A stretch of 64,000 nucleotides of DNA from Methylophilaceae bacterium 11 (lineage in GTDB: Bacteria; Pseudomonadota; Gammaproteobacteria; Burkholderiales; Methylophilaceae), in the NCBI GenBank assembly GCA_000525025.1, contig JCKJ01000001.1:1240001-1304000 (forward strand). The letters are read 5' to 3'. A model generated the notes under the pieces. The model had not been told where the DNA came from. It saw only the letters and a program-made list of their open reading frames with translations, and ran no database searches. Positions 1 to 64,000 of this stretch are shown here, one piece after another; position 1 is the stretch's first letter; the number at the start of each line of letters is the position of its first letter. Made by a program: the position numbers and the translations under genes.

Positions 1-219
1 CTTGAGAAATAAACGCTGGATTTCAGTTTTCCACCAGTTGAGCTTGGTCTGAGCGACTTGATAATCGGTGCATTCATCCACCACATCGTCGACCTCGCGG
101 CAAAATGCATAGAGCGCTGTCATGGCCTCTCGCTTTGCTTTGGGTAGAAAAATAAAACTAAGCGTAAAGCTAGAACCGCTCTCGGCGGTTTTTTGTTTGC
201 AGTATTGGAGTGGTGTCAT
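1..219 (-). CDS. hpnD: HpnD, presqualene diphosphate synthase (partial, N-terminal 73 residues)
   Basis: The reading frame opens with ATG at 219 on the minus strand and runs off the left edge, so only the first 73 residues are visible. They match the start of a trans-isoprenyl diphosphate synthase (squalene/phytoene synthase fold): a FLPKAKR segment around residues 24-30 and the first aspartate-rich motif DDVVDE at about 44-49. HpnD condenses two farnesyl diphosphates to presqualene diphosphate. It starts 14 bases after the hpnC stop codon, so the two probably share a transcript in the order hpnC-hpnD. The HpnD rather than HpnC assignment rests on the pairing with the neighbour and on the shorter N-terminus. 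Confidence 0.8.
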   Translation of the reverse strand, partial: MTPLQYCKQKTAESGSSFTLSFIFLPKAKREAMTALYAFCREVDDVVDECTDYQVAQTKLNWWKTEIQRLFLK

Positions 220-233
220 CGTTGGGCTTGGTG

Positions 234-1127
234 TTATCGTTGGACCAGTGCTTTTAGCAAAATGATAACCCAATCCCCCATGTTTAATTGAGGGCGATGA
301 TAAAAAATATCGCCATTGCACGCTTTTAATTTGCTGATGATACGTTCACCGCCGGCGATGATCATGCGTAATTCAAGGCCTAAGCGCCCGGGCAATTGTT
401 TGCCTAAAGGTTTGCCACGTGTTAATAATTGTTCGGCACGGCCAATGTTCATTTGCATGAAAGATTGCCATTGGGCATTGACCTGTTTGTCCGCAATACT
501 TGATTCGTCAATACCTGCAGCTAGCATCTCGTCTTGGCATAAATAAATGCGGCGCTTACCTTCATTTTTATCAAAGTCGATTGCAATATCCTGATAAAAG
601 TTGATGAGTTGTAACGCAGTACAGATGTCATCTGATCGTAATAGTTTCTCGGGTGTGGCTTGGCCATATAAATGCAGTAGTAGATTGCCCACTGGGTTAG
701 CCGAGCGCTGGCAATAATCAATGACCTCAGTAAAATTGGCATAACGTGTTTTGGTGACGTCTTGACTAAAAGCATCCAGCAGATCGAAAAAAGGCTTGAG
801 TGGTAAACGGTGCGTTTGGATTGTTCGCTGTAACGCGCTAAAGAAATCAGTATTGGGATGAATATAGGCTTGTATCAGCTCTAGCTCATCTCTAAAACGT
901 TGCAGGTTCTCTAATCGTTGTGCTGGGGCAATGTCCCCTTCATCAGCAAAATCATCGGCCTGACGAGCAAAACTGTAAATCATTGCAACCGCCGCGCGAT
1001 AACGCCTGGGCAATAACACGGATGCCACTGGAAAGTTCTCATAATGCTGCTGTGCATACTGTAAGCTTGCTTGCGCAATAGCCGAGTGCTGGTGTAAAGA
1101 TGCTGATGTATTGGGGTTGGCGTTCAT
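234..1127 (-). CDS. hpnC: HpnC, squalene synthase
   Basis: A protein of 297 residues from the ATG at 1127; an upstream in-frame ATG at 1187 would add 20 residues. Neither start has a clear Shine-Dalgarno sequence, and I prefer the shorter form because it fits the family and leaves promoter room for the divergent mtnP. Two aspartate-rich motifs of squalene/phytoene synthases are visible, DDFADE (about residue 58) and the later NFYQDIAIDFDKN, which bind the magnesium-diphosphates of the substrate. HpnC converts (hydroxy)squalene precursors made by HpnD towards squalene. The hpnC-hpnD pair implies hopanoid- or squalene-type lipid synthesis, probably completed by an hpnE beyond the left edge. Confidence 0.85.
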   Translation of the reverse strand: MNANPNTSASLHQHSAIAQASLQYAQQHYENFPVASVLLPRRYRAAVAMIYSFARQADDFADEGDIAPAQRLENLQRFRDELELIQAYIHPNTDFFSALQRTIQTHRLPLKPFFDLLDAFSQDVTKTRYANFTEVIDYCQRSANPVGNLLLHLYGQATPEKLLRSDDICTALQLINFYQDIAIDFDKNEGKRRIYLCQDEMLAAGIDESSIADKQVNAQWQSFMQMNIGRAEQLLTRGKPLGKQLPGRLGLELRMIIAGGERIISKLKACNGDIFYHRPQLNMGDWVIILLKALVQR

Positions 1128-1224
1128 GAGGCGTAAAGTATGCCATAAATTAATCGTCGCCTCAGCATGCACTACTATTAAGTGCATACGTTACAATAAT
1201 CAAAACTATCGAAAGAAGGCAGTT

Positions 1225-1965
1225 ATGTTAGGAATCATTGGTGGAACAGGCTTAACCGAGCTGCCCAATTTAAATATTCATCGGCGCCTGATTGCGCGTA
1301 CGCCCTATGGCGAGCCATCACAGCCGTTGGTATTTGGTGAAGTGGATGGCGTAGAAGTAGTGTTTCTTGCTAGACACGGCGGTGGGCATACCATACCGCC
1401 ACATGCGGTGAATTACCGCGCCAATATTTGGGCATTACATTCTGTAGGTGTATGCGAGTTATTGGCAGTAGCCACAGTGGGCGGCATTCATTTGCAATTG
1501 CGTCCGGCAGACATTGTGCTACCGAATCAAATCATTGATTACACCCACGGCCGTAGAAACACCTACCACGATGGCATTGAATTGCCAGTAAAGCACATTG
1601 ATTTTACCGAACCATATTCCGCAGAAATGCGTCAAAAATGTTTACGCGCAGCACAAAACATTGCACAACCGTTAATTGAAGAAGGGGTGTATGCCTGTGT
1701 GCAGGGGCCGCGCTTAGAGACTGCCGCTGAGATTAATCGATTGGAGCGGGATGGTGCCACCATTGTCGGTATGACTGGCATGCCAGAGGCCGCGCTGGCA
1801 CGTGAGCTAGGCGTGGCATATGCCGCAGTATGCCCTGTGGCCAATTATGCTGCTGGACGTGGAGATAGCGTGAATGGCATTCAGTTCGAAGGCGTCATCC
1901 CACTGCTGAATCAAACCATGTTGAAAGTCATGCGTCTCATTGAACAAATTGCCAAGGAGCGATAA
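1225..1965 (+). CDS. mtnP: S-methyl-5'-thioinosine phosphorylase (MTAP/PNP family)
   Basis: A 246-residue purine nucleoside phosphorylase of the MTAP family. The ATG at 1225 places the phosphate-binding motif GIIGGTGL at residues 3-10, and a weak AAGGC lies just upstream. Other family marks are FLARHGGGH, the VNYRANI stretch and VGMTGMPEAALARELG. The base-binding segment here reads NYAAG instead of the TDYD found in MTA phosphorylases. In the Pseudomonas methylthioinosine phosphorylase this position is likewise changed, so deaminated methylthioinosine is the likely substrate (inference). The enzyme salvages the methylthio-nucleoside by-product of polyamine synthesis. def follows 6 bases later. 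Confidence 0.85.
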   Translation: MLGIIGGTGLTELPNLNIHRRLIARTPYGEPSQPLVFGEVDGVEVVFLARHGGGHTIPPHAVNYRANIWALHSVGVCELLAVATVGGIHLQLRPADIVLPNQIIDYTHGRRNTYHDGIELPVKHIDFTEPYSAEMRQKCLRAAQNIAQPLIEEGVYACVQGPRLETAAEINRLERDGATIVGMTGMPEAALARELGVAYAAVCPVANYAAGRGDSVNGIQFEGVIPLLNQTMLKVMRLIEQIAKER

Positions 1966-1971
1966 GTCAAT

Positions 1972-2505
1972 ATGGCTATTAGAGCTGTGCTTAGAATGGG
2001 TGACCCGATACTGCTGCAAAAAGCAGCTGCGGTGACGCAATTTGACACGCCAGAGCTGCATGCGTTGATTCAAGACATGCAAGATACCATGGCGCATATG
2101 AATGGCGCAGGCATTGCTGCGCCACAAATTGGTGTGAGTTTACGTGTAGTGATTTTCGGCGTGGGTAGTAACCCACGTTATCCGGATGCTGAACAGGTGC
2201 CCTATACGGTGTTGATTAATCCAACACTTACTCCGGTAGGTCAGGAGCAAGAGGATGGTTGGGAAGGGTGCTTGTCTGTTCCAGGCTTTAGAGGGGTGGT
2301 GCCTAGGTACGAACGCCTACATTACACCGGGTTTGACCAATACGGAAACAGTATCGATCGGTTGGTTTCAGGTTTTCATGCGCGCGTAGTGCAACACGAG
2401 TGTGACCACTTGGATGGTATTTTGTACCCCATGCGCATTCAAGATTTAACAAAATTTGGCTTTACTGATGTACTTTTTCCAAATCAGGATATTCAAGACG
2501 ACTAA
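1972..2505 (+). CDS. def: Peptide deformylase
   Basis: A 177-residue peptide deformylase, which removes the formyl group from the N-terminal methionine of new proteins using a bound metal. The three family motifs are present in order: [10 protein letters not shown] (about residues 44-53), EGCLSVPG with the metal-binding cysteine (about 98), and QHECDHLDG with both histidine ligands and the catalytic glutamate (about 142-150). The start follows the mtnP stop by 6 bases, so the two are probably co-transcribed. The length is typical of bacterial deformylases. Confidence 0.95.
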
Positions 2506-2519
2506 TTCTTTGCTATAAT
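2492..2519 (+). promoter_or_regulatory. Extended -10 promoter for tRNA-Ser
   Basis: A perfect TATAAT at 2514-2519 is preceded by TGC, giving an extended -10 element. A weak -35-like TTCAAG lies at 2492-2497 with 16-bp spacing. It overlaps the 3' end of def and lies about 105 bp before the mature tRNA. It is the only clear promoter between the two genes. Confidence 0.6.
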
Positions 2520-2623
2520 GCCGTCTTTCGCGGAAGGGCGGTAGCACGCAAGGTTGTAATATGTGCATGCTGCGGTCTTCAGACTGTCTAATCAATAGTC
2601 TAAAAAGCGATAATGTTTTATTT

Positions 2624-2713
2624 GGAAGAGTGGCAGAGCGGTTTAATGCTACAGTCTTGAAAACTGTCGAGGGTTCACGCCCTCCGTGAGTTCGAATCTC
2701 ACCTCTTCCGCCA
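2624..2713 (+). tRNA. tRNA-Ser (anticodon UGA)
   Basis: A 90-nt class II tRNA. The acceptor stem pairs GGAAGAG (2624-2630) with CTCTTCC (2703-2709), followed by discriminator G and an encoded CCA (2711-2713). The anticodon stem ACAGT/ACTGT encloses the loop CTTGAAA, giving anticodon TGA at 2658-2660. A long variable arm (GAGGGTTC...CCCTC type) and a GTTCGAATC T-loop are present, as expected for serine. It reads UCA and UCG/UCU-type wobble codons. Confidence 0.97.
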
Positions 2714-2722
2714 TATTTTACG

Positions 2723-2745
2723 ATGCCGCTTGCTAGCGGCATTTT
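2723..2745 (+). terminator. Rho-independent terminator after tRNA-Ser
   Basis: The stem ATGCCGC/GCGGCAT encloses the loop TTGCTA and is followed by TTTT. It lies 10 bases after the tRNA CCA end and before the cupin gene. Confidence 0.75.
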
Positions 2746-2778
2746 CATTTAACGGTTAAGTTAGGTAAAGGATTTAAC

Positions 2779-3054
2779 ATGAGTCAAATTATTATCGATC
2801 ACAATCCATCTCAAGAAAAATTGAAAGAGCTAGGCGTTTCTAGCTGGTCTATCTGGGATTGCGAACCATCAAAATTCCCACTGGATTTCAGCATGACTGA
2901 AAGCGCTTATGTGTTAGAAGGCGAATTCCACGTGACACCACAAGGTGGCGAAAAAGTGGTTATTAAAGCCGGTGATTTTGTTGTATTCCCAAAAGGTTTG
3001 AAATCACAATGGGAAGTAGTGAAAACATTGAAAAAACACTACAAACATTCTTAA
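2779..3054 (+). CDS. Small cupin-domain protein (EutQ/DUF861-like)
   Basis: A 91-residue single-domain cupin with a good AGGT/AAAGGA ribosome site shortly before the ATG. The visible core is VLEGEFHVTP (about residues 46-55) followed by AGDFVVFPKGLKSQWEV (about 64-80), the layout of the cupin_3/DUF861 family. The usual metal-binding histidines of motif 1 are mostly missing, so metal binding and enzyme activity are uncertain. The next gene on the same strand (3134-3406) is a clear paralogue, but a terminator lies between them, so they may be transcribed separately. No substrate can be named. Confidence 0.8.
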   Translation: MSQIIIDHNPSQEKLKELGVSSWSIWDCEPSKFPLDFSMTESAYVLEGEFHVTPQGGEKVVIKAGDFVVFPKGLKSQWEVVKTLKKHYKHS

Positions 3055-3082
3055 TTGCAATTGTGTGATGAAAGCATAAAAT

Positions 3083-3109
3083 AAGCCTTGAGATTTCAAG
3101 GCTTTTTTA
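3083..3109 (+). terminator. Rho-independent terminator between the two cupin genes
   Basis: A 9-bp perfect stem AAGCCTTGA/TCAAGGCTT with loop GATT runs into a TTTTTT tract. It ends transcription of the first cupin gene 29 bases after its stop codon. Confidence 0.85.
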
Positions 3110-3133
3110 TTTCTACCATGAGGGGAGTGAGGC

Positions 3134-3406
3134 ATGGCAACAATACATGTAGAAAAACCGGATCAAGCAAAACTAGATGCGTTGGGCGTGTCTCGCTGGC
3201 CCATTTGGACGAAGGAAGTGTCTACGTTTCCATGGTCCTATAGCTCGAAGGAAGTTGCTTACATTTTGCAGGGTGAAGTGACGGTAACACCAACAAATGG
3301 CGCGCCTGTGAGTTTTGGCGTAGGAGATTTAGTCACATTTGAAGCGGGATTAGACTGCACTTGGCACGTCAAGCAGCCGCTTAAAAAACACTATCATTTT
3401 GAGTGA
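3134..3406 (+). CDS. Small cupin-domain protein, paralogue of the preceding gene
   Basis: A 90-residue cupin, closely similar in layout to the gene at 2779. Both share LGVS-W-IW near residue 20, a central LEGE/LQGE strand, a GD-V-F turn and the ending LKKHY. The GAGGGGAGTGAG sequence just before the ATG holds a strong ribosome site. It lies 80 bases after the first copy, across a terminator, and its 3' end faces glnD. This looks like a tandem duplication whose copies have since diverged in the middle of the fold. The function is unknown, and as in its sister the classical metal ligands are not evident. Confidence 0.8.
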   Translation: MATIHVEKPDQAKLDALGVSRWPIWTKEVSTFPWSYSSKEVAYILQGEVTVTPTNGAPVSFGVGDLVTFEAGLDCTWHVKQPLKKHYHFE

Positions 3407-3445
3407 CTGCTACATGGCTAGCACTGAAGTGGTTGTTGAGCTTGA

Positions 3446-6007
3446 TTACAGTTGTGAGAACGCAGCTTCTAAGTTTTTGATGGCTTCAACGTTGAGTTTT
3501 TTACCATGTGGGGCAGAGATCAAGAAGTGATCCTCAACACGATTGCCCAATGTGTTGATGTTTGCGTTACGCAACTCAATATGGCAACTTAAAAGAATCT
3601 GTGCCATTTGCGCCAACAAACCCGGCCGGTCATTGGCAATGATTTCCAGTTGATGATACTGGTTGTGGCTATCGGCAAAAATTTGCACCTGCGTATTGAT
3701 CGGCATGTGTTTGACTTGCCGGTTCATCCTACCCTGAATCGGCTTCTCTAGCATGCCATTTTGAATGAGTTCTGCGGTTAATGTGGCCTCGATATGATTT
3801 AACAAACCACTGTAACTTACTTGTTTAGTGGATTGTTCTAAAACAATAAAATTGTCTAATGCATATCCGTGTTGCGTAGTAAAAATTTTGGCCTGCGCAA
3901 TGTTGTAGTGCATGCTATCGAAGAAGTGGCAAATGCGCGCAAAAATATCATTGCGGTCTTTTGCATAGATCATTACTTGAATGCCGTCACCTTTCGGGCT
4001 CAATCTGGCCCGTACAATGGGCACCAACGTGTTCTTATGTGGCATCAATAAACGGCTTTGCCATGCAATTTCATCACTATCAAACCGGGTAAAGTATTGC
4101 TCACCAAAACTTTCCCAAAGTGGGGCAGCAGAACTTTGAGAGAGATTAAAACTCGCCAGCTTTTTGCTGACTTCTTGTTTACGTATCTCAATTTGCGTTA
4201 AAGAGTCTTTGTGCTCTGCGCGTAGTATGTGAGTGGTTGAAAAGTACAGACTTTCAAGCAGTCGCGCTTTCCATGCATTCCAAACTACTGGGCTGGTGCC
4301 ACGGATATCGGCAACCGTAAGCAAATATAGCGCGGTCAGTCGGTATTCGTCTTTCACAAATTGTGCAAACTGCTCAATCACTTTAGGGTCAGATAAATCA
4401 GACTTTTGTGCCGTGCTGGACATTTTTAAGTGGGCTTGTACCAGCCACGCCACGAGCTCTGTTTCGGCTTTTTGCAGGCCATGTAACTTACAAAAGCGTC
4501 TGGCATCTATGGTGCCTAAATCCGAATGGTCTCCACCACGTCCTTTGGCGATGTCATGAAATAGGGCGGCAAGATAGAGCAGATAAGGCTTGTCAAAATG
4601 CGCGAATAATTTGCTGCACAGCGGAAACTCATGGGCTAGCTCTGGTTTGGCAAAGCGACGTAAATTACGTAACACATTTAAGATGTGCTCATCCACCGTA
4701 TACACATGAAATAAATCATGTTGCATTTGCCCGATGATTTTGCCAAACACAGGAATATATTGCCCTAACACGCCATAGCGATTCATGTTGCGCAAGGCAC
4801 GGTTGACGCCATCTGGCTGCGATAGGATTTCCAGAAACAGCGCTTTGTGCACGCTGGATTGTCGAAAATCGTGGTTGATCGATTTTTTAACCCGTTGTAA
4901 CTCACGGATCAGGTCGGCGCCAAACCCTTGGATGCTCTGATGCTGCTGCAGCAGTAAAAAGCTCTCAAAAATAGCAGCAGGGTTAAGCTGGAAAATATGG
5001 GCAATATTGGCATGGAGTAATCCATGCTGTACATAAAAATGACGATTGATTTCTGTGATGCGGGCAGGCGAGTTCGCTAAGTTTTCTTGAAATGTTTTAA
5101 GCAAAATCTCATTCATTAAACTGATGTATTTAACGCTTTGGTAATAGCGGTGCATCAGCTGCTCGCTGGCGCGCTTATGTGGCGTGGTGACAAAGCCTAA
5201 ATCAGCAGCCAACTCATTCTGAAAATCAAATAATAAGCGGTCTTCTCTGCGTTTTGCTAAGTAATGCAAGCGTACGCGTAGCGTTTGTAAGTTAAGTTCA
5301 TGCCGCTTAATTTGACGCAGTTCTTTGTCAGAGATGATGTTATTTTTGCGTAGTTCTGCCCATGTTTTGCCCCAGCCTTGGCTTTGCGCAATCCATAGAA
5401 TCATATTTAAATCACGTAATCCGCCTGGGCTTTCTTTTAAATTCGGCTCTAAGTTATAAGCGGTATCATTAAATTTTGCGTGACGGTTTTGTTGCTCTTT
5501 TAATTTCTTTTCCAAGAAAGAGGCGGGGGCCAAGGTGTTATTCACCTCTACCTGAAATAATTGAAACTGCTTTTGTGGGCCGATAATCAGGCGCGATTCA
5601 ATTAAGTTAGTCAGAATCGTGACATCGCGTTGCGCTTCCTCCAAGCATTCGGCATGGGTGCGCACGCTATGCCCAACGTTTAAACCAATATCCCACAAAA
5701 TGCCAATTAAACTTTCAATCTTTGCTTGCTGATCTTGTTCAGTATCTTCTGGCTGCAAAATCAGCAAATCAATATCTGAGTATGGGAAAAGCGTTTGACG
5801 CCCATAGCCACCGACGGCAATCAGGCAGATGTCTGGGTGAAGCTGAAGCTGCTGCCACACCTCTGCCAGTAGATGATCAATGCTGTGGCTGAGTTTTTTG
5901 AGTAAGCGGGGCGTGTTCTGGTGGCTAAAAAATTGCGACTCTAAGTTGGCATGCTCAGTCTTTAGCGACTGACGCCAATTTAAAACAGCTTCTTTGGTTG
6001 CTGTCAT
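3446..6007 (-). CDS. glnD: [Protein-PII] uridylyltransferase / uridylyl-removing enzyme GlnD
   Basis: An 853-residue bifunctional nitrogen sensor that adds UMP to PII proteins when glutamine is low and removes it when glutamine is high. The domains are in the usual order: nucleotidyltransferase with GGYGR and PYSDID (about residues 66-80), the PII-uridylyltransferase helical region, an HD phosphohydrolase domain containing HDIAKGRGGDHSDLG (about 485-500), and two C-terminal ACT domains (about 690-760 and 790-850) that sense glutamine. The length matches the family. Its ATG directly follows the map stop codon (TAAATG), so map and glnD form a unit, as in many proteobacteria. Confidence 0.97.
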   Translation of the reverse strand: MTATKEAVLNWRQSLKTEHANLESQFFSHQNTPRLLKKLSHSIDHLLAEVWQQLQLHPDICLIAVGGYGRQTLFPYSDIDLLILQPEDTEQDQQAKIESLIGILWDIGLNVGHSVRTHAECLEEAQRDVTILTNLIESRLIIGPQKQFQLFQVEVNNTLAPASFLEKKLKEQQNRHAKFNDTAYNLEPNLKESPGGLRDLNMILWIAQSQGWGKTWAELRKNNIISDKELRQIKRHELNLQTLRVRLHYLAKRREDRLLFDFQNELAADLGFVTTPHKRASEQLMHRYYQSVKYISLMNEILLKTFQENLANSPARITEINRHFYVQHGLLHANIAHIFQLNPAAIFESFLLLQQHQSIQGFGADLIRELQRVKKSINHDFRQSSVHKALFLEILSQPDGVNRALRNMNRYGVLGQYIPVFGKIIGQMQHDLFHVYTVDEHILNVLRNLRRFAKPELAHEFPLCSKLFAHFDKPYLLYLAALFHDIAKGRGGDHSDLGTIDARRFCKLHGLQKAETELVAWLVQAHLKMSSTAQKSDLSDPKVIEQFAQFVKDEYRLTALYLLTVADIRGTSPVVWNAWKARLLESLYFSTTHILRAEHKDSLTQIEIRKQEVSKKLASFNLSQSSAAPLWESFGEQYFTRFDSDEIAWQSRLLMPHKNTLVPIVRARLSPKGDGIQVMIYAKDRNDIFARICHFFDSMHYNIAQAKIFTTQHGYALDNFIVLEQSTKQVSYSGLLNHIEATLTAELIQNGMLEKPIQGRMNRQVKHMPINTQVQIFADSHNQYHQLEIIANDRPGLLAQMAQILLSCHIELRNANINTLGNRVEDHFLISAPHGKKLNVEAIKNLEAAFSQL

Positions 6008-6805
6008 TTAGGCAGGCAGAGGGCTAGCCGGAGAGCCGGCAGAAACCGTGAGTACTTCATACCCGGTTTCGGTCACAAGCACCGTGTGTTCCCATTGCGC
6101 AGATAGGCTGCGATCTTTGGTGACAATAGTCCAGCCGTCCGGCAATTGTTTAATGTCGCGCTTGCCAGCATTAATCATAGGCTCAATGGTAAAAATCATG
6201 CCTGCCTGTAGCTTTAGGCCGGCACCGGGGCGCCCATAATGCAGCACTTGTGGCTCGGTGTGGAATTTCTTTCCGATGCCATGCCCGCAGAACTCGCGGA
6301 CGACACTAAATCCATTTTTCTCGGCAAAACTTTGTATGGCGTAACCAATGTCGCCCAAAGTCGCTTGCGGTTTTACTTGCTGAATACCTAGCCACATAGC
6401 CTGATAGGTTAAATCGCATAAACGCTTGGCTTGGATTGAGGTCTCGCCAATCTGAAACATACGGCTGGTGTCACCGTGGTAGCCATTTTTAATCACGGTA
6501 ATATCAATATTCACAATGTCACCATTTTTCAGCACTTTGTCACCGGGTACGCCGTGGCAAATCTGATGGTTGACCGAGGTGCAAATTGATTTTGGATATG
6601 GTGTGTGACCATCTGGCGCATAGTTGAGTGGCGCCGGGATTGCTTGTTGTACGTTGACGATGTAGTCATGGCAAAGCTGATCCAGCTTTTCGGTGGTCAC
6701 ACCGTGTACAACAAAGGGAGTAATATAGTCTAGGACTTCTGAGGCAAGTTTGCCGGCAATCCGCATCTGTGCGATGTCTTCAGCATTGTTAATTGTAATA
6801 GCCAT
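6008..6805 (-). CDS. map: Type I methionine aminopeptidase
   Basis: A 265-residue methionine aminopeptidase, which removes the initiator methionine after deformylation. I chose the ATG at 6805, giving MAITINNAEDIAQMR; an upstream ATG at 6850 would add 15 non-conserved residues. The metal ligands are visible: NIDITV and GDTSRMF supply two aspartates, GHGIGKKFHTEP a histidine, FTIEPMIN a glutamate and QWEHTVLVTE the last glutamate. Substrate-site histidine motifs ICHGVPGD and HTEP are also present. It abuts glnD with no gap. Together with def at 1972, the window holds both enzymes of N-terminal methionine processing. Confidence 0.96.
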   Translation of the reverse strand: MAITINNAEDIAQMRIAGKLASEVLDYITPFVVHGVTTEKLDQLCHDYIVNVQQAIPAPLNYAPDGHTPYPKSICTSVNHQICHGVPGDKVLKNGDIVNIDITVIKNGYHGDTSRMFQIGETSIQAKRLCDLTYQAMWLGIQQVKPQATLGDIGYAIQSFAEKNGFSVVREFCGHGIGKKFHTEPQVLHYGRPGAGLKLQAGMIFTIEPMINAGKRDIKQLPDGWTIVTKDRSLSAQWEHTVLVTETGYEVLTVSAGSPASPLPA

Positions 6806-6956
6806 GATCGGTAAAAAATGATTAATCAACACACATTTTAACATGAGCAAGTTTAAGTAACGCCATTTAATAAAATAGCCGGTAAAAACACGTTTAATCG
6901 TGCAATCTGACTATCAGCGTCTCGGGTACCCTATTAGGCGAACATAGGAGATGTGT

Positions 6957-7799
6957 ATGAATACACTTGAGCAAGCGTTAAGCAGCAGCACGATAGCTGG
7001 CTGGATTGCGTTTTTTCAAACCGCTGATATTCCGGTACTAAGACAAACCGCTAGAGATATCGCTACCCTGAAAGCCGACGAAGACAATACAAGTGCACGT
7101 GATATTACGCTGGCTGTACTAAAAGATCCCATGATGGTGTTTAAGGTACTTACTTATGCACAACGCCATAAAGGTCGGCAGCAACTGCAAGATTTGGTGC
7201 AGGTGGAGCAGGCTGTGATTATGCTGGGCACCAGCACGTTTTTTAATCATATTTTGCCCGAGCCTACCGTAGAATCAGTCATTGGTACGCGAGTGATTGC
7301 GCTCACTCATTTGCTAAAGCTCATTAAGCGCGCGCATCGCGCATCGCACTATGCAATTGAATGGGCTGCCTATTTAAAAGACTTGCATGCTGAAGATGTA
7401 CGCCTGGCCGCACTATTGCGCGATTTGGCAGAAATGTTGATGTGGTGTTTCGCGCCGGAGAAAATGCTTGAAATTCATCAAAAGCAGCAGCAGGATCGGC
7501 AATTACGTAGCACGGATGTGCAACTACAGGTGCTGACATTTAAGTTGATGGACCTGCAAAAATCGTTGGTGGAGGCGTTTGGTTTACCACCATTGCTGAC
7601 GGAGTTGATGGATGAAGATAAAGCTGATGCGCAACGTGTGAAAAACGTACGCTTAGCAGTCAATTTGGCGCGACATACTGCCAACGGTTGGGATGATGCA
7701 GCGCTGCCGGACGATTACAAAGAGATTGCCGATTTGCTCCATGTGGACGTGAGTCGTGTGATGCATTTGATTGGTGCGCCCAACGTATCTGCCGAATAG
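6957..7799 (+). CDS. HDOD-domain protein
   Basis: A 280-residue soluble protein with the features of an HDOD domain, a non-catalytic relative of HD phosphohydrolases found in bacterial signalling proteins. Visible marks are the early LKDPMMVFKVL helix (HDOD proteins often have DP-L--K-L), the central VEQAVIMLGTSTFF segment and ALLRDLAEML where HD proteins would have catalytic residues. An AGGAG at 6946-6950 decides the start: the ATG at 6957 has 6-base spacing, while the ATG at 6951 would touch the ribosome site. It stands alone, divergent from map. No output domain is attached, so the role is unknown. Confidence 0.75.
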   Translation: MNTLEQALSSSTIAGWIAFFQTADIPVLRQTARDIATLKADEDNTSARDITLAVLKDPMMVFKVLTYAQRHKGRQQLQDLVQVEQAVIMLGTSTFFNHILPEPTVESVIGTRVIALTHLLKLIKRAHRASHYAIEWAAYLKDLHAEDVRLAALLRDLAEMLMWCFAPEKMLEIHQKQQQDRQLRSTDVQLQVLTFKLMDLQKSLVEAFGLPPLLTELMDEDKADAQRVKNVRLAVNLARHTANGWDDAALPDDYKEIADLLHVDVSRVMHLIGAPNVSAE

Positions 7800-7861
7800 T
7801 CATTGGCAGCAGATTTTAGCGTGATTTACGTAATCTAAAACTAGCAAATTCAATTGCTTAG

Positions 7862-8021
7862 TGGTAATATTCTGCCTTCGCATTTCAATAGAAATGTGTT
7901 TTTAAATCTACACACAGCCTAATCTAGGGTGCCTAATCATAGCGAGTGGTATTTAACTGCTTGATTTTGAGGGTGTTTTTAGCGTTGTGTGAATTCATAA
8001 CCCTTTGAGAGTGAGAATAGT
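7862..8021 (+). promoter_or_regulatory. rpsB promoter and long 5' leader
   Basis: An extended -10 (TGG followed by TAATAT, 7862-7870) lies about 150 bases before rpsB, leaving a leader of roughly 145 nt. CACACA near 7912 can pair with TGTGTG near 7986, which would fold most of the leader into one domain. In other proteobacteria S2 represses its own operon by binding such a leader; that this happens here is inference. Confidence 0.4.
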
Positions 8022-8771
8022 ATGTCAGTAACCATGCGTCAAATGCTAGAGGCCGGTGTTCACTTTGGCCATCAAACCCGTTATTGGAATCCAAAAATGG
8101 CCGAGTACATTTTTGGTGATCGTAACAAAATTCATATCGTTAACCTTGAAAAAACATTGCCAATGTTTGAAGATGCACTTAAATATGTGCGTACATTGGC
8201 AGCTAACAAAGGTCGTATTTTATTCGTTGGTACAAAACGTCAAGCACGTGACATCGTAAAAGAAGAAGCTGCGCGTGCAGGTTGTGCATATGTGAACCAC
8301 CGTTGGTTAGGTGGTATGTTAACTAACTTCAAAACAGTGAAGCAATCTATCAAACGCTTGACTGACTACGAAGCGATGTTGCAAGACGGTAGCTTGGAAA
8401 AATTTGGTAAAAAAGAAGCTTTAGGCTATAAGCGTGAAGTGGAGAAGTTAGAGCGCTCTATCGGTGGTATAAAAGAGATGGGTGGCTTGCCAGATGCGAT
8501 TTTCATCATTGACGTAGGTCATGAGAGCGGTGCGATTACTGAAGCGCAAAAATTGGGCATTCCAGTGATTGGCGTTGTGGATACAAATAACTCACCTGAT
8601 GGCGTGACTTACATTATTCCTGGCAATGATGACTCAAGCCGTGCGATTCGTTTATATGCACGTGGTATTGCGGATGCAGTATTAGAAGGCCGTGCTAACG
8701 CGATTACAGAGATCATTAAATCAGCAAAAGAAGAAGAGTTTGTTGAAGTAGCTGAAGCAGCTGCAGAGTAA
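8022..8771 (+). CDS. rpsB: 30S ribosomal protein S2
   Basis: A 249-residue ribosomal protein S2 of the small-subunit neck. The opening [22 protein letters not shown] is the family signature, and [21 protein letters not shown] and the glycine-rich [13 protein letters not shown] follow in order. The ATG at 8022 lies after GAGAGTGAGAA, an acceptable ribosome site. It is the first gene of a long rightward run. A terminator-like hairpin separates it from tsf, a common arrangement that lowers tsf expression relative to rpsB. Confidence 0.98.
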
Positions 8772-8784
8772 TTGCTTTTTAATC

Positions 8785-8808
8785 AAAAGGGGCGCATAGC
8801 CCCTTTTT
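8785..8808 (+). terminator. Terminator or attenuator between rpsB and tsf
   Basis: The stem AAAAGGGGC/GCCCCTTTT with loop GCATA is followed by a T tract. It lies 14 bases after rpsB, and since no separate strong promoter is evident before tsf, partial read-through is likely. Confidence 0.8.
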
Positions 8809-8865
8809 GTATTCTCAAATAATGAATATAAACATTGAATCATCAATTTAGATTAGGAGTTTAAG

Positions 8866-9741
8866 ATGGCTGAGATTACCGCAGGTATGGTAAAAGAATT
8901 GCGTGAGCGTACAGATGCGCCCATGATGGATTGCAAAAAAGCATTGACTGAGGCTGAAGGCGATATGACGCGTGCTGAAGAAATTTTGCGCGTACGTTTT
9001 GGTAACAAAGCCAGCAAAGCTGCTGGCCGCGTTGCAGCTGAAGGTACGGTAGGTATTAATATCAGCGCTGATGGCAAAACAGGCACATTGATTGAAGTGA
9101 ACTCTGAAACAGACTTCTGTGCAAAAAATGAAGATTTCTTGAAATTTGTGGCTGAACTTGCACAAGTGGTTAATAGCAATAGCCCAGCCAATATTGAGGC
9201 AGTGGCTACTTTACCTATGCGCGGCGCGACAGCTGAAGAAGCGCGTGCACAATTGGTGGGTAAAATTGGCGAGAACATCACGCCACGTCGTTTTGTGCGT
9301 ACGGAAGCACAAGGTAAATTAATCAGCTACGTGCATGGCAGCAAAATTGGCGTGTTGGTGGATTTGGTGGGCGGTGATGAAGCCTTGGGTAAAGACATTG
9401 CGATGCACATTGCTGCTGCAAAACCAAAATCATTGGATGCGTCAGGTGTGGATGCAGCGTTGATCGAGACAGAGCGTCGTGTTGCGATTGAAAAAGCAAA
9501 AGAAGCCGGCAAACCAGAAGCGATGCTAGAGAAAATTGCAGACGGTACAGTGCAGAAATTCCTGAAAGAAGTGACATTGTTGAGTCAAACATTTGTTAAA
9601 GATGATAAATTGTCGATCGAACAATTGTTGAAATCCAAAAATGCTTCAGTGGCTTCTTTCACTATGTATACTGTAGGTGAAGGCATTGAAAAAGCAGTAG
9701 TGGACTACGCTGCTGAGGTGGCTGCTGCAGCTAAGGTGTAA
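8866..9741 (+). CDS. tsf: Translation elongation factor Ts
   Basis: A 291-residue EF-Ts, the guanine nucleotide exchange factor that releases GDP from EF-Tu. The N-terminal UBA-like domain shows [19 protein letters not shown], followed by the EF-Tu-contacting [10 protein letters not shown] motif (about residues 81-90). The TAGGAG ribosome site at 8855-8860 sets the ATG at 8866. It follows rpsB as in most bacteria and is followed by a strong terminator, so pyrH needs read-through or its own promoter. Confidence 0.98.
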
Positions 9742-9786
9742 TTAAAAGCATTGTAGCGCTACTGTTTGTTTGGTGGTGTTAAAGAG

Positions 9787-9820
9787 GTGAGTTTGACTAA
9801 CGTCAAGCTCACTTTTTTTT
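9787..9820 (+). terminator. Rho-independent terminator after tsf
   Basis: An 11-bp stem GTGAGTTTGAC/GTCAAGCTCAC with one T-G pair and loop TAAC is followed by eight T residues. Confidence 0.9.
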
Positions 9821-9908
9821 GGCTTGCAGCACCTAATCACCGCTTAAAAGTTTAGGCAAACAAGGTGGTTTGTGATTAAATAAGCAAAATTTTAAATTAA
9901 GGAATAAT

Positions 9909-10625
9909 ATGGATAAACCTGCCTTTAAGCGCATTTTACTTAAACTTTCAGGCGAGGCTTTGATGGGGGATGATGCCTATGGAATCAACCGCATCACCAT
10001 TGCGGCAATTGTTGCGCAAGTCAAAGAAGTGGTAGATTTGGGCGTAGAAGTAGGTGTAGTCATTGGTGGCGGTAATATCTTTCGTGGCGTAGCGCCAGCA
10101 GCCAGCGGTATGGATAGAGCGACAGCCGACTATATGGGCATGCTGGCCACTGTAATGAATGCATTGGCATTGCAAGATGCCATGAAGCATGCGGGCATTC
10201 CGGCACGTGTACAAAGTGCGTTGAATATTGAAGCAGTGGCTGAGCCCTATATTCGCGGCAAAGCCATTCGTTATTTGGAAGAAGGGCGTGTAGTCATTTT
10301 TGGTGCTGGTACCGGCAACCCCTTCTTTACCACCGATACCGCTGCAGCGTTGCGCGGCATGGAAATTGATGCAGAAATCGTGTTAAAAGCGACTAAGGTC
10401 GATGGTATTTACACGGATGATCCGAAGAAAAATCCAGACGCAAAACGCTACGAGACAGTCACCTTTGATGAGGCGATTCAAAAAAACCTTAAAGTGATGG
10501 ATGCGACAGCATTGACGTTGTGTCGTGATCAAAAGATGCCAATCTCAGTATTTAGTATTTTTAAACCAGGCGCTTTAAAGCGCGTGGTGATGGGTGAAAA
10601 TGAAGGCACACGCGTAGTGCTTTAA
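9909..10625 (+). CDS. pyrH: UMP kinase
   Basis: A 238-residue UMP kinase of the amino acid kinase superfamily, which makes UDP from UMP and ATP and is unrelated to thymidylate kinase (also in this window at 37906). The motifs [14 protein letters not shown] (residues 5-18), GGGNIFRG (about 54-61) and [16 protein letters not shown] (about 135-150) bind phosphates and UMP. Its ATG follows an AAGGAAT ribosome site. It sits between tsf and frr, the standard proteobacterial order. The 167-base gap before it holds the tsf terminator and an AT-rich stretch that could contain a promoter. Confidence 0.97.
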
Positions 10626-10664
10626 TATGCAATAGTGCGTTAAGAAAATTGTTGGAGTAATGAC

Positions 10665-11222
10665 ATGTTAGATGATGTAAAAAAATCTGCTGAGCAGAAG
10701 ATGCAAAAGTCGATTGAGGCTTTAAAAAACGATTTGGCCAAAGTACGTACTGGTCGTGCACATACCGGTTTGTTAGATCACGTGATGGTGGAATACTATG
10801 GATCTATGGTGGCCGTGAACCAAGTAGCCAATGTGAATCTGGGCGATGCGCGTACGATTAACGTACAGCCTTACGAAAAAAACATGATGGCCAAAGTGGA
10901 AAAAGCCATTCGTGATTGTGATTTGGGCTTGAATCCGGCGACCAATGGCGATGTGATTCGTGTGCCGATGCCAATGCTCACCGAAGAGCGCCGCCGTGAT
11001 TTGACTAAAATCGTACGTACCGAAGGTGAAAATGCCAAAGTGGCGATCCGCAATGTGCGTCGTGATGCAAATGATGCCTTGAAAAAGTTGGTAAAAGATA
11101 AAGCCATTTCAGAAGATGATGAACGTCGCGCACAGGATGAAGTGCAAAAGATGACGGATAAATCCGTGATTGAAGTGGATAAACTGCTGCAAGTGAAAGA
11201 AGCGGATTTGATGGCAGTATAA
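10665..11222 (+). CDS. frr: Ribosome recycling factor
   Basis: A 185-residue ribosome recycling factor, which with EF-G splits the ribosome after termination. The recognisable parts are [26 protein letters not shown], the INVQPYEK segment, and the basic C-terminal helices with [13 protein letters not shown]. Its length equals that of the family (about 185). A TTGGAGT ribosome site precedes the ATG, 39 bases after pyrH, so it is likely in the same transcript. Confidence 0.98.
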
Positions 11223-11290
11223 CCACCGCCATCATTGTTATAGTTGCATAAAGCATTTAGGCCAAAAGCTAATTAATCAGGGTTAAATAA

Positions 11291-12055
11291 TTGGGTTTTT
11301 TCTCAAGCAGCACACAAACCATTCCTATTAGTGGAGACATTCCTAATCATGTAGCCGTGATTATGGATGGTAATGGGCGTTGGGCGCGTAAGCGTTTTCT
11401 GCCGAGAGTTGCCGGCCATAAGCGCGGTGTAGAAACCGTACGCACGTTAGTAAAAAAATGTGCTGAACTGAATGTAAAGTACCTCACCTTATTTGCGTTT
11501 AGCAGTGAAAACTGGCGTAGACCTGAAGAAGAAGTCTCATTTTTGATGGGGCTGTTTATGGATGCGCTCAAGCGTGAAGTGGTCAAATTACATGACAATA
11601 ATATTCGTTTGATTTTAATCGGGGATAGCGCAAAGTTTGGTAGCGCATTGATTGAGCAGATTCGTGTCGCAGAGCAGCTTACCGCGAATAACACTGGCCT
11701 TACGCTGACCATTGCGGCCAACTATGGTGGGCGCTGGGATATTCTGCAAGCAGTGAATAAGATGCAGCTTGCCCATCCTGAAAAGGCAGGGCAATTTGTT
11801 GAAAGTGATATTGCTGAAGCACTCTCCATGCATTATGCACCAGAGCCAGATTTATTTATCCGTACTGGCGGTGAGACGCGTATTTCTAACTTCCTGCTTT
11901 GGCAATTGGCATATACCGAGTTCTATTTCACAGACGTGCTGTGGCCAGACTTTGACGATCAGGCATTTCTTCAGGCCGTGCAATCCTATCAGCAACGTGA
12001 GCGTCGTTTTGGGCGCACTAGCGAGCAGTTAACAAGTAGTTCGGTCGATGCTTAA
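11291..12055 (+). CDS. uppS: Undecaprenyl diphosphate synthase (TTG start)
   Basis: A 254-residue cis-prenyltransferase that extends farnesyl diphosphate with eight isopentenyl units to make the C55 carrier lipid for peptidoglycan and O-antigen. [12 protein letters not shown] carries the catalytic aspartate, and [15 protein letters not shown] and ELYFT-like [12 protein letters not shown] are the C-terminal signatures. No ATG lies upstream of the catalytic motif, so the start is the TTG at 11291, with AGGG at 11279-11282 as ribosome site. It overlaps cdsA by 8 bases. Confidence 0.95.
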
Positions 12056-12866
12056 AACCCGCATTTTGACAGCATTGGCACTGCTTGCCTGTTTCATTCC
12101 GGCACTTTTTTATTTAGACGATGTCATTTGGTCTTGGCTGATGCTGGTATTGACACTATTGGCATTAAATGAATGGGCGCAATTAATTGGTCTGAATGTC
12201 AATCAAACCCGCCTTTATCTACTCACATCATTGATTTTAGCGTCATTTGCAATCTGGCAGATGACGCTTAACTTTCATTTGTTTTTCTTTCATGCTTTAA
12301 CCGTATTCGCAGTTGCTGCGCTATTTTGGATAGTGTTGGTGCCTATTTGGCTAGCCAAAGGTTTGGTTTGCCGAAACAAAATTATTAATGTAGGGATTGG
12401 CTGGCTATTATTAGGTAGCCTGTGGATGGCCTTGGTTTGCGCAAAAAGAGTGGATCCGTGGTTGTTGCTGATTATTATCTCGACCATCTGGATTGCAGAT
12501 AGCGCGGCTTATTTTGCGGGTAAACGGTTTGGCAAACACAAGCTGGCACCCAGCATTAGTCCTGGTAAAACTTGGGAGGGTGTCCTCGGTGCGCTTGCTG
12601 CGGTGAGTTTGTTTGCGTTGTTGCTCATCTTGTCTAACGCGCACCAGCCTTGGGTTATCTTGCCCGGACTGTGGGTTGTGGCTGTGTTGGGGGTGTACGG
12701 TGATTTGTTTGAGTCCATGTTTAAACGGCAAGCCAACATCAAAGACAGTGGGCAGCTTTTACCTGGGCACGGCGGTATTTTGGATAGGATTGATGGCGTG
12801 ATACCTGCATTACCCATCGCTATTTTAATGCTCTATATTTACCATTACGTGCAAGCAATGGTATAA
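12048..12866 (+). CDS. cdsA: Phosphatidate cytidylyltransferase (CDP-diglyceride synthase)
   Basis: A 272-residue integral membrane enzyme that makes CDP-diacylglycerol from phosphatidate and CTP, the branch point of phospholipid synthesis. Several hydrophobic segments fill the first two thirds. The C-terminal CDS signature is clear: [10 protein letters not shown] then [14 protein letters not shown] (about residues 225-250), which carries the Mg-binding aspartates. It starts inside the end of uppS (8-base overlap), showing tight translational linkage. The length is close to the family norm. Confidence 0.95.
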
Positions 12867-12901
12867 GTACGGTCAGATTCATTTCTTACGCGGATTTTAG
12901 A

Positions 12902-14101
12902 TTGCAAAACGTCACCATACTTGGCAGCACAGGCACTATCGGACAGCAAACACTCGACGTGATTGCGCGTCATCCTGCACGTTTTAATGCCTTTGCACTG
13001 GCAGCTAACAATAACGTAGATAGTTTGTTTAAGCAGTGTCTTCAGTTCAAACCACGCTATGCAGTGCTGTTAGAAGAGCAAGCGGCGTATCAACTCACGC
13101 AACGCTTACGCGAAGCTAATTCCTTGACTGAGGTCTTGGTAGGCATGCAAGGGCTGGAGTTTGTGTCCAGCTGCGATGATGTGCAGGTCGTCATGGCGGC
13201 GATTGTGGGTGCTGCCGGACTGAAACCAGCAATGGCCGCAGCCAATGCTGGTAAGCGTATCTTACTGGCGAATAAAGAAACATTAGTGATGGCGGGCAGC
13301 TTGTTTATGCAAGCGGTCAAACAAGGCGGTGCAACATTATTGCCTATTGATAGTGAGCATAATGCTATCTTTCAGGTGATGCCACCAGTATCACATGCCC
13401 ATTTGCAAGAAGGTGGCGTGCGCAAGGTTATTTTGACGGCTTCTGGTGGCCCTTTTAGAAACTACAGCCAAGCACAATTAAAACAAGTCACTACTGAGCT
13501 GGCGTTAAAACACCCCAATTGGGTGATGGGTGCAAAGATCACCATAGACTCAGCAACCCTGATGAATAAAGGGCTGGAAGTGATTGAGGCACATTGGTTG
13601 TTTAATGCACAGCCGGAACAAATTGAAGTGGTGGTGCATCCACAAAGTGTGATTCACTCTATGGTGGAATATGTAGATGGCAGTGTGCTGGCACAGTTGG
13701 GGAATCCTGATATGCGCACGCCGATTGCTTACGCACTGGGATACCCTGAGCGTATTGAGGCTGGTGTCAAGTCTTTGAATTTGATAGAAATTGCGCAGCT
13801 ACAATTTGAGAAACCGGACATGGAACGTTTCCCTTGTCTGCGTCTAGCGTATGACGCACTCAAATTGGGTGGTACCGCTTCAACCATTCTAAATGCTGCA
13901 AATGAAATTGCCGTTGCAGCATTTTTGCAGAAATCATTACATTTTTTAGAGCTCCCACAATTAATTTCAGACGCGCTGATGGCTATTCCTACCGAGGCAG
14001 TGAGTAGTTTGGAACAATTGATTGAAGTGGATGCGCGCGCTAGAGCGTATGCGCGAAATTGGTTGGCTAACCATGCCAATGTAGAGGTGTTAAGCGCATG
14101 A
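12902..14101 (+). CDS. dxr: 1-deoxy-D-xylulose-5-phosphate reductoisomerase (TTG start)
   Basis: A 399-residue enzyme of the MEP isoprenoid pathway that turns DXP into MEP with NADPH. The nucleotide-binding GSTGTIGQQTL is at residues 8-18, LLANKETLVMAG follows, and the metal/substrate region reads LPIDSEHNAIFQ and TASGGPF. The reading frame opens with TTG at 12902, and the next ATG lies far inside the conserved domain, so TTG is the start. It overlaps rseP by 4 bases (ATGA). Together with uppS it supplies isoprenoid building blocks used for carrier lipids and the squalene genes at the left edge. Confidence 0.96.
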   Translation: MQNVTILGSTGTIGQQTLDVIARHPARFNAFALAANNNVDSLFKQCLQFKPRYAVLLEEQAAYQLTQRLREANSLTEVLVGMQGLEFVSSCDDVQVVMAAIVGAAGLKPAMAAANAGKRILLANKETLVMAGSLFMQAVKQGGATLLPIDSEHNAIFQVMPPVSHAHLQEGGVRKVILTASGGPFRNYSQAQLKQVTTELALKHPNWVMGAKITIDSATLMNKGLEVIEAHWLFNAQPEQIEVVVHPQSVIHSMVEYVDGSVLAQLGNPDMRTPIAYALGYPERIEAGVKSLNLIEIAQLQFEKPDMERFPCLRLAYDALKLGGTASTILNAANEIAVAAFLQKSLHFLELPQLISDALMAIPTEAVSSLEQLIEVDARARAYARNWLANHANVEVLSA

Positions 14102-15492
14102 TGACTGTATTAGCATTCATTGTCACCATTGGTCTGTTGGTGACAATCCACGAATATGGACACTATCAAGTCGCACGTTGGTGTGGCATACGTGTATTAC
14201 GTTTTTCTATTGGCTTCGGCAAGCCATTGTGGAAAACAACCCTAGGTAAAGACCGTACAGAGTTCATTTTGGCAGCCATTCCATTGGGTGGTTACGTCAA
14301 AATGTTGGATGAACGTGAGCTCCAACAAGAGCAGGCAGACCCTCAATTACGCGGACGCGTTCCTCAGTATTCTGAACAGGAGTTGGCAAACGCATTCAAT
14401 CGTAAATCAGTGTATCAACGTATGGCCGTTGTATTGGCAGGCCCCGTGGCCAATTTATTGTTGGCGGTGATTTTATATTGGGGCTTGTTTTTATTAGGTG
14501 TCACAGGTATCAGGCCCATCGTGGGCGAAGTGCAGGCAGATAGTTTGGCTAGTCAGGCTAGTTTGAAAAAGGGTGATGTCATCCAAAAAGTGGATGGTCA
14601 GCCAGTGAAAACTTGGCAAGATGCTCGGTGGGTGCTGTTAAACGCTTCTCTTGAAAAGAGTGCGGTGGAAATAGAGACATTAGATGCTGGCAATGCTTTG
14701 CATCTCACAACACTCAGTTTTGATGGTGTTAACAACAATGCGGAAGAAGATATCTTACATAAGTTAGGCATGGACATGACCAAGCCTGATGTACCGGCCG
14801 TGATAGGCGAGCTGTTGCCGTCATCTGTGGCAGTGGCTGCTGGGTTTCAAGTGGGCGATCAGATTATTGCTTTGGATCATATCGCGGTGAAAAACTGGGA
14901 AAGCGTGGTCAGCTACGTCAAAGAAAGCCCCAATAAGCAGATTCAATTTGAAGTGTTGAGACATCAGCAATCTATTCGTATTAATGCGACGCCAGAAGCG
15001 ATCACGGAGAATGGTAGTACAGTAGGGCGTTTGGGGGCAAGTGTTAAGGTTGATAAGCAAGCGTTGGAAAACCTGCTCGTTGAGGTGAACTATTCCGTGC
15101 TGGAGAGTCTACAAAAGGCAGTAGAGAAAACTTGGGATACTTCGGTGTTTAGCCTCAAGATGCTTGCCAATATGGTGACTGGTAAAGTGTCTTGGAAGGG
15201 CATCAGCGGCCCGGTAAGTATTGCCAGTTTTGCCGGAGAAAGTGCAAGTTTGGGTATTAAAGTGTTTTTGGGCTTTTTAGCGCTGGTAAGCATTAGTATT
15301 GGTGTGCTCAACCTTTTGCCGATACCTGTGCTGGATGGCGGGCATTTGATGTATTATATCGTAGAAATTTTTAAAGGGTCGCCTGTCTCCGAACAGGTGA
15401 TGATGATGGGTCAGAAAATTGGTCTTGGGGTACTAGGCCTTTTGATGATGGTCGCAATCTTTAACGATATCAATCGTTTTATGATTGGTTAA
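14098..15492 (+). CDS. rseP: RseP, site-2 intramembrane zinc metalloprotease
   Basis: A 464-residue membrane protease that cleaves within the membrane, for example the anti-sigma factor RseA in the envelope stress response, and trims signal peptides. The zinc site TIHEYGHY (HExxH) lies in the first membrane helix at about residues 17-24. Two PDZ-like domains follow (about 110-200 and 220-305), and NLLPIPVLDGG (about 400) supplies the third ligand. It starts 4 bases inside dxr and leads directly into bamA, the usual order, linking envelope stress sensing to barrel assembly. Confidence 0.96.
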   Translation: MMTVLAFIVTIGLLVTIHEYGHYQVARWCGIRVLRFSIGFGKPLWKTTLGKDRTEFILAAIPLGGYVKMLDERELQQEQADPQLRGRVPQYSEQELANAFNRKSVYQRMAVVLAGPVANLLLAVILYWGLFLLGVTGIRPIVGEVQADSLASQASLKKGDVIQKVDGQPVKTWQDARWVLLNASLEKSAVEIETLDAGNALHLTTLSFDGVNNNAEEDILHKLGMDMTKPDVPAVIGELLPSSVAVAAGFQVGDQIIALDHIAVKNWESVVSYVKESPNKQIQFEVLRHQQSIRINATPEAITENGSTVGRLGASVKVDKQALENLLVEVNYSVLESLQKAVEKTWDTSVFSLKMLANMVTGKVSWKGISGPVSIASFAGESASLGIKVFLGFLALVSISIGVLNLLPIPVLDGGHLMYYIVEIFKGSPVSEQVMMMGQKIGLGVLGLLMMVAIFNDINRFMIG

Positions 15493-15505
15493 TAGAAGCA
15501 AAGTA

Positions 15506-17815
15506 ATGAAATTAAAACCAAAAATCATTTCAGCATTGATGTTTGCTTTATTAAGCAACTCCGCTTTGGCGATAGAGCCTTTTGTCATTAAAGATATTCG
15601 GGTAGAAGGCTTGCAACGTACAGAAGCTGGCACGGTATTTAACTATTTGCCTATGCAAGTGGGTGATGTGATGAGCGATGAAAAAGCCACACAAGCCATT
15701 AAGTCTTTATATGGTACGGGCTTTTTTAAAGATGTCCGCGTTGAGGCTGAAGGTGATGTACTGGTCGTGACTGTGCAAGAGCGTGCTTCTGTTGCGCAGA
15801 TTGACTTTAGCGGCAATAAATCATTTCCTTCCGACAAAATGAAAGATGGTTTGAAGCAAATCGGCATTTCTGAAGGCCAGATTTTCGATAAATCCCAATT
15901 AGATCGTGCCGAGCAGGAAATCAAACGCCAGTATTTGTCGCAAGGTAAATACGGCGCATCTGTCAAAACAGTGGTCAGCCCATTAGAGCGTAACCGTGTC
16001 GCTGTGAAGTTTGAAATTGAGGAGGGCGCGGTTGCCAAAATTCGTGATATCAATATTGTTGGCAACCAAGCATTCACCACCGAAGATTTACGCGCAGAGT
16101 TTTTGCTGACTACACCTAACTGGATGAGTTGGTGGAATAAAGATGACCAATACTCCAAACAAAAATTAACCGCTGACCTAGAAACACTCAAGTCTTTCTA
16201 TATGAATCAGGGTTACCTTGAGTTTGCCATTGATTCAACGCAGGTGTCTATTTCTCCTGATAAACAAGACATTTATATTACAGTCAATATCACTGAGGGT
16301 GAAAAATACACCATTAGCGATGTGAAGCTTGCAGGTGATTTACAAGTGCCTGAAGCTGACTTGACCAAGCTCATTACAATTCATAAAGGCGATGTATTTA
16401 ATCGCCAACTGGTATCAGAAACCAGCAAAGCATTAGGTGACCGACTCAGTGAAGATGGCTATGCGTTTTCAAACGTCAATGCCATTCCGGAAATCAACAA
16501 AGAAAATCACACGGCAGCATTTACATTCTTTGTCGACCCTGGACGTAAAGTCTATATTAGACGCATTAACCTGACTGGGAATACACGTACACGGGATTCT
16601 GTATTGCGTCGTGAAATGCGTCAATTAGAGTCGGCTTGGTATGCAGGTGACAAAATTAAACGTTCAAAAGAACGTCTGGATCGTTTGCAATACTTTGATA
16701 GCGTAGAACTTGAGACGCCAGCAGTACCAGGTACAAATGACCAAGTAGACTTGAATGTGAATGTGGCTGAAAAGGCGACTGGCAGTGTTCAGTTTGGTGC
16801 GGGTCTGTCCAGTAACGAAGGCGTGGTATTAGGCTTCAATATTAACCAGCCTAACTTTTTGGGTACGGGTAACCGTGTCGCCACGCAAATCAACACCAGT
16901 AAAGTCAATACGGTATATTCACTTTCATTCACGGATCCTTACTTTACACCAGATGGTATCAGTCGCGGTTTTGATGTGTATCGTCGTGACGTAGACACAG
17001 ATACTAGTCAGACGAGCCAGCTGGGTTCTTATCAAAGCTCATCTTACGGCTTCGGCGTACGCTTTGGTTTGCCACTGACTGAGCGTGACTTTTTATCCGC
17101 TGGTATTACCGCTGACTTTACCCAAATTGATTTGAATAGCAGTAGCCCAGTTCAATATATTAATTTCTGCGGTAACACTAGCGGTTGTGATAGTAACTCG
17201 GTGCAATTGTCTGCAGGCTGGACCTATGATTCGCGCGATAATATCTTGTTCCCAAGTAAAGGTGTTTTACAGAAACTGACGGCAGAAGTGGCAATACCCG
17301 GCCTTGATTTGCAGTACTACAAACTTAACTATCAGCACGCATGGTATAAAGATCTAGGCAGTTCCTTCACACTCATGTTGAATGGTGAACTCGGTTATGG
17401 CGACACCTATGGCGGTAAGAAATACCCATTCTTTAAAAACTACTATTTAGGTGGCGTGAACTCATTACGTGGCTTCCAGAATGGTTCACTTGGCCCGCGT
17501 GATATTGATCCTACGACGGGACAGGAGTTCTCCGTGGGAGGTACCAAACGCGTGCTTGGTAACGTAGAGTTATTTATGCCCGTACCTTTGATTAAAGACA
17601 CTAAGCAGTTTAGATTGAGTGCCTTCTTGGATGGCGGTGGTGTGTATGCTGGGTCGGAATCTATCAATGCCGATGCATTGCGGTTTTCAGCAGGTGTAGG
17701 TGTCACTTGGGTATCACCGTTTGGTCCGCTAAAGCTAATTTTAGCCAAGCCGCTGAATGATAAAGAGGGTGACGATACACAAGTGTTACAATTCCAATTA
17801 GGGCAGCAGTTTTAA
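15506..17815 (+). CDS. bamA: BamA, outer membrane protein assembly factor
   Basis: A 769-residue Omp85-family protein, the core of the machine that inserts beta-barrels into the outer membrane. I placed the start at the ATG at 15506, which begins a signal peptide (KLKPKIISALMFALLSNSALA); an in-frame start at 15485 would overlap rseP. Five POTRA repeats span about residues 24-420, followed by a 16-strand barrel with the conserved lid loop segment VNSLRGF (VRGF/LRGF type). The final residues LQFQLGQQF end in phenylalanine, the barrel-targeting signal. rseP precedes it and skp follows. Confidence 0.97.
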   Translation: MKLKPKIISALMFALLSNSALAIEPFVIKDIRVEGLQRTEAGTVFNYLPMQVGDVMSDEKATQAIKSLYGTGFFKDVRVEAEGDVLVVTVQERASVAQIDFSGNKSFPSDKMKDGLKQIGISEGQIFDKSQLDRAEQEIKRQYLSQGKYGASVKTVVSPLERNRVAVKFEIEEGAVAKIRDINIVGNQAFTTEDLRAEFLLTTPNWMSWWNKDDQYSKQKLTADLETLKSFYMNQGYLEFAIDSTQVSISPDKQDIYITVNITEGEKYTISDVKLAGDLQVPEADLTKLITIHKGDVFNRQLVSETSKALGDRLSEDGYAFSNVNAIPEINKENHTAAFTFFVDPGRKVYIRRINLTGNTRTRDSVLRREMRQLESAWYAGDKIKRSKERLDRLQYFDSVELETPAVPGTNDQVDLNVNVAEKATGSVQFGAGLSSNEGVVLGFNINQPNFLGTGNRVATQINTSKVNTVYSLSFTDPYFTPDGISRGFDVYRRDVDTDTSQTSQLGSYQSSSYGFGVRFGLPLTERDFLSAGITADFTQIDLNSSSPVQYINFCGNTSGCDSNSVQLSAGWTYDSRDNILFPSKGVLQKLTAEVAIPGLDLQYYKLNYQHAWYKDLGSSFTLMLNGELGYGDTYGGKKYPFFKNYYLGGVNSLRGFQNGSLGPRDIDPTTGQEFSVGGTKRVLGNVELFMPVPLIKDTKQFRLSAFLDGGGVYAGSESINADALRFSAGVGVTWVSPFGPLKLILAKPLNDKEGDDTQVLQFQLGQQF

Positions 17816-17862
17816 TTCGGCCGTGAATCCTATAAGATGAATGGATATCCAAGGAGTATTGA

Positions 17863-18366
17863 TTGAAGCAATTTTTTGTATCGTTAACTGTTGTATTAGG
17901 GGTGGTGTTAAGCGCGACTGTTAGCGCAGCAGAACTCAAAATAGGATATGTGCAGGTCGATAAATTGCTGCAAGAAGCTCCGCAAACTGCAGAAAGTGGT
18001 AAAAAGCTCGAGAAAGAGTTCAGCCCGCGTTCACAAGAATTAGATCGCTTGCAAAAGCAAATTCGAGATTTAGAAGCTACCTTAGACAAAGACCGGTTGA
18101 CGACCACAGATACTGAACGTCGTAACCGTGAGCGCGATGCTTCTAATCTCAAATTAGAATTTCAACGTAAACAACGTGAGCTCAGAGAAGACATTAATCT
18201 CAGAAAAAATGAAGAGCTAGCTGTGCTGCAAGACCGTATCAATAAAGCAGTTACGTCAGTGGCCGAAACAGATAATTTTGATTTGGTCGTGTACGGCGGC
18301 GTAGCCTATGCCAGTAAGAAAATAGACATTACCGATAAAGTACTTAAGCTTTTAGGTAAGAAGTAG
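17863..18366 (+). CDS. skp: Skp/OmpH periplasmic chaperone (TTG start)
   Basis: A 167-residue periplasmic chaperone that holds unfolded outer-membrane proteins on their way to BamA. A signal peptide ending ATVSA covers about residues 1-23, then IGYVQVDKLLQEAP starts the mature protein. A long charged helical hairpin (about 55-135) forms the tentacles. The start is TTG at 17863, with a strong AAGGAG at 17851-17856. It sits between bamA and lpxD, as in most proteobacteria. Confidence 0.93.
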   Translation: MKQFFVSLTVVLGVVLSATVSAAELKIGYVQVDKLLQEAPQTAESGKKLEKEFSPRSQELDRLQKQIRDLEATLDKDRLTTTDTERRNRERDASNLKLEFQRKQRELREDINLRKNEELAVLQDRINKAVTSVAETDNFDLVVYGGVAYASKKIDITDKVLKLLGKK

Positions 18367-18389
18367 CATCTCACGCGTGCTAGGGTGAG

Positions 18390-19424
18390 ATGATGCTGAC
18401 GATTGCCGCAATTATAAACACGCTGGGGGGTGAGGTGTCTGGGGATGCTTCCACGCCAATCGATCGTGTTGGTTCACTGGGCTATGCACAGGTTGGTGCA
18501 ATCGGTTTCTTTATGGATACCAAGTACTTAAACGCACTTACGCAAACGCAAGCGAGTGCCGTGATTCTTAAGCCAGAACATACGCATTTAACAGCACTTC
18601 CTAAAATCATTACCGACAATCCTTACGCTTATTTTGCTAAGGTTTCTTCGTTGCTTAATCCTCAACCACAACGTGTTGCTGGCATTCATCAGAGTGTCGT
18701 GATTGGAGAGCATACACAAATTGACCCAAGTGTGTCGATTGAAGCAAATGCGGTGATTGCTGATCACGTGACGCTGGGGGCAGATGTTTTTGTAGGTGCT
18801 GGCTGTGTCATCGAACACCATGTGGTGATTGAAGCGGGAACAGTGCTTGAGCCCAATGTCACCATTAAGCACGGCACTAAAATTGGCAAGCACTGTCATT
18901 TATATGCGGGTTGTGTGATAGGTAACGATGGCTTTGGTTATGCAGAAGAAAATGGTCGCTGGGTAAAAATTCCTCAAGTCGGTCGTGTGGTGATTGAAGA
19001 TCATGTCGATGTTGGCGCAAACACCACTGTGGATAGAGGTGCGATTGACGATACCGTGATTGAAGAGGGTGTAAAGTTGGACAACCTGATTCAGATTGCC
19101 CACAACTGCAGAATAGGCGCACATACGGTGATTGCTGGTTGCGTGGGTATTGCAGGTAGTGCCATTATTGGCAAGCATTGCAAAATTGGTGGTGCTGCCA
19201 TGATACTTGGACATTTAACGATTACGGATGGCGTTACTATTTCGCCTGGCAGCATGATTATGCGTTCGATTCGCCAAGTTGGAACCTATACTGCGCTCAT
19301 GCCGTTCCAAGAACATGAGGCGTGGCTGAAAACCGCCGCAAATATTCGCCACTTGAACCAATTAACAGATAAAATAAAAGCTTTAGAAGATGCTATTCAT
19401 CAAATAAGCCATCAAGCAAAATAA
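18390..19424 (+). CDS. lpxD: UDP-3-O-(3-hydroxyacyl)glucosamine N-acyltransferase
   Basis: A 344-residue acyltransferase for the third step of lipid A synthesis, adding a hydroxyacyl chain from ACP to the glucosamine nitrogen. An N-terminal uridine-binding domain (about 1-100) is followed by a left-handed beta-helix of hexapeptide repeats (about 105-300) with catalytic-type LIQIAHNCRIG (His in AHN). A C-terminal helix reads AANIRHLNQL. AGGG at 18382-18385 precedes paired ATGs at 18390 and 18393, and either could be used. It is part of the lpxD-fabZ-lpxA-lpxB block. Confidence 0.96.
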   Translation: MMLTIAAIINTLGGEVSGDASTPIDRVGSLGYAQVGAIGFFMDTKYLNALTQTQASAVILKPEHTHLTALPKIITDNPYAYFAKVSSLLNPQPQRVAGIHQSVVIGEHTQIDPSVSIEANAVIADHVTLGADVFVGAGCVIEHHVVIEAGTVLEPNVTIKHGTKIGKHCHLYAGCVIGNDGFGYAEENGRWVKIPQVGRVVIEDHVDVGANTTVDRGAIDDTVIEEGVKLDNLIQIAHNCRIGAHTVIAGCVGIAGSAIIGKHCKIGGAAMILGHLTITDGVTISPGSMIMRSIRQVGTYTALMPFQEHEAWLKTAANIRHLNQLTDKIKALEDAIHQISHQAK

Positions 19425-19443
19425 TCAGAGTTAGAGAGTCGCT

Positions 19444-19908
19444 ATGTCAGAAAATGCAATAAACAGTATGGATATCCACGAAATATTGGATCATTTACCG
19501 CATCGTTATCCTTTTGTATTGATAGACCGTGTGCTCTCGATGGAAATTGGTAAGGAAATCACAGCGCTCAAAAATGTGACCGTAAACGAACCGTTCTTTC
19601 CCGGACATTTTCCTTATCACCCGGTAATGCCTGGCGTGTTAATTGTAGAGGCGATGGCGCAAGCTGCTGCAGTACTTTCATTTAAAACCATGGGTACCAA
19701 GCCCAATAATGATTCTGTGTACTATTTTGCGGGAATCGACAGTGCAAGATTTAAAAAACCAGTGTCTCCTGGTGATCAAATTATTCTCAATGTAAAAATT
19801 GATCGTATTTTAAAAGGTATTTGGAAATACACTGGAGTTGCAACTGTGGATGGTACAGTGGTCGCTGAAGCCAGCATGATGTGTATCCTGAAGGCCATCG
19901 AAAAGTAA
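19444..19908 (+). CDS. fabZ: 3-hydroxyacyl-ACP dehydratase FabZ
   Basis: A 154-residue hot-dog fold dehydratase that removes water from 3-hydroxyacyl-ACP in fatty acid elongation. The active site shows [11 protein letters not shown] (residues 20-30) and [23 protein letters not shown] (in parts about residues 52-75), with the catalytic His and Glu. It lies between lpxD and lpxA, where it competes with them for 3-hydroxyacyl-ACP. This order is conserved and links lipid A and phospholipid supply. Confidence 0.97.
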
Positions 19909-19968
19909 TTGTGTGGCTGTTAACCGCCAGCCTAGTATCTAACCACTCAAGTAAACGAAGATTAGTGT

Positions 19969-20748
19969 ATGACAACAAAAATTCATCCGACGGCAATCAT
20001 TGACCCTAAGGCGGAGCTTGATTCAAGTGTTGAAATTGGTGCATACACTACGGTAGGCGCGGGTGTGCGCGTGGGAGCGGATACACGGATTGGCAGTCAT
20101 GTTGTGCTTGAAGGCCCAACGACTATAGGCAAGCACAATCAGATTTTCCAGTTTTCCTCTTTAGGTGCACAACCACAAGATAAAAAATACCGTGATGAGC
20201 CAACAACCCTAGAGATTGGTGATAACAATACGATTCGCGAGTTCTGTACGTTTAATCGGGGCACCATTCAAGACAAAGGCACCACCAAGATTGGTAACGA
20301 TAACTGGATTATGGCTTATGTGCATATTGCGCATGATTGTGTGATTGGCAACAATACCATCATGGCCAATAACTCTTCGTTGGCAGGGCATGTGGATATC
20401 CATGATTTTGCAATTTTAGGTGGGTTTACTTTAATCCATCAGTTTTGCAAAGTGGGTGCTCATGTCATTACCGCAGTAGGTTCTGTGGTGTTTAAGGATA
20501 TTCCGCCTTATGTTACAGCGTCTGGCTACGACGCGCAGCCGCATGGCATCAATTCCGAAGGTTTAAAGCGTCGCGGCTTTAGCCCGGAAAGTATTTTAGA
20601 AATTAAACGCGCTTATAAAGTGTTGTATCGTAATAGTCTTACATTAGAAGAAGCTAAACTAGAGTTAGCCAGCATGAAGGGAAGATGTTCAGAAATCGGT
20701 TTGCTTACTGATTTTCTTGATATATCTACACGCGGTATTATCCGCTAG
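19969..20748 (+). CDS. lpxA: UDP-N-acetylglucosamine O-acyltransferase
   Basis: A 259-residue trimeric acyltransferase for the first step of lipid A synthesis. Ten or so left-handed hexapeptide turns make up the first 185 residues, including HVHIAHDC-like YVHIAHDCVIG with the catalytic histidine (about 125). A helical tail follows, starting with the GLKRRGFSPESI segment typical of LpxA. The length agrees with the family (about 262). It is 60 bases after fabZ and 17 before lpxB. Confidence 0.97.
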   Translation: MTTKIHPTAIIDPKAELDSSVEIGAYTTVGAGVRVGADTRIGSHVVLEGPTTIGKHNQIFQFSSLGAQPQDKKYRDEPTTLEIGDNNTIREFCTFNRGTIQDKGTTKIGNDNWIMAYVHIAHDCVIGNNTIMANNSSLAGHVDIHDFAILGGFTLIHQFCKVGAHVITAVGSVVFKDIPPYVTASGYDAQPHGINSEGLKRRGFSPESILEIKRAYKVLYRNSLTLEEAKLELASMKGRCSEIGLLTDFLDISTRGIIR

Positions 20749-20765
20749 ATTACTTAAAGTATCGT

Positions 20766-21932
20766 ATGTCAAAAACCGCACCCAAAGTGGCCATAGTGGC
20801 CGGGGAAGCCTCAGGGGATTTATTGGGCTTTCATTTGATTCAAGCGTTGCAATCCGAGCGAAGTGATATTGCCTTTGTAGGCATTGCCGGGCCCAAAATG
20901 ATTAGTTTGGGTGCGCAATCCTTGTTTCCCATGGAAAAGCTTTCTGTGCGCGGCTATGTTGAAGTCATCCGCCATTTGTACGGACTACTCAAACTACGTA
21001 AGCAGTTGCTAAAACAATTACTAGAAGCTAAGCCTGACGTATTTGTCGGGATTGATGCGCCAGATTTTAACTTTTGGCTAGAGCGTAAATTAAAAGCCAA
21101 AGGCATCCCAACCATTCACTACGTGAGTCCCTCTATTTGGGCATGGCGTAAGGGGCGTATACATAAAATCAAGCGTGCGGTCTCGCATATGCTTGCATTA
21201 TTTCCTTTTGAGGCACCTATCTACGAGCAAGTGAATATACCGGTCACTTATGTGGGGCATCCTCTGGCCGATGTGTTGCCAATGGAACCCGATGTTGACA
21301 AAATACGTGAGACGCTGAAAATTCATGCCAATACTATTGTGGTGGCCATGCTGCCTGGTAGTCGTCAATCTGAGGTCACACAGCATGCGCAGCTGTTTGT
21401 GGATACCGCGCAGATTATTCAACATGAATACGCAGACACGACACAGGTGGTTTTTTTAGTGCCGCTCATTACACGCGAAACGCGCGAGATTTTTGAGAGG
21501 GCAATTCATGCCGCCTATCTTTTGCAACCTGAGATGGTGTTGAATATGCAAATAATGTTTGGCCATGCGCACGATGCAATGGAAGCCGCAGATGTCGTGA
21601 TTGTGGCTTCTGGTACCGCAACATTAGAAGCAGCCTTGCTTAAAAAACCGATGGTCATTACCTATAAAATGCCATTTTTGAGTTGGCAAATTCTCAAGCG
21701 TATGCAATATCTTCCCTATGTAGGGTTGCCCAATATCCTTGCAGGTAAGTTCTTAGTGCCAGAGCTCTTACAACATGAGGCAACGCCACAGAACGTGGCT
21801 GATGCAACCTTGCGTTTACTCAGTGATAAAACCTATTTGCAAACGTTAAAAGATGCATTTAGCCATATCCATCAGGGTTTAAAGCAAAATAGTGCGAAAA
21901 AAGCAGCCCAAACTGTACTCAGCTATTTATGA
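20766..21932 (+). CDS. lpxB: Lipid-A-disaccharide synthase
   Basis: A 388-residue GT19 glycosyltransferase that joins lipid X and UDP-diacylglucosamine to form the lipid A disaccharide at the inner membrane. [11 protein letters not shown] opens the protein (about residues 11-21). [13 protein letters not shown] (about 120) and the nucleotide-binding [10 protein letters not shown] (about 198) and [11 protein letters not shown] (about 281) follow. It overlaps rnhB by 4 bases. Confidence 0.97.
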
Positions 21933-22534
21933 TCGTGGCACCCTATATCTGCGGCGTAGATGAGGCAGGCCGTGGCCCTTTGGCAGGTGCTGTCTATGCA
22001 GCGGCTGTAATACTCGATCCTTCACGCCCTATTGAAGGTCTGGCCGACTCTAAGAAATTGACCGAAAAAAAGCGAGATGCGCTTGCCATAGAAATTAAAG
22101 CGTACGCACTGGCATGGTCTATTGCCAGTAGCTCGGTGGAAGAAATTGACCGGATTAACATACTGCAAGCCAGCTTGCTTGCTATGCAACGCGCCGTGAC
22201 GCAATTGCAAGCTGAGTTTCAACATGCATTAGCCGGTATTGAAATATTGGTGCAGGTTGATGGCAACAAGTGCCCAACATTGAATCTACCTTGCGAGGCG
22301 ATCGTGAAGGGGGATAGTAAAGTCCAAGCAATCTCCGCTGCTTCTATTTTGGCAAAAACTGCGCGTGATGCAGAGCTTTATTTGTTGGATCAACAATACC
22401 CTATGTATGGCTTTGCGCAGCATAAAGGCTACCCGACAGCAGCACACATGACCTTATTGCAACAACATGGTGTCTCGCCAGTGCATCGCCGTAGCTACGG
22501 CCCAGTGAGGGCATTGCTATCGCTAGGCCAGTAG
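21929..22534 (+). CDS. rnhB: Ribonuclease HII
   Basis: A 201-residue RNase HII, which nicks DNA at embedded ribonucleotides and degrades RNA-DNA hybrids. The catalytic DEDD residues appear in [15 protein letters not shown] (residues 9-23) and later near [22 protein letters not shown]. The ATGA overlap with lpxB and its place at the end of the lpx run are conserved in proteobacteria. Its last 12 bases overlap the 3' end of the convergent methylase gene at 22523. Confidence 0.96.
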
Positions 22535-23233
22535 TAAAAACACTGTAGGCTTTTTATGCAAATCCGGCAGTGGGGTTTGCTTCCACTTGGCTACGGTTTT
22601 GGTCAGAATCAATTCATCCGCTAGGCTTACATTGCACGCCACACACAGTCTGGTTTCCGCATGGCAATGTGCCAAAATGTCTTCGAGCATGTGCTGGTTA
22701 CGGTAGGGCGTCTCAATAAACATCTGGGTTTCGTGCATGGCTTTTGAGCGTTTTTCAATGTCTTTTAATTGCTGTATACGTGCCGCTTTATCGCTGGGTA
22801 GATAGCCTAAAAAGGTGAAGCGTTGCCCATTCAGGCCGCTCCCCATCAACCCAAGTAGAATAGCGCTAGGGCCAACAAGTGGCGCGACTCGAATCCCTTT
22901 TTGATGCGCCAGCCAAGCAAGTGATGCGCCAGGATCGGCAATGCCTGGACAGCCCGCTTCACTCATGAGTCCAACATCCACGCCAGCTATTAACTCTATC
23001 AATAACGCAGGTAGCTCTTTCTCTGCGGTGTGAGTGTTCAGTGTTTTAAAGGTAATGTCGCGGATGGGTGTTGGGTGCTGAATCTTAGACAGAAAATGGC
23101 GTGCAGTTTTTTCATTTTCTACAATAAATGTATCAAGTGTGCGAATACGCGCCAATACTTCAGTGGGAAGCACATGTGCAACTTGGTCATCCCCAAGGGT
23201 GACCGGAATAAAATACAGAGTGCCTGGTTTCAC
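22523..23233 (-). CDS. RsmI-like SAM-dependent methyltransferase (tetrapyrrole methylase fold, GTG start)
   Basis: A 236-residue protein of the tetrapyrrole (corrin/porphyrin) methylase fold, opening with [12 protein letters not shown] and carrying [18 protein letters not shown] (about residues 92-109) and [17 protein letters not shown] (about 117-133), the signatures of the RsmI group. RsmI methylates the ribose of C1402 in 16S rRNA, but this protein is some 40 residues shorter and diverges after the core, so it is probably the RsmI paralogue found in many betaproteobacteria, target unknown. The frame begins with GTG at 23233 without a good ribosome site. The downstream Maf gene is 2.4 kb away on the same strand. 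Confidence 0.75.
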
Positions 23234-23252
23234 TTGTGGTAGAGAATGGTGA

Positions 23253-24716
23253 TTAGTATTTGACTTGGGCGCGATAGCTGAGTGTGGTACTGCCCTCAGC
23301 TGGCACTTCTATTTGCCAAACGGCCATTTGGCTATTGGCTTTGCGGTGCGGCGCACTTTCACTCAGGATTTTCCAATCGCCAGAAATGGGTTCTTGAACA
23401 CTGACCACCACTTTTTCTTTTTTGGCATTTTTGAGCGTGATTTCGTATGCGCTTTCAAACGCATTGATGCCTTTGGTTGGCTTTGGCAGCACTTTAAATT
23501 GGGTTTGTTTTTTATCTGCCGTCACATCAAAAGCATCGCCAAGTTTTAAGCGCACCGTTTCATTTTTGGGCGTGTGGTCAATGGTATCTTCACCCACAAA
23601 TTGCGCATTACCGGCATTGTCTTTTTTATACACGCGTAAAATACCTTTGGGCAAAGGCAAGCCAAGTTGCGCACGCTCTGTATTGTCAAACTCAACAAAT
23701 ACGCCCACTTTCATTTTGGTACCAATTTCGCCATATTGGCCTTGGTAATAGTAGTCAGCACCTTTTAACACCAGCTCTTTACGTGCAGGAATGTGCTGAG
23801 CGCTTAATAAGGCTACTTGTTTGGTTTGGTTATCGGCAATCGTAGTGGCGCGATCTAGCGTGTATAAATGATATTCCAACAGCGATTCCTCTTGCATAGG
23901 CATAGCGGCCTCTGCCATGGCCATATCACTGCGCATGGTTTTTACCATGGGTCTGCCTTGTGGATGTACACGATTAACATCACCTGCAACCAGTTGCAGT
24001 TTTGCATGTTGATACGTTGCGCCACTGGTGTTGGATAGTGTGACCCAGCCGGATAAATCAATACTGTCTTCTTTTGCATTCAACTCGGCTACGTAGTCTG
24101 CTTTCCAGCCCAAGCCGCCAGTTAAATAGCTGAGTTCCACAGTTTGTAGCTGCGCTACTTTGTTGTTAATCACTGTGGTGAGAGTGGGGCGGTCACGCAA
24201 GTTGGCAGGAATCGTGTCAAACACAATTTTCCCGTTAAGTGACCCGTTAAACGGACCGGTTTCAATACGATTGCCGATCTTGAGTACCACGCCGTTATTG
24301 GCAGAAAGTACGGTAGCTACCTCGTTAGTTTCTACACCAGTTGCCGGATTACTTTTTAATAGATTGACGGTTTTACCCACATATTTTTCTAATAATTTTT
24401 CTGGAGTGAGTAAGTCAAAATCGAAATTTTGCTCTAATACACTAATGCTGCCCACTGCATTGATGCTTTTAAATAAGGCTGTTTCCGGACGAATTTGTGC
24501 ACTGACGTCGCGTAAAGCAATCGTTTGTATGCCTTTGCTGAGTTTGATGGCGCGTGTGTCTTTTACCAGTGCGAGATCATTGTTATAGATAGTAATGGCA
24601 AGCGACTGTTGGTCTTTGGCCAAACTTAACAGTTCGTTACTATCTTCAGCGGCAGTGAGGGAAGTCACAAATAGGGGTGAGAACAAAAATAAAGTTAAAT
24701 ATTTTGGAATATGCAT
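23253..24716 (-). CDS. DUF4139-domain exported protein
   Basis: A 487-residue protein with a signal peptide (hydrophobic residues 5-20, cleavage probably after SLTAA). The rest is largely beta-rich and matches the DUF4139 layout: an N-terminal region with YNNDLALVKDTR, a central VELSYLTGGLGWKADY and WVTLSNTSGATYQHAKLQLVAG-type segment (seen in parts at about residues 195-245), and a C-terminal segment ending SYRAQVKY. These proteins are exported and have no established function. It starts 14 bases after the proline-rich gene at 24731, so the two are probably one operon. Confidence 0.75.
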   Translation of the reverse strand: MHIPKYLTLFLFSPLFVTSLTAAEDSNELLSLAKDQQSLAITIYNNDLALVKDTRAIKLSKGIQTIALRDVSAQIRPETALFKSINAVGSISVLEQNFDFDLLTPEKLLEKYVGKTVNLLKSNPATGVETNEVATVLSANNGVVLKIGNRIETGPFNGSLNGKIVFDTIPANLRDRPTLTTVINNKVAQLQTVELSYLTGGLGWKADYVAELNAKEDSIDLSGWVTLSNTSGATYQHAKLQLVAGDVNRVHPQGRPMVKTMRSDMAMAEAAMPMQEESLLEYHLYTLDRATTIADNQTKQVALLSAQHIPARKELVLKGADYYYQGQYGEIGTKMKVGVFVEFDNTERAQLGLPLPKGILRVYKKDNAGNAQFVGEDTIDHTPKNETVRLKLGDAFDVTADKKQTQFKVLPKPTKGINAFESAYEITLKNAKKEKVVVSVQEPISGDWKILSESAPHRKANSQMAVWQIEVPAEGSTTLSYRAQVKY

Positions 24717-24730
24717 TTATCTCATCTGTA

Positions 24731-25474
24731 TCAGTGTGTGCGGTGAGAAAGCTTGAATCGAATAGCCACAATGGCAAGCGCTAAACCTAGTAATAAGTAC
24801 ACGGCTTTCGGTACGGGTACGTTGGATATTGGATTGGAAGGACCACCGTTGCCTGGCTCATAAGGTGGAGGTGGAGGTGGTGGACCAGGAGGTCCAGGGT
24901 CTTTTGGTTCTTCAATAGGTTTGTGAGGGCCGAGTGGTTGATCTTTCTCGAAATACGGCGTCTTAGGAGGGTATCGTTGATCGTTAGGTGACCCTACAAT
25001 AAAAAGAGGGTCTTTAATGTCCTCTGGCACTTGGTCAATAACAAAGGTTTGAGCGTTAGTGTCACTCGTGGTACTAGGGTCGCTTAGCTGAGCAACGTGA
25101 ATAGGTGATTTACGCTCTTCATTGACTTCTTTTACGACTGTTGGATTGGTTAAATCGCTAATCATCTGCTTATAGCGTTGAAAATAGTCGCCCTTGTTGG
25201 CAAATTTATTTTGTAAAAAAGCTAAGTCTAATGCGGTTGGTGAACTGCCTTTGCGTGTCGGGTCTGTGGCAAACGGGTTGTCACGTAATGACTCAAGAAA
25301 TGCGAGCCATTTTTTTAATTTTTCGTTATCAGAGTAGGGGGATTGTGTATCACAGTTGATTAAACAAGGACGTTCTTTGAATAGCATGTCATGAAAAGCA
25401 GCATAACCAAGCAATGTGATCAGAGCTGGTAGTAAAAACATGAACACTTTAATTGTTTTTTTCTGTGTAGACAT
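24731..25474 (-). CDS. Proline-rich exported protein with a VP-type sorting-signal-like C-terminus
   Basis: A 247-residue protein that I do not recognise as a family. It has an N-terminal hydrophobic segment (about residues 10-28), then a charged soluble region (40-180), and a proline/glycine-rich linker with a run of eight prolines (about 190-205). The end reads VPVPKAVYLLLGLALAIVA followed by a short basic tail. That is the order of a PEP-CTERM/VP-CTERM exosortase signal: short proline motif, one membrane helix, arginine/lysine tail. True PEP-CTERM genes occur at 59928 and 63184. It could instead be an ordinary two-helix membrane protein. Two cysteines (residues 37 and 41) could form a disulphide. 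Confidence 0.6.
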   Translation of the reverse strand: MSTQKKTIKVFMFLLPALITLLGYAAFHDMLFKERPCLINCDTQSPYSDNEKLKKWLAFLESLRDNPFATDPTRKGSSPTALDLAFLQNKFANKGDYFQRYKQMISDLTNPTVVKEVNEERKSPIHVAQLSDPSTTSDTNAQTFVIDQVPEDIKDPLFIVGSPNDQRYPPKTPYFEKDQPLGPHKPIEEPKDPGPPGPPPPPPPYEPGNGGPSNPISNVPVPKAVYLLLGLALAIVAIRFKLSHRTH

Positions 25475-25527
25475 ATAGTTAGCTTTTTAATGAAGGCTAA
25501 TAATCAAATATGAATTGCATAATACGC

Positions 25528-25598
25528 TATATATTGGAATTTTTACAGCACCTACAACTATATATTGTAATTTTTTTAATTAAACGTTTAATTAAACG
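25528..25598. repeat. Direct repeats and a 22-bp palindrome between the proline-rich gene and maf
   Basis: CTATATATTG-N-AATTTTT occurs at 25528-25545 and again at 25558-25575, exactly 30 bp (three helical turns) apart. Directly after it, TTTAATTAAACG occurs twice in tandem (25575-25586, 25587-25598), forming a perfect 22-bp palindrome at 25575-25596 that includes the maf stop codon. This is upstream of the proline-rich gene on its strand and could be an operator region. A -35/-10 pair (TTGTAG and TATATA) can be drawn across the repeats on the minus strand. Confidence 0.6.
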
Positions 25599-26173
25599 AT
25601 AGTGACGCCCTCATTGGAAAACATAGTAATCAGCTTAATTAATGGCAAGCCAACCAATGCGTTGGGGTCTTCGCCTAACATTCTTTCAATCAACACAATG
25701 CCCAAGCCTTCGGATTTGGCGCTGCCGGCACATTGGTAGGGTTGATCTTTTGCCAGATAGTTTTCGATGGCCTCGTCAGAGTAATTTCTAAACTTGACCA
25801 AAGTAGGCACCACTTCGGATTGTATATTGCCGGTGGCCGCGTTTAGCAAGCAAAGTGCACTGTAGAAAGTGACTTCACGGCCGCGCATCAATTGTAATTG
25901 CTTGGTAGCATTTTGATGATTTAGCGGTTTGCCTAAAACGGTATTGTCCAATGTGGCGACTTGGTCACAGCCAATGACCAATGCATGCGGGTATTCATCC
26001 GCTACTTTTTTCGCTTTTTCTTCAGATAATCTTAATGCCGTTTGATGTGGCTTTTCATCTGGATAAGGCGTTTCGTCAATTTTTGGGGAAACACAGCTAA
26101 ATTGTACTTGTAGCTTTTGTAGCAGCTCGCGCCGATACACTGAGGATGAAGCGAGGATGATGGTTTGTTTCAT
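25592..26173 (-). CDS. yceF: Maf/YceF-type nucleotide pyrophosphatase
   Basis: A 193-residue Maf-family house-cleaning enzyme that hydrolyses modified nucleoside triphosphates. [14 protein letters not shown] (residues 8-21) is the family opening. GCDQVA holds the catalytic aspartate (about 69), and [10 protein letters not shown] marks the YceF (m7GTP-preferring) branch rather than the YhdE branch (dTTP/UTP). In E. coli yceF is next to yceD-rpmF-plsX. Here that cluster starts at 29645 on the other strand, with the two pyruvate carboxylase genes placed between. Confidence 0.88.
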
Positions 26174-26224
26174 AAGCGAGATACAGTAAGACCTGCCATG
26201 TGGTTCACTGGCAGGTCTCGCTGA

Positions 26225-28063
26225 TTAGTCAGGCTGAATTTCAAGTAAAGACTCATCCGGTGTCACGGTGTCGCCTTTAGCGACATGTACGGCAACCACT
26301 GTACCTGTTTTAGACGCTTGAATTTCATTTTCCATTTTCATTGCCTCAATCACCAGCACGCCGTCACCCGCTTTCACTTTATCGCCCACATTGACCTTTA
26401 CTGCGACAATAGTGCCCGGCATGGCGGTAGTGACACAGCCCGCATGGTGTGGGCGAGGGCGGCCACTACTGGTAACAGATGCAGTTTTTTTCTTGGCAGT
26501 AGATTTGCCGCCTGACACTTCTACTTCGCTCAGTGTTTCTACAATGACCTCTTCGGCAATACCATCCACAGAAACGTAGAATGGACGTTGCTCTTCACCG
26601 GCATGACCACTTCCAGTGAGCTTAATGTGGAAAGTCTCGCCATGTAAGGTCACTTTAAATTCGTTTGGTGCGTAGCGCGCAGATGAAGTATTCACAGCTT
26701 CTTTGGTGAGCAGTGCTTCTGGTTTTAATGAGCCGGCATTGCGCTCCTGCAAGAATGTTTTACCAATGTCCGGGAACATGGCATAGGTCAGTACATCCTC
26801 ATCATTTTGCGCAATACGATCTGCTTCTGCTTGCAGTTTTGCCATTTCTGGTTCTAGCAAGTCAGCCGGTCTGCAAGTGATGACTTTACCATCACCCACT
26901 GCCAGTTTTTTTACTTCCGCATTGACGGTAGAGGGTGCTTTGCCGTATTGGCCTAAGAAGTAATTTTTTACTTCATTGGTAATGGACTTATAGCGGCCCC
27001 CAGTCATTACATTAAGCACTGCTTGCGTACCAACGATTTGTGAAGTTGGTGTGACCAAAGGCGGGTAACCCAAATCTTCGCGCACACGTGGGATCTCTGC
27101 TAACACTGCATCCATTTTGTCCAGCGCGCCTTGTTCTTTCAGTTGGTTGGATAGATTGGAAATCATGCCGCCAGGCACTTGGTTCACCAATACACGTGTA
27201 TCCACACCGGTAAATGCGCTTTCAAATTGCCAGTACTTCTGACGTACGTCTTTAAAGTATGCGGTAATTTCTTGAAGCTTAGCCAAATCAAGGCCAGTGT
27301 CGTATTCGGTACCTTTTAGTGCAGCCACCATACTCTCTGTCGTTGGGTGGCTAGCACCTTCAGAGAATGAAGAGTTACAGGTGTCGATAATATCCACACC
27401 ATTTTCCACACTCTTGAGCATCACCATGCTAGCCAGACCAGACGTTGCATGACTATGCATGTGAACTGGTAAACTAACTGCTGATTTAAGCGCTTTTACT
27501 AAGTCACCGGCAATCGTCGGCGTGAGTAATCCGGCCATGTCTTTAATACCAATACTGTCGCAGCCCATGTTTTCCAATGTTTTGGCCATGTCTACAAAGT
27601 AGGCGATGTCATGTACAGGACTAGTCGTATAAGAGAGGGTGCCAATGGCGTGTTTTTTTACTTTTTTAACGGCTTCAATTGAAGTTTGTAGGTTGCGTAC
27701 ATCATTGAGTGCATCAAAAATACGGAATACATCAACACCAGCATTGGCTGCTTGTTTTACAAATGCGTGTACCACATCGTCAGAGTAATGGCGATAGCCC
27801 AGTAAATTTTGGCCACGCAACAACATGTTAATTTGGCTGTTTGGCAACCCTTTACGTAGTTTTTTTAAGCGCTCCCATGGATCTTCTTTTAAAAACCTGA
27901 CGCAAGCATCAAAAGTGGCGCCGCCCCATGCTTCTAATGACCAGAAGCCTACGGCATCTAATTGTGGGCAAATAGGTAGCATATCCTCAGTGCGCATGCG
28001 TGTTGCGATAAGAGATTGATGACCATCGCGTAAAACCAATTCGGTGATATGTATTTTGCTCAT
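26225..28063 (-). CDS. pycB: Pyruvate carboxylase subunit B (carboxyltransferase + biotin carrier)
   Basis: A 612-residue protein with a carboxyltransferase TIM barrel at the N-terminus (LVLRDGHQSLIATRMR, GIKDMAGLLTP, HMHSHATSGLA) and a biotinyl domain at the C-terminus with EAMKMENEI, whose lysine carries biotin (about residue 577). It also matches OadA, the alpha subunit of sodium-pumping oxaloacetate decarboxylase. No membrane subunits (OadB, OadG) are nearby, and the biotin carboxylase partner is just upstream (27 bases), so a two-subunit pyruvate carboxylase making oxaloacetate is the better call. This would refill the TCA cycle. Confidence 0.88.
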   Translation of the reverse strand: MSKIHITELVLRDGHQSLIATRMRTEDMLPICPQLDAVGFWSLEAWGGATFDACVRFLKEDPWERLKKLRKGLPNSQINMLLRGQNLLGYRHYSDDVVHAFVKQAANAGVDVFRIFDALNDVRNLQTSIEAVKKVKKHAIGTLSYTTSPVHDIAYFVDMAKTLENMGCDSIGIKDMAGLLTPTIAGDLVKALKSAVSLPVHMHSHATSGLASMVMLKSVENGVDIIDTCNSSFSEGASHPTTESMVAALKGTEYDTGLDLAKLQEITAYFKDVRQKYWQFESAFTGVDTRVLVNQVPGGMISNLSNQLKEQGALDKMDAVLAEIPRVREDLGYPPLVTPTSQIVGTQAVLNVMTGGRYKSITNEVKNYFLGQYGKAPSTVNAEVKKLAVGDGKVITCRPADLLEPEMAKLQAEADRIAQNDEDVLTYAMFPDIGKTFLQERNAGSLKPEALLTKEAVNTSSARYAPNEFKVTLHGETFHIKLTGSGHAGEEQRPFYVSVDGIAEEVIVETLSEVEVSGGKSTAKKKTASVTSSGRPRPHHAGCVTTAMPGTIVAVKVNVGDKVKAGDGVLVIEAMKMENEIQASKTGTVVAVHVAKGDTVTPDESLLEIQPD

Positions 28064-28089
28064 AATTTTTTAGTCTAAAACGTTAATAA

Positions 28090-29508
28090 TTAAATGCCTT
28101 CGTGTGCTGCAATCGCTGCAGAAATGGCTGCAGCAAATAACTCAGGTGGAAACTCGGTTTTGTAGTTAACAAGCTCCGGGTGTGCTTCCACAAAGCTGGT
28201 GTTAAAGTTAGCATCTCTAAAGTCGGGATGCTTCATGATTTCTTGGTAATATGGAATGGTGGTTTTAACACCATATACCACCATGTCATCAAGTGCTCGT
28301 CTGCCACGCTCAATGACGCCTTCCCAATCTAGCGCCCAAACAGTCAGTTTCGCGCACATCGAATCATAATAGGGCGGAATAACATAACCACTGTAAATGG
28401 CAGCATCCATTCTGACCCCAGGGCCGCCCGGAGAGTAGTAGCGCGTAATCTTACCAAAGCTTGGTAGAAAGTCATTTTTAGGATCTTCCGCATTAATGCG
28501 GTATTCCATGGCAAAGCCACGAAAATGAATTTCGCTCTGTTTGTATTGCAATGGCAGTCCGTAGGCTACGCGAATTTGCTCCTGCACAATATCCACGCCA
28601 GTGATGGTTTCTGTCACCGTGTGCTCCACTTGCAAGCGCGTATTCATTTCCATGAAGTAGAACGTATTGTCAGAATCAAGCAAGAACTCTACGGTGCCTG
28701 CATTTTCGTAACCCACTGCTTTGGCGGCTTTCACTGCCAATCCGCCAATATAGTCACGTTGTGCTTGGCTGAGTTGTGGGGAGGGTGCAATTTCAATCAG
28801 TTTTTGGTTGCGGCGTTGAATAGAGCAATCACGTTCAAACAAGTGAATCACATTGCCATGGCTGTCGGCCAATACTTGTACTTCAATATGGCGTGGTGAC
28901 ACCACACATTTTTCTAAAAACACTTCCGGCTTACCAAAAGCTTTGCTCGCCTCGGAAATGACACGGTCGTAATTGGTCAGTAAATCTTTCTCAGAGTCAC
29001 AACGTCGAATGCCGCGCCCACCACCGCCATTGGTGGCCTTTAGCATGACTGGATAGCCGATTGAGTTGGCGAGCTTGACCGCCTCATCCAAATTTTCCAA
29101 GTTGCCATCACTGCCCGGTGTGCATGGAATGCCAGCACTGGTCATGGCATTGCGTGCTTGAATTTTGTCGCCCATTTGGCGAATCACATTGGCATCCGGA
29201 CCAATGAATTTAATGCCACGGCGTGCACAGATTTCGGCTAATTCCGGATTCTCGGATAAAAAACCGTAGCCAGGATGCAACGCATCACAGCCTGCGGCTA
29301 CAGCCACGTTGACGATATTGTGCGCGTTCAGGTAGCCGGCAACGGGATCCGTCCCAATGTTATAGGCTTCGTCCGCTTTTTTTACATGTAATGCATGGCG
29401 ATCCGCCTCTGCATAAATGGCAACCGATTTAATGCCCATCTCAGAGCACGCGCGCACAATGCGTACAGCGATTTCCCCACGATTAGCGACCAATATTTTT
29501 TTGAACAC
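28090..29508 (-). CDS. pycA: Pyruvate carboxylase subunit A (biotin carboxylase, AccC-type; GTG start)
   Basis: A 472-residue ATP-grasp biotin carboxylase. FKKILVANRGEIAVRIVRAC opens the protein, KATNGGGGRGIR (about residues 160-171) is the ATP glycine loop, and MEMNTRLQVEHTVTE (about 288-302) holds Mg-binding residues. By sequence alone it could be AccC of acetyl-CoA carboxylase, but accB is absent here and the linked gene is a carboxyltransferase/biotin protein. The frame starts with GTG at 29508. A divergent 136-bp gap separates it from yceD and probably contains promoters for both directions. Confidence 0.87.
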   Translation of the reverse strand: MFKKILVANRGEIAVRIVRACSEMGIKSVAIYAEADRHALHVKKADEAYNIGTDPVAGYLNAHNIVNVAVAAGCDALHPGYGFLSENPELAEICARRGIKFIGPDANVIRQMGDKIQARNAMTSAGIPCTPGSDGNLENLDEAVKLANSIGYPVMLKATNGGGGRGIRRCDSEKDLLTNYDRVISEASKAFGKPEVFLEKCVVSPRHIEVQVLADSHGNVIHLFERDCSIQRRNQKLIEIAPSPQLSQAQRDYIGGLAVKAAKAVGYENAGTVEFLLDSDNTFYFMEMNTRLQVEHTVTETITGVDIVQEQIRVAYGLPLQYKQSEIHFRGFAMEYRINAEDPKNDFLPSFGKITRYYSPGGPGVRMDAAIYSGYVIPPYYDSMCAKLTVWALDWEGVIERGRRALDDMVVYGVKTTIPYYQEIMKHPDFRDANFNTSFVEAHPELVNYKTEFPPELFAAAISAAIAAHEGI

Positions 29509-29644
29509 AAGACACCTGAATTCTGACTAACAAACTTTTCAATTGTAACACGGGCGTCACTGCTTATAAAGGTGACGCTGGCGACAATTTGCCCCAACGT
29601 TTAGAATGGCACTCTTCATTTAAGTATGTGAATTTGAGGAAGCA

Positions 29645-30139
29645 ATGGAAGCGCATTACATTAATAATCTGGATTTTGCCAAGCGACAGCAAGTACTTGT
29701 GGGAGATGTACCATTGGCCAATTTGACACGCTTGAATGCGATGCTGGCAGAACAGCATGTGGCTGGTACGTCAAAAGTGAGCTTTAAGCTGGCTGGACAG
29801 TCGCATCGTTTTCAATTGCCAAGTTTGCATTTGGATGTTGAAGCAAATTTGCCCATGGTGTGTCAGCGCTGCTTAGAGCCGATGCATGTGCCCATGACGC
29901 TACATTTTGACTATGTGATTAGTGCTGAAGATGCTACGGCGCTAGACGAGAATGATGATTTGGATTGGGTTGAGTCATCCGAGGCGATGGATATACAGGC
30001 TCTAATAGAAGATGAGTTGTTGATTGCGTTGCCGATTGCGCCAGTACATCAGACGCAATGTAAGCAGTTAAATCTGGAGAGCGGGGAAAAGCCCAATCCG
30101 TTTTCTGTATTAAAGGCCTTAAAAAAGGACGGAAATTAA
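29645..30139 (+). CDS. yceD: YceD (DUF177), large-subunit rRNA accumulation protein
   Basis: A 164-residue DUF177 protein. The conserved core is PMVCQRCLEPM (about residues 75-85), with a CxxC pair probably binding metal together with a later cysteine near QTQCKQ, then a very acidic stretch and a C-terminal PNPFSVLKALKK. In E. coli and chloroplasts this family is needed for normal 23S rRNA levels. GAGGAA ahead of the ATG at 29645 is a fair ribosome site. It is the first gene of the yceD-rpmF-plsX-fab cluster. Confidence 0.9.
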   Translation: MEAHYINNLDFAKRQQVLVGDVPLANLTRLNAMLAEQHVAGTSKVSFKLAGQSHRFQLPSLHLDVEANLPMVCQRCLEPMHVPMTLHFDYVISAEDATALDENDDLDWVESSEAMDIQALIEDELLIALPIAPVHQTQCKQLNLESGEKPNPFSVLKALKKDGN

Positions 30140-30158
30140 GATAATTTATGACAATATG

Positions 30159-30194
30159 TTGTGTTTTGATTTACACATGAACACAAAATAGATT
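30159..30194 (+). promoter_or_regulatory. Putative rpmF promoter overlapping an inverted repeat
   Basis: TTGATT (30166-30171) and TAGATT (30189-30194) are 17 bp apart and fit a sigma-70 promoter. The -35 and spacer lie between the arms of an inverted repeat, TTGTGTT (30159-30165) and AACACAA (30180-30186), which may be an operator. Confidence 0.4.
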
Positions 30195-30278
30195 ACTATT
30201 ATGGATTAGTCACTTATCGCATATTTTACATGATTGCCATGAATCTTCATTTTTGGCAGTTTTTAATTGGAGTACATT

Positions 30279-30458
30279 ATGGCAGTTCAACAAAATAAAA
30301 AGTCACCTTCAAAACGTGGCATGCATCGTTCACACGATTTCTTAACAAACCCACCATTAGCCGTTGAGCCAACGACAGGTGAGACACACTTGCGTCATCA
30401 CGTGAGTCCAAATGGCTACTACCGTGGTCGTAAAGTAATGCCTGCTAAAGGTGAGTAA
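30279..30458 (+). CDS. rpmF: 50S ribosomal protein L32
   Basis: A 59-residue ribosomal protein L32. [20 protein letters not shown] is the standard start of the family. TTGGAG at 30267-30272 sits 6 bases before the ATG at 30279 and rules out the upstream in-frame start at 30267. It lacks the four zinc cysteines of some L32 proteins and belongs to the zinc-free type common in proteobacteria. In bacteria rpmF usually leads the fatty acid cluster, as it does here. Confidence 0.97.
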
Positions 30459-30509
30459 TTGTTAATCTGCTGCTATCTTTATTGATACAAAAGCAAGGTT
30501 AATTAAATG

Positions 30510-30536
30510 CGCCGCACTGTGACAAGTGCGGCGTTT
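30510..30536 (+). terminator. Strong GC-rich hairpin between rpmF and plsX
   Basis: A 9-bp stem CGCCGCACT/AGTGCGGCG with a 6-base loop is followed by only TTT. The short T tract suggests partial termination or an mRNA stability element rather than a full stop. Confidence 0.55.
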
Positions 30537-30599
30537 GCATATCTAGCTTGAGTTAATCACAGGCCATTGGCCCATTTGAATGCACGTTTGGATACTATT

Positions 30600-31673
30600 A
30601 TGACCACATCTCACCATCACCCGCACATGGATATCACGATTGCAATTGACGCCATGGGCGGTGACCATGGGCCGCACGTAACTGTGCCGGCGGCAATTCA
30701 AGCTATTCGAGAAAATGCCAGAGTAAATATCGTTTTGGTAGGATTGCAAGATGCGATTCAGGCTGAGATGACTGCACATAAGGTCAGCACTAGTCCGCGT
30801 CTACGCATTCATCATGCCAGCGAAGTGGTGCAAATGGACGAATCCCCACAGAGTGCTTTGAAAAACAAAAAAGACTCTTCCATGCGCGTCGCCATTAATA
30901 TGGTGAAAACCGGAGAGGCGCATGCCTGTGTCAGCGCCGGTAACACTGGCGCATTGATGGCTACTGCGCGTTTCGTTTTAAAAACACTGCCTGGAATTGA
31001 TCGACCTGCCATTGCCTCTTCATTGCCTTCGGAAAAAGGGACAACTTTTATGTTGGACTTGGGTGCCAATGCAGACTGCACGCCTGAGCATTTGTACCAA
31101 TTTGCCATCATGGGGGCGATGTTGGTCAGCAGCGTTGAAAACAAGCCGAATCCAAGCATTGGTTTATTAAATATTGGCTCAGAAGAAATCAAAGGCAATG
31201 AAGTGGTAAAGCAGGCGGGCGAATTGTTGCGCAATAGTCACCTCAATTTCTATGGCAATATTGAAGGCGATGATATTTTTAAAGGTACCACCGATATTGT
31301 GGTGTGTGATGGCTTTGTAGGTAATGTGTCTTTAAAAACGACCGAAGGCTTGGCCCACATGATGGGCAAATTTTTAACGCAAGAGTTTAAAAAGAACTGG
31401 CTAACCAAGCTGATGGCGCTAGGGGCGATGCCTGTATTAAAGGCGTTCAAAAAACGTTTGGATCCGCGCCGTTACAATGGCGCGAGTTTCCTCGGTTTGC
31501 GCGGTATCGTTGTGAAAAGTCACGGCGGCGCAGACAGTGTGGCGTTTTGCAATGCCCTGCATGTGGCTATTGATGAGGCGGGCAGTGGTATGTTAAAACG
31601 CATCTCTGAGCAGCTGGAATTGGAGCATGCGCAAATTCTTTCTACGCCAACAGTCACTGAGCAAACAGCTTAA
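30600..31673 (+). CDS. plsX: Phosphate acyltransferase PlsX
   Basis: A 357-residue enzyme that makes acyl-phosphate from acyl-ACP, the first step of phospholipid synthesis. The opening [14 protein letters not shown] lies at about residues 11-24, and [10 protein letters not shown] (about 110) and [11 protein letters not shown] follow. I chose the ATG at 30600, with the weak TTGGA before it; the ATG at 30627 and a TTG at 30567 are alternatives. It is followed 41 bases later by fabH, as in most bacteria. Confidence 0.95.
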
Positions 31674-31714
31674 ATGGTAGGTTTTGCAGCACTTTTCAGG
31701 CATAATCTCACGCT

Positions 31715-32656
31715 ATGATTTATTCAAAAATAGCCGGGACAGGTAGCTACCTCCCACCCAAAATCCTCACCAATCAAGATTTAGAAAAAATGGTGGATAC
31801 CACCGATGAGTGGATTTTTTCCCGCACCGGAATACGTGAGCGTCACATTGTTGAGCAGGAAACCACGAGTGATCTTGCCTATGAGGCATCTAAGCAAGCA
31901 ATTTTAGCGGCGTCTGTGCAAGCCTCAGACATCGATTTGATTATTGTGGCAACCACCACGCCGGACAAAATATTCCCAAGCGTTGCCACCATGGTGCAGC
32001 GTAAGTTAGGTATTTCTGGCTGTCCTGCATTTGATATTCAGGCAGTATGTAGTGGGTTTGTGTATGCATTGGCAGTAGCTAATAACTTTATTAAAGCGGG
32101 TACTAACCGTTGTGTATTAGTCATTGGCGCAGATAGTTTTTCTCGCATTACAGATTACACGGATCGCAGTAACTGTATCTTGTGGGGCGATGGTGCTGGG
32201 GCTGTGATTTTACAAGCCGGTACTGAACAAGGCGTGATTTCCACACATATTCATGCGGATGGGCAATATGAAAAAATGTTGCATGTACCCAGAAGTGGTG
32301 GAAAGCAAGATTACGTGCAGATGGAAGGCAATGCCGTCTTTAAAGTGGCCGTGAACACCTTGGATCAAATTGTAGACGAGACCTTGACTGCCAACGGATT
32401 GCAAAAATCCGATGTGGACTGGTTGGTGCCGCACCAAGCCAATATTCGTATTTTGCAGGCAACTGCTAAAAAATTAGATATGTCGATGGATCGCGTTGTG
32501 GTGACTGTAGATAAACATGGGAACACCTCTGCGGCCTCTATCCCGCTTGCCTTGGACACTGCGGTACGTGATGGTCGAATTCAGCGCGGGCAAATCGTTC
32601 TCATGGAAGCGTTTGGTGGCGGATTCACTTGGGGTTCCGCGCTTGTTAAGTATTAA
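31715..32656 (+). CDS. fabH: 3-oxoacyl-ACP synthase III (FabH)
   Basis: A 313-residue ketoacyl synthase that starts fatty acid synthesis by condensing acetyl-CoA with malonyl-ACP. The catalytic cysteine is in [10 protein letters not shown] (about residue 112). The histidine is in [11 protein letters not shown] (about 241), and the asparagine in [11 protein letters not shown] (about 271). The protein length is normal. It is followed by fabD in the same direction with a 25-base gap. Confidence 0.97.
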
Positions 32657-32681
32657 TACCGTATTTTAGGAATATTTCAGC

Positions 32682-33605
32682 ATGCAGAATTTCGCATTTT
32701 TCTTTCCAGGTCAGGGTTCTCAATCGGTTGGCATGATGGCTGGTTTTGAAGGTTTGGCTGTCATTCAAGAGACATTTCAGCAGGCCTCGGACACTCTCAA
32801 GACAGACTTTTGGGGGATGGTGACCGAGCCTAACGAATTGTTGAACCAGACACAACATACACAACCGCTGATGTTAACAGCAGGTATTGCTACTTGGCGT
32901 GCTTATCAACAGCTGGGCGGCACTGCGCCAAGTGTGTTGGCTGGCCATAGCTTGGGTGAGTACACCGCGCTAGTGGCAGCAGGTGCGCTCAGCTTTGAGG
33001 ATGCTTTACCTCTAGTGAAGTTCCGCGCTGAAGTAATGCAAAGCGCCGTGCCGGAAGGGCAAGGGGCGATGGCGGCTATTCTTGGGCTGGGCGATGATGT
33101 GGTGCGTGCTGTTTGTGCCGAGTCAGCGCAGGGCGAGGTATTAGAAGCCGTGAATTTTAACTCGCCCGGACAAGTGGTGATTGCTGGCAATAAAGCGGCA
33201 GTAGAGCGCGGCATGGAGTTGGCAAAAGCCAAAGGTGCAAAACGTGCGTTGCCGTTGCCTGTAAGCGTACCTTCGCACTGTGCATTAATGAAACCTGCCG
33301 CAGAAAAATTGGCTGAGTACTTGAAGTCTGTACAGGTGCAAGTACCTAACATCAGCGTGCTACATAATGCTGATGTAAAAAGCTATACGGATGTAGATGC
33401 AATTAAGCATGCTTTAGTACAGCAATTGTATAGCTCGGTCAGATGGGTGGAAACAGTGCAAGCGATTCATCAGCAAGGTGTTGCCGTGGCTGCGGAATGT
33501 GGTCCAGGTAAAGTGTTGGCTGGACTCACCAAACGCATTGTGGCCGATATGAGCTGTGTTGCGTTGACAAATCAAACATCTATTAATGAGTTTATCTCAT
33601 TATAA
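32682..33605 (+). CDS. fabD: Malonyl-CoA:ACP transacylase (FabD)
   Basis: A 307-residue acyltransferase that moves malonyl from CoA to ACP. FFPGQGSQSVGM opens the protein (residues 7-18). GHSLGEYTAL holds the nucleophilic serine (about 88-97), and PVSVPSHCALM contains the histidine (about 198-208). TAGGAATATTTCAGC before the ATG is a fair ribosome site. It is placed between fabH and fabG, the standard order. Confidence 0.97.
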   Translation: MQNFAFFFPGQGSQSVGMMAGFEGLAVIQETFQQASDTLKTDFWGMVTEPNELLNQTQHTQPLMLTAGIATWRAYQQLGGTAPSVLAGHSLGEYTALVAAGALSFEDALPLVKFRAEVMQSAVPEGQGAMAAILGLGDDVVRAVCAESAQGEVLEAVNFNSPGQVVIAGNKAAVERGMELAKAKGAKRALPLPVSVPSHCALMKPAAEKLAEYLKSVQVQVPNISVLHNADVKSYTDVDAIKHALVQQLYSSVRWVETVQAIHQQGVAVAAECGPGKVLAGLTKRIVADMSCVALTNQTSINEFISL

Positions 33606-33653
33606 TTTTATAAATAATACTCATTAATATCAATATATTACAGGGGATATCTA

Positions 33654-34394
33654 ATGTTAAATAATCAAATAGCGTTGGTCACAGGTGCCAGTCGTGGTAT
33701 TGGTGCAGCCATTGCAAAAGCACTTGGTGAACAAGGCGCTACCGTGATTGGTACAGCAACTTCTGCTGCTGGTGCTGATGCAATTACTGCAGCATTGAAA
33801 ACTGCTGGCGTGAATGGCGTGGGCTTGGCATTAGATGTGACACAACCTGAGCAAGTGGATGCTGTGTTGAAACAAATTGCCGAGCAATATGGGGATGTGG
33901 CTATTCTTGTGAATAACGCCGGGATTACTAAAGATACACTATTGATGCGGATGAAGGACGAAGATTGGGATGCGGTACTGAACACCAATCTTAAATCTGT
34001 ATTTCGCATGAGTCAGGCCGTGTTGCGCCCGATGATGAAAGCGCGTCAAGGTCGTATTATCAACATTTCTAGTGTGGTAGGCCATATGGGTAATGCAGGC
34101 CAAACAAACTACGCAGCAGCCAAGGCGGGCATGACAGGGTTTACAAAATCTTTAGCGGCCGAAGTAGGTAGCCGTGGGATTACCGTGAATTGTGTGGCAC
34201 CTGGCTTTATTGAAACCGATATGACGGCTGAACTGCCGGAAGATATTAAACAGCAGATGTTGACGCGAGTGCCGCTAGCACGTTTGGGCCATGTGGATGA
34301 GATTGCGGCTACAGTGGCCTTTTTGGCTTCGCCAAGTGCTGCGTATATTACTGGTGAGACCATTCATGTGAATGGTGGTATGTATTGCGCTTAA
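33654..34394 (+). CDS. fabG: 3-oxoacyl-ACP reductase (FabG)
   Basis: A 246-residue short-chain dehydrogenase that reduces 3-oxoacyl-ACP with NADPH. TGASRGIGAAIAKALG binds the cofactor (residues 10-25). NNAGIT (about 87-92) follows, and the catalytic triad is in ISSVVG and YAAAKAG (Tyr about 151, Lys about 155). CAGGGGATATCTA provides the ribosome site. A good terminator overlaps its last base and separates it from the separately promoted acpP. Confidence 0.97.
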   Translation: MLNNQIALVTGASRGIGAAIAKALGEQGATVIGTATSAAGADAITAALKTAGVNGVGLALDVTQPEQVDAVLKQIAEQYGDVAILVNNAGITKDTLLMRMKDEDWDAVLNTNLKSVFRMSQAVLRPMMKARQGRIINISSVVGHMGNAGQTNYAAAKAGMTGFTKSLAAEVGSRGITVNCVAPGFIETDMTAELPEDIKQQMLTRVPLARLGHVDEIAATVAFLASPSAAYITGETIHVNGGMYCA

Positions 34395-34425
34395 TACTTA
34401 TTGTGTAAATTAATAAGTATTTTTT
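34393..34425 (+). terminator. Rho-independent terminator after fabG
   Basis: A perfect 10-bp stem AATACTTATT/AATAAGTATT with a 9-base loop runs into TTTTT. The first two bases overlap the fabG stop codon. Confidence 0.8.
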
Positions 34426-34451
34426 GTGTTATTGCGTAGTTTTGCTAGAAT
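34424..34451 (+). promoter_or_regulatory. acpP promoter
   Basis: TTGTGT (34424-34429) and TAGAAT (34446-34451) are separated by 16 bp, and TGC before the -10 makes it an extended element. It directly follows the fabG terminator, so acpP can be expressed more strongly than the other fab genes. Confidence 0.65.
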
Positions 34452-34498
34452 GTGCGCTTAGCAAAACAACGCTAATTTTTAACTAAAGGGGTATTTAG

Positions 34499-34735
34499 AT
34501 GTCTGACATCGAACAACGCGTAAAAAAAATCGTTTGTGAACAATTAGGTGCAAACGAAGCTGACGTAAAAAATAATTCATCTTTTGTGGATGATTTAGGA
34601 GCTGATTCACTTGATACAGTTGAGTTGGTTATGGCACTTGAGGAAGAGTTTGACTGCGAGATTCCAGATGATGAAGCAGAAAAAATTACGACAGTGCAAC
34701 AAGCGATTGACTACGTCAACGCCAACCTCAAATAA
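34499..34735 (+). CDS. acpP: Acyl carrier protein
   Basis: A 78-residue acidic carrier protein. The serine of [18 protein letters not shown] (about residue 37) receives phosphopantetheine. AAAGGGGTATTTAG before the ATG supplies the ribosome site. It has its own promoter and ends before a hairpin ahead of fabF. The size and sequence are those of typical proteobacterial ACP. Confidence 0.98.
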
Positions 34736-34746
34736 ATTCCATACTT

Positions 34747-34775
34747 ATCAGCTCTCGAGAGAGGGCTGATTTCTT
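34747..34775 (+). terminator. Hairpin between acpP and fabF
   Basis: The 10-bp stem ATCAGCTCTC/GAGGGCTGAT (one T-G pair) with loop GAGA is followed by TTCTTAAT, directly before the fabF start at 34779. It may be an attenuator or stabilise the acpP transcript. Confidence 0.5.
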
Positions 34776-34778
34776 AAT

Positions 34779-36011
34779 ATGACTAAACGCAGAGTAGTAG
34801 TGACGGGTTTAGGCGTGGTTTCTCCGGTGGGTATCGGGGTTTCTACCGCTTGGCAAAACCTCATTGCAGGCCGATCAGGCATCACCCGTATCACCAAATT
34901 TGATCCAAGTAATTTTGCATCGCAAGTAGCTGGTGAAGTGAAAAACTTCAACGTAGAAGATTTTCTGCCAGCTAAAGATGCAAGACGCATGGACACTTTT
35001 ATTCAATACGGCTTAGCCGCGGGGATAGAAGCGTTCAAAGATTCCGGTATCGAAGTGACCGAGCAAAATGCCGAGCGTATTGGCGTAGCCATTGGTTCTG
35101 GTATTGGTGGCTTGGGCTTAATTGAATCCACCAACGATACTTATGATGAAGGTGGTCCACGTAAAGTGTCTCCATTCTTCATTCCCGGCACTATCATTAA
35201 TATGATCTCCGGCAATCTATCCATTATGTTTGGCTTAAAAGGGCCAAATGTAGCCATTGTGACAGCCTGTACGACGGGTACACACTGTATTGGTGATGCT
35301 TCAAGAATGATTGAGTACGGGGATGCCGATGTCATGGTGGCAGGCGGTGCTGAAGCTGCCATTACTGAGCTGAGTGTTGCGGGCTTTGCCTCTGCACGTG
35401 CGCTATCTAACAGGAACGATGACCCGGCAACGGCTAGTCGCCCTTGGGATAAAGACCGTGATGGATTTGTGATTGGCGAAGGTGCTGGCGTATTGGTGTT
35501 GGAAGAGTATGAGCATGCCAAGGCCAGAGGCGCTAAAATCTATGCTGAGCTTTCTGGCTATGGCATGAGTGCTGATGCCTACCATATGACTGCGCCTAAC
35601 ATGGATGGACCTAGACGTTCGATGGTCAATGCGTTGAAAAATGCTGGGGTGAATCCAACGGATGTGCAGTTTATGAATGCGCATGGCACTTCTACACCGC
35701 TGGGTGATACCAATGAAACCAATGCCATCAAAGCCACATTTGGTGACCATGCATACAATTTAGTGGTGAACTCGACTAAATCGATGACTGGGCACTTATT
35801 AGGCGGAGCAGGTGGGTTGGAGTCTGTCTTTACGGTACTTTCTATTCACCATCAATTATCGCCGCCTACCATCAACCTGATGAATCCGGATCCAGATTGT
35901 GATTTGGATTACTGCGCGAATACAGCACGTGATCTTAAAATCAATTATGCCCTGAAGAACAATTTTGGGTTTGGTGGCACCAACGGTAGCTTGTTGTTTA
36001 AAAAAGTCTAG
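34779..36011 (+). CDS. fabF: 3-oxoacyl-ACP synthase II (FabF)
   Basis: A 410-residue condensing enzyme for chain elongation. [17 protein letters not shown] is the usual start. The catalytic cysteine is in [14 protein letters not shown] (about residue 164), and the two histidines are in [11 protein letters not shown] (about 304) and [12 protein letters not shown] (about 341). No separate ribosome site of strength is evident, and the hairpin lies just before it. A terminator closes the transcription unit. Confidence 0.97.
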
Positions 36012-36024
36012 CGCTTGGTATGTT

Positions 36025-36060
36025 AAAAAAGCCTGTGTTAACCATAGCACAGGCTTTTTT
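36025..36060 (+). terminator. Rho-independent terminator after fabF
   Basis: The A-rich arm AAAAAAGCCTGTG pairs with CACAGGCTTTTTT (36048-36060), giving a 7-bp GC core with flanking A-T pairs and a 10-base loop. Confidence 0.9.
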
Positions 36061-36088
36061 GTTTGTAGCTGCTATGGTTTAATTGCGC

Positions 36089-36910
36089 ATGATGAATAAG
36101 CAACACACCTATTTGATTAATGGCGGCACAGATGATGCCGTGAGTGCGTTAGACCGTGGTTTGAACTATGGCGATGGCGTATTTCGCACTTTCCAAGTGG
36201 TGGATTGCGTACCGGTCAACTGGCCCATTCAGTACCAAAAACTGGTCGCCGACTGTGGTGCCATTGGTATTGTTTGCCCCAGTGCAGAGTTACTGATGGC
36301 TGACTTTCAGGTACTGTTTGCGATAGATGAGGCAGCGGTGGCTAAAGTCATGATTACGCGTGGGATTGGCGAACGTGGCTATGCACCACCCGCGGTGACT
36401 ACGCCTACACGTATCGTGTTGAAATCGCCAATGCCAGTATATGCAGAAACTAACTTCAGCGAAGGAGTGTCTTTATATGTGTGCAAAACGCCAGTGGCGC
36501 ACCAACCCATGCTGGCTGGCATTAAACATTTAAATCGCTTGGAAAACGTACTGGCGCGTGCTGAAAGTCTAGACCCTGTTTATGTGGATGGGCTCATGCT
36601 GGATGTGGATGGCCATGTGATTGAGTGCACGAGCGCCAATTTTTTTATACGGATTGGCAAGCGCTTGATTACACCGGATGTGACGCAAGCAGGCGTGGCA
36701 GGTGTGACTAGGCAGCGTATTGTAGACTTGGCACATTATCTTCAGTTGACAGCTGAGATAGGCCATATCCGTTTAAGTGATGTGTTGTCGGCAGATGAAG
36801 TCATTATCTGTAATAGCCTATATGGTGCTTGGCAAGTAAGACGTATTGGCGATACCCATTGGCCGGCTGGATCGCTAGCCCATGATTTAAGAGAGTTGCT
36901 TAAGGTATGA
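36089..36910 (+). CDS. pabC: Aminodeoxychorismate lyase
   Basis: A 273-residue PLP enzyme of fold type IV that releases pyruvate from aminodeoxychorismate to give p-aminobenzoate for folate. DRGLNYGDGVFRTF (about residues 21-34) and the active-site lysine in AGIKHLNRLENVLA (about 141), then EVIICNSLYG near the end, are family marks. ATGs at 36089 and 36092 are both possible, and no clear ribosome site was found. It overlaps mltG by 4 bases, the conserved pabC-mltG-tmk-holB order. Confidence 0.93.
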   Translation: MMNKQHTYLINGGTDDAVSALDRGLNYGDGVFRTFQVVDCVPVNWPIQYQKLVADCGAIGIVCPSAELLMADFQVLFAIDEAAVAKVMITRGIGERGYAPPAVTTPTRIVLKSPMPVYAETNFSEGVSLYVCKTPVAHQPMLAGIKHLNRLENVLARAESLDPVYVDGLMLDVDGHVIECTSANFFIRIGKRLITPDVTQAGVAGVTRQRIVDLAHYLQLTAEIGHIRLSDVLSADEVIICNSLYGAWQVRRIGDTHWPAGSLAHDLRELLKV

Positions 36911-37902
36911 TAAAAAAATTACGGTTGCTACTATGGATAGCAATCATCGGATGTGTTGGGTTAGCAGCCTGGATGGCGTACTACGCGAAAACACCGCTCA
37001 ATATCCGACCGGACGCGCAAGAAATTACGATCAAGCCCAATAGTAGCTTGAGAAGTATTGCTAAGCAATTGGTAGCGCAAGGCGTACTTAAGACAGAGTG
37101 GCCTTTTGTATTGTTGGCCAAAGTGCTCAAGAAAGAGCCTTACCTACAAGCTGGCGATTACACGCTCAATAAAAATATCAATCCATATCAACTGCTGTTG
37201 TCACTTAACCATGGCAAATCGACACAAGGCAGCATTACATTTATTGAGGGTAAAACGTTTAAGCAAATGCGTCAGCGCTTAGCTAAAAACGATGCAATTA
37301 AACATACGATTCATGGGCTGTCTGACGCAGAGGTCATGCAAGTAGTGGGGCGAGGGGAGCATCATGCGGAGGGATTGTTCTTTCCGGATACTTTTTACTT
37401 TGACCGAGGCACTTTGGATACGGTGGTCTTAAAGCGCGCCTATGAAATCATGCAAAATAGGCTCACCAAAGCATGGGCGACCAAAGCGGATGGTTTGCCA
37501 TATAAAACCAGCTATGATGCTTTAATCATGGCTTCTATCATCGAAAAAGAAACCGGTAAAGCCAGTGAGCGTGAAATGATTGCTGGCGTGTTTATCAATC
37601 GGCTACGCATAGGCATGCGTTTACAGACGGACCCCACTATTATCTATGGCATGGGCGATGACTATCAAGGCAATATCCGCCGAAAAGACTTGGTGAAAGA
37701 CACGCCCTACAATACTTACACGCGTAGCGGTTTGCCGCCAACGCCCATCGCGATGCCCGGGTTGGCATCGATTGAAGCAGCGCTACATCCGGCCAATACG
37801 AAAGCGCTGTATTTTGTAGGCAAAGGAGATGGCAGCCATGCGTTTTCGAATAATTTGGCTGACCATAACCGCGCCGTTGTTAAATATCAATTACAGAAAT
37901 AA
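36907..37902 (+). CDS. mltG: Endolytic murein transglycosylase MltG
   Basis: A 331-residue inner-membrane lytic transglycosylase that cuts nascent glycan strands and so sets their length. One N-terminal membrane helix (about residues 5-26) is followed by a LysM-like subdomain and the YceG catalytic domain with IMASIIEKETG (catalytic Glu about 217), QTDPTIIYGMG and NTYTRSGLPPTPIAMPG. The start lies within pabC's last codons and tmk follows 3 bases later. Confidence 0.95.
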   Translation: MIKKLRLLLWIAIIGCVGLAAWMAYYAKTPLNIRPDAQEITIKPNSSLRSIAKQLVAQGVLKTEWPFVLLAKVLKKEPYLQAGDYTLNKNINPYQLLLSLNHGKSTQGSITFIEGKTFKQMRQRLAKNDAIKHTIHGLSDAEVMQVVGRGEHHAEGLFFPDTFYFDRGTLDTVVLKRAYEIMQNRLTKAWATKADGLPYKTSYDALIMASIIEKETGKASEREMIAGVFINRLRIGMRLQTDPTIIYGMGDDYQGNIRRKDLVKDTPYNTYTRSGLPPTPIAMPGLASIEAALHPANTKALYFVGKGDGSHAFSNNLADHNRAVVKYQLQK

Positions 37903-37905
37903 ATC

Positions 37906-38520
37906 ATGAAGCATACTTCCGGAAAGTTTATCTCTTTAGAAGGCATGGATGGTGCGGGTAAGAGTACGCATATCCCGTCAATTATTTCGCAATTACAACA
38001 GCGTGGAGTAGAGGTTGTGTCTACCCGAGAGCCCGGTGGCACGGCGTTGGGAGAGCGGTTAAGAGAAATTCTACTGCATGAGCCTATGCACCCTGAGACC
38101 GAAGCTATGTTGATGTTTTCGGCACGGCGCGAGCATATTGCACAGGTGATTCAACCGGCTTTGGCGCGTGGTGCATATGTGCTGACGGATAGATTCTCCG
38201 ATGCGACCTATGCGTACCAGTGTGGTGCTAAAGGCGTAGCTGCTGAAAAAATCATGCAGTTGGAGCAATGGGTGCAAATGGGGCTTCAACCGGATCTGAC
38301 CTTGCTATTTGATGTGCCACCGGAAGTCAGCCTACAAAGGCTTTCTACCGCTAGAGCACCAGACAAGTTTGAGCGGGAAGGCTTGGCATTTTTTGAGCAA
38401 TTACGTAGCAGTTATTTACAGCGCGCCACGCAGTTTCCACAACGCTTTCGTGTGATCGATGCGAATCAACCATTGGAAAAAGTTAAAGTTTTAGTTGCAA
38501 ATATTATTGCAACTATATAA
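37906..38520 (+). CDS. tmk: Thymidylate kinase
   Basis: A 204-residue P-loop kinase that makes dTDP from dTMP. FISLEGMDGAGKSTH is the P-loop (residues 8-22), TREPGGTALGERLRE (about 40-54) and the DRFSDATYAYQ segment (about 94-104) bind dTMP. It lies 3 bases after mltG and 5 before holB, the standard arrangement joining nucleotide supply to the polymerase clamp loader. Confidence 0.97.
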   Translation: MKHTSGKFISLEGMDGAGKSTHIPSIISQLQQRGVEVVSTREPGGTALGERLREILLHEPMHPETEAMLMFSARREHIAQVIQPALARGAYVLTDRFSDATYAYQCGAKGVAAEKIMQLEQWVQMGLQPDLTLLFDVPPEVSLQRLSTARAPDKFEREGLAFFEQLRSSYLQRATQFPQRFRVIDANQPLEKVKVLVANIIATI

Positions 38521-38525
38521 TTAAT

Positions 38526-39515
38526 ATGAAAATATATCCTTGGCAACAGCCTATTTGGCAACGCATTCATCAGCAAAAAGACCGCTTAAGCCATGCTTTG
38601 CTGTTGCATGGACGTGCGGGCGTTGGCAAGTTAGATTTTGCACAGCATTTAAGCCAGTCATTATTGTGTGCAATGCCGAAAAATGGTGAGGCATGTGATG
38701 TTTGCCCGCAATGTACGTGGTTTAAAGAAGGTGCGCATCCTGATTTTAAATACATAACGCCAGAAGACATCGACGCGGCAGAAGATGCCCCTAAAAAGAA
38801 AACGGGCAAAAAAACGCAGATTTCAGTTGACCAGATCCGTCAATTGATACAAATGTTAAGCCTGACCAACCACGGAGTCTCTAGCTTACGCGTGGTATTG
38901 ATCCACCCAGCCGAAGCATTGAATACAGCTTCGGCCAATGCATTGCTAAAAGTGCTGGAAGAACCGCCAAATAACACGATATTTATTTTAGTGACACATC
39001 AAATTCACCGACTATTACCGACCATCTTGAGTCGTTGCCAATCCATTGCAATGCCAATCCCAGAGCGTAATGTGGCGATTGAGTGGCTGGCTGGACAAAA
39101 AGTAGCCAATGCTGCAGATCTGCTGGACTATCATGGTGGGGCGCCATTGGCTGTGCTACAGATGCAAGCTGACTTTTCAGCGCAATCGAATGTGTTTCAG
39201 CAGTTGGCGAAAGGGGCCAAGTTAGACAGTGCAGTGTGTGCCGGTTTGTTGATAGAGCAGGGCATGGAGCATGCCATCACACTGTTGCAGAAGTGGGTGT
39301 TTGATCTTCAGTTGGCATTACACCAATTACCGCACCATTACCACATGCAACTAGGCAAGCCTTTGCAAGCGCTGGCGAAAAGCGTAAACTTAGGCGTCCT
39401 GTTAGAGTTTCAGCGCCAGTTGGTGCAAGCCAAACAAACAGCAAACCATCCATTGAGTCAGGAATTACAACTGGAAAATTTACTGTTACAGTATAAAAAA
39501 GCATTTAAGCATTAA
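38526..39515 (+). CDS. holB: DNA polymerase III subunit delta prime
   Basis: A 329-residue clamp-loader subunit. HALLLHGRAGVGKLDFA is a P-loop-like segment (about residues 23-39) with a changed ATP site, as usual in delta prime. The zinc module reads CDVCPQC (about 57-63) with an earlier cysteine at LLCAMP, and NALLKVLEEPPNNTIFILVTH follows in two parts (about 140-160). It couples to pilZ 41 bases downstream. Confidence 0.95.
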   Translation: MKIYPWQQPIWQRIHQQKDRLSHALLLHGRAGVGKLDFAQHLSQSLLCAMPKNGEACDVCPQCTWFKEGAHPDFKYITPEDIDAAEDAPKKKTGKKTQISVDQIRQLIQMLSLTNHGVSSLRVVLIHPAEALNTASANALLKVLEEPPNNTIFILVTHQIHRLLPTILSRCQSIAMPIPERNVAIEWLAGQKVANAADLLDYHGGAPLAVLQMQADFSAQSNVFQQLAKGAKLDSAVCAGLLIEQGMEHAITLLQKWVFDLQLALHQLPHHYHMQLGKPLQALAKSVNLGVLLEFQRQLVQAKQTANHPLSQELQLENLLLQYKKAFKH

Positions 39516-39556
39516 CATGGTGCGAAACGTGCCCATCACTTGAGAGTTATAGTTTT

Positions 39557-39925
39557 ATGCAGCCAGATACCGAACAAAAAGAAGCCGCCAATAAACCAGG
39601 CGTATTGTCTCTTGCGATTAAAGAAAAGGCTGCGCTATATGCTGCTTATATGCCTTACATCAAGGGCGGCGGCTTATTTATCCCTACCAATAAAAACTTC
39701 AAGATGGGCGAAGAGGTATTTATGTTGTTAAGTTTGGTCGATGATCCAGTCAAACTTAAAGTGGTAGGTAAAGTGGTCTGGGTTTCACCGGCTCCGGTGA
39801 ACAATCGCCCACAGGGTATCGGCGTGCAATTTAGTGAAAAAGACGGCGGTATCGAAGTTAAAAACAAAATCGAATCAATCTTGGGTGGCGCACTAAAGTC
39901 GAATCGTCCTACCCATACAATGTAG
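39557..39925 (+). CDS. pilZ: Type IV pilus PilZ protein
   Basis: A 122-residue single PilZ domain. It matches the atypical pilus-assembly PilZ encoded after holB in Pseudomonas and relatives. GGGLFIPTNKNFKMGEEVFM and the strand KVVWVSPAPVNNRPQGIGVQF are the core. The RxxxR motif needed to bind cyclic di-GMP is not visible at the N-terminus, which agrees with the pilus type, a partner of PilB and FimX rather than a second-messenger receptor. The ATG at 39557 has only a weak ribosome site. Confidence 0.88.
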   Translation: MQPDTEQKEAANKPGVLSLAIKEKAALYAAYMPYIKGGGLFIPTNKNFKMGEEVFMLLSLVDDPVKLKVVGKVVWVSPAPVNNRPQGIGVQFSEKDGGIEVKNKIESILGGALKSNRPTHTM

Positions 39926-39936
39926 TGTGGTGATGT

Positions 39937-40713
39937 ATGTTAGTTGATTCACACTGCCATTTAAACTTTCCTGAACTCTCCCAAAACATAGAGGCTGTAC
40001 GCACTGCGATGGTCGAATCGCAAGTAGGGCACGCACTCTGTGTCTCCGTCACTTTAGATAAAGTGCATGAAGTGCTCGCATTGGCAGAGGCGTACGATAA
40101 TTTTTACGCATCTGTGGGCGTGCATCCTGACTATGAAGACATAGAAGAGCCCACGGTCGAGGTGTTAGTCAAGCTGGCTGAGCATGCCAAAGTGGTTGCC
40201 ATCGGTGAGACTGGCCTAGACTATTTTAGATTGACCGGAGATTTGGCGTGGCAGCGTGAGCGCTTTCGTACGCATATTCGTGCAGCGATTATTGCCAATA
40301 AGCCATTGATTATTCATACACGCAGTGCGGCAGAAGACACCATTCGTATCATGCGTGAAGAGCGTGCAGAGTTGGTGGGCGGTGTGATGCATTGCTTTAC
40401 CGAGTCGTTAGAGGTTGCGCTGCAGGCCATTGAACTCGGATTTTATATTTCATTTTCCGGTATCGTTACTTTTAAAAACGCCGGCCAGCTTAAAGAGGTT
40501 GCCAAAGCGATTCCACTGAACCGTATATTGGTAGAAACAGATTCACCTTATTTAGCGCCTATCCCATTTAGAGGGAAAACCAATCAGCCCGCTTATGTGC
40601 GTTATACGGCACTGGAAATCGCGCAGTTACGTGGGATTGAGTTAGAAGAGGTGATGCAAGCGACTACCGACAATTTCTTTCGTTTGTTTGCCGATGCTGT
40701 CCCATGCAACTGA
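39937..40713 (+). CDS. TatD-family metal-dependent hydrolase (YcfH-like)
   Basis: A 258-residue TIM-barrel metallohydrolase of the TatD family (YcfH/TatD deoxyribonucleases). DSHCHLNF (residues 4-11) supplies two histidine ligands, IGETGLDYF the glutamate (about 89-97), HTRSA and MHCFT further histidines, and LVETDSPYLAP (about 204-214) the final aspartate. The location after tmk-holB-pilZ is common. DNA repair or RNA quality control have been proposed for such proteins; the cellular role is not settled. Confidence 0.9.
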   Translation: MLVDSHCHLNFPELSQNIEAVRTAMVESQVGHALCVSVTLDKVHEVLALAEAYDNFYASVGVHPDYEDIEEPTVEVLVKLAEHAKVVAIGETGLDYFRLTGDLAWQRERFRTHIRAAIIANKPLIIHTRSAAEDTIRIMREERAELVGGVMHCFTESLEVALQAIELGFYISFSGIVTFKNAGQLKEVAKAIPLNRILVETDSPYLAPIPFRGKTNQPAYVRYTALEIAQLRGIELEEVMQATTDNFFRLFADAVPCN

Positions 40714-41468
40714 CTATCCTTGGCGCCGGTTCCAGCGCGGGGACACCGGTCATTGCTTGTGATTGCGCAACCTGCACTTCATCGCATCCCAGAAACTATC
40801 GTACACGTTGCTCCAGCGTGGTGCAGTTAAATACTGGCGAAAATATTCTGATTGATACTGGCCCGGATTTACGTATACAGGCATTGAGGGAACAACTCAC
40901 CCGTGTAGATGCGGTGCTTTACACACACACGCATGCAGACCATATCCATGGGATTGATGATTTACGGGCATTTTGCCAACGTAATCGCCAACAAATTCCT
41001 TTGTACGCCAAGCAAGATGCCGTAGATCATATTATGGCCAAGTTTGGTTATGCCATTCGCGCGCCTAGCCACTTTTGGGATCTACCGGTATTGAGCATAG
41101 AAGCCGTTGAAACCCCATTTACGCTGCTTGGGCAAACCATTACGCCGATTCCAGTGGTGCATGGACGCATGATGATTTATGGGTATCGCATTGGTAATAT
41201 GGCGTACCTGACGGATGTCTCTGCCATTCCGGAAACCTCATTCCCACTGCTACAGGGGCTGGAATTGCTGTTGATCGACTGTTTACGTCACGAGGCGCAT
41301 CCCACGCATGTGAATCTGGAGCAAAGCTTAGCTTTAGTTGCGCAAATCGGCGCAAAACAAAGTGTTATGATTCATATGACACATGAATTAGAATACGAAA
41401 TCTTGAGCAGTCTGCTACCAAGTAATGTGTATGTTGGCTATGATGGGTTAAAACTTAACTTCAGTTAG
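40704..41468 (+). CDS. Metallo-beta-lactamase-fold hydrolase (PhnP-like)
   Basis: A 254-residue MBL-fold phosphodiesterase-like enzyme. The metal site THTHADHIHGIDDL (HxHxDH, about residues 73-86), a later VVHGRM histidine (about 152) and LTDVSAIP aspartate are present. It belongs to the PhnP/RNase Z-like group with an N-terminal GAGSSAGTPVIACDCATC segment that may bind a structural zinc through its cysteines. No other phn genes are nearby, so phosphonate use is not implied. It overlaps the TatD gene by 10 bases, so they are translated together. Confidence 0.82.
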   Translation: MQLTILGAGSSAGTPVIACDCATCTSSHPRNYRTRCSSVVQLNTGENILIDTGPDLRIQALREQLTRVDAVLYTHTHADHIHGIDDLRAFCQRNRQQIPLYAKQDAVDHIMAKFGYAIRAPSHFWDLPVLSIEAVETPFTLLGQTITPIPVVHGRMMIYGYRIGNMAYLTDVSAIPETSFPLLQGLELLLIDCLRHEAHPTHVNLEQSLALVAQIGAKQSVMIHMTHELEYEILSSLLPSNVYVGYDGLKLNFS

Positions 41469-41554
41469 CTTGTCTAGGATTAACTTGTCTAGCGGTGTCA
41501 ACACATTCAATTAAAAAGCGTTATTGTTAGAAAATGATAGGAAATCTAATTACC

Positions 41555-41926
41555 ATGCAAATCTCCACCGTTTCAATCTTTAATTTATTGATGGCAATCT
41601 CATTATCTGTGGCTTCTTCGCTGAGTTTTGCGGGAGGTAAAACTTATACGGAAGACGAGTTTTTGGATTCATTTAGTGGTAAATCTAAAAAAGTGGTAGA
41701 GGCAAAATTAGGCACGCCCGCCAAAAAGCAATTGTCTGTAAAGCCAACGAATGCTGGGACTATGCTAGGTAAAAACGTAGAAGAAAAGAACTCCAAACCA
41801 GTGAAAGTGGAAATGTGGTACTACAAGAACATTGTGAAATATGACCCAAAACGTACCTACAAAGAAACTGAAATTACCTTTGTGAATGATAAAGTCATGA
41901 ATATTGGTTTTTTCAATAACCGTTAA
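41555..41926 (+). CDS. Small exported protein, possibly BamE/SmpA-like
   Basis: A 123-residue protein with a signal peptide (about residues 1-25, ending SSLSFAGG). The mature part has a VVEAKLGTPAKK segment and the strands WYYKNIV, ETEITFVNDKVMNIGFFNN. This helix-then-beta order resembles the small SmpA/BamE fold, whose members often carry a K-LG-P motif and end in a strand. There is no lipobox cysteine, so it is not a typical BamE lipoprotein. An ATG at 41534 would add 7 residues; AGGA at 41539 lies ahead of the chosen start, though rather far. A terminator follows. Confidence 0.6.
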   Translation: MQISTVSIFNLLMAISLSVASSLSFAGGKTYTEDEFLDSFSGKSKKVVEAKLGTPAKKQLSVKPTNAGTMLGKNVEEKNSKPVKVEMWYYKNIVKYDPKRTYKETEITFVNDKVMNIGFFNNR

Positions 41927-41946
41927 TACGTCTATCCTGATTTTCC

Positions 41947-41976
41947 AATAAGCCTGCAATTGCAGGCTTATTTTTT
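41947..41976 (+). terminator. Rho-independent terminator (perfect palindrome)
   Basis: AATAAGCCTGCAA/TTGCAGGCTTATT is a perfect 26-bp palindrome (41947-41972) followed by further T residues. As the flanking A/T runs are symmetrical it could act on both strands. Confidence 0.88.
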
Positions 41977-42090
41977 GTGCCCGCACCACGTTTAATTAGG
42001 CTGAAAGTAAAACGCAGTACAATAACCTCATCTTATTTATCAATCATCTATTTTCTTAATCATTATGTATTTTCATGGATACTGACCGCA

Positions 42091-43509
42091 ATGAAGCTAT
42101 ACGAGCAACTGGCTGATAGTATTGCTATTTCTATCCAAACTGGCGTTTTACGCAGAGGGGATAGATTGCCGTCAGTACGTCATACCAGTGTGAGCCGACA
42201 GGTAAGTGCTGCCACAGTGTTTCAAGCGTACTATTTACTAGAATCCCGTGGTTTAATTATTGCACGCGAGCGTTCCGGCTACTTTGTGAATGCGGGTGCA
42301 ACCAGCATTCCTAACCTGCCAGAGCCTAGCGCTAACCAAGAGATAAGCCCATCCGAAGTCGATGTCAGCCATTTGGTATTTGAAGTGTTGGCAGCGATTC
42401 GTAGTAAGGCTGTGGTGCCTTTTGGCTCTGCATTCCCCAGCCCATTGTTATTTCCGCTAAAGAGCCTTGGCCGCATGCTGAGTGCTGCCATTGAGCATGC
42501 TGACCCTTGGATGAGTATCGATAATATTAGCGCTGGCGATTTAGAGCTAAGACGCCAAATTGCATTGCGCTATATGATTGATGGCATGCAAGTCACCGCG
42601 GACGATATTGTGATTACCAATGGCGCACTAGAGGCGCTGAACCTGTGTTTGATGGCAGTGACACGGCCTGGCGACACCGTGCTGATTGAATCACCCACGT
42701 TCTATGCGGCATTACAATCCATAGAGCGGATTGGGCTCAAAGCAGTGGAGGTGCCTAGTCACCCCAAGCACGGCGTGGATTTGGTAGCCATGGAGCACGC
42801 GATTCAAAGCCATCAACCTAAAGCATGTTGGCTGATGACCAATTTTCAAAATCCGTTGGGTAGCTTGCTGACGAATGAGAAGAAGCAAGCATTAGTCAGC
42901 ATGCTGGCAAGATACGAGATTCCATTGATTGAAGATGATGTCTATGGAGAGTTGTATTTTGGAGAGCAGCGTCCCACACCGGCGAAAGCATTTGATGGTC
43001 AAGGATTGGTGATGCATTGTGCTTCCTTTTCCAAATGCCTAGCACCTGGTTATCGGGTAGGGTGGGTGGTTGCTGGTCGCTTTGCTAAACAGGTGGAACG
43101 CCTAAAGCTCACGACAACGATTTCGGCCTCTGTGCCTGCACAGCTCGCGATCGCACGCTACCTGCAAAAAGGTGGCTATGACAAGCACCTGCGCCGATTG
43201 CGTCATACCCTGATGGTGAATCAAATCAAGTATATTGAGGCGATTGAACGCTATTTTCCAGAGGGGACACGGCTTACCGTGCCACAAGGCGGATATTTTT
43301 TATGGGCAAAACTGCCTGATGGTGTGAATGCACTTAGCATTCATCGCCAAGCGCTGCAGTTAGGGATCAGCATCGCCCCCGGCCCCATTTTTTCTGCCCA
43401 GCAACAATTTCAAGAATATATTCGCCTAAATTATGGACACATTTGGGATGCGAGTATTGAACAAGCGCTGATAAAGCTTGGTCAGCTGATTCAAGCTGAA
43501 ATGAAATAG
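42091..43509 (+). CDS. MocR-type regulator: GntR DNA-binding domain fused to a PLP aminotransferase domain
   Basis: A 472-residue PdxR/MocR-family regulator. A winged-helix GntR domain (residues 1-70; LPSVRHTSVSRQVSAATVFQ) is joined by a linker to a fold type I aminotransferase domain (about 105-470). That domain has NGALEALNLCL, NFQNPLGSLL, EDDVYGELYF and the PLP lysine in CASFSKCLAPGYRVGW. Such proteins usually sense PLP or an amino acid and control a neighbouring gene. Here the next genes are oxidase assembly factors, so the target is unknown. I chose the ATG at 42091 because upstream in-frame codons encode no GntR residues. Confidence 0.88.
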   Translation: MKLYEQLADSIAISIQTGVLRRGDRLPSVRHTSVSRQVSAATVFQAYYLLESRGLIIARERSGYFVNAGATSIPNLPEPSANQEISPSEVDVSHLVFEVLAAIRSKAVVPFGSAFPSPLLFPLKSLGRMLSAAIEHADPWMSIDNISAGDLELRRQIALRYMIDGMQVTADDIVITNGALEALNLCLMAVTRPGDTVLIESPTFYAALQSIERIGLKAVEVPSHPKHGVDLVAMEHAIQSHQPKACWLMTNFQNPLGSLLTNEKKQALVSMLARYEIPLIEDDVYGELYFGEQRPTPAKAFDGQGLVMHCASFSKCLAPGYRVGWVVAGRFAKQVERLKLTTTISASVPAQLAIARYLQKGGYDKHLRRLRHTLMVNQIKYIEAIERYFPEGTRLTVPQGGYFLWAKLPDGVNALSIHRQALQLGISIAPGPIFSAQQQFQEYIRLNYGHIWDASIEQALIKLGQLIQAEMK

Positions 43510-43660
43510 CATCTCAAGTAGGTTTTAGCTAAAGATCACACAATTTTTGTAGGCTTTTTTATCATCTGATATGGTTTTTATATCAATATCTGATGCTGTT
43601 TTTAATCTGTTTTTTTCTTTAATCTAACGCTGCACCTTTCTGTTATCCAAAGGCCAATGT

Positions 43661-45100
43661 ATGCTGAGATCAGAGCTTAAACGCAGTAAAAAAATCATTC
43701 CAATTCTTCCACAAGCATCGGAAGAGCAGTATGTCTCTTTATATGCCAGTCAAAGCAAAGTATACCCGCGCGCGATTGCAGGGTATTTCAAAAACTGGCG
43801 TTGGGCCATGATATGGCTAACGCAATGTATATTTTATCTGGTGCCTTGGTTAAGTTGGGGTAATCGCCAAGCAGTGTTGTTTGATATTACGGCGCATAAA
43901 TTCTATTTGTTTGGCTTGGTGCTGTTCCCGCAAGATCTAATCTACCTGGCTTTCATCCTGATTATTTCAGCCATGGCTTTGTTTTTGTTTACTGCAGTGG
44001 CTGGTCGTTTATGGTGTGGTTTCTCCTGCCCGCAATCGGTGTATACAGAGATTTTTCTGTGGATAGAGCGCAAGGTGGAAGGTGACCGTTTAGCGCGGAT
44101 GCGTTTAGACAGTCAACCAATAGGTGTACATAAACTAAGCAAAAAGTTGAGTAAACACGCCATTTGGATAAGTTTTTCCATGTGGACTGGCTTTACATTC
44201 CTAGGCTACTTTTCGCCAATTCGCGATTTGATGCAGCATATCGTGGTGTTTAACCTGAGTGGGTGGGAAACCTTTTGGATTTGCTTTTATGGGTTTGCGA
44301 CCTATGGCAATGCTGGTTTCTTGCGGGAGCAGGTATGTAAATATATGTGCCCATATGCGCGCTTTCAAAGTGCTATGTTTGATGACAATACACTTATCGT
44401 TGCTTACGACGAGCAGCGCGGAGAGCCAAGAAGCGGGCGCTCCCGCCATGTGAAGGCCGAAGCAGTGGGGTTGGGTGATTGTATCGATTGCAAGATGTGT
44501 GTGCAGGTATGCCCGGTGGGGATTGATATCAGAGACGGCTTGCAATACGAATGCATCAGTTGCGGCCTGTGCATTGATGCCTGTAACGACATCATGGATA
44601 AGATGGAGTACCCACGTAACCTGATTCGCTTTTCAACTAAAACTGATATGGAGCAACCGCAACTATCTACCTCTATTCTGCGTAAAGTATTGAGGCCGAG
44701 AGTGTTGATTTACAGTGCGATACTACTGGTAGTCTCAATTGGGCTGGTAGTTTCCTTGGCTGTGCGTACTCCGTTTAAAGTGGATGTGGTGCGTGACCGT
44801 GGCGTGATGGCGCGGTTTACGTCAGATGGGCATATTGAAAACGTGTATCGCCTGCAAATTACCAATACCACAGAGTCAGCACATGATTACAAAATCACAG
44901 TGGATGGCATTGAGCAGCTTTCGGTGATTGGGCAATCCACTGTAAAAGTTAATCCGGCCAGTGAGCAAATGTTCCCTATCAGTTTGCAATTGCCTGATGG
45001 AAAAATCACCAGTGGCACGCATCCGATTCGCTTTACCATCAAAGCTACCTATTTGCATGCACTTGTGGTGGAAGAGTCTATGTTCTATGTGCCTAGATAA
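43661..45100 (+). CDS. ccoG: Cytochrome c oxidase accessory protein CcoG (copy 1)
   Basis: A 479-residue membrane ferredoxin-type protein needed for cbb3 oxidase maturation and proposed to reduce copper(II) for the active site. About five membrane helices occur in the first two thirds and one near residue 350. The CGFSCPQSVYTEIF site is at about 120, and two [4Fe-4S] motifs read CIDCKMCVQVCP and CISCGLCIDAC (about 270-310). A C-terminal periplasmic Ig-like domain follows. A second, very similar copy lies at 50949. The 150-base upstream gap holds only a half FNR site (ATCAA at 43582-43586), so its control may differ from copy 2. Confidence 0.93.
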   Translation: MLRSELKRSKKIIPILPQASEEQYVSLYASQSKVYPRAIAGYFKNWRWAMIWLTQCIFYLVPWLSWGNRQAVLFDITAHKFYLFGLVLFPQDLIYLAFILIISAMALFLFTAVAGRLWCGFSCPQSVYTEIFLWIERKVEGDRLARMRLDSQPIGVHKLSKKLSKHAIWISFSMWTGFTFLGYFSPIRDLMQHIVVFNLSGWETFWICFYGFATYGNAGFLREQVCKYMCPYARFQSAMFDDNTLIVAYDEQRGEPRSGRSRHVKAEAVGLGDCIDCKMCVQVCPVGIDIRDGLQYECISCGLCIDACNDIMDKMEYPRNLIRFSTKTDMEQPQLSTSILRKVLRPRVLIYSAILLVVSIGLVVSLAVRTPFKVDVVRDRGVMARFTSDGHIENVYRLQITNTTESAHDYKITVDGIEQLSVIGQSTVKVNPASEQMFPISLQLPDGKITSGTHPIRFTIKATYLHALVVEESMFYVPR

Positions 45101-45118
45101 CCATTCAATCAAGCAACA

Positions 45119-45159
45119 TTGCGTTATATCAATATGTTATTTAATACGGCATTTAATAT
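45119..45159 (+). promoter_or_regulatory. Degenerate FNR site and -10 element upstream of ccoI
   Basis: TTGCG-TTAT-ATCAA (45119-45132) matches the FNR consensus at eight of ten defined bases, with a perfect right half. TAATAT at 45154-45159 lies at the spacing expected for an FNR-activated promoter with the site centred about 41 bp before the start. Confidence 0.5.
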
Positions 45160-45214
45160 TGTGCTATGCAAATTGTAACCAAGTGTAACAGTTGGCAAAA
45201 ACCGTATTATTTAA

Positions 45215-45243
45215 TTGAGGTACATTATGTATATTTATATAAT
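45215..45243 (+). promoter_or_regulatory. Sigma-70 promoter for ccoI
   Basis: TTGAGG (45215-45220) and a perfect TATAAT (45238-45243) are exactly 17 bp apart. The -10 lies in an inverted repeat, ACATTAT (45222-45228) and ATAATGT (45239-45245). This second promoter lies about 60 bp downstream of the FNR-like one. Confidence 0.65.
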
Positions 45244-45319
45244 GTGCAGCTTGATTTAGATGGTTAAACACGTGGTTAGGCGTGAACCGTATGTTTAATT
45301 ATCCTTTGGGATTCCAACC

Positions 45320-47596
45320 TTGAACAATGCAGCCTACATAGGATTAGACGAGACCGACGAATGGGCCAAGTTTAGTCATGCACTTAATTCGCCAAAACAG
45401 GTTTGGGAATCTCATATTGTGGTGGATGGCATGCATTGTGCCGCGTGTGCGATGAATGTAGAGCGGGCGCTGACGTCTGTTGCAGGGGTCATCTCTGCCG
45501 AAGTCAACGCAACCAGTAAGCGTGCGCGCATTACTTGGTCTGCGGATACCACCAAACCATCTGCTTGGATGGATGCACTGAGCCAAGCTGGCTATGCTGC
45601 ATTGCCTGCCAATGAAGTGTTTAATCTGGATGCACGCCGTAAACAACAGCGATTAATGCTGTGGCGTATGTTAGTGGCTGGCTTTTGTATGATGCAAGTC
45701 ATGATGTACGCATATCCTGCTTACATTTCCCCATCGAGTGACATGACGCAGGATATTCAAACGTTATTGCGCTGGGCGTCTTGGGTGCTGACGTTACCCG
45801 TCATGTTGTTTTCTGCAACGCCTTTCTTTAGTAACGCTTTCAATGATTTAAAAAATCGCCAAATCAGTATGGATCTGCCGGTGGCGCTGGGCATTCTCAT
45901 CACTTTTGTTGTCAGTTCTGCCGGCACCTTCCAGCCAGAGGGGTGGTGGGGCCAAGAAGTCTACTTTGATTCGCTCACGATGTTTGTATTTTTTCTACTC
46001 ACAGGCCGTTGGTTAGAACTTAGAATGCGCGACCGCACCGCCGGCGCGCTGGATGTGCTGATGCGCAGATTGCCCAGCACCATTGAACGCCTCACTACAA
46101 AAGGTGAGTTTGAGCGTATTGCTGTTAATCGCTTACTGGTGAATGATGTTGTACGTGTGCTACCCGGAGAAGCATTTCCTGCTGATGGTCAAGTGTTGGC
46201 AGGTGAGACGCGTGTAGACGAAGCGTTGTTGACAGGGGAGTCCTACCCACTCGTGAAAACTGTCGGCCAAACAGTCATTGCCGGTAGCTACAATTTGCAG
46301 ACACCAATAGAAGTACGTGTCACCCAGCTAGGTAACAATACACGTTACGCACAAATTGTCAGTCTGATGGAGCGTGCCTCGATTGAGAAGCCAAGGTTAG
46401 CGATGATTGCAGATCGTATTGCCAGACCTTTCTTAATAGGAGTGATGCTTGCTGCCGCGATTGCGGCTATCCTCTTATGGCCAACTGATCATGCGCGCGC
46501 CTTGATGGCGGCTGTCGCTGTGTTGATTGTCACTTGCCCTTGTGCGTTATCGCTCGCGACACCGGCTGCCATGTTGACTATCTCCGGCGCGTTGGCGCAA
46601 AAAGGTGTATTGGTTAGAAAAATGCAGGCACTAGAGGCGCTATCACAGGTAGATACTGTGGTGTTTGATAAAACCGGCACCCTCACCCAAGATGCGCTGA
46701 CGATTGCAAGCATAGACACTGCATCAGAGTACACGCCAGTACAAGCACTGGCGATAGCAGCTACGCTTGCCAGTGCCTCGCTGCACCCACTCTCTAAAGC
46801 GATTGTGCAAGCAGCTGCGCCGCAGCCGCCAGCGCAAGATTTGCAAACACAAGATTTACACATAAGTGCAGTGAAAGAAGTGCATGGCGCAGGGCTTAGC
46901 GCAAATTCTGCAATTGGCGCATTAAAATTAGGCTCTTCAGTATTTTGTGGATTAGAAAATTTAGATAGAATGGCGGCCCCTGTGGTTTATCTTGTTTCTG
47001 AGCACGGTTGGATCGCGACGTTTACGTTTGAAGAGTCCATCAGAGCCGATGCTGAGTCATCTATCCGTACATTAATTCAGCAAGGCATCCAAGTGCAATT
47101 ATTGTCAGGCGACCAAGCCGATACCGTGAGCGCTTTTGGGCAAAAAGTAGGGATCGCGCATGCTCGTGGTGGATGTACGCCAAAAGATAAATTGCTACAT
47201 ATGCAACTACTGCAGCAGCAAGGTAGTCAAGTAGCCATGATTGGTGATGGATTAAACGATGGGCCGATTTTAGCGCTTGCCAATGTGTCGATTGCGATGG
47301 GGCAGGCGGTGCCATTGGCGCAAGCGCAAGCGGATTTTGTGGTAATGAACAACCAAATTGGGATGGTAGTGTTATTGCTGAGTCAAGCTAAACGCACCAT
47401 GCGTATTGTGAAACAGAATTTAATGTGGGCTTTAGCTTACAACATGGTGTGTGTGCCGATTGCCATTATGGGATGGCTCCCAGCATGGCTGGCTGGGTTA
47501 GGCATGGCATTGAGCTCGCTTTTGGTAGTGGCAAACGCTTTGCGCTTATCCACATTGCCTACGCAGAACTTATCCGGTTTAGGTAACACGGGTTAA
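45320..47596 (+). CDS. ccoI: CcoI, copper-exporting P1B-type ATPase (TTG start)
   Basis: A 758-residue copper pump that delivers copper for cbb3 oxidase. An N-terminal heavy-metal domain has GMHCAACAMN (about residues 37-46). Eight membrane helices, the TGES phosphatase loop (LLTGESYP), the ion-binding CPCALSLATPA (about 403), the phosphorylation site DKTGTLTQD (about 447) and GDGLNDGPILA (about 634) are in order. The frame starts with TTG at 45320, and the first internal ATG lies in the metal-binding motif. It is followed 7 bases later by ccoS, so it belongs to the ccoGHIS set, not general copper resistance. Confidence 0.92.
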   Translation: MNNAAYIGLDETDEWAKFSHALNSPKQVWESHIVVDGMHCAACAMNVERALTSVAGVISAEVNATSKRARITWSADTTKPSAWMDALSQAGYAALPANEVFNLDARRKQQRLMLWRMLVAGFCMMQVMMYAYPAYISPSSDMTQDIQTLLRWASWVLTLPVMLFSATPFFSNAFNDLKNRQISMDLPVALGILITFVVSSAGTFQPEGWWGQEVYFDSLTMFVFFLLTGRWLELRMRDRTAGALDVLMRRLPSTIERLTTKGEFERIAVNRLLVNDVVRVLPGEAFPADGQVLAGETRVDEALLTGESYPLVKTVGQTVIAGSYNLQTPIEVRVTQLGNNTRYAQIVSLMERASIEKPRLAMIADRIARPFLIGVMLAAAIAAILLWPTDHARALMAAVAVLIVTCPCALSLATPAAMLTISGALAQKGVLVRKMQALEALSQVDTVVFDKTGTLTQDALTIASIDTASEYTPVQALAIAATLASASLHPLSKAIVQAAAPQPPAQDLQTQDLHISAVKEVHGAGLSANSAIGALKLGSSVFCGLENLDRMAAPVVYLVSEHGWIATFTFEESIRADAESSIRTLIQQGIQVQLLSGDQADTVSAFGQKVGIAHARGGCTPKDKLLHMQLLQQQGSQVAMIGDGLNDGPILALANVSIAMGQAVPLAQAQADFVVMNNQIGMVVLLLSQAKRTMRIVKQNLMWALAYNMVCVPIAIMGWLPAWLAGLGMALSSLLVVANALRLSTLPTQNLSGLGNTG

Positions 47597-47603
47597 CTCA
47601 ATC

Positions 47604-47741
47604 ATGGATATTTTATTTTTATTGGTACCGCTGTCAGTTGTCCTAGTGTTTTTTATTTTAGGCGGCTTATGGTGGGCAATTAATACCGGTCAATTTGAAG
47701 ACATTGAGCCGGAAGGTGAACGTATTCTGCACGAAGATTGA
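47604..47741 (+). CDS. ccoS: CcoS, cbb3 oxidase assembly protein (45 residues)
   Basis: A 45-residue single-helix membrane protein. A hydrophobic N-terminus (residues 3-22, ending GGLWWAINTGQFED) is followed by an acidic tail EGERILHED, the standard CcoS form. It is required to load copper and haem into CcoN. The ATG at 47604 lies 7 bases after ccoI. The stop codon overlaps a perfect FNR box, so the end of ccoS doubles as the control region of ccoNOQP. Confidence 0.9.
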   Translation: MDILFLLVPLSVVLVFFILGGLWWAINTGQFEDIEPEGERILHED

Positions 47742-47751
47742 TTTGTATCAA
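47738..47751 (+). promoter_or_regulatory. FNR box upstream of ccoN
   Basis: TTGAT-TTGT-ATCAA matches the FNR consensus exactly. CAAACT at 47774-47779 sits at the spacing of a weak -10, placing the site about 41 bp before the start. FNR control of cbb3 oxidase is known in other bacteria. Confidence 0.8.
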
Positions 47752-47813
47752 TTTGGATACAGCAATTTTACGGCAAACTGATTTGTAGTCATTAAGTAAC
47801 TTTGGAGAAGTCA

Positions 47814-49250
47814 ATGCAACTTGAACATGCGCAACCAACCACCTATAACGACAAGGTGGTGCGGCAATTTTCTATTATGGCTGTCGTCTGGGGCGTCTTT
47901 GGTATGCTCATGGGCGTTATCATTGCCGCCCAACTGGTATGGCCGGAGCTCAATCTGGGTTTACCATGGACTAGTTTTGGTCGCTTAAGACCACTACACA
48001 CCAATGCGGTGATTTTTGCATTTGGTGGCTGTGCGTTGTTTGCAACTTCTTTGTATGTAGTGCAACGCACCTGTCAGACGCGTTTATTCTGTGGCAAGCT
48101 GGCCTCGTTTATGTTCTGGGGCTGGCAGGCTGTGATTGTGGCTGCAGCCATTTCTCTGCCATTAGGTTATACCCAAGGTAAAGAATATGCAGAGCTGGAA
48201 TGGCCGATTGATATCCTTATCGCCATTGTGTGGATCTCTTATGCGGTTGTTTTCTTTGGCACCATTGCGCAACGTAAGGTGAAACATATCTATGTCGCCA
48301 ACTGGTTCTACGGCGCTTTTATTATCGCAGTTGCTTTGCTGCATATCGTCAATAGTGCGGCGATTCCAGCAGGTTATATGAAGTCTTATTCTGCCTATGC
48401 GGGTGTGCAAGATGCCATGGTGCAATGGTGGTATGGTCATAACGCTGTGGGCTTCTTCCTAACGGCTGGCTTTTTGGGCATGATGTATTACTTTGTGCCT
48501 AAGCAAGCAGAGCGTCCAGTGTATTCATACAGCTTGTCTATCGTACACTTTTGGGCATTGATATTTACCTACATGTGGGCGGGTCCGCACCACTTGCATT
48601 ACACCGCGTTACCAGACTGGACACAATCATTAGGCATGGTGTTCTCACTGATTCTACTGGCACCAAGCTGGGGTGGCATGATCAATGGCATCATGACCTT
48701 ATCTGGCGCATGGCATAAATTGCGTACAGACCCGATCTTACGTTTCTTGATTGTTTCGCTTTCTTTCTATGGCATGAGTACATTTGAAGGCCCAATGATG
48801 GCGATTAAAACGGTGAATGCTTTATCACATTACACCGATTGGACTGTTGGGCACGTGCATTCTGGTGCGTTAGGTTGGGTTGGATTGATTTCCATGGGTT
48901 CACTGTATTACATGATTCCACGCCTGTTTGGCCAAAAACAAATGTACAGCGTCAAAGCGATTGAGTTGCACTTTTGGTTAGCCACAATCGGCATCGTGTT
49001 GTATATCGCTGCTTTGTGGATTTCTGGCGTGATGGAAGGCTTGATGTGGCGTGCCATGAACGCGGACGGCACCTTGGCGTACACCTTTGTAGAAAGTGTA
49101 AAAGCTAAGTTCCCATACTACTTTACCCGTTTACTAGGGGGTAGCTTGTATCTCAGCGGCATGTTAGTGATGCTCTGGAATACCTATAAAACGGCCACCA
49201 ATGGTAAACCAGTGGTGGTGAATATTCCTCCTGTAACTGCGCACGCTTAA
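47814..49250 (+). CDS. ccoN: Cytochrome cbb3 oxidase subunit I (CcoN)
   Basis: A 478-residue catalytic subunit with twelve membrane helices that reduces oxygen at a haem b3-CuB centre with high affinity. Haem and copper ligand histidines appear in [29 protein letters not shown] and [17 protein letters not shown] at 47804-47807 shows that the ATG at 47814 is the start; the upstream TTG-opened frame (47802) is not used. It leads the ccoNOQP operon under an FNR box. Confidence 0.97.
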
Positions 49251-49260
49251 GGAAGACAAG

Positions 49261-49887
49261 ATGTCGAATGAACAAAAGAAAGGTGGCTTTAGCCACGAGA
49301 AAGTAGAAACCAACAGCTTTTTGTTGATTGTGTTAACACTGATTACCATTGCATTTGGTGGGCTGGTAGAGATCGTGCCGCTGTTTTTCCAAAAATCGAC
49401 CACAGAGCCGATTCGTGGACTTGAGCCTTACACGGCTGTGCAATTAGCCGGGCGCGATGTGTACATTCGTGAAGGCTGCTACAACTGCCACTCACAAATG
49501 GTGCGCCCATTCCATGCGGAAACGTTGCGTTATGGACATTACTCAGTAGCGGGTGAGTATGTGTATGACCATCCATTCCAATGGGGTAGTAAACGTACTG
49601 GCCCAGATTTACACCGAGTTGGTGGTCGCTACAGCGATGATTGGCATCGTATTCACTTGAATAACCCACGTGATTTAGTACCTGAGTCTATTATGCCGGC
49701 TTACCCATGGTTAGAAACCGCGCAAGTTGATCCTTCACAAATGGCGCCTAGAATGCGTGCACTCCGCACGGTAGGTGTGCCATATACCGATGCACAAATT
49801 GCAGCGGCGGCTGATGAAGTGAAAGGTAAGACAGAAATGGATGCGGTGATTGCTTATCTGCAAGTGTTGGGTACCCACCTCAAATAA
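49261..49887 (+). CDS. ccoO: Cytochrome cbb3 oxidase subunit II (CcoO)
   Basis: A 208-residue membrane-anchored monohaem cytochrome c. One N-terminal helix (about residues 20-40) is followed by the haem site CYNCHSQM (about 77-84) and SIMPAYPWL with the methionine ligand (about 141). It takes electrons from CcoP to CcoN. GGAAGACAAG before the ATG gives a ribosome site. It lies 10 bases after ccoN. Confidence 0.97.
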
Positions 49888-49903
49888 TTAACAGGAGCAG
49901 CAC

Positions 49904-50041
49904 ATGGAAATTACGACATTGCGTGTATTGGCTACGGTGGTTAGCTTCTTGGTGTTTGTTGGGATTGCGGTTTGGGCTTGGCGCAATCGCGATTCATCAG
50001 GCTTTAAAGAGGCAGAATCACTGCCGTTTATAGAAGATTAA
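49904..50041 (+). CDS. ccoQ: CcoQ, small cbb3 oxidase subunit (45 residues)
   Basis: A 45-residue protein with one membrane helix (about residues 8-26), then WAWRNRDSSGFKEAESLPF, typical of CcoQ/FixQ. ACAGGAGCA before the ATG at 49904 is a good ribosome site. It stabilises the oxidase complex, mainly its CcoP interaction. It lies between ccoO and ccoP, the standard position. Confidence 0.9.
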   Translation: MEITTLRVLATVVSFLVFVGIAVWAWRNRDSSGFKEAESLPFIED

Positions 50042-50052
50042 GGGAAGTTATT

Positions 50053-50952
50053 ATGAGTGATTTTGTTCATGGGTTTTGGCCGGCGTTTATTACGGCCATC
50101 AGTTTAGGCGGTATTTTCGGTTGCGTACTATTGCTCTGGTTTGCTAGCAAAGTGAAAGTCAACGTAGCAGATGATGGTTCTAACGGCCACGTTTGGGATG
50201 AAGATTTGCGTGAAATGAACAACCCAATGCCGATGTGGTGGGTGGGTTTGTTTATCATCACTGTGATTTTTGGCTTGTCCTATTTGTTCTTGTTCCCGGG
50301 CTTAGGGACGTATGCGGGCAAACTGGGCTGGACGGAGATTAAAGAGTACGAGGCGGAAGTGGCTAAAACTAACGCAGCCATCGCGCCTATTTATGCTAAA
50401 TACGCGGCAACCTCTGTCGAGGACTTAGCGAAAAATGAAGAAGCAAAAGGGATTGGGCAACGTTTGTTTTTGAATAATTGCGCACAATGTCATGGCTCAG
50501 ATGCACGTGGTAGTCGTGGCTTTCCAAATTTAACCGATCACGATTGGTTACATGGTGGTAGCCCTGAAAAAATCAAAGAGACGATTGTCAATGGTCGTAT
50601 CGGTATGATGCCTCCAATGGCTGGCGCACTGGGCACAGAAGATGATGTCAAGAATGTAGCTAACTATGTGTTAAGCCTCTCTGGCAGTATGTATGATTCT
50701 GGACGTGCCGGCGCTGGTAAAGCCAAATTTGGTGTATGTGCAGCATGTCATGGCGCGGATGGTAAAGGCAACCCGATGATTGGCGCACCCAACCTAACAG
50801 ATAATATTTGGTTACATGGCGCTGGCGAGGCGGCCATTATTAAACGTATCCACGAAGGTAAAGTAAACCAAATGCCAGCATGGCAAACCAAATTCACACC
50901 TGAGCAAATTCATGTGTTGACCGCCTATGTGTGGGGTTTGTCGAATAAATGA
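50053..50952 (+). CDS. ccoP: Cytochrome cbb3 oxidase subunit III (CcoP)
   Basis: A 299-residue diheme cytochrome c. Two N-terminal hydrophobic segments (about 8-30 and 60-82) flank NNPMPMWWVGLF. Haem c sites are CAQCHGSD (about 143) and CAACHGAD (about 230), with methionine ligands in MMPPMAG and QMPAWQ. It accepts electrons from soluble cytochromes for CcoO. The stop codon overlaps the start of the second ccoG (ATGA), so this assembly gene is part of the structural operon. Confidence 0.96.
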   Translation: MSDFVHGFWPAFITAISLGGIFGCVLLLWFASKVKVNVADDGSNGHVWDEDLREMNNPMPMWWVGLFIITVIFGLSYLFLFPGLGTYAGKLGWTEIKEYEAEVAKTNAAIAPIYAKYAATSVEDLAKNEEAKGIGQRLFLNNCAQCHGSDARGSRGFPNLTDHDWLHGGSPEKIKETIVNGRIGMMPPMAGALGTEDDVKNVANYVLSLSGSMYDSGRAGAGKAKFGVCAACHGADGKGNPMIGAPNLTDNIWLHGAGEAAIIKRIHEGKVNQMPAWQTKFTPEQIHVLTAYVWGLSNK

Positions 50953-52409
50953 TCGATGCTAAATCGCGGGGCGTGAAAGAGACAGCGATTCCACTGGAAC
51001 AGGTGGTGTATTCGCTGTATCAATCTCAAGACAAGATCTACCCCCGCAGTGTCAGTGGCATATTTAACAATTGGCGCTGGGCCATGGTCTGGCTCACCCA
51101 ATTGTTTTTTTATGGCGTGCCTTGGTTGGAGTGGGGGCAACGTCAGGCCATGCTGTTTGATATAGAGGCCAAGCGCTTTTATATTTTTGGCTTGGTATTT
51201 AATCCGCAAGACCTTATCTACCTTACTTTTCTGCTCATACTTTCTGCGCTTGCGCTGTTTCTGTTTACCGCCGTGGCTGGTAGGCTGTGGTGTGGGTACA
51301 CATGCCCGCAGACCGTGTATACCGAAATATTTTTGTGGATTGAAGCAAAGATAGAAGGGGATAGAGCCGCCAGAATGCGGCTAGATCAGTCCGGTGCCAA
51401 TGTTAAAAAAGTCAGCAGAAAATTCTTCAAACACGTTGTTTGGATTGTTTTCTCCTTATGGACGGGCTTTACCTTCGTCGGTTATTTCACACCCATCCGT
51501 GAGTTGTCCGCGCATTTAATGCAATGGTCCATGGGCCCGTGGGAAATGTTCTGGGTAGGTTTCTACGGTTTTGCCACTTATGGCAACGCAGGATTCATGC
51601 GCGAGCAAGTCTGTAAATACATGTGTCCTTATGCACGCTTTCAAAGCGCAATGTTTGATGATGACACGTTGATTGTGACGTATGACGAGGCAAGAGGCGA
51701 GCCACGCGGTGGCCGTAATAAGAAATCGGTTGAGGCCAATGCCAAACTGGGTTCTTGCATTGATTGTAGCTTGTGCGTGCAAGTGTGCCCAACCGGGATA
51801 GATATTCGCGAAGGTTTGCAATACGAATGTATTGGTTGTGGTGCTTGTGCAGACGTGTGCGATACGGTCATGGATAAAATGGGCTTTGCCCGTGGCTTGA
51901 TTAAATACTCCACACAAAATGCCATGCAGCAACACTGGTCTCGTCATCAGATTTTGCAGCGTGTACTCAGGCCTAGAGTGCTGATTTATTCTGCCATTTT
52001 GGGGTTGTTGACATTAGGCTTAGCCATTAGCTTATATGTGAAACCGTCATTCCGTGTGGATGTATTAAGAGACCGCACGGTGATATCACGCATTTCTCAA
52101 GACAATAAGCTTGAGAATGTATACCGCATAAAAATCATGAATAATGCAGAAGTGACACAGCAGTATGAGGTACATGTACTTGCGGATGCTGCGTTTGAAG
52201 CAGAGTTTAGCGAGATGAAATCGCTGCCGATTGACCGTGCACGCTACGTGATGGATATCAAACCAGGACAGGAACGTTCCTTGGTGATGGAGCTCAAAGT
52301 AGCGGACGGTGTGTTGAATCGTGGTTCGCATCCGATTGCTTTCCAAGTTAAATCACTGGGTACGCAAGAAACCACGGTAGAAAAATCTGTATTTATTATC
52401 ACGCAGTAA
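50949..52409 (+). CDS. ccoG: Cytochrome c oxidase accessory protein CcoG (copy 2)
   Basis: A 486-residue paralogue of the protein at 43661, with the same plan: CGYTCPQTVYTEIF, CIDCSLCVQVCP, CIGCGACADVC and a C-terminal Ig-like domain. Long stretches, such as YGFATYGNAGF, CKYMCPYARFQSAMFDD and VLRPRVLIYSAIL, are identical or nearly so in the two copies. It overlaps ccoP by 4 bases, so it is translated with the oxidase under the FNR box at 47738. Two full CcoG genes within 10 kb is unusual. Confidence 0.94.
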   Translation: MIDAKSRGVKETAIPLEQVVYSLYQSQDKIYPRSVSGIFNNWRWAMVWLTQLFFYGVPWLEWGQRQAMLFDIEAKRFYIFGLVFNPQDLIYLTFLLILSALALFLFTAVAGRLWCGYTCPQTVYTEIFLWIEAKIEGDRAARMRLDQSGANVKKVSRKFFKHVVWIVFSLWTGFTFVGYFTPIRELSAHLMQWSMGPWEMFWVGFYGFATYGNAGFMREQVCKYMCPYARFQSAMFDDDTLIVTYDEARGEPRGGRNKKSVEANAKLGSCIDCSLCVQVCPTGIDIREGLQYECIGCGACADVCDTVMDKMGFARGLIKYSTQNAMQQHWSRHQILQRVLRPRVLIYSAILGLLTLGLAISLYVKPSFRVDVLRDRTVISRISQDNKLENVYRIKIMNNAEVTQQYEVHVLADAAFEAEFSEMKSLPIDRARYVMDIKPGQERSLVMELKVADGVLNRGSHPIAFQVKSLGTQETTVEKSVFIITQ

Positions 52410-52431
52410 ACTCAAATTAAAGGTGTAGCGA

Positions 52432-52692
52432 ATGAATCAAATGCAATCTAAACGCTGGTGGCAATATGGGTATGTATGGTTACTGATTGCCGGGCCTGCA
52501 CTGGTGGTGATTGCATCTTTTATTACTGCTTATTTGGCCATTACGCACCCGGATCCTCCCATTGAAGATTACTATCGCAAAGGTATCGAAATCAATAAAA
52601 CGCTGGATGCCGAACGTGATGGCTTGGTCCCTGCAGTGCAAGGTAGAAACCATGCAGCAACCGGCGTAAAACCTACGCAGCCTGCAAACTAG
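52432..52692 (+). CDS. ccoH: CcoH/FixH-like oxidase assembly protein (short)
   Basis: An 86-residue protein with one membrane helix (about residues 15-36) and the FixH mark DYYRKGIEIN (about 46-55). FixH/CcoH proteins usually have 150-170 residues with a C-terminal periplasmic beta domain. Here the domain is absent and the protein ends in a short polar tail. It follows ccoG copy 2 by 22 bases. Either this is a naturally short form, common in some betaproteobacteria, or it has lost the periplasmic domain. Confidence 0.78.
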   Translation: MNQMQSKRWWQYGYVWLLIAGPALVVIASFITAYLAITHPDPPIEDYYRKGIEINKTLDAERDGLVPAVQGRNHAATGVKPTQPAN

Positions 52693-52702
52693 GGCAAGAC
52701 AC

Positions 52703-53551
52703 TTATTCGCTCACATGCACGGTAATGCCTAACTGGCGAATTTGATGTGCAAAATCAGCCAGCCAAGCCTTGGGCACAGCTGAAATCCATGGTGCTTCCG
52801 GCTGATGTGATGGCCTAGCAACACCGTACACATAGACACCTTCAATCTCACTACGGACTTGTGCCAAGCAATTTAAGTAAGCCTCAACAAACTGCACATC
52901 GGGGGGCAAACCATGCCACGCAAACACACAAGTCTGTACCCAAGTAGGGCAGAGTGCAGTGCACGCGCGGAGACGTGACAACTGTTGTTGCGGATTCACA
53001 TGCACATGGTTGATGCGTTGAATATCGTTGCGTGTGCCTGCATCTAACTTAAACCAGACCTCACCGTACATACCTTGTAAATACGCGATATTGTCTAATA
53101 CCTGTTTGCGATGCATGAGGCTACCATTGGTGATAAGCCGTGTTTTTACTGCAGGTGGCAACTGATATTGGTGACGCAGTGCCTCAACAACTTCTAACGC
53201 TTGGTGCAGCGCAATACAACTGGTAGGTTCGCCATCACCAGAAAACGCAATATCGTTCAATACGCGCATTTCAGGACCAACATGCTGTTGCATAAAGTCA
53301 GTATGTATCAGCATGGTCAGCGCTAGATTCAACTCACTCTCTAACTGCCTAACATTGAGCACTGGTGCCATGCCGCGAGTGAGGTTAGGCACTTGGCAAT
53401 ACACGCATTGCCAGTTACAAGCATGGTTAGGGTTGAGGTTAATGCCGAGCGATACGCCGCCAGCGCGTCTGGAGACTACTGGGTAAACATAGGTGTAATT
53501 TTCAAAATGACGGTAGTGATCATGTACCGATAGTAGCTCTGATGCAGGCAT
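52703..53551 (-). CDS. Radical SAM protein
   Basis: A 282-residue radical SAM enzyme. The iron-sulfur site is NHACNWQCVYCQV (CxxxCxxC, about residues 46-53), followed by FSGDGEPT (about 105-112), the glycine-rich SAM-binding segment, and TNGSL. The family is that of short archaeosine/wyosine-like or Elp3-unrelated proteins found in many proteobacteria; I cannot name the substrate. An in-frame GTG 3 codons upstream (53560) is an alternative start. A 57-base gap containing an inverted repeat separates it from fnr upstream, and it may be co-transcribed with fnr. Confidence 0.78.
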   Translation of the reverse strand: MPASELLSVHDHYRHFENYTYVYPVVSRRAGGVSLGINLNPNHACNWQCVYCQVPNLTRGMAPVLNVRQLESELNLALTMLIHTDFMQQHVGPEMRVLNDIAFSGDGEPTSCIALHQALEVVEALRHQYQLPPAVKTRLITNGSLMHRKQVLDNIAYLQGMYGEVWFKLDAGTRNDIQRINHVHVNPQQQLSRLRACTALCPTWVQTCVFAWHGLPPDVQFVEAYLNCLAQVRSEIEGVYVYGVARPSHQPEAPWISAVPKAWLADFAHQIRQLGITVHVSE

Positions 53552-53585
53552 GGTAGTCACTAAAGGTACATATGTGCTGCTAGTT

Positions 53586-53604
53586 GTTGGTTCAAATGAC
53601 CAAC
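53586..53604 (-). other. Inverted repeat between fnr and the radical SAM gene
   Basis: GTTGGT (53586-53591) and ACCAAC (53599-53604) are separated by 7 bases. There is no following T tract on the minus strand, so it is not a clear terminator; it could be an RNA processing or stability hairpin. Confidence 0.45.
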
Positions 53605-53608
53605 TGAC

Positions 53609-54403
53609 TTAGCCACACGACTGCGGTGTAAAAATATTCTTCAGTGCATCCGGGTTGAGAATTTTGACATTGCGTTGCTTGACTTCAATAATGCCTTCTT
53701 CGCTAAATTTTGAAAATGTGCGGCTGACTGTCTCTAACTTCATGCCTAAATAGCTGCCGATTTCCTCACGTGTCATGCGTAATACAAACTCAGTTTGGGA
53801 AAATCCACGTGCATGTAGCCGTTGCACGAGATTGAGTAAAAATGCCGCAAGGCGCTCTTCTGCACGCATGTTGCCCAATAGCATCATGACACCATTTTCA
53901 CGCACGATTTCCCGGCTCATGATTTTATGTACATGACGTTGCAACACTGGAAATTCGCGTGAAAGTTCTTCTACGTTCTCAAACGGCATGACACACACTT
54001 CGGCGTCTTCCAGCGCAATTGCGTTGCAGTGATGCTGGTCACTGACAATGCCATCCATGCCAATGATTTCACCCGCCATTTGAAAGCCGGTCACTTGTTC
54101 GCGGCCATCTTCTGACAGCACAGAGGTTTTAAAGTAGCCGGTACGAATCGCGTATAAAGTAGTGAACGGGTCGCCATGGCTAAATAAATGACTGCCTTCT
54201 TTAATGCGTTTTCTGGTAGAGACCACGCTGTCTAACTTCACCATTTCTGCTTGCTGCAGGCCGACTGGCATACACAACTCACGCAAATTACAGTTGGAAC
54301 AGGCAACTTTAAATAATTCAGGATTCATTGGTGGCGATATCCAAGCTTGGTCTGACAAAGAGCTTACATTATATGCTTCCGTCAACGTGATTGCATCTAG
54401 CAT
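53609..54403 (-). CDS. fnr: FNR, oxygen-sensing CRP-family regulator
   Basis: A 264-residue CRP-FNR regulator. CSNCNLREL-C (Cys35, Cys38, Cys44) plus Cys137 in AEVCVMPF should hold an oxygen-labile [4Fe-4S] cluster. A cyclic-nucleotide-type domain and a long dimer helix follow, then the HTH with LETVSRTF, whose E--SR triad reads TTGAT. The start is fixed by AGGA at 54411-54414, 7 bases before the ATG at 54403; the longer frame to 54631 would read through the promoter. A perfect FNR box lies 41 bp before the predicted start of transcription (CATAAT at 54434-54439), so fnr should activate or control itself. Confidence 0.95.
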   Translation of the reverse strand: MLDAITLTEAYNVSSLSDQAWISPPMNPELFKVACSNCNLRELCMPVGLQQAEMVKLDSVVSTRKRIKEGSHLFSHGDPFTTLYAIRTGYFKTSVLSEDGREQVTGFQMAGEIIGMDGIVSDQHHCNAIALEDAEVCVMPFENVEELSREFPVLQRHVHKIMSREIVRENGVMMLLGNMRAEERLAAFLLNLVQRLHARGFSQTEFVLRMTREEIGSYLGMKLETVSRTFSKFSEEGIIEVKQRNVKILNPDALKNIFTPQSCG

Positions 54404-54460
54404 GGTGTGATCCTGATGTAGAGATGATGACGGATTATGCTGGATTGTATTTTTCATTGT

Positions 54461-54474
54461 TTGATGTACATCAA
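54461..54474. promoter_or_regulatory. FNR box shared by fnr and hemN
   Basis: TTGAT-GTAC-ATCAA matches the consensus perfectly. Its centre is about 41 bp before a predicted fnr start site near 54427 (CATAAT at 54434-54439, minus strand). On the plus strand CAAAGT at 54497-54502 has the spacing of a weak hemN -10, so one site may act on both genes. Confidence 0.85.
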
Positions 54475-54527
54475 AGAGCTTGCCGATTAATGCTGGCAAA
54501 GTAGTGCTTATCTTAAGGAGCACCATC

Positions 54528-55982
54528 ATGACGACAGCCAATTCTATATATGCGGTTTTAGAGGATGTAATAGTTGCGCATTTACCAGAAAACAAATCAT
54601 CGACTTTGCCAATGATTTCGCCATCACACATTAAGCAATACGATGTAGCGGGGCCACGTTATACGTCTTACCCTACGGCGGATCGCTTTGTAGAAGCGTT
54701 TACTGAAGACGCCTATATACAAGCTTTGGCGCAACGCAGAGTGAGTCGCTGGACACAGCCCTTATCTATTTATGTACATATTCCATTTTGCGAATCGCTT
54801 TGTTTTTATTGTGCCTGCAATAAAATCATCACCAAGCAACACAAAAAAAGTACGGAGTACTTGCGTTATTTAAGTCGCGAAATTGATTTAAATATTGCCC
54901 ATTTGGGTCGTGGTCAAACTGTGACCCAATTGCATTTAGGGGGTGGTTCGCCTACATTTTTCTCCGATGAAGAGTTAACCGAATTGATGACCATGATACG
55001 GCATCATTTTGAGTTGCCAATTACCGGTGAGTACTCGATTGAGATAGACCCAAGAACAGTGGATGCGCAACGGCTAGCCCATTTAGCCGCATTGGGATTC
55101 AATCGCTTGAGCTTTGGTGTGCAGGATTTTGACGAAGAAGTGCAAAAAGCCGTACACCGTATTCAGCCTGCTGAGCAAGTGTTTGACTTAACAAAAGCAG
55201 CACGTCAACTAGGCTTTAATTCAATGAATGTAGACTTGATTTATGGCTTACCTAAGCAATCAACCGAGTCATTTAAACGTACCTTGGATCAGGTTGTCGA
55301 ACTTAAGCCTGATCGTGTGGCTTTATATGCCTACGCGCATCTGCCAGAGCGCTTCAAACCACAACGCCGCATCAGCCAATACGAATTACCCTCGGCTGCT
55401 ACTAAAATCAGTATGTTATCGGATGCGATTAGTACCTTGATGCAAGCTGGCTACATCTATATTGGTATGGATCACTTTGCATTGCCTACAGATGCGTTGG
55501 CGATAGCGAAAAAGCAGGGGCGTTTGCACCGCAATTTTCAAGGCTATAGTACACAAGCCGATAGTGATTTAATTGGTTTGGGCGTCTCATCGATTGGCCG
55601 CATTGGCGCGACTTACAGCCAAAATGCGAAAGGCCTGGCAGAGTACTACGATCATATTGATCAAGGGCATTTGCCAGTTGCACGTGGGTTGGCATTATCT
55701 CGCGATGATTTGATCAGGCGTGCTGTGATTATGGCTATTATGTGTCATGGTGAATTACAATACGAGTCTATTGAATTATCTTATATGATTCGCTTTAACG
55801 AATACTTCTCACAAGAGCTTACTGCGCTGAAAGAAAAAGAACAGGCGGGAATGCTCACCATGGAGCAGGATGGTTTTAAAGTGACTGAAATGGGATGGTT
55901 TTTTGTGCGTGCAATCGCCATGGTATTCGATCGTCACCTCCAAATCGATACTAACCGAGCGCGCTTTTCTAAAATTATTTAG
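54528..55982 (+). CDS. hemN: Oxygen-independent coproporphyrinogen III oxidase
   Basis: A 484-residue radical SAM enzyme that makes protoporphyrinogen IX without oxygen, supplying haem for the cbb3 oxidase. YVHIPFCESLCFYCACNK (about residues 83-100) contains the CxxxCxxC of the cluster, then LHLGGGSPTFF, GVQDFDEEVQKAV and the HFALPTDALA segment. AAGGAG at 54515-54520 decides the ATG at 54528; an upstream in-frame codon is not used. About 30 residues at the N-terminus have no counterpart in E. coli HemN. The gene shares an FNR box with fnr. Confidence 0.95.
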   Translation: MTTANSIYAVLEDVIVAHLPENKSSTLPMISPSHIKQYDVAGPRYTSYPTADRFVEAFTEDAYIQALAQRRVSRWTQPLSIYVHIPFCESLCFYCACNKIITKQHKKSTEYLRYLSREIDLNIAHLGRGQTVTQLHLGGGSPTFFSDEELTELMTMIRHHFELPITGEYSIEIDPRTVDAQRLAHLAALGFNRLSFGVQDFDEEVQKAVHRIQPAEQVFDLTKAARQLGFNSMNVDLIYGLPKQSTESFKRTLDQVVELKPDRVALYAYAHLPERFKPQRRISQYELPSAATKISMLSDAISTLMQAGYIYIGMDHFALPTDALAIAKKQGRLHRNFQGYSTQADSDLIGLGVSSIGRIGATYSQNAKGLAEYYDHIDQGHLPVARGLALSRDDLIRRAVIMAIMCHGELQYESIELSYMIRFNEYFSQELTALKEKEQAGMLTMEQDGFKVTEMGWFFVRAIAMVFDRHLQIDTNRARFSKII

Positions 55983-55995
55983 TGAACACCTATCG

Positions 55996-56673
55996 TTGCC
56001 TGACATTCCATTTTCATTTGCAGTTGCCACTTTCTTGATGGGTGTTGCAGGCGGCCCGCACTGTGTGGCTATGTGTGGCGGCGCCTGTGCTTATATTCGA
56101 CAAAACCAATCGCAACCTTACGATTACCTCATATTTCAAGCAGGCAGATTAGTCGGCTATGCCAGCTTAGGCGCAGTAGCGGCTTCTTCAGTCAAAAGTC
56201 TGGCTTGGGTGTCAGAACAAACCGCCACCTTGCATCCTTTATGGACATTTTTTCATGTGCTTGTGCTTGCTTGGGGGCTAATGTTGTTATTGCTAGCACG
56301 TCAACCCATTTGGGCTGACCAAGTAGGTAAGGGTATATGGGCACGCTTACGCCAAGTTGCAGGTCCCTCTAAAGGTGTGTTTTTCACAGGCATGCTATGG
56401 GTGCTAATGCCCTGCGGGTTGTTGTATTCGGCCTTATTAGTCGCTTCCCTGCAAGCCAATCCACTCAATGGTGCTATCAGTATGGCTACCTTTGCAGCGG
56501 GCAGCAGTATTTCACTTATTTTAGCGCCGCAACTTTGGTTAAAACTTAAATCGGGTATTTCCTGGTTAACAGATGCAACCAGTATGCGTTTGGCAGGCTT
56601 ATTGCTGACCTTGGTCAGTGCCACTGCGATTTGGATGGACTTAACACATCAAGTAAAAATTTGGTGTAATTGA
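55996..56673 (+). CDS. TauE/SafE-like membrane protein (UreH-type, cbb3-linked; TTG start)
   Basis: A 225-residue membrane protein with about six helices. FLMGVAGGPHCVAMCGGACA (about residues 12-31) holds the GPHC and MCGG motifs of the sulfite exporter-like/UreH branch, and LWVLMPCGLLYSALL (about 132-147) is the second half. The MCGG and MPCGL motifs suggest thiol or metal contact, and such genes are often next to ccoGHIS, where a role in copper supply to the oxidase is suspected. The frame upstream overlaps hemN, so I chose the TTG at 55996, 13 bases past the hemN stop; the ATG at 56038 is possible. Confidence 0.7.
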   Translation: MPDIPFSFAVATFLMGVAGGPHCVAMCGGACAYIRQNQSQPYDYLIFQAGRLVGYASLGAVAASSVKSLAWVSEQTATLHPLWTFFHVLVLAWGLMLLLLARQPIWADQVGKGIWARLRQVAGPSKGVFFTGMLWVLMPCGLLYSALLVASLQANPLNGAISMATFAAGSSISLILAPQLWLKLKSGISWLTDATSMRLAGLLLTLVSATAIWMDLTHQVKIWCN

Positions 56674-56699
56674 GTCCTAAGTTTATTGTGGTTGATGGC

Positions 56700-56738
56700 C
56701 AAAAAAACCTCTAACCTAGTGGAGACTAGGTTAGAGGT
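56700..56738 (-). terminator. Rho-independent terminator for ompW
   Basis: A perfect 14-bp stem ACCTCTAACCTAGT/ACTAGGTTAGAGGT (56707-56720, 56725-56738) with loop GGAG in plus orientation. On the minus strand the stem is followed by TTTTTTT (56701-56707), so it terminates ompW. It is 44 bases past the ompW stop. Confidence 0.9.
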
Positions 56739-56781
56739 AAGTGGAGCAGGTCTAGCGGAGCAATAGGTTAAACTTTTATCG

Positions 56782-57483
56782 TTAAAACTTTTTACCGATG
56801 CCGATACCAACCACCCATGGATTAATATCAAGCGAGTCAATTTTTCTCCATGCATTGCCAGTAACCGTGCCTTTTAACTTCACGTCAGTATCCAGCCATA
56901 CATATTTAACATCCGCATTAATAAGCCAGCCATCTTTTAAATTAATGTCAAAGCCTGCTTGCAGTGCAGGGCCCCAGCTATCGCTATCAATCTTAATTTT
57001 ATTGCCGTTGATGGCGCCAGCGCTGCCTTTTAAATTACGGTCTAGCATGATGGTGTAGTTGATGCCTGCACCCACGTAAGGGTCAAATGTTTGGTCAGGA
57101 TTAAAGTGCCACTGTGCTGTTAACGTAGGGGGCAGCAAGTTGACGCTACCCAATGCCTGGTTGCCTACAACCCCAGCGCGATCACCTTGAATGCTGACAT
57201 TGTGGCGAGTGCCTACGGCCAAAATCAACTCAGCAGCAATGTTTTTAGTAATGTAGTAAGAAATATCCAACTCAGGAATCACTTTATCGCTCACAGCCAA
57301 TTCTGCGCTGGGTGTCATGACAGATGCACCAACAACGTTATTCACAGTGCGACCTAATTTGCTGTCTTCATTTGGGCTGACATTCACTGCACGCAAGCGA
57401 ACTACCCAATCGCCTTCCTCGGCGTGAGCAAAAAAAGGTGTAAAAGATGTGGCAATTAAAAGGCTAATGATTGTTTTTTTCAT
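56782..57483 (-). CDS. ompW: OmpW-family outer membrane protein
   Basis: A 233-residue eight-stranded outer-membrane barrel. A signal peptide (MKKTIISLLIATSFTPFFAHA) is followed by GDWVVRLRAVNVSPNED (OmpW opening). LDISYYITKNIAAELI and LTAQWHFNPDQTFDPYVGAGINYT are typical strands, and the end GIGIGKKF has a terminal phenylalanine. GGAG 9 bases before the ATG at 57483 sets the start; the longer frame is not used. It is preceded by an FNR box with one mismatch in a correct promoter position. OmpW is FNR-controlled in enteric bacteria too. Confidence 0.93.
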   Translation of the reverse strand: MKKTIISLLIATSFTPFFAHAEEGDWVVRLRAVNVSPNEDSKLGRTVNNVVGASVMTPSAELAVSDKVIPELDISYYITKNIAAELILAVGTRHNVSIQGDRAGVVGNQALGSVNLLPPTLTAQWHFNPDQTFDPYVGAGINYTIMLDRNLKGSAGAINGNKIKIDSDSWGPALQAGFDINLKDGWLINADVKYVWLDTDVKLKGTVTGNAWRKIDSLDINPWVVGIGIGKKF

Positions 57484-57554
57484 TTTTTTTGAACTCCGTA
57501 TGTAAATTAAGAATCTGATGATTTGCATCTTACGTGTGTATTTCTTAAGTAGAT

Positions 57555-57568
57555 TTGATATGGGTCAA
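57555..57568 (-). promoter_or_regulatory. FNR box upstream of ompW
   Basis: TTGAT-ATGG-GTCAA has one mismatch to the consensus. On the minus strand TAAGAT (57527-57532) is a -10 element positioned so that the box centre is about 41 bp before the start site near 57520. Confidence 0.75.
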
Positions 57569-57615
57569 ATGGAATGCACTTAAATTCCATAAAATACAAG
57601 CATGAGGAGAGCGTA

Positions 57616-57825
57616 ATGATTGGGAGCTATGGCATGACAAATTTGAATCAACTAAAAGGCAAAATTCAAGCCTCTTGGACTAAGTTAACGGATGATGATT
57701 TTGATACAAATGGATTAAGGCGGCAGCAAATTGTGTTGAAGTTACAAGAGAAGTATGGCTATAAAAAAGAACAGGCTGAAAATGCCTTGAAAGATTGGGA
57801 AATAAAGAACAGAAGTTTTCTCTAA
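57616..57825 (+). CDS. CsbD-family stress protein
   Basis: A 69-residue CsbD-like protein. NQLKGKIQASWTKLTDDDFD (about residues 10-29) and VLKLQEKYGYKKEQAENAL (about 40-58), with a closing DW, are the family core. CsbD proteins are small, abundant, charged and usually general-stress induced; the molecular role is unknown. GAGGAG at 57604-57609 sits 6 bases before the ATG at 57616, so the longer frame from 57574 is unlikely. It is divergent from ompW. Confidence 0.85.
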   Translation: MIGSYGMTNLNQLKGKIQASWTKLTDDDFDTNGLRRQQIVLKLQEKYGYKKEQAENALKDWEIKNRSFL

Positions 57826-57900
57826 TTAACTCATGTATTTAGTGTGAGAGTTTGATTGCGACTAAGTACGCACAGAATTTTTATGTGCCTGTGGTATTGC

Positions 57901-57925
57901 AAACCAAACCAAACCAAACGAAACC
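57901..57925. repeat. AAACC pentanucleotide tandem repeat (5 units)
   Basis: Five consecutive units read AAACC, AAACC, AAACC, AAACG, AAACC. The run ends 7 bases before a 16-bp palindrome and about 120 bp before the glycosyltransferase start. Confidence 0.85.
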
Positions 57926-57931
57926 ATTTTA

Positions 57932-57947
57932 TAGTCCGAACGGACTA
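57932..57947. promoter_or_regulatory. 16-bp palindrome upstream of the glycosyltransferase (candidate operator)
   Basis: TAGTCCG-AA-CGGACTA is a perfect palindrome. Related sites occur at 62929-62944 and 63022-63037 before a PEP-CTERM gene. Its length and symmetry suit a dimeric LuxR- or TetR-type regulator; the EpsA-like protein encoded at 62104 is the obvious candidate. The binder is not shown by the sequence. Confidence 0.6.
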
Positions 57948-58045
57948 GATAAACCGCGTATTTAGTCATCTTGATGAAATCTGGCTAAGACATCCTTACA
58001 CCCTATTCACAAACGTTTGTTTGATGTTTGTAACGAAGAGGGTTT

Positions 58046-59425
58046 ATGGTTAAAAAGCGAATAAAATCAACAAGTCATCAGCTTGTCAAAACATACACAG
58101 CGCTTTTGTCTGCCTCACGATTTTTGCTGGATAACGTGAGCTCACTGCTACGTATCCGTATATTCAATAAATTGGCTTCTGATTCTAGTTGTTCAACTAC
58201 CGCGCAGCATTCAGCATTCAACTTATCACCACAAGCTTTTATTTTAGATGCCAGCGTTTCTGAGTCTGGCTATGTTGGTACTTGGTATCACGACTACTCA
58301 CAAACAGCCAAGCCCTTACGCGTCATGATGCTGGGGTTACGTGGCTTTCCGCAGGTGCAGGGTGGCATAGAAACACACGCAGAGCATTTAGCGCCATTGT
58401 TAGTTCAGCAAGGGTGTCAGTTGGAAGTGATTGTTCGTGCCGCGTACCAACCGCAGGCAGTGGGCAATGTATGGCAAGGTGTTAAGTTCACACGTTTGTG
58501 GGCGCCTAAATCAAAAGGTTTAGAAGCCATCGTACATACCTTTTTGGGTGTGATATATGCCGCCATCAAGCGCCCTGATATTTTGCATATCCATGCCATT
58601 GGCCCGGCACTGATGACGCCGTTAGCAAGATTACTCGGCCTAAAAGTGGTGATCACGCATCATGGGCCAGATTACGATAGACAAAAATGGGGTAAGTTTG
58701 CCAAGTGGGTACTCAAAGCGGGGGAGTGGGCAGGTATGCGCTTTGCCAATGGCAGAATTGTTATTTCAAATGTCATTCGCGAACTTGTTGCGCACAAGCA
58801 TGGTGTGCATTCGGAAATCATTCGTAACGGCGTGGTCATGCCTAGCTTAGATACATGTGATTCACATTTGGCGCAGTTTGGCTTGGAAAAGCAGCGCTAT
58901 ATCTTGCAAGTAAGTCGGTTAGTGCCTGAAAAGCGTCATTTAGACTTGATCCATGCATTTACACAAGCACGTTTTAACGGCTACAAACTGGTATTAGTGG
59001 GAACATCCGACCATCCGGATGCGTATGTTGCACAAATTGAAGAAGCTGCCCGAGCGAATAGCAATGTTGTACTCACAGGATTTCAAACAGGAGATGTGTT
59101 GAAGAGTCTGTACACGCATGCCGCTTTGTTTGTATTGCCATCCTCGCATGAAGGGCTGTCTATTTCATTGTTAGAGGCATTGAGTTACGGCTTGCCCGTG
59201 TTAGCGAGTGATATACCTGCTAATAAAGAATTGGAGTTGAACCCAATGGCTTATTTTGAATTGGGCAATATTGAAATATTGACCGAGAAAATGCACTCAA
59301 AGTTACATCATCCGCAATCCGAAGAAGCCAAAATGGACAAGCGTGCATGGATAGATAGCCAATATAATTGGCGGAAAGTGGCTGAAAAAACCTATAGCGA
59401 ATATCGTAGGGCTGCTACTGATTAA
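58046..59425 (+). CDS. GT4-family glycosyltransferase (exopolysaccharide type) with N-terminal extension
   Basis: A 459-residue glycosyltransferase of the GT-B fold. The catalytic part starts near residue 92: VMMLGLRGFPQVQGGIETHA (about 93-112), RPDILHIHAIGPALMTPLA, LQVSRLVPEKRHLDLIHAF (about 290) and SSHEGLSISLLEALSYGLPV (about 362), with the retaining-GT EX7E glutamates. The first 90 residues are unlike usual members and include a basic stretch and a hydrophobic patch, perhaps for membrane binding. The ATG at 58046 has AGAGGG ahead. Its likely pathway is exopolysaccharide assembly with the nucleotide-sugar enzyme at 60641. Confidence 0.85.
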   Translation: MVKKRIKSTSHQLVKTYTALLSASRFLLDNVSSLLRIRIFNKLASDSSCSTTAQHSAFNLSPQAFILDASVSESGYVGTWYHDYSQTAKPLRVMMLGLRGFPQVQGGIETHAEHLAPLLVQQGCQLEVIVRAAYQPQAVGNVWQGVKFTRLWAPKSKGLEAIVHTFLGVIYAAIKRPDILHIHAIGPALMTPLARLLGLKVVITHHGPDYDRQKWGKFAKWVLKAGEWAGMRFANGRIVISNVIRELVAHKHGVHSEIIRNGVVMPSLDTCDSHLAQFGLEKQRYILQVSRLVPEKRHLDLIHAFTQARFNGYKLVLVGTSDHPDAYVAQIEEAARANSNVVLTGFQTGDVLKSLYTHAALFVLPSSHEGLSISLLEALSYGLPVLASDIPANKELELNPMAYFELGNIEILTEKMHSKLHHPQSEEAKMDKRAWIDSQYNWRKVAEKTYSEYRRAATD

Positions 59426-59927
59426 GATAACACCCACTATTGGCGCGGCGTAGTTACACCAATCTAATCATGCATCTAAGTTTTAGATCAGGTTTTAAGT
59501 TAGATAAGGTTTTAAGTAAGCAGCTAAACATTGCCAATCGTTTAGCATAGTCATTTCACTCGGTTTACTAATTGCGCTACATTATAAGACAGCTGCATTA
59601 GTAGACAACCACCTCACTACATCATCTCAGTCACAACATGCCCGTGTGCTAAGTAGATTACGCGAATATTGATCCCAAAAATAGCCAAACCGTTGCGTGT
59701 AGTTTGCCTTATATGCAAGAAAAAACAAACAAAATTGAACTGGCCGCAGTTCATTCTGTCGGATGCTTAAAGCAACTTTAAAGATGCTTTAACGTATTGA
59801 CCCATTAGCCCTTTCAGGCTAATCTGATACTAAATGACTATCACTTTCATAAAACTTTAATTACAGTGTCATGTGGATAGCACATCCTCTGTTGAGGGAA
59901 AATATTTTTAATATGAGGAGTTTTAAA
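59426..59927. other. 502-bp non-coding region before the DUF4114 PEP-CTERM gene
   Basis: No gene was found. GGTTTTAAGT recurs at 59491 and 59508 (17-bp period), next to the inverted repeat ATCTAA-GTT-TTAGAT near 59475. Further on are three inverted repeats: TGAACTG-GCCG-CAGTTCA (59736-59753), TTAAAGCA-N10-TGCTTTAA (59767-59792) and ATTAGCC-CTTTCA-GGCTAAT (59804-59823). None is followed by a T tract, so they look like regulator sites or leader structures. GAGGAG at 59915-59920 is the ribosome site of the next gene. Confidence 0.6.
59736..59753. promoter_or_regulatory. 7-4-7 inverted repeat upstream of the DUF4114 PEP-CTERM gene
   Basis: TGAACTG-GCCG-CAGTTCA is a perfect inverted repeat about 190 bp before the gene at 59928. 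It resembles a regulator operator; it does not match the TAGTCC palindrome. Confidence 0.5.
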
Positions 59928-60485
59928 ATGAGTTTAATGAAAGCCTTAGCATTCGCTTTATCTCTGAGTGCACCAATGCTAGTTTCCGCAACAGAATCCG
60001 TGCCTTTTAACCTATCACCTAATGGCAATAACCTATATGTGGCCAGCACGGGTGATGTGGTACTTACTTTTTTATCCAAGGATGCTGATTACTTCAATGA
60101 TTTGTTCTTGGCTGGTATTGCTACACCAATTTTAAATAATCAATCTGCTGTTTCTGGTGCTCAGTTCAATTTAGGTAGTTTTGAAGCTGGTACACAACTT
60201 ACATTTGGTATGTTTGTTTACAACACAAGCAATACGTTTTACAACGGGGCTGCATCTCTTAACCCAGATGGTTTAATTCATGCTGCTTATAGCGACGTGA
60301 TTGGCAACAATGTGACCATTGGTTTTGAAGACTTGTTTGCAGGTGGTGATACAGACTATAACGACTTGGTGTTTTCATTGAATAATGTGTCTGTGTCTGC
60401 CGTACCAGAGCCAGAAACTTATGCCATGTTGACCTTGGGGCTTGGTTTAATTGGTTGGGCAAGCAAACGCCGCCAGTCAAAATAA
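59928..60485 (+). CDS. PEP-CTERM sorting domain protein with DUF4114 domain
   Basis: A 185-residue exported protein. A signal peptide (residues 1-22, ending SAPMLVSATES) is followed by a DUF4114 domain with VGFEDLFAGGDTDYNDLVF-like residues (about 138-156), the acidic loop typical of calcium-binding C-terminal parts of these proteins. The tail AVPEPETYAMLTLGLGLIGWASKRR has the PEP motif, one helix and an arginine cluster, the exosortase sorting signal. GAGGAG 7 bases before the ATG at 59928 fixes the start. Such proteins accompany exopolysaccharide loci and are thought to be anchored or processed during biofilm formation. Confidence 0.9.
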   Translation: MSLMKALAFALSLSAPMLVSATESVPFNLSPNGNNLYVASTGDVVLTFLSKDADYFNDLFLAGIATPILNNQSAVSGAQFNLGSFEAGTQLTFGMFVYNTSNTFYNGAASLNPDGLIHAAYSDVIGNNVTIGFEDLFAGGDTDYNDLVFSLNNVSVSAVPEPETYAMLTLGLGLIGWASKRRQSK

Positions 60486-60506
60486 TCACAATAGTCATCT
60501 CAAATT

Positions 60507-60538
60507 AAAAAAAGCGATTGTTTCAATCGCTTTTTTTA
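60507..60538 (+). terminator. Rho-independent terminator after the DUF4114 PEP-CTERM gene
   Basis: The arm AAAAAAAGCGATTG pairs with CAATCGCTTTTTTT across a TTT loop. The A and T tracts make it active in both directions in principle. Confidence 0.9.
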
Positions 60539-60640
60539 TGGGCGCTGTTTGCCAAATTGCAGTGACCGTCATAGTAAGGTCATGAATCATCGCTATCATG
60601 CTGATGAAGGTAGTAATCGTCACAGCAAAGAGAGCATGCA

Positions 60641-61780
60641 ATGAAAGCAATGATTTTAGCGGCAGGCAAGGGCACACGCGTCCGTCCGCTGACCTATGAG
60701 TTACCTAAGCCTATGATTCCCATATTAGGCAAGCCAGTCATGGCGTATTTGATTGAGCATTTGGCACAGCATCAAATTAAAGACGTGATGGTAAATGTCA
60801 GCTATTTACATGAAAAAATTCAACAGTATTTTGGCGATGGACATCGCTTTGGCGTCAATATTGGCTATTCGTTTGAAGGCGATATAGACAATGGAAAAAT
60901 TGTACCCAGCCCCGTAGGGTCAGCAGGTGGCATGCGCAAGATTCAGGATTTTGGTGGGTTTTTTGATGAAACCACGATTGTCATTTGTGGGGACGCCATC
61001 ATTGATTTGGATATTACCAAAGCGGTCGCTGAGCATAAGCAAAAGGGCGCTTTAGTCAGTTTGGTGGCCAAAGAGGTACCTACAGATAAAGTGTCCGGAT
61101 ATGGCATTGTCGTCACCGATGACGCCGGAAAGATTATCTCTTTTCAGGAAAAGCCAACACAGCAAGAAGCCCGTTCCAATTTGGCGAGTACTGGCATTTA
61201 TATCTTTGAGCCAGAGGCGCTCAACCTGATTCCATCCGGGAGTACGTTTGATATCGGGTCGGATTTGTTCCCGCTGCTGGTCGAAAGAAATTTGCCGTTT
61301 TATGCTATCAACCATCCTTTTAACTGGATCGATATTGGCTTAGTCTCCGATTACTGGCTAGTCATGCAGCAAGTCATGCGTGGCGAAGTGCCTAGCATGC
61401 CGATGCCTGGCACCCAAATTAAGCCTGGCGTGTGGGTGGGGTTAAATGTACATATTGATTGGGAGCACACCAGCATTGAAGGCCCCGTGTATTTAGGCTC
61501 TGGCGTTAGAGTGGATAAAGGCACGCAGATTATTGGCCCAAGCTGGATCAGTAATGGCTGTCATATTCAACGCGGTGGGCGTGTAGTGCGTAGCGTGTTG
61601 TTTGAATACACCCGTGTTGGGCAAGACTATACGTTTGAAGACATGATCGTATGCGGTGAGTATTGTGTCGATAAAAGCGGGCGCATGATGCATGTGGATG
61701 ATGATGCTTGTGATCTGATTTGGTCGGATGCCCGTGAAAAAGTGATCTATCCAATGAATTACGCACATGCAAGGCTATAA
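60641..61780 (+). CDS. Nucleotide-sugar pyrophosphorylase (GMPP-like NDP-sugar synthase)
   Basis: A 379-residue nucleotidyltransferase. KAMILAAGKGTRVRPLTYEL (residues 2-21) is the activated-sugar binding opening, and EKPTQ and CGDAIIDLDI (metal aspartates, about 118-127) follow. A C-terminal left-handed beta-helix starts near 265 (VHIDWEHTSIEGPVYLGSGV). The arrangement resembles eukaryotic-type mannose-1-phosphate guanylyltransferase, so GDP-mannose is a plausible product, but glucose-1-phosphate forms exist. It probably feeds the glycosyltransferase at 58046. A terminator separates it from the DUF4114 gene, so it has its own promoter. Confidence 0.82.
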   Translation: MKAMILAAGKGTRVRPLTYELPKPMIPILGKPVMAYLIEHLAQHQIKDVMVNVSYLHEKIQQYFGDGHRFGVNIGYSFEGDIDNGKIVPSPVGSAGGMRKIQDFGGFFDETTIVICGDAIIDLDITKAVAEHKQKGALVSLVAKEVPTDKVSGYGIVVTDDAGKIISFQEKPTQQEARSNLASTGIYIFEPEALNLIPSGSTFDIGSDLFPLLVERNLPFYAINHPFNWIDIGLVSDYWLVMQQVMRGEVPSMPMPGTQIKPGVWVGLNVHIDWEHTSIEGPVYLGSGVRVDKGTQIIGPSWISNGCHIQRGGRVVRSVLFEYTRVGQDYTFEDMIVCGEYCVDKSGRMMHVDDDACDLIWSDAREKVIYPMNYAHARL

Positions 61781-61895
61781 GGTAATGCGGGCTATAAGCT
61801 GACGTGATAGCAGCGCACTAGTGCGAATAGACTACATGCGTACATCGGCATGTCATCTGCCTTAAATAGCATACTCATATTTTAAACTCCCCGTT

Positions 61896-61935
61896 GGCGT
61901 GTTTGTGATGAATGATTTTGCATCACGCCTTTTTT
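61896..61935 (+). terminator. Rho-independent terminator after the nucleotide-sugar gene
   Basis: GGCGT pairs with ACGCC (61896-61900, 61925-61929), extended by GATG/CATC inside, with a large loop, then TTTTTT. It lies 115 bases after the gene, which is rather far. Confidence 0.55.
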
Positions 61936-61975
61936 CTTATCAGGCCTGTGAGTTGTTACAAAACTGTAAAAAAAC

Positions 61976-62036
61976 TGACACTTAGTATTCATGCTAGTGT
62001 CATTCACATGGTCAAGAATAGTGCACTAATTATAAT
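61976..62036 (+). promoter_or_regulatory. epsA promoter with an upstream inverted repeat
   Basis: TGGTCA (62009-62014) and a perfect TATAAT (62031-62036) are 16 bp apart. Just upstream is a 27-bp imperfect inverted repeat, TGACACTTAG (61976-61985) and CTAGTGTCA (61994-62002), whose centre is about 54 bp before the start site. Autoregulation by EpsA is possible. Confidence 0.5.
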
Positions 62037-62103
62037 TAAATCAAAGAGCACTATCATCATTACTCAGCCCAGCCACCAGACGAGCCACCCAGAAGCGGAA
62101 GCC

Positions 62104-62883
62104 ATGCTAAGTGCCGAGCAGCGCTTAGTGTTTATGGAGGTGATTGAGGAATCGTTACGTTTAACGCAACGCACACACCTATTTAATTGGCTGCAACGGG
62201 GCGTGCAATATTTAATTGGGCACGAAGTCATGCTGTTTGGCGTGCGTTCCTCGGATAGTGATTTATATGATTATGAGTACTTCACCTCATCGCGCTATTT
62301 TGGTGAGTTGCAGTTTAATCAGGTGATTAAAAAAGACGAAGGTATCGTCAGAAAAGCATTGGCTACATGGAACAAAACCGGCACGCCAGTCTTTGTGACC
62401 AACCAAATCATGCCGGTCGATTTTAATCATTATGGCGTGATGAGCGCCGAAGACGATGAGCTATTGGCTGCTGAGCTTAAAAACTTTGTAGTGCATGGGT
62501 TTGGTGACAACCGTACACGCATTTCTACGGTAGTTGCATTTGGCCGCCTGTCTTCTCCTATTTCTGCGCATACCGCCTATTTGCTGGAACTGATCATGCC
62601 GCATTTGCATTGCGCATTGATTAAAGTGACTGCGAATCGTAGCGGCGTCTCAATGATATTAAATACGCCGCACACCACTAAAAAAATCACGAAACGTGAG
62701 TTTGAGATTTTGCAGTGGTTACATATGGGCAAAACCAATTGGGAGATTTCTTCTATTTTGGAAATTAGCCCGTTGACCGTCAAGAATCATGTCCAAAATA
62801 TTCTGCGCAAATTAGATGTAGAGAATCGCGGTCAAGCGGCTGTCAAGGCTGCCAAGTTGGGTTTAGTCACCATCTCCAATTAG
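62104..62883 (+). CDS. epsA: LuxR-family regulator, EpsA-like (PEP-CTERM/exosortase-linked)
   Basis: A 259-residue regulator. An N-terminal sensory region (about residues 1-180) is unlike acyl-homoserine lactone domains. It is followed by a LuxR/GerE helix-turn-helix: TKREFEILQWLHMGKTNWEI and SPLTVKNHVQNILRKL (about 190-240). Size and N-terminus fit EpsA, known from exosortase B/PEP-CTERM loci of betaproteobacteria. A TATAAT at 62031 lies within the longer frame that opens at 61912, so I use the ATG at 62104; its ribosome site (GGAA, 3 bases ahead) is weak. An ATG at 62008 is the alternative. It sits between two PEP-CTERM genes. Confidence 0.8.
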   Translation: MLSAEQRLVFMEVIEESLRLTQRTHLFNWLQRGVQYLIGHEVMLFGVRSSDSDLYDYEYFTSSRYFGELQFNQVIKKDEGIVRKALATWNKTGTPVFVTNQIMPVDFNHYGVMSAEDDELLAAELKNFVVHGFGDNRTRISTVVAFGRLSSPISAHTAYLLELIMPHLHCALIKVTANRSGVSMILNTPHTTKKITKREFEILQWLHMGKTNWEISSILEISPLTVKNHVQNILRKLDVENRGQAAVKAAKLGLVTISN

Positions 62884-62928
62884 CTTTTCTAGCTGTGAAT
62901 TTAATCGTCACAAAATCTGCATCATTCC

Positions 62929-62944
62929 TAGTTCTTTCGGACTA
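62929..62944. promoter_or_regulatory. Degenerate TAGTCC palindrome, copy 2
   Basis: TAGTTCT-TT-CGGACTA keeps the right half of the glycosyltransferase palindrome (57932) exactly and changes the left half. It lies 240 bp before the PEP-CTERM gene at 63184. Confidence 0.5.
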
Positions 62945-63021
62945 GTTTATCTCCAATAAATATCACACCGTCTTTTTATACTTTTAAGTGAGTAATAGGT
63001 TTGATTAAGCGCCATTACCAG

Positions 63022-63037
63022 TAGTCCAGACAGACTA
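63022..63037. promoter_or_regulatory. Degenerate TAGTCC palindrome, copy 3
   Basis: TAGTCCA-GA-CAGACTA keeps the outer bases of the site at 57932 and is followed by GATGAAA, close to the GATAAAC that follows the first site. It lies about 146 bp before the PEP-CTERM start. Confidence 0.55.
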
Positions 63038-63183
63038 GATGAAAAGTTAGGGATGTCATACGCGGTGATTAAAGTGGCGAAGTCGCTTAATTAGATGGCA
63101 TAAGCGAGATAGGTTGCCAAATAGCAGCACATATTGGCAAACAGTAGTGTTAAGTGTTTTTTTAATTTTTTTGGGAGAAAAGT

Positions 63184-64000
63184 ATGAAATTTCAATTGAA
63201 AGCATTGGCAGCAGCAATGGTATTGGCAGCAGCTGTGCCAGCACAAGCGGCTATCGAATTTTCTAGTACAGGTAATGGCGGTTTGTCATTAGCAGTGTTC
63301 GATTCAGTAAATAACGTATCTGCATTGTTTGACTTAGGTAAAAACTACAGTGATTTTAGTGTTATCGGTGCTTCATTTGCTGATAGCAACATAGACGCTT
63401 TGGGTACAAATCTTTCATGGAATTTGACCTCTGGTGATTATGCCACTGCTTGGAATACATTCTTGTCTTCAGCAAACATTGCAAATTTACAATTTGCAGT
63501 AGTTGGTGGCGATAACAATGCAGGTACAGCGGGTAATAGAGGCTTTATCAGCACGTTAAATGCTGAAACAGCTGTTGGGTTAACTAATACTGCATTGTTT
63601 GCACAAATTGGTGTTTGGGACCAGTACTTGGCTGATGCTCAAACAGATAATGGTACTGTTTATCAAAATCATACGCTTGTAGAAAACGGTGCTAGCGTTG
63701 GTAATTCTGGTAAAGCGAATACGCAACAATATTTCGCCAATACTGGTAAAAATAATGCGGCAGGTAATGTTTCAGTTGGTAATATTGGTCAGTCGCTTGC
63801 AGTGTTTCAGCAAGTATCAGGTGCTAGCACACTTTCAATTGGTGCCTCTACTATTTTCGCAAACAATGCAACTTTCACATTAGGTACTAATGGCGTATTG
63901 ACTTACGCAACTGCACCTGTAGTTGAAGTGCCAGAAGCCGATACATGGGCCATGATGATGTTGGGTTTAGGCTTTATGGGCTTTGTAGCACGTCGTAAAC
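63184..64000 (+). CDS. PEP-CTERM sorting domain protein (runs off right edge)
   Basis: The frame opens with ATG at 63184 after a GGGAG ribosome site and reaches the right edge without a stop, giving 272 visible residues. A signal peptide (about residues 1-22, ending VPAQA) is followed by a low-complexity beta-rich region full of Gly, Ala, Asn and Thr (about 25-240). The tail VEVPEADTWAMMMLGLGFMGFVARRK has the PEP-type motif, helix and arginine cluster, so at most a few residues are missing. It has no recognised domain otherwise. It resembles other abundant exported PEP-CTERM proteins, and the TAGTCC sites before it suggest shared control with the glycosyltransferase. Confidence 0.85.
   Translation, partial: MKFQLKALAAAMVLAAAVPAQAAIEFSSTGNGGLSLAVFDSVNNVSALFDLGKNYSDFSVIGASFADSNIDALGTNLSWNLTSGDYATAWNTFLSSANIANLQFAVVGGDNNAGTAGNRGFISTLNAETAVGLTNTALFAQIGVWDQYLADAQTDNGTVYQNHTLVENGASVGNSGKANTQQYFANTGKNNAAGNVSVGNIGQSLAVFQQVSGASTLSIGASTIFANNATFTLGTNGVLTYATAPVVEVPEADTWAMMMLGLGFMGFVARRK

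Follow-up and report, generated by a model that had tools for sequence, protein, structure and literature searches.

A conserved 16-bp palindrome before PEP-CTERM and exopolysaccharide genes of Methylophilaceae, a candidate operator of the LuxR-type regulator EpsA

Introduction

In Methylophilaceae bacterium 11, a glycosyltransferase gene and a PEP-CTERM protein gene on either side of epsA are preceded by copies of a 16-bp palindrome, TAGTCC-N4-GGACTA. Is this palindrome a control site and, if so, which protein binds it? A sequence-only reading of the locus had proposed an operator, most simply that of EpsA, the XrtB/PEP-CTERM-associated LuxR-type protein encoded between the copies. The name EpsA derives from Methylobacillus sp. 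12S. Literature searches at the level of titles and listings found no described EpsA operator, and EpsA is unmentioned in the available text of a survey of LuxR solos (PMC4338825). A regulatory motif already described for PEP-CTERM genes is that of PrsR, given in the accessible part of its source as 17 nt ending in TTTACA, followed by a −24 GG/−12 GC site (PMC1569441). As far as their available text goes, the report on Rubrivivax EmbRS (PMC3684757) mentions neither promoter nor motif, that on Desulfovibrio DVUA0057 (PMC3333781) concerns another regulator, and that on Aquincola RpoN (PMC9850573) has little bearing on the palindrome. Here, we analyzed a 64,000-nucleotide stretch of the genome (the window), the whole genome, and related genomes.

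Results

The Palindrome in the Window

All three palindromes of the sequence-only reading are present where it had placed them, but its statement that the window holds no further copies does not stand: a copy with one mismatch lies upstream of epsA, and a weak, degenerate copy, doubtful as a genuine site, precedes another PEP-CTERM gene (Table 1). The pattern TAGTYYN4RRACTA matches three times in the window, against a mean of 0.025 in 200 dinucleotide shuffles, none of which reached three; for positions 57901–64000 alone, none of 1000 shuffles did. With two mismatches allowed the window shows no clear enrichment (22 matches, mean 15.3, with 11 of 100 shuffles reaching 22). The distal and proximal sites before the last PEP-CTERM gene, their presumed target, are 93 bp apart. 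The location of the 61819 site 5′ of epsA, whose start codon is uncertain (61912 or 62008), suggests autoregulation of this gene.

Table 1. Sites, associated elements and genes in the window (position 1 is the first nucleotide of the window; offsets count from the start of the site).
Feature	Coordinates	Strand	Remarks
Perfect palindrome TAGTCC-GAAC-GGACTA, TAGTCCGAACGGACTA	57932–57947		98 bp 5′ of glycosyltransferase ATG (58046)
AGTCAT, 57932 site	57964–57969		+32; no −10-like box at +48
Glycosyltransferase gene	58046–59425	+	Pfam PF13439 and PF00534; presumed target
Weak degenerate copy TAGCCC-TTTC-AGGCTA, TAGCCCTTTCAGGCTA	59806–59821		5.6 bits; 106 bp before PEP-CTERM gene; doubtful
PEP-CTERM protein gene	59928–60485	+	DUF4114, PEP-CTERM motif
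Imperfect palindrome TAGTGC-GAAT-AGACTA, TAGTGCGAATAGACTA	61819–61834		One mismatch; upstream of epsA
TGTCAT, 61819 site	61851–61856	+	+32
TAGCAT (−10-like), 61819 site	61867–61872	+	+48
epsA, XrtB/PEP-CTERM-associated LuxR-type regulator	61912–62883	+	TIGR03020 224.4 bits (curated cut-off 170); PF00196
Distal site TAGTTC-TTTC-GGACTA, TAGTTCTTTCGGACTA	62929–62944		Before last PEP-CTERM gene of window
TATCAC, 62929 site	62961–62966		
TATACT, 62929 site	62977–62982		
Proximal site TAGTCC-AGAC-AGACTA, TAGTCCAGACAGACTA	63022–63037		146 bp 5′ of PEP-CTERM gene's ATG
TGTCAT, 63022 site	63054–63059		
TAAAGT, 63022 site	63070–63075		
PEP-CTERM protein gene	63184–64000	+	PF07589; continues beyond window end

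Distribution in the Genome

The expectation that genome-wide hits would precede PEP-CTERM or glycan genes was borne out by all five copies of the relaxed motif: four stand before three PEP-CTERM genes and one before the glycosyltransferase gene. Copy number itself is not enriched (five against six for a reversed-pattern control), and the core TAGTCN6GACTA with one mismatch has 33 matches where its control has 127; the non-random feature is where the exact copies sit, not how many the genome holds. A composite motif that includes TGTCAT, with up to three mismatches, gave seven matches and its reversed control one. Only four of the 11 PEP-CTERM genes over the cut-off have a site of at least 12 bits, a count that includes the site at 1323864 and in which a 687-aa gene was judged from the matches to the one-mismatch core, which show no site there.

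Conservation of the Palindrome

We ranked palindromes de novo (4096 half-sites at 13 spacings) over 100 Methylophilaceae EpsA loci, taken from 114 matches over the cut-off; the other 14 are, judging from their genomes, mostly second copies. TAGTCC-N4-GGACTA ranked first, with 29 loci, and the next unrelated palindrome occurred in 10. The spacer preference is pronounced, with 44 tight sites at N4 and a single one at the ten other spacings from 0 to 10 combined; the arms are conserved, and the N4 and flanking positions are variable.

The tight motif is present in 45 of 150 family genomes, and the predicted conservation in relatives was found: 42 of the 70 genomes with an EpsA over the cut-off carry it, against 3 of the 80 without, and some EpsA genes of other families also have it close by. 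The remaining 28 EpsA-positive genomes have no tight site, and for the relaxed pattern in family genomes the reversed control often gives the higher count. Outside the family the motif occurs in 12 of 56 genomes with EpsA and 17 of 328 without; in 55 outside EpsA loci (records not titled Methylophilaceae) it is the top intergenic palindrome, with four loci against two for any other. EpsA-positive genomes are probably also richer in PEP-CTERM genes, which we counted against assigning the motif to EpsA. Per-genome counts, genome sizes, clade lists and Fisher tables were compiled by hand.

For placement, 108 TAGTCYN4RGACTA sites, some of them at contig ends, were classified from family stretches (L116–L255), of which 40 with tight sites were taken from among the matches listed, and from loci L001 and L005. 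PEP-CTERM genes were recognized by a small HMM built from ten own-genome tails, one of which (L030) was misread; L005 was scored as a miss because its PEP-CTERM end falls outside the locus. Among the sites listed, a facing PEP-CTERM gene lies within 400 bp for 48 of 61 in EpsA loci and for 24 of 47 away from epsA; for other perfect 6-N4-6 palindromes the count is 21 in 775. On these comparative grounds, the palindrome is a real, conserved control site.

Downstream Elements and Promoter Geometry

Many sites of Methylophilus and Methylotenera are followed at fixed distances by TGTCAT at +32 and a −10-like box at +48. Of the 52 oriented sites in the genera with A-type EpsA, 23 have GTCA at offset 33 and 8 have it at offset 34. 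The −10-like box at +48 is found in 24 of 96 sites, a set that excludes from the 108 those with no facing gene within 400 bp, those near an end and duplicates; neither element was seen at the 44 sites from other genera. Within the own genome, GTCAT stands at +33 from the glycosyltransferase site and from the 1323864 site, with no −10-like box at +48 in either case, and the sites at 510458 and 832417 lack TGTCAT. TGTCAT does not fit an ordinary −35 element, its spacing to the −10-like box being 10 bp and not 17, nor a sigma-54 element, for which the spacing is wrong.

The order of site, TGTCAT and −10-like box is, as read from the predicted promoters, the geometry of an activator. Each of the two tandem promoters in the window has its palindrome ending 32 bp ahead of the −10-like box, with the center near −52, upstream of the place of a −35; this speaks against EpsA binding here to repress the PEP-CTERM and exopolysaccharide genes. 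Repressor sites are more commonly found across the −10 or the transcription start. Repression is unlikely; it has on its side that the sites lie near promoters and that the available text of the LuxR solo survey names CarR and CepR2 as repressing LuxR-type proteins (PMC4338825).

EpsA as the Candidate Binding Protein

The C-terminal GerE domain of the window's EpsA is recognized by PF00196 (residues 227–281, E 5e-20). The best fold match of EpsA is CviR (3qp5_C, E 6e-12), with whole-chain TM-scores of only 0.39–0.46, and the ligand-domain entry 3qp1 gives a TM-score of 0.63 by target length. A single EpsA sequence aligns with CviR over the C-terminal part only (residues 164–284), whereas a profile of 41 EpsAs covers positions 4–245 of the 248 of 3qp5, that is, both domains (E 2e-35). 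EpsA falls below the Pfam autoinducer-domain model PF03472, so that Pfam reports GerE only. Other autoinducer-type LuxR proteins were not found over the cut-off in 12 genomes, a result that says little because the model misses EpsA as well.

The CviR box of Chromobacterium is CTGNCCN4GGNCAG, CTGNCCNNNNGGNCAG (Stauff and Bassler, as cited in PMC12114271 and PMC10847564). As quoted there, it shares with the palindrome at EpsA loci its 16-bp length, the 6-N4-6 design and a GNCC-N4-GGNC core, and with GTCC-N4-GGAC as the core the C. subtsugae box CTGTCCGATAGGACAG may be set beside TAGTCCGATAGGACTA of some Methylophilus. Both are bound, or in our case would be bound, by a LuxR-type protein, CviR being the best PDB match to EpsA. 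The outer bases differ, CT/AG in the cited CviR box against TA/TA here, where the TA…TA arm was found without a preset half-site; so do the predicted targets, here PEP-CTERM and exopolysaccharide genes, and the TGTCAT at +32 in Methylophilus and Methylotenera.

Site density follows EpsA subfamily: 61 sites in 40 loci of subfamily A (1.2 expected), 18 in 21 loci of B1 (0.69 expected) and 2 in 39 loci of B2 (0.97 expected). B1 and B2 were split by a helix motif, in agreement with the tree; one EpsA (L144), unplaceable in the tree, was put in B1 by hand. A tight site is present in 32 of 40 genomes with A-type EpsA and, among those fetched, in 10 of 29 with only non-A EpsA. In genus g20, three EpsAs of clade A have an altered recognition helix and no sites. 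The top-ranked palindrome in B2-type loci, TTTGTCANTGACAAA, was dropped as an operator because it overlaps the start codon of a large RNase R-like gene in the five g7 loci examined.

From this clustering by subfamily, and from the resemblance of CviR and its site to EpsA and the palindrome, we infer that EpsA is the binder; the assignment is strong, not proven. The proposal of the sequence-only reading is thereby supported, and we give a probability of about 80% to the palindrome being the operator of EpsA as a CviR-like, LuxR-type activator of PEP-CTERM genes, exopolysaccharide genes and epsA.

It is improbable that another transcription factor binds a genuine PEP-CTERM regulon operator of which EpsA is a mere neighbor, given the variation of density with subfamily, the siteless g20 proteins, the very similar cited site of CviR as nearest structural relative, and the rarity of PrsR, which is over its cut-off in two of 150 family genomes. 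Several genomes nevertheless speak for such a factor. G005, a draft of 180 contigs, carries three tight sites, each of which faces a PEP-CTERM gene (L216, L217), and has no EpsA over the cut-off, only HTH-level matches. Sites also occur in some genomes with only B-type EpsA, such as G026, with 17 sites and a sole, B1-type EpsA. In G075 they have stayed with the PEP-CTERM gene, with about 2.6 kb of other DNA between them and epsA (L194).

Of the HTH-level matches in G005, the best falls in a NarL-type response regulator. A LuxR-HTH gene near a relaxed site of that genome was rejected as an EpsA, being a NarL-type response regulator beside a histidine kinase.

Discussion

Two further readings carry little weight. 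An RNA hairpin, a terminator or a mobile repeat in place of protein-binding DNA would account for an inverted repeat lying mostly outside called ORFs and for the four identical copies in a row in G026 (L134), where two small ORFs across the copies share a peptide, so that the flanks seem repeated too; conserved arms around a variable N4, between variable flanks, make it very improbable, and a palindrome placed 5′ of the −10-like box would be missing from the transcript of that promoter. That the palindrome is the known PrsR/sigma-54 site of Haft et al. 2006 is the least credible reading of all: both are common to dispersed PEP-CTERM genes, the same class of targets in the available text of PMC1569441, but sequence, regulator class and promoter type differ, the palindrome here being 16 nt long and having a sigma-70-like −10 at +48, and the best PrsR match of the own genome (411 bits) is below the cut-off of 502.6, the two PrsR-positive genomes being others. 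Only a diverged PrsR could rescue this reading for the own genome.

Under the preferred assignment to EpsA, a dimer would sit on TAGTCC-N4-GGACTA with one HTH per arm. Taking the +48 box as the −10, the center of the operator would lie about 52 bp 5′ of the expected transcription start. Bound EpsA would then activate genes for PEP-CTERM matrix proteins and exopolysaccharide as well as epsA itself, presumably in response to a small ligand held in the CviR-like N-terminal domain. TGTCAT may provide an extra contact, acting either as a third half-site or as a promoter element of an unusual type.

A wider reading is possible, although we lean slightly against it as a whole: EpsA-type proteins across Burkholderiales may be LuxR solos of the CviR kind that sense a signal, diffusible or metabolic, and act on their targets through a diverged lux-type box, as a sigma-70 counterpart of PrsK/PrsR. 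Dispersed PEP-CTERM matrix proteins would then be switched on together with polysaccharide genes under ligand control. The site, TGTCAT and −10 of Methylophilus and Methylotenera would form a complete promoter module, and a tandem duplication of this module would have arisen ahead of one PEP-CTERM gene.

The motif points to EpsA as its candidate regulator, suggests a likely mode of action and predicts targets, some of them far from the eps cluster, and would link exosortase-sorted matrix proteins to the family of quorum-sensing receptors. It may allow one to predict which of a betaproteobacterium's PEP-CTERM genes are activated together, and offers a testable route to how methanol-using bacteria switch on their slime-associated proteins.

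Palindrome copies in the window and the genome

The three palindromes reported by the sequence-only reading are present where it had placed them, all within the final 6.1 kb, and are the only copies of the relaxed pattern TAGTYYN4RRACTA in the window. None of 200 dinucleotide-shuffled versions of the window reached three copies, nor did any of 1000 shuffles of region 57901–64000 alone. Its statement that there were no further copies needs a slight correction, as a one-mismatch copy and a weak copy were also found (table below).

The window is part of a genome of 2.79 Mb in one contig. The check proposed was whether copies across the genome lie upstream of PEP-CTERM, exosortase or glycan genes; all five relaxed places in the genome precede a PEP-CTERM gene (four) or a glycosyltransferase gene (one). 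Their count is not above that of the reversed-pattern control (5 vs 6), nor is the one-mismatch core enriched genome-wide (33 places vs 127 for the control); the signal is the placement of the exact copies, not their number. At zero mismatches the core TAGTCN6GACTA adds one place, 1496736, with different inner bases, between two genes without evident link.

Sites of the palindrome in the genome of Methylophilaceae bacterium 11
Site	Genome position	Window position	Gene that follows
Relaxed	510458		PEP-CTERM gene with lamin-tail domain
Relaxed	1297932	57932	Glycosyltransferase
Relaxed	1302929	62929	PEP-CTERM gene at window 63184
Relaxed	1303022	63022	PEP-CTERM gene at window 63184
Relaxed	1323864		Choice-of-anchor-I PEP-CTERM gene
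One mismatch		61819–61834	epsA
Weak		59806	

Four of the 11 PEP-CTERM genes above the Pfam cut-off in this genome (511150, 1303928, 831772, and 1325389) have a site of at least 12 bits, site 1323864 being scored within its retrieved locus, L007. In the site of gene 831772, TAGTTATGTTGGACTA, one arm is poor and TGTCAT is missing. The other seven have no site of at least 12 bits, including a 687-aa PEP-CTERM gene for which the genome-wide one-mismatch core scan gave none, and the regulon would therefore comprise only part of the PEP-CTERM set.

Conservation and EpsA subfamilies

Conservation in relatives, on which the proposal also hinged, was found: the tight motif TAGTCCN4GGACTA occurs in 45 of 150 Methylophilaceae genomes. 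The LuxR-type regulator EpsA (TIGR03020) is above cut-off in 70 of the 150, and the motif is present in 42 of these vs 3 of the 80 others (Fisher P = 5e-15, uncorrected for relatedness); motif and EpsA content both track phylogeny, one of the main caveats. When every 6-base half-site at spacings 0–12 was counted de novo in 100 retrieved EpsA loci (1.8 Mb), TAGTCC-N4 ranked first with 29 loci, the next unrelated palindromes reaching 10. Spacing 4 is exclusive, with 44 tight sites vs 1 across ten other spacings tried.

Based on a tree of 99 proteins and their HTH sequences, EpsA was divided into group A (40 loci, including the window protein; HTH mostly KNHVQNIL), group B1 (21 loci, including L144; mostly KNHLQRIF), and group B2 (39 loci, including a paralogue in the same genome at 1103385; mostly HLKRIF). 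Relaxed sites number 61 in 34/40 A loci (1.2 expected from the genome's own density), 18 in 8/21 B1 loci (0.69 expected), and 2 in 2/39 B2 loci (0.97 expected), and the reversed-pattern control gives 0, 1, and 3, respectively. Three A-type EpsAs of genus g20 have a different recognition helix, and no sites were found at their loci. Per genome, the tight site is present in 32/40 with A-type EpsA and in 10/29 with only B types retrieved. In the B1 loci L116 and L118 of genus g18, epsA and the divergent eps operon have one site between them, and a second site precedes a PEP-CTERM gene; the third g18 locus examined (L117, B1) has sites at similar places. The B2 paralogue (L161 9559–10329, genome 1103358–1104128) adjoins galU-like and polysaccharide-export-like genes; the palindrome is absent at this locus. 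In genus g7, the sequence TTTGTCAATGACAAA recurs in B2 loci (L201 10630, for example) because it spans the start codon of an RNase R-like gene, and it was rejected as an operator.

Of the 17 A-type loci from the genus of this genome, 13 have paired sites 79–96 bp apart (92–96 bp in 11 of the 13; the pair of this genome is counted using its TAGTTC copy), with inner bases varying between copies. They sit between epsA and a PEP-CTERM gene. The exception is G075 (L194), in which the pair remains beside the PEP-CTERM gene and epsA is followed by other DNA of about 2.6 kb.

Among 55 EpsA loci whose record titles do not name Methylophilaceae, the tight motif is present in five, and ranks first among intergenic palindromes (4 loci vs 2 for any other). 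In L340 it is 52 bp upstream of a gene whose product has a PEP-CTERM end; in Rhodoferax lacus (L325) it is 355 bp before the called epsA start, with a small called ORF between; and in L306 it is within a called ORF. In 384 further genomes of the order it occurs in 12/56 with EpsA (E up to 1e-30) vs 17/328 without (P = 2e-4), and in five of the 12 (G460, G391, G346, G227, and G154) it shares a contig with EpsA, at a distance of 1.5–9 kb.

Predicted target genes

In the EpsA loci, 48 of 61 sites have a PEP-CTERM gene facing them at no more than 400 bp, and the same holds for 24 of 47 distal sites (TAGTCYN4RGACTA, with surroundings read, located over 10 kb from epsA or on a different contig), 38 of these 47 being outside any called ORF. 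By comparison, 21 of 775 other perfect 6-N4-6 palindromes in the same 100 loci face such a gene. Conversely, a relaxed site at most 400 bp upstream was found for 34/43 PEP-CTERM genes in A, 6/16 in B1, and 0/4 in B2 loci. The sequence comparisons point to a conserved operator of a PEP-CTERM/exopolysaccharide regulon, a reading we regard as almost certain (probability about 0.97).

Four identical sites TAGTCCGTTCGGACTA stand in series, 135–158 bp apart, in G026 (L134 11911–12356), between a PEP-CTERM gene and the gene for a 726-aa protein; their flanks seem partly repeated. In two relatives (L140 7279, L241 2566) the site is beside GGDEF-like genes (by eye, possible diguanylate cyclases), a hint that c-di-GMP belongs to this regulon. 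Past the end of the window, the PEP-CTERM gene and a further gene precede what looks by eye like a two-partner secretion pair (L006 2279–14122, genome 1305778–1317621), with a 566-aa transporter-like and a 3362-aa haemagglutinin-like protein, followed by TolQ/ExbD/TonB-like genes.

Promoter geometry

With 96 sites oriented to the facing gene, 24 have a -10-like box at offset +48, counted from the site start, and most other offsets give 0–3; peaks at -2 and +14 are the palindrome's own ends. Of 52 sites in A-type genera, 23 have GTCA at +33 and 8 have it at +34, among them both unrelated promoters and sites from tandem pairs. The 61819 site, found by similarity alone, has TGTCAT exactly at +32 and TAGCAT at +48; site 62929 has TATCAC and TATACT there. 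Site 1323864 and the glycosyltransferase site have GTCAT at +33, but no -10-like box at +48. Neither element was seen in 44 sites of other genera.

Allowing at most three mismatches, the composite motif matches seven places in the genome (control, 1): five already-named sites, a reverse match that overlaps site 62929, and position 811772. The last (L396, minus strand) is a degenerate site with intact TGTCAT between divergent genes for exported-looking proteins, a possible further member of the regulon. In G130 (L252 2563), a perfect TAGTCCATTTGGACTA lies between two genes that appear to be the same pair.

The probable regulator

EpsA is the probable regulator. Searches of open-access literature turned up no described EpsA operator. 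The window protein scores 224.4 bits against TIGR03020, and the nearest named EpsA comes from a MAG of Methylophilus (85% identity). The EpsA profile matches CviR, the Chromobacterium quorum-sensing receptor, over both domains (E = 2e-35), and a single-sequence search matches its C-terminal part only (E = 3e-17), with HTHs about half identical by eye in that alignment. The predicted structure (mean pLDDT 82, 45 residues below 50) best matches CviR, RhlR, QscR, and SdiA, at low whole-chain TM-scores (0.39–0.48 for the best few). Two reports (PMC12114271, PMC10847564) give the CviR site as CTGNCCNNNNGGNCAG, equal to the palindrome in length, N4 spacing, and GTCC/GGAC core, but with different outer bases.

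Three EpsA-negative genomes carry the tight motif; G139 and G101 have EpsA fragments, but in G005 none was found, and its sites without a recognisable EpsA speak against EpsA as the regulator. No autoinducer-type receptor was above the PF03472 cut-off in 12 genomes including G005, but as this profile misses EpsA too, the result carries little weight. Haft et al. (PMC1569441) ascribe to PrsR a 17-nt motif that ends in TTTACA and is accompanied by a sigma-54 promoter. This motif is excluded as the identity of the palindrome: PrsR is above cut-off in 2/150 genomes of the family, and the present genome is not one of the two.

The +48 box, if a -10 element, would put the palindrome centre near -52, and thus in an activator position. 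As the likely operator of EpsA, the palindrome would most likely serve activation.
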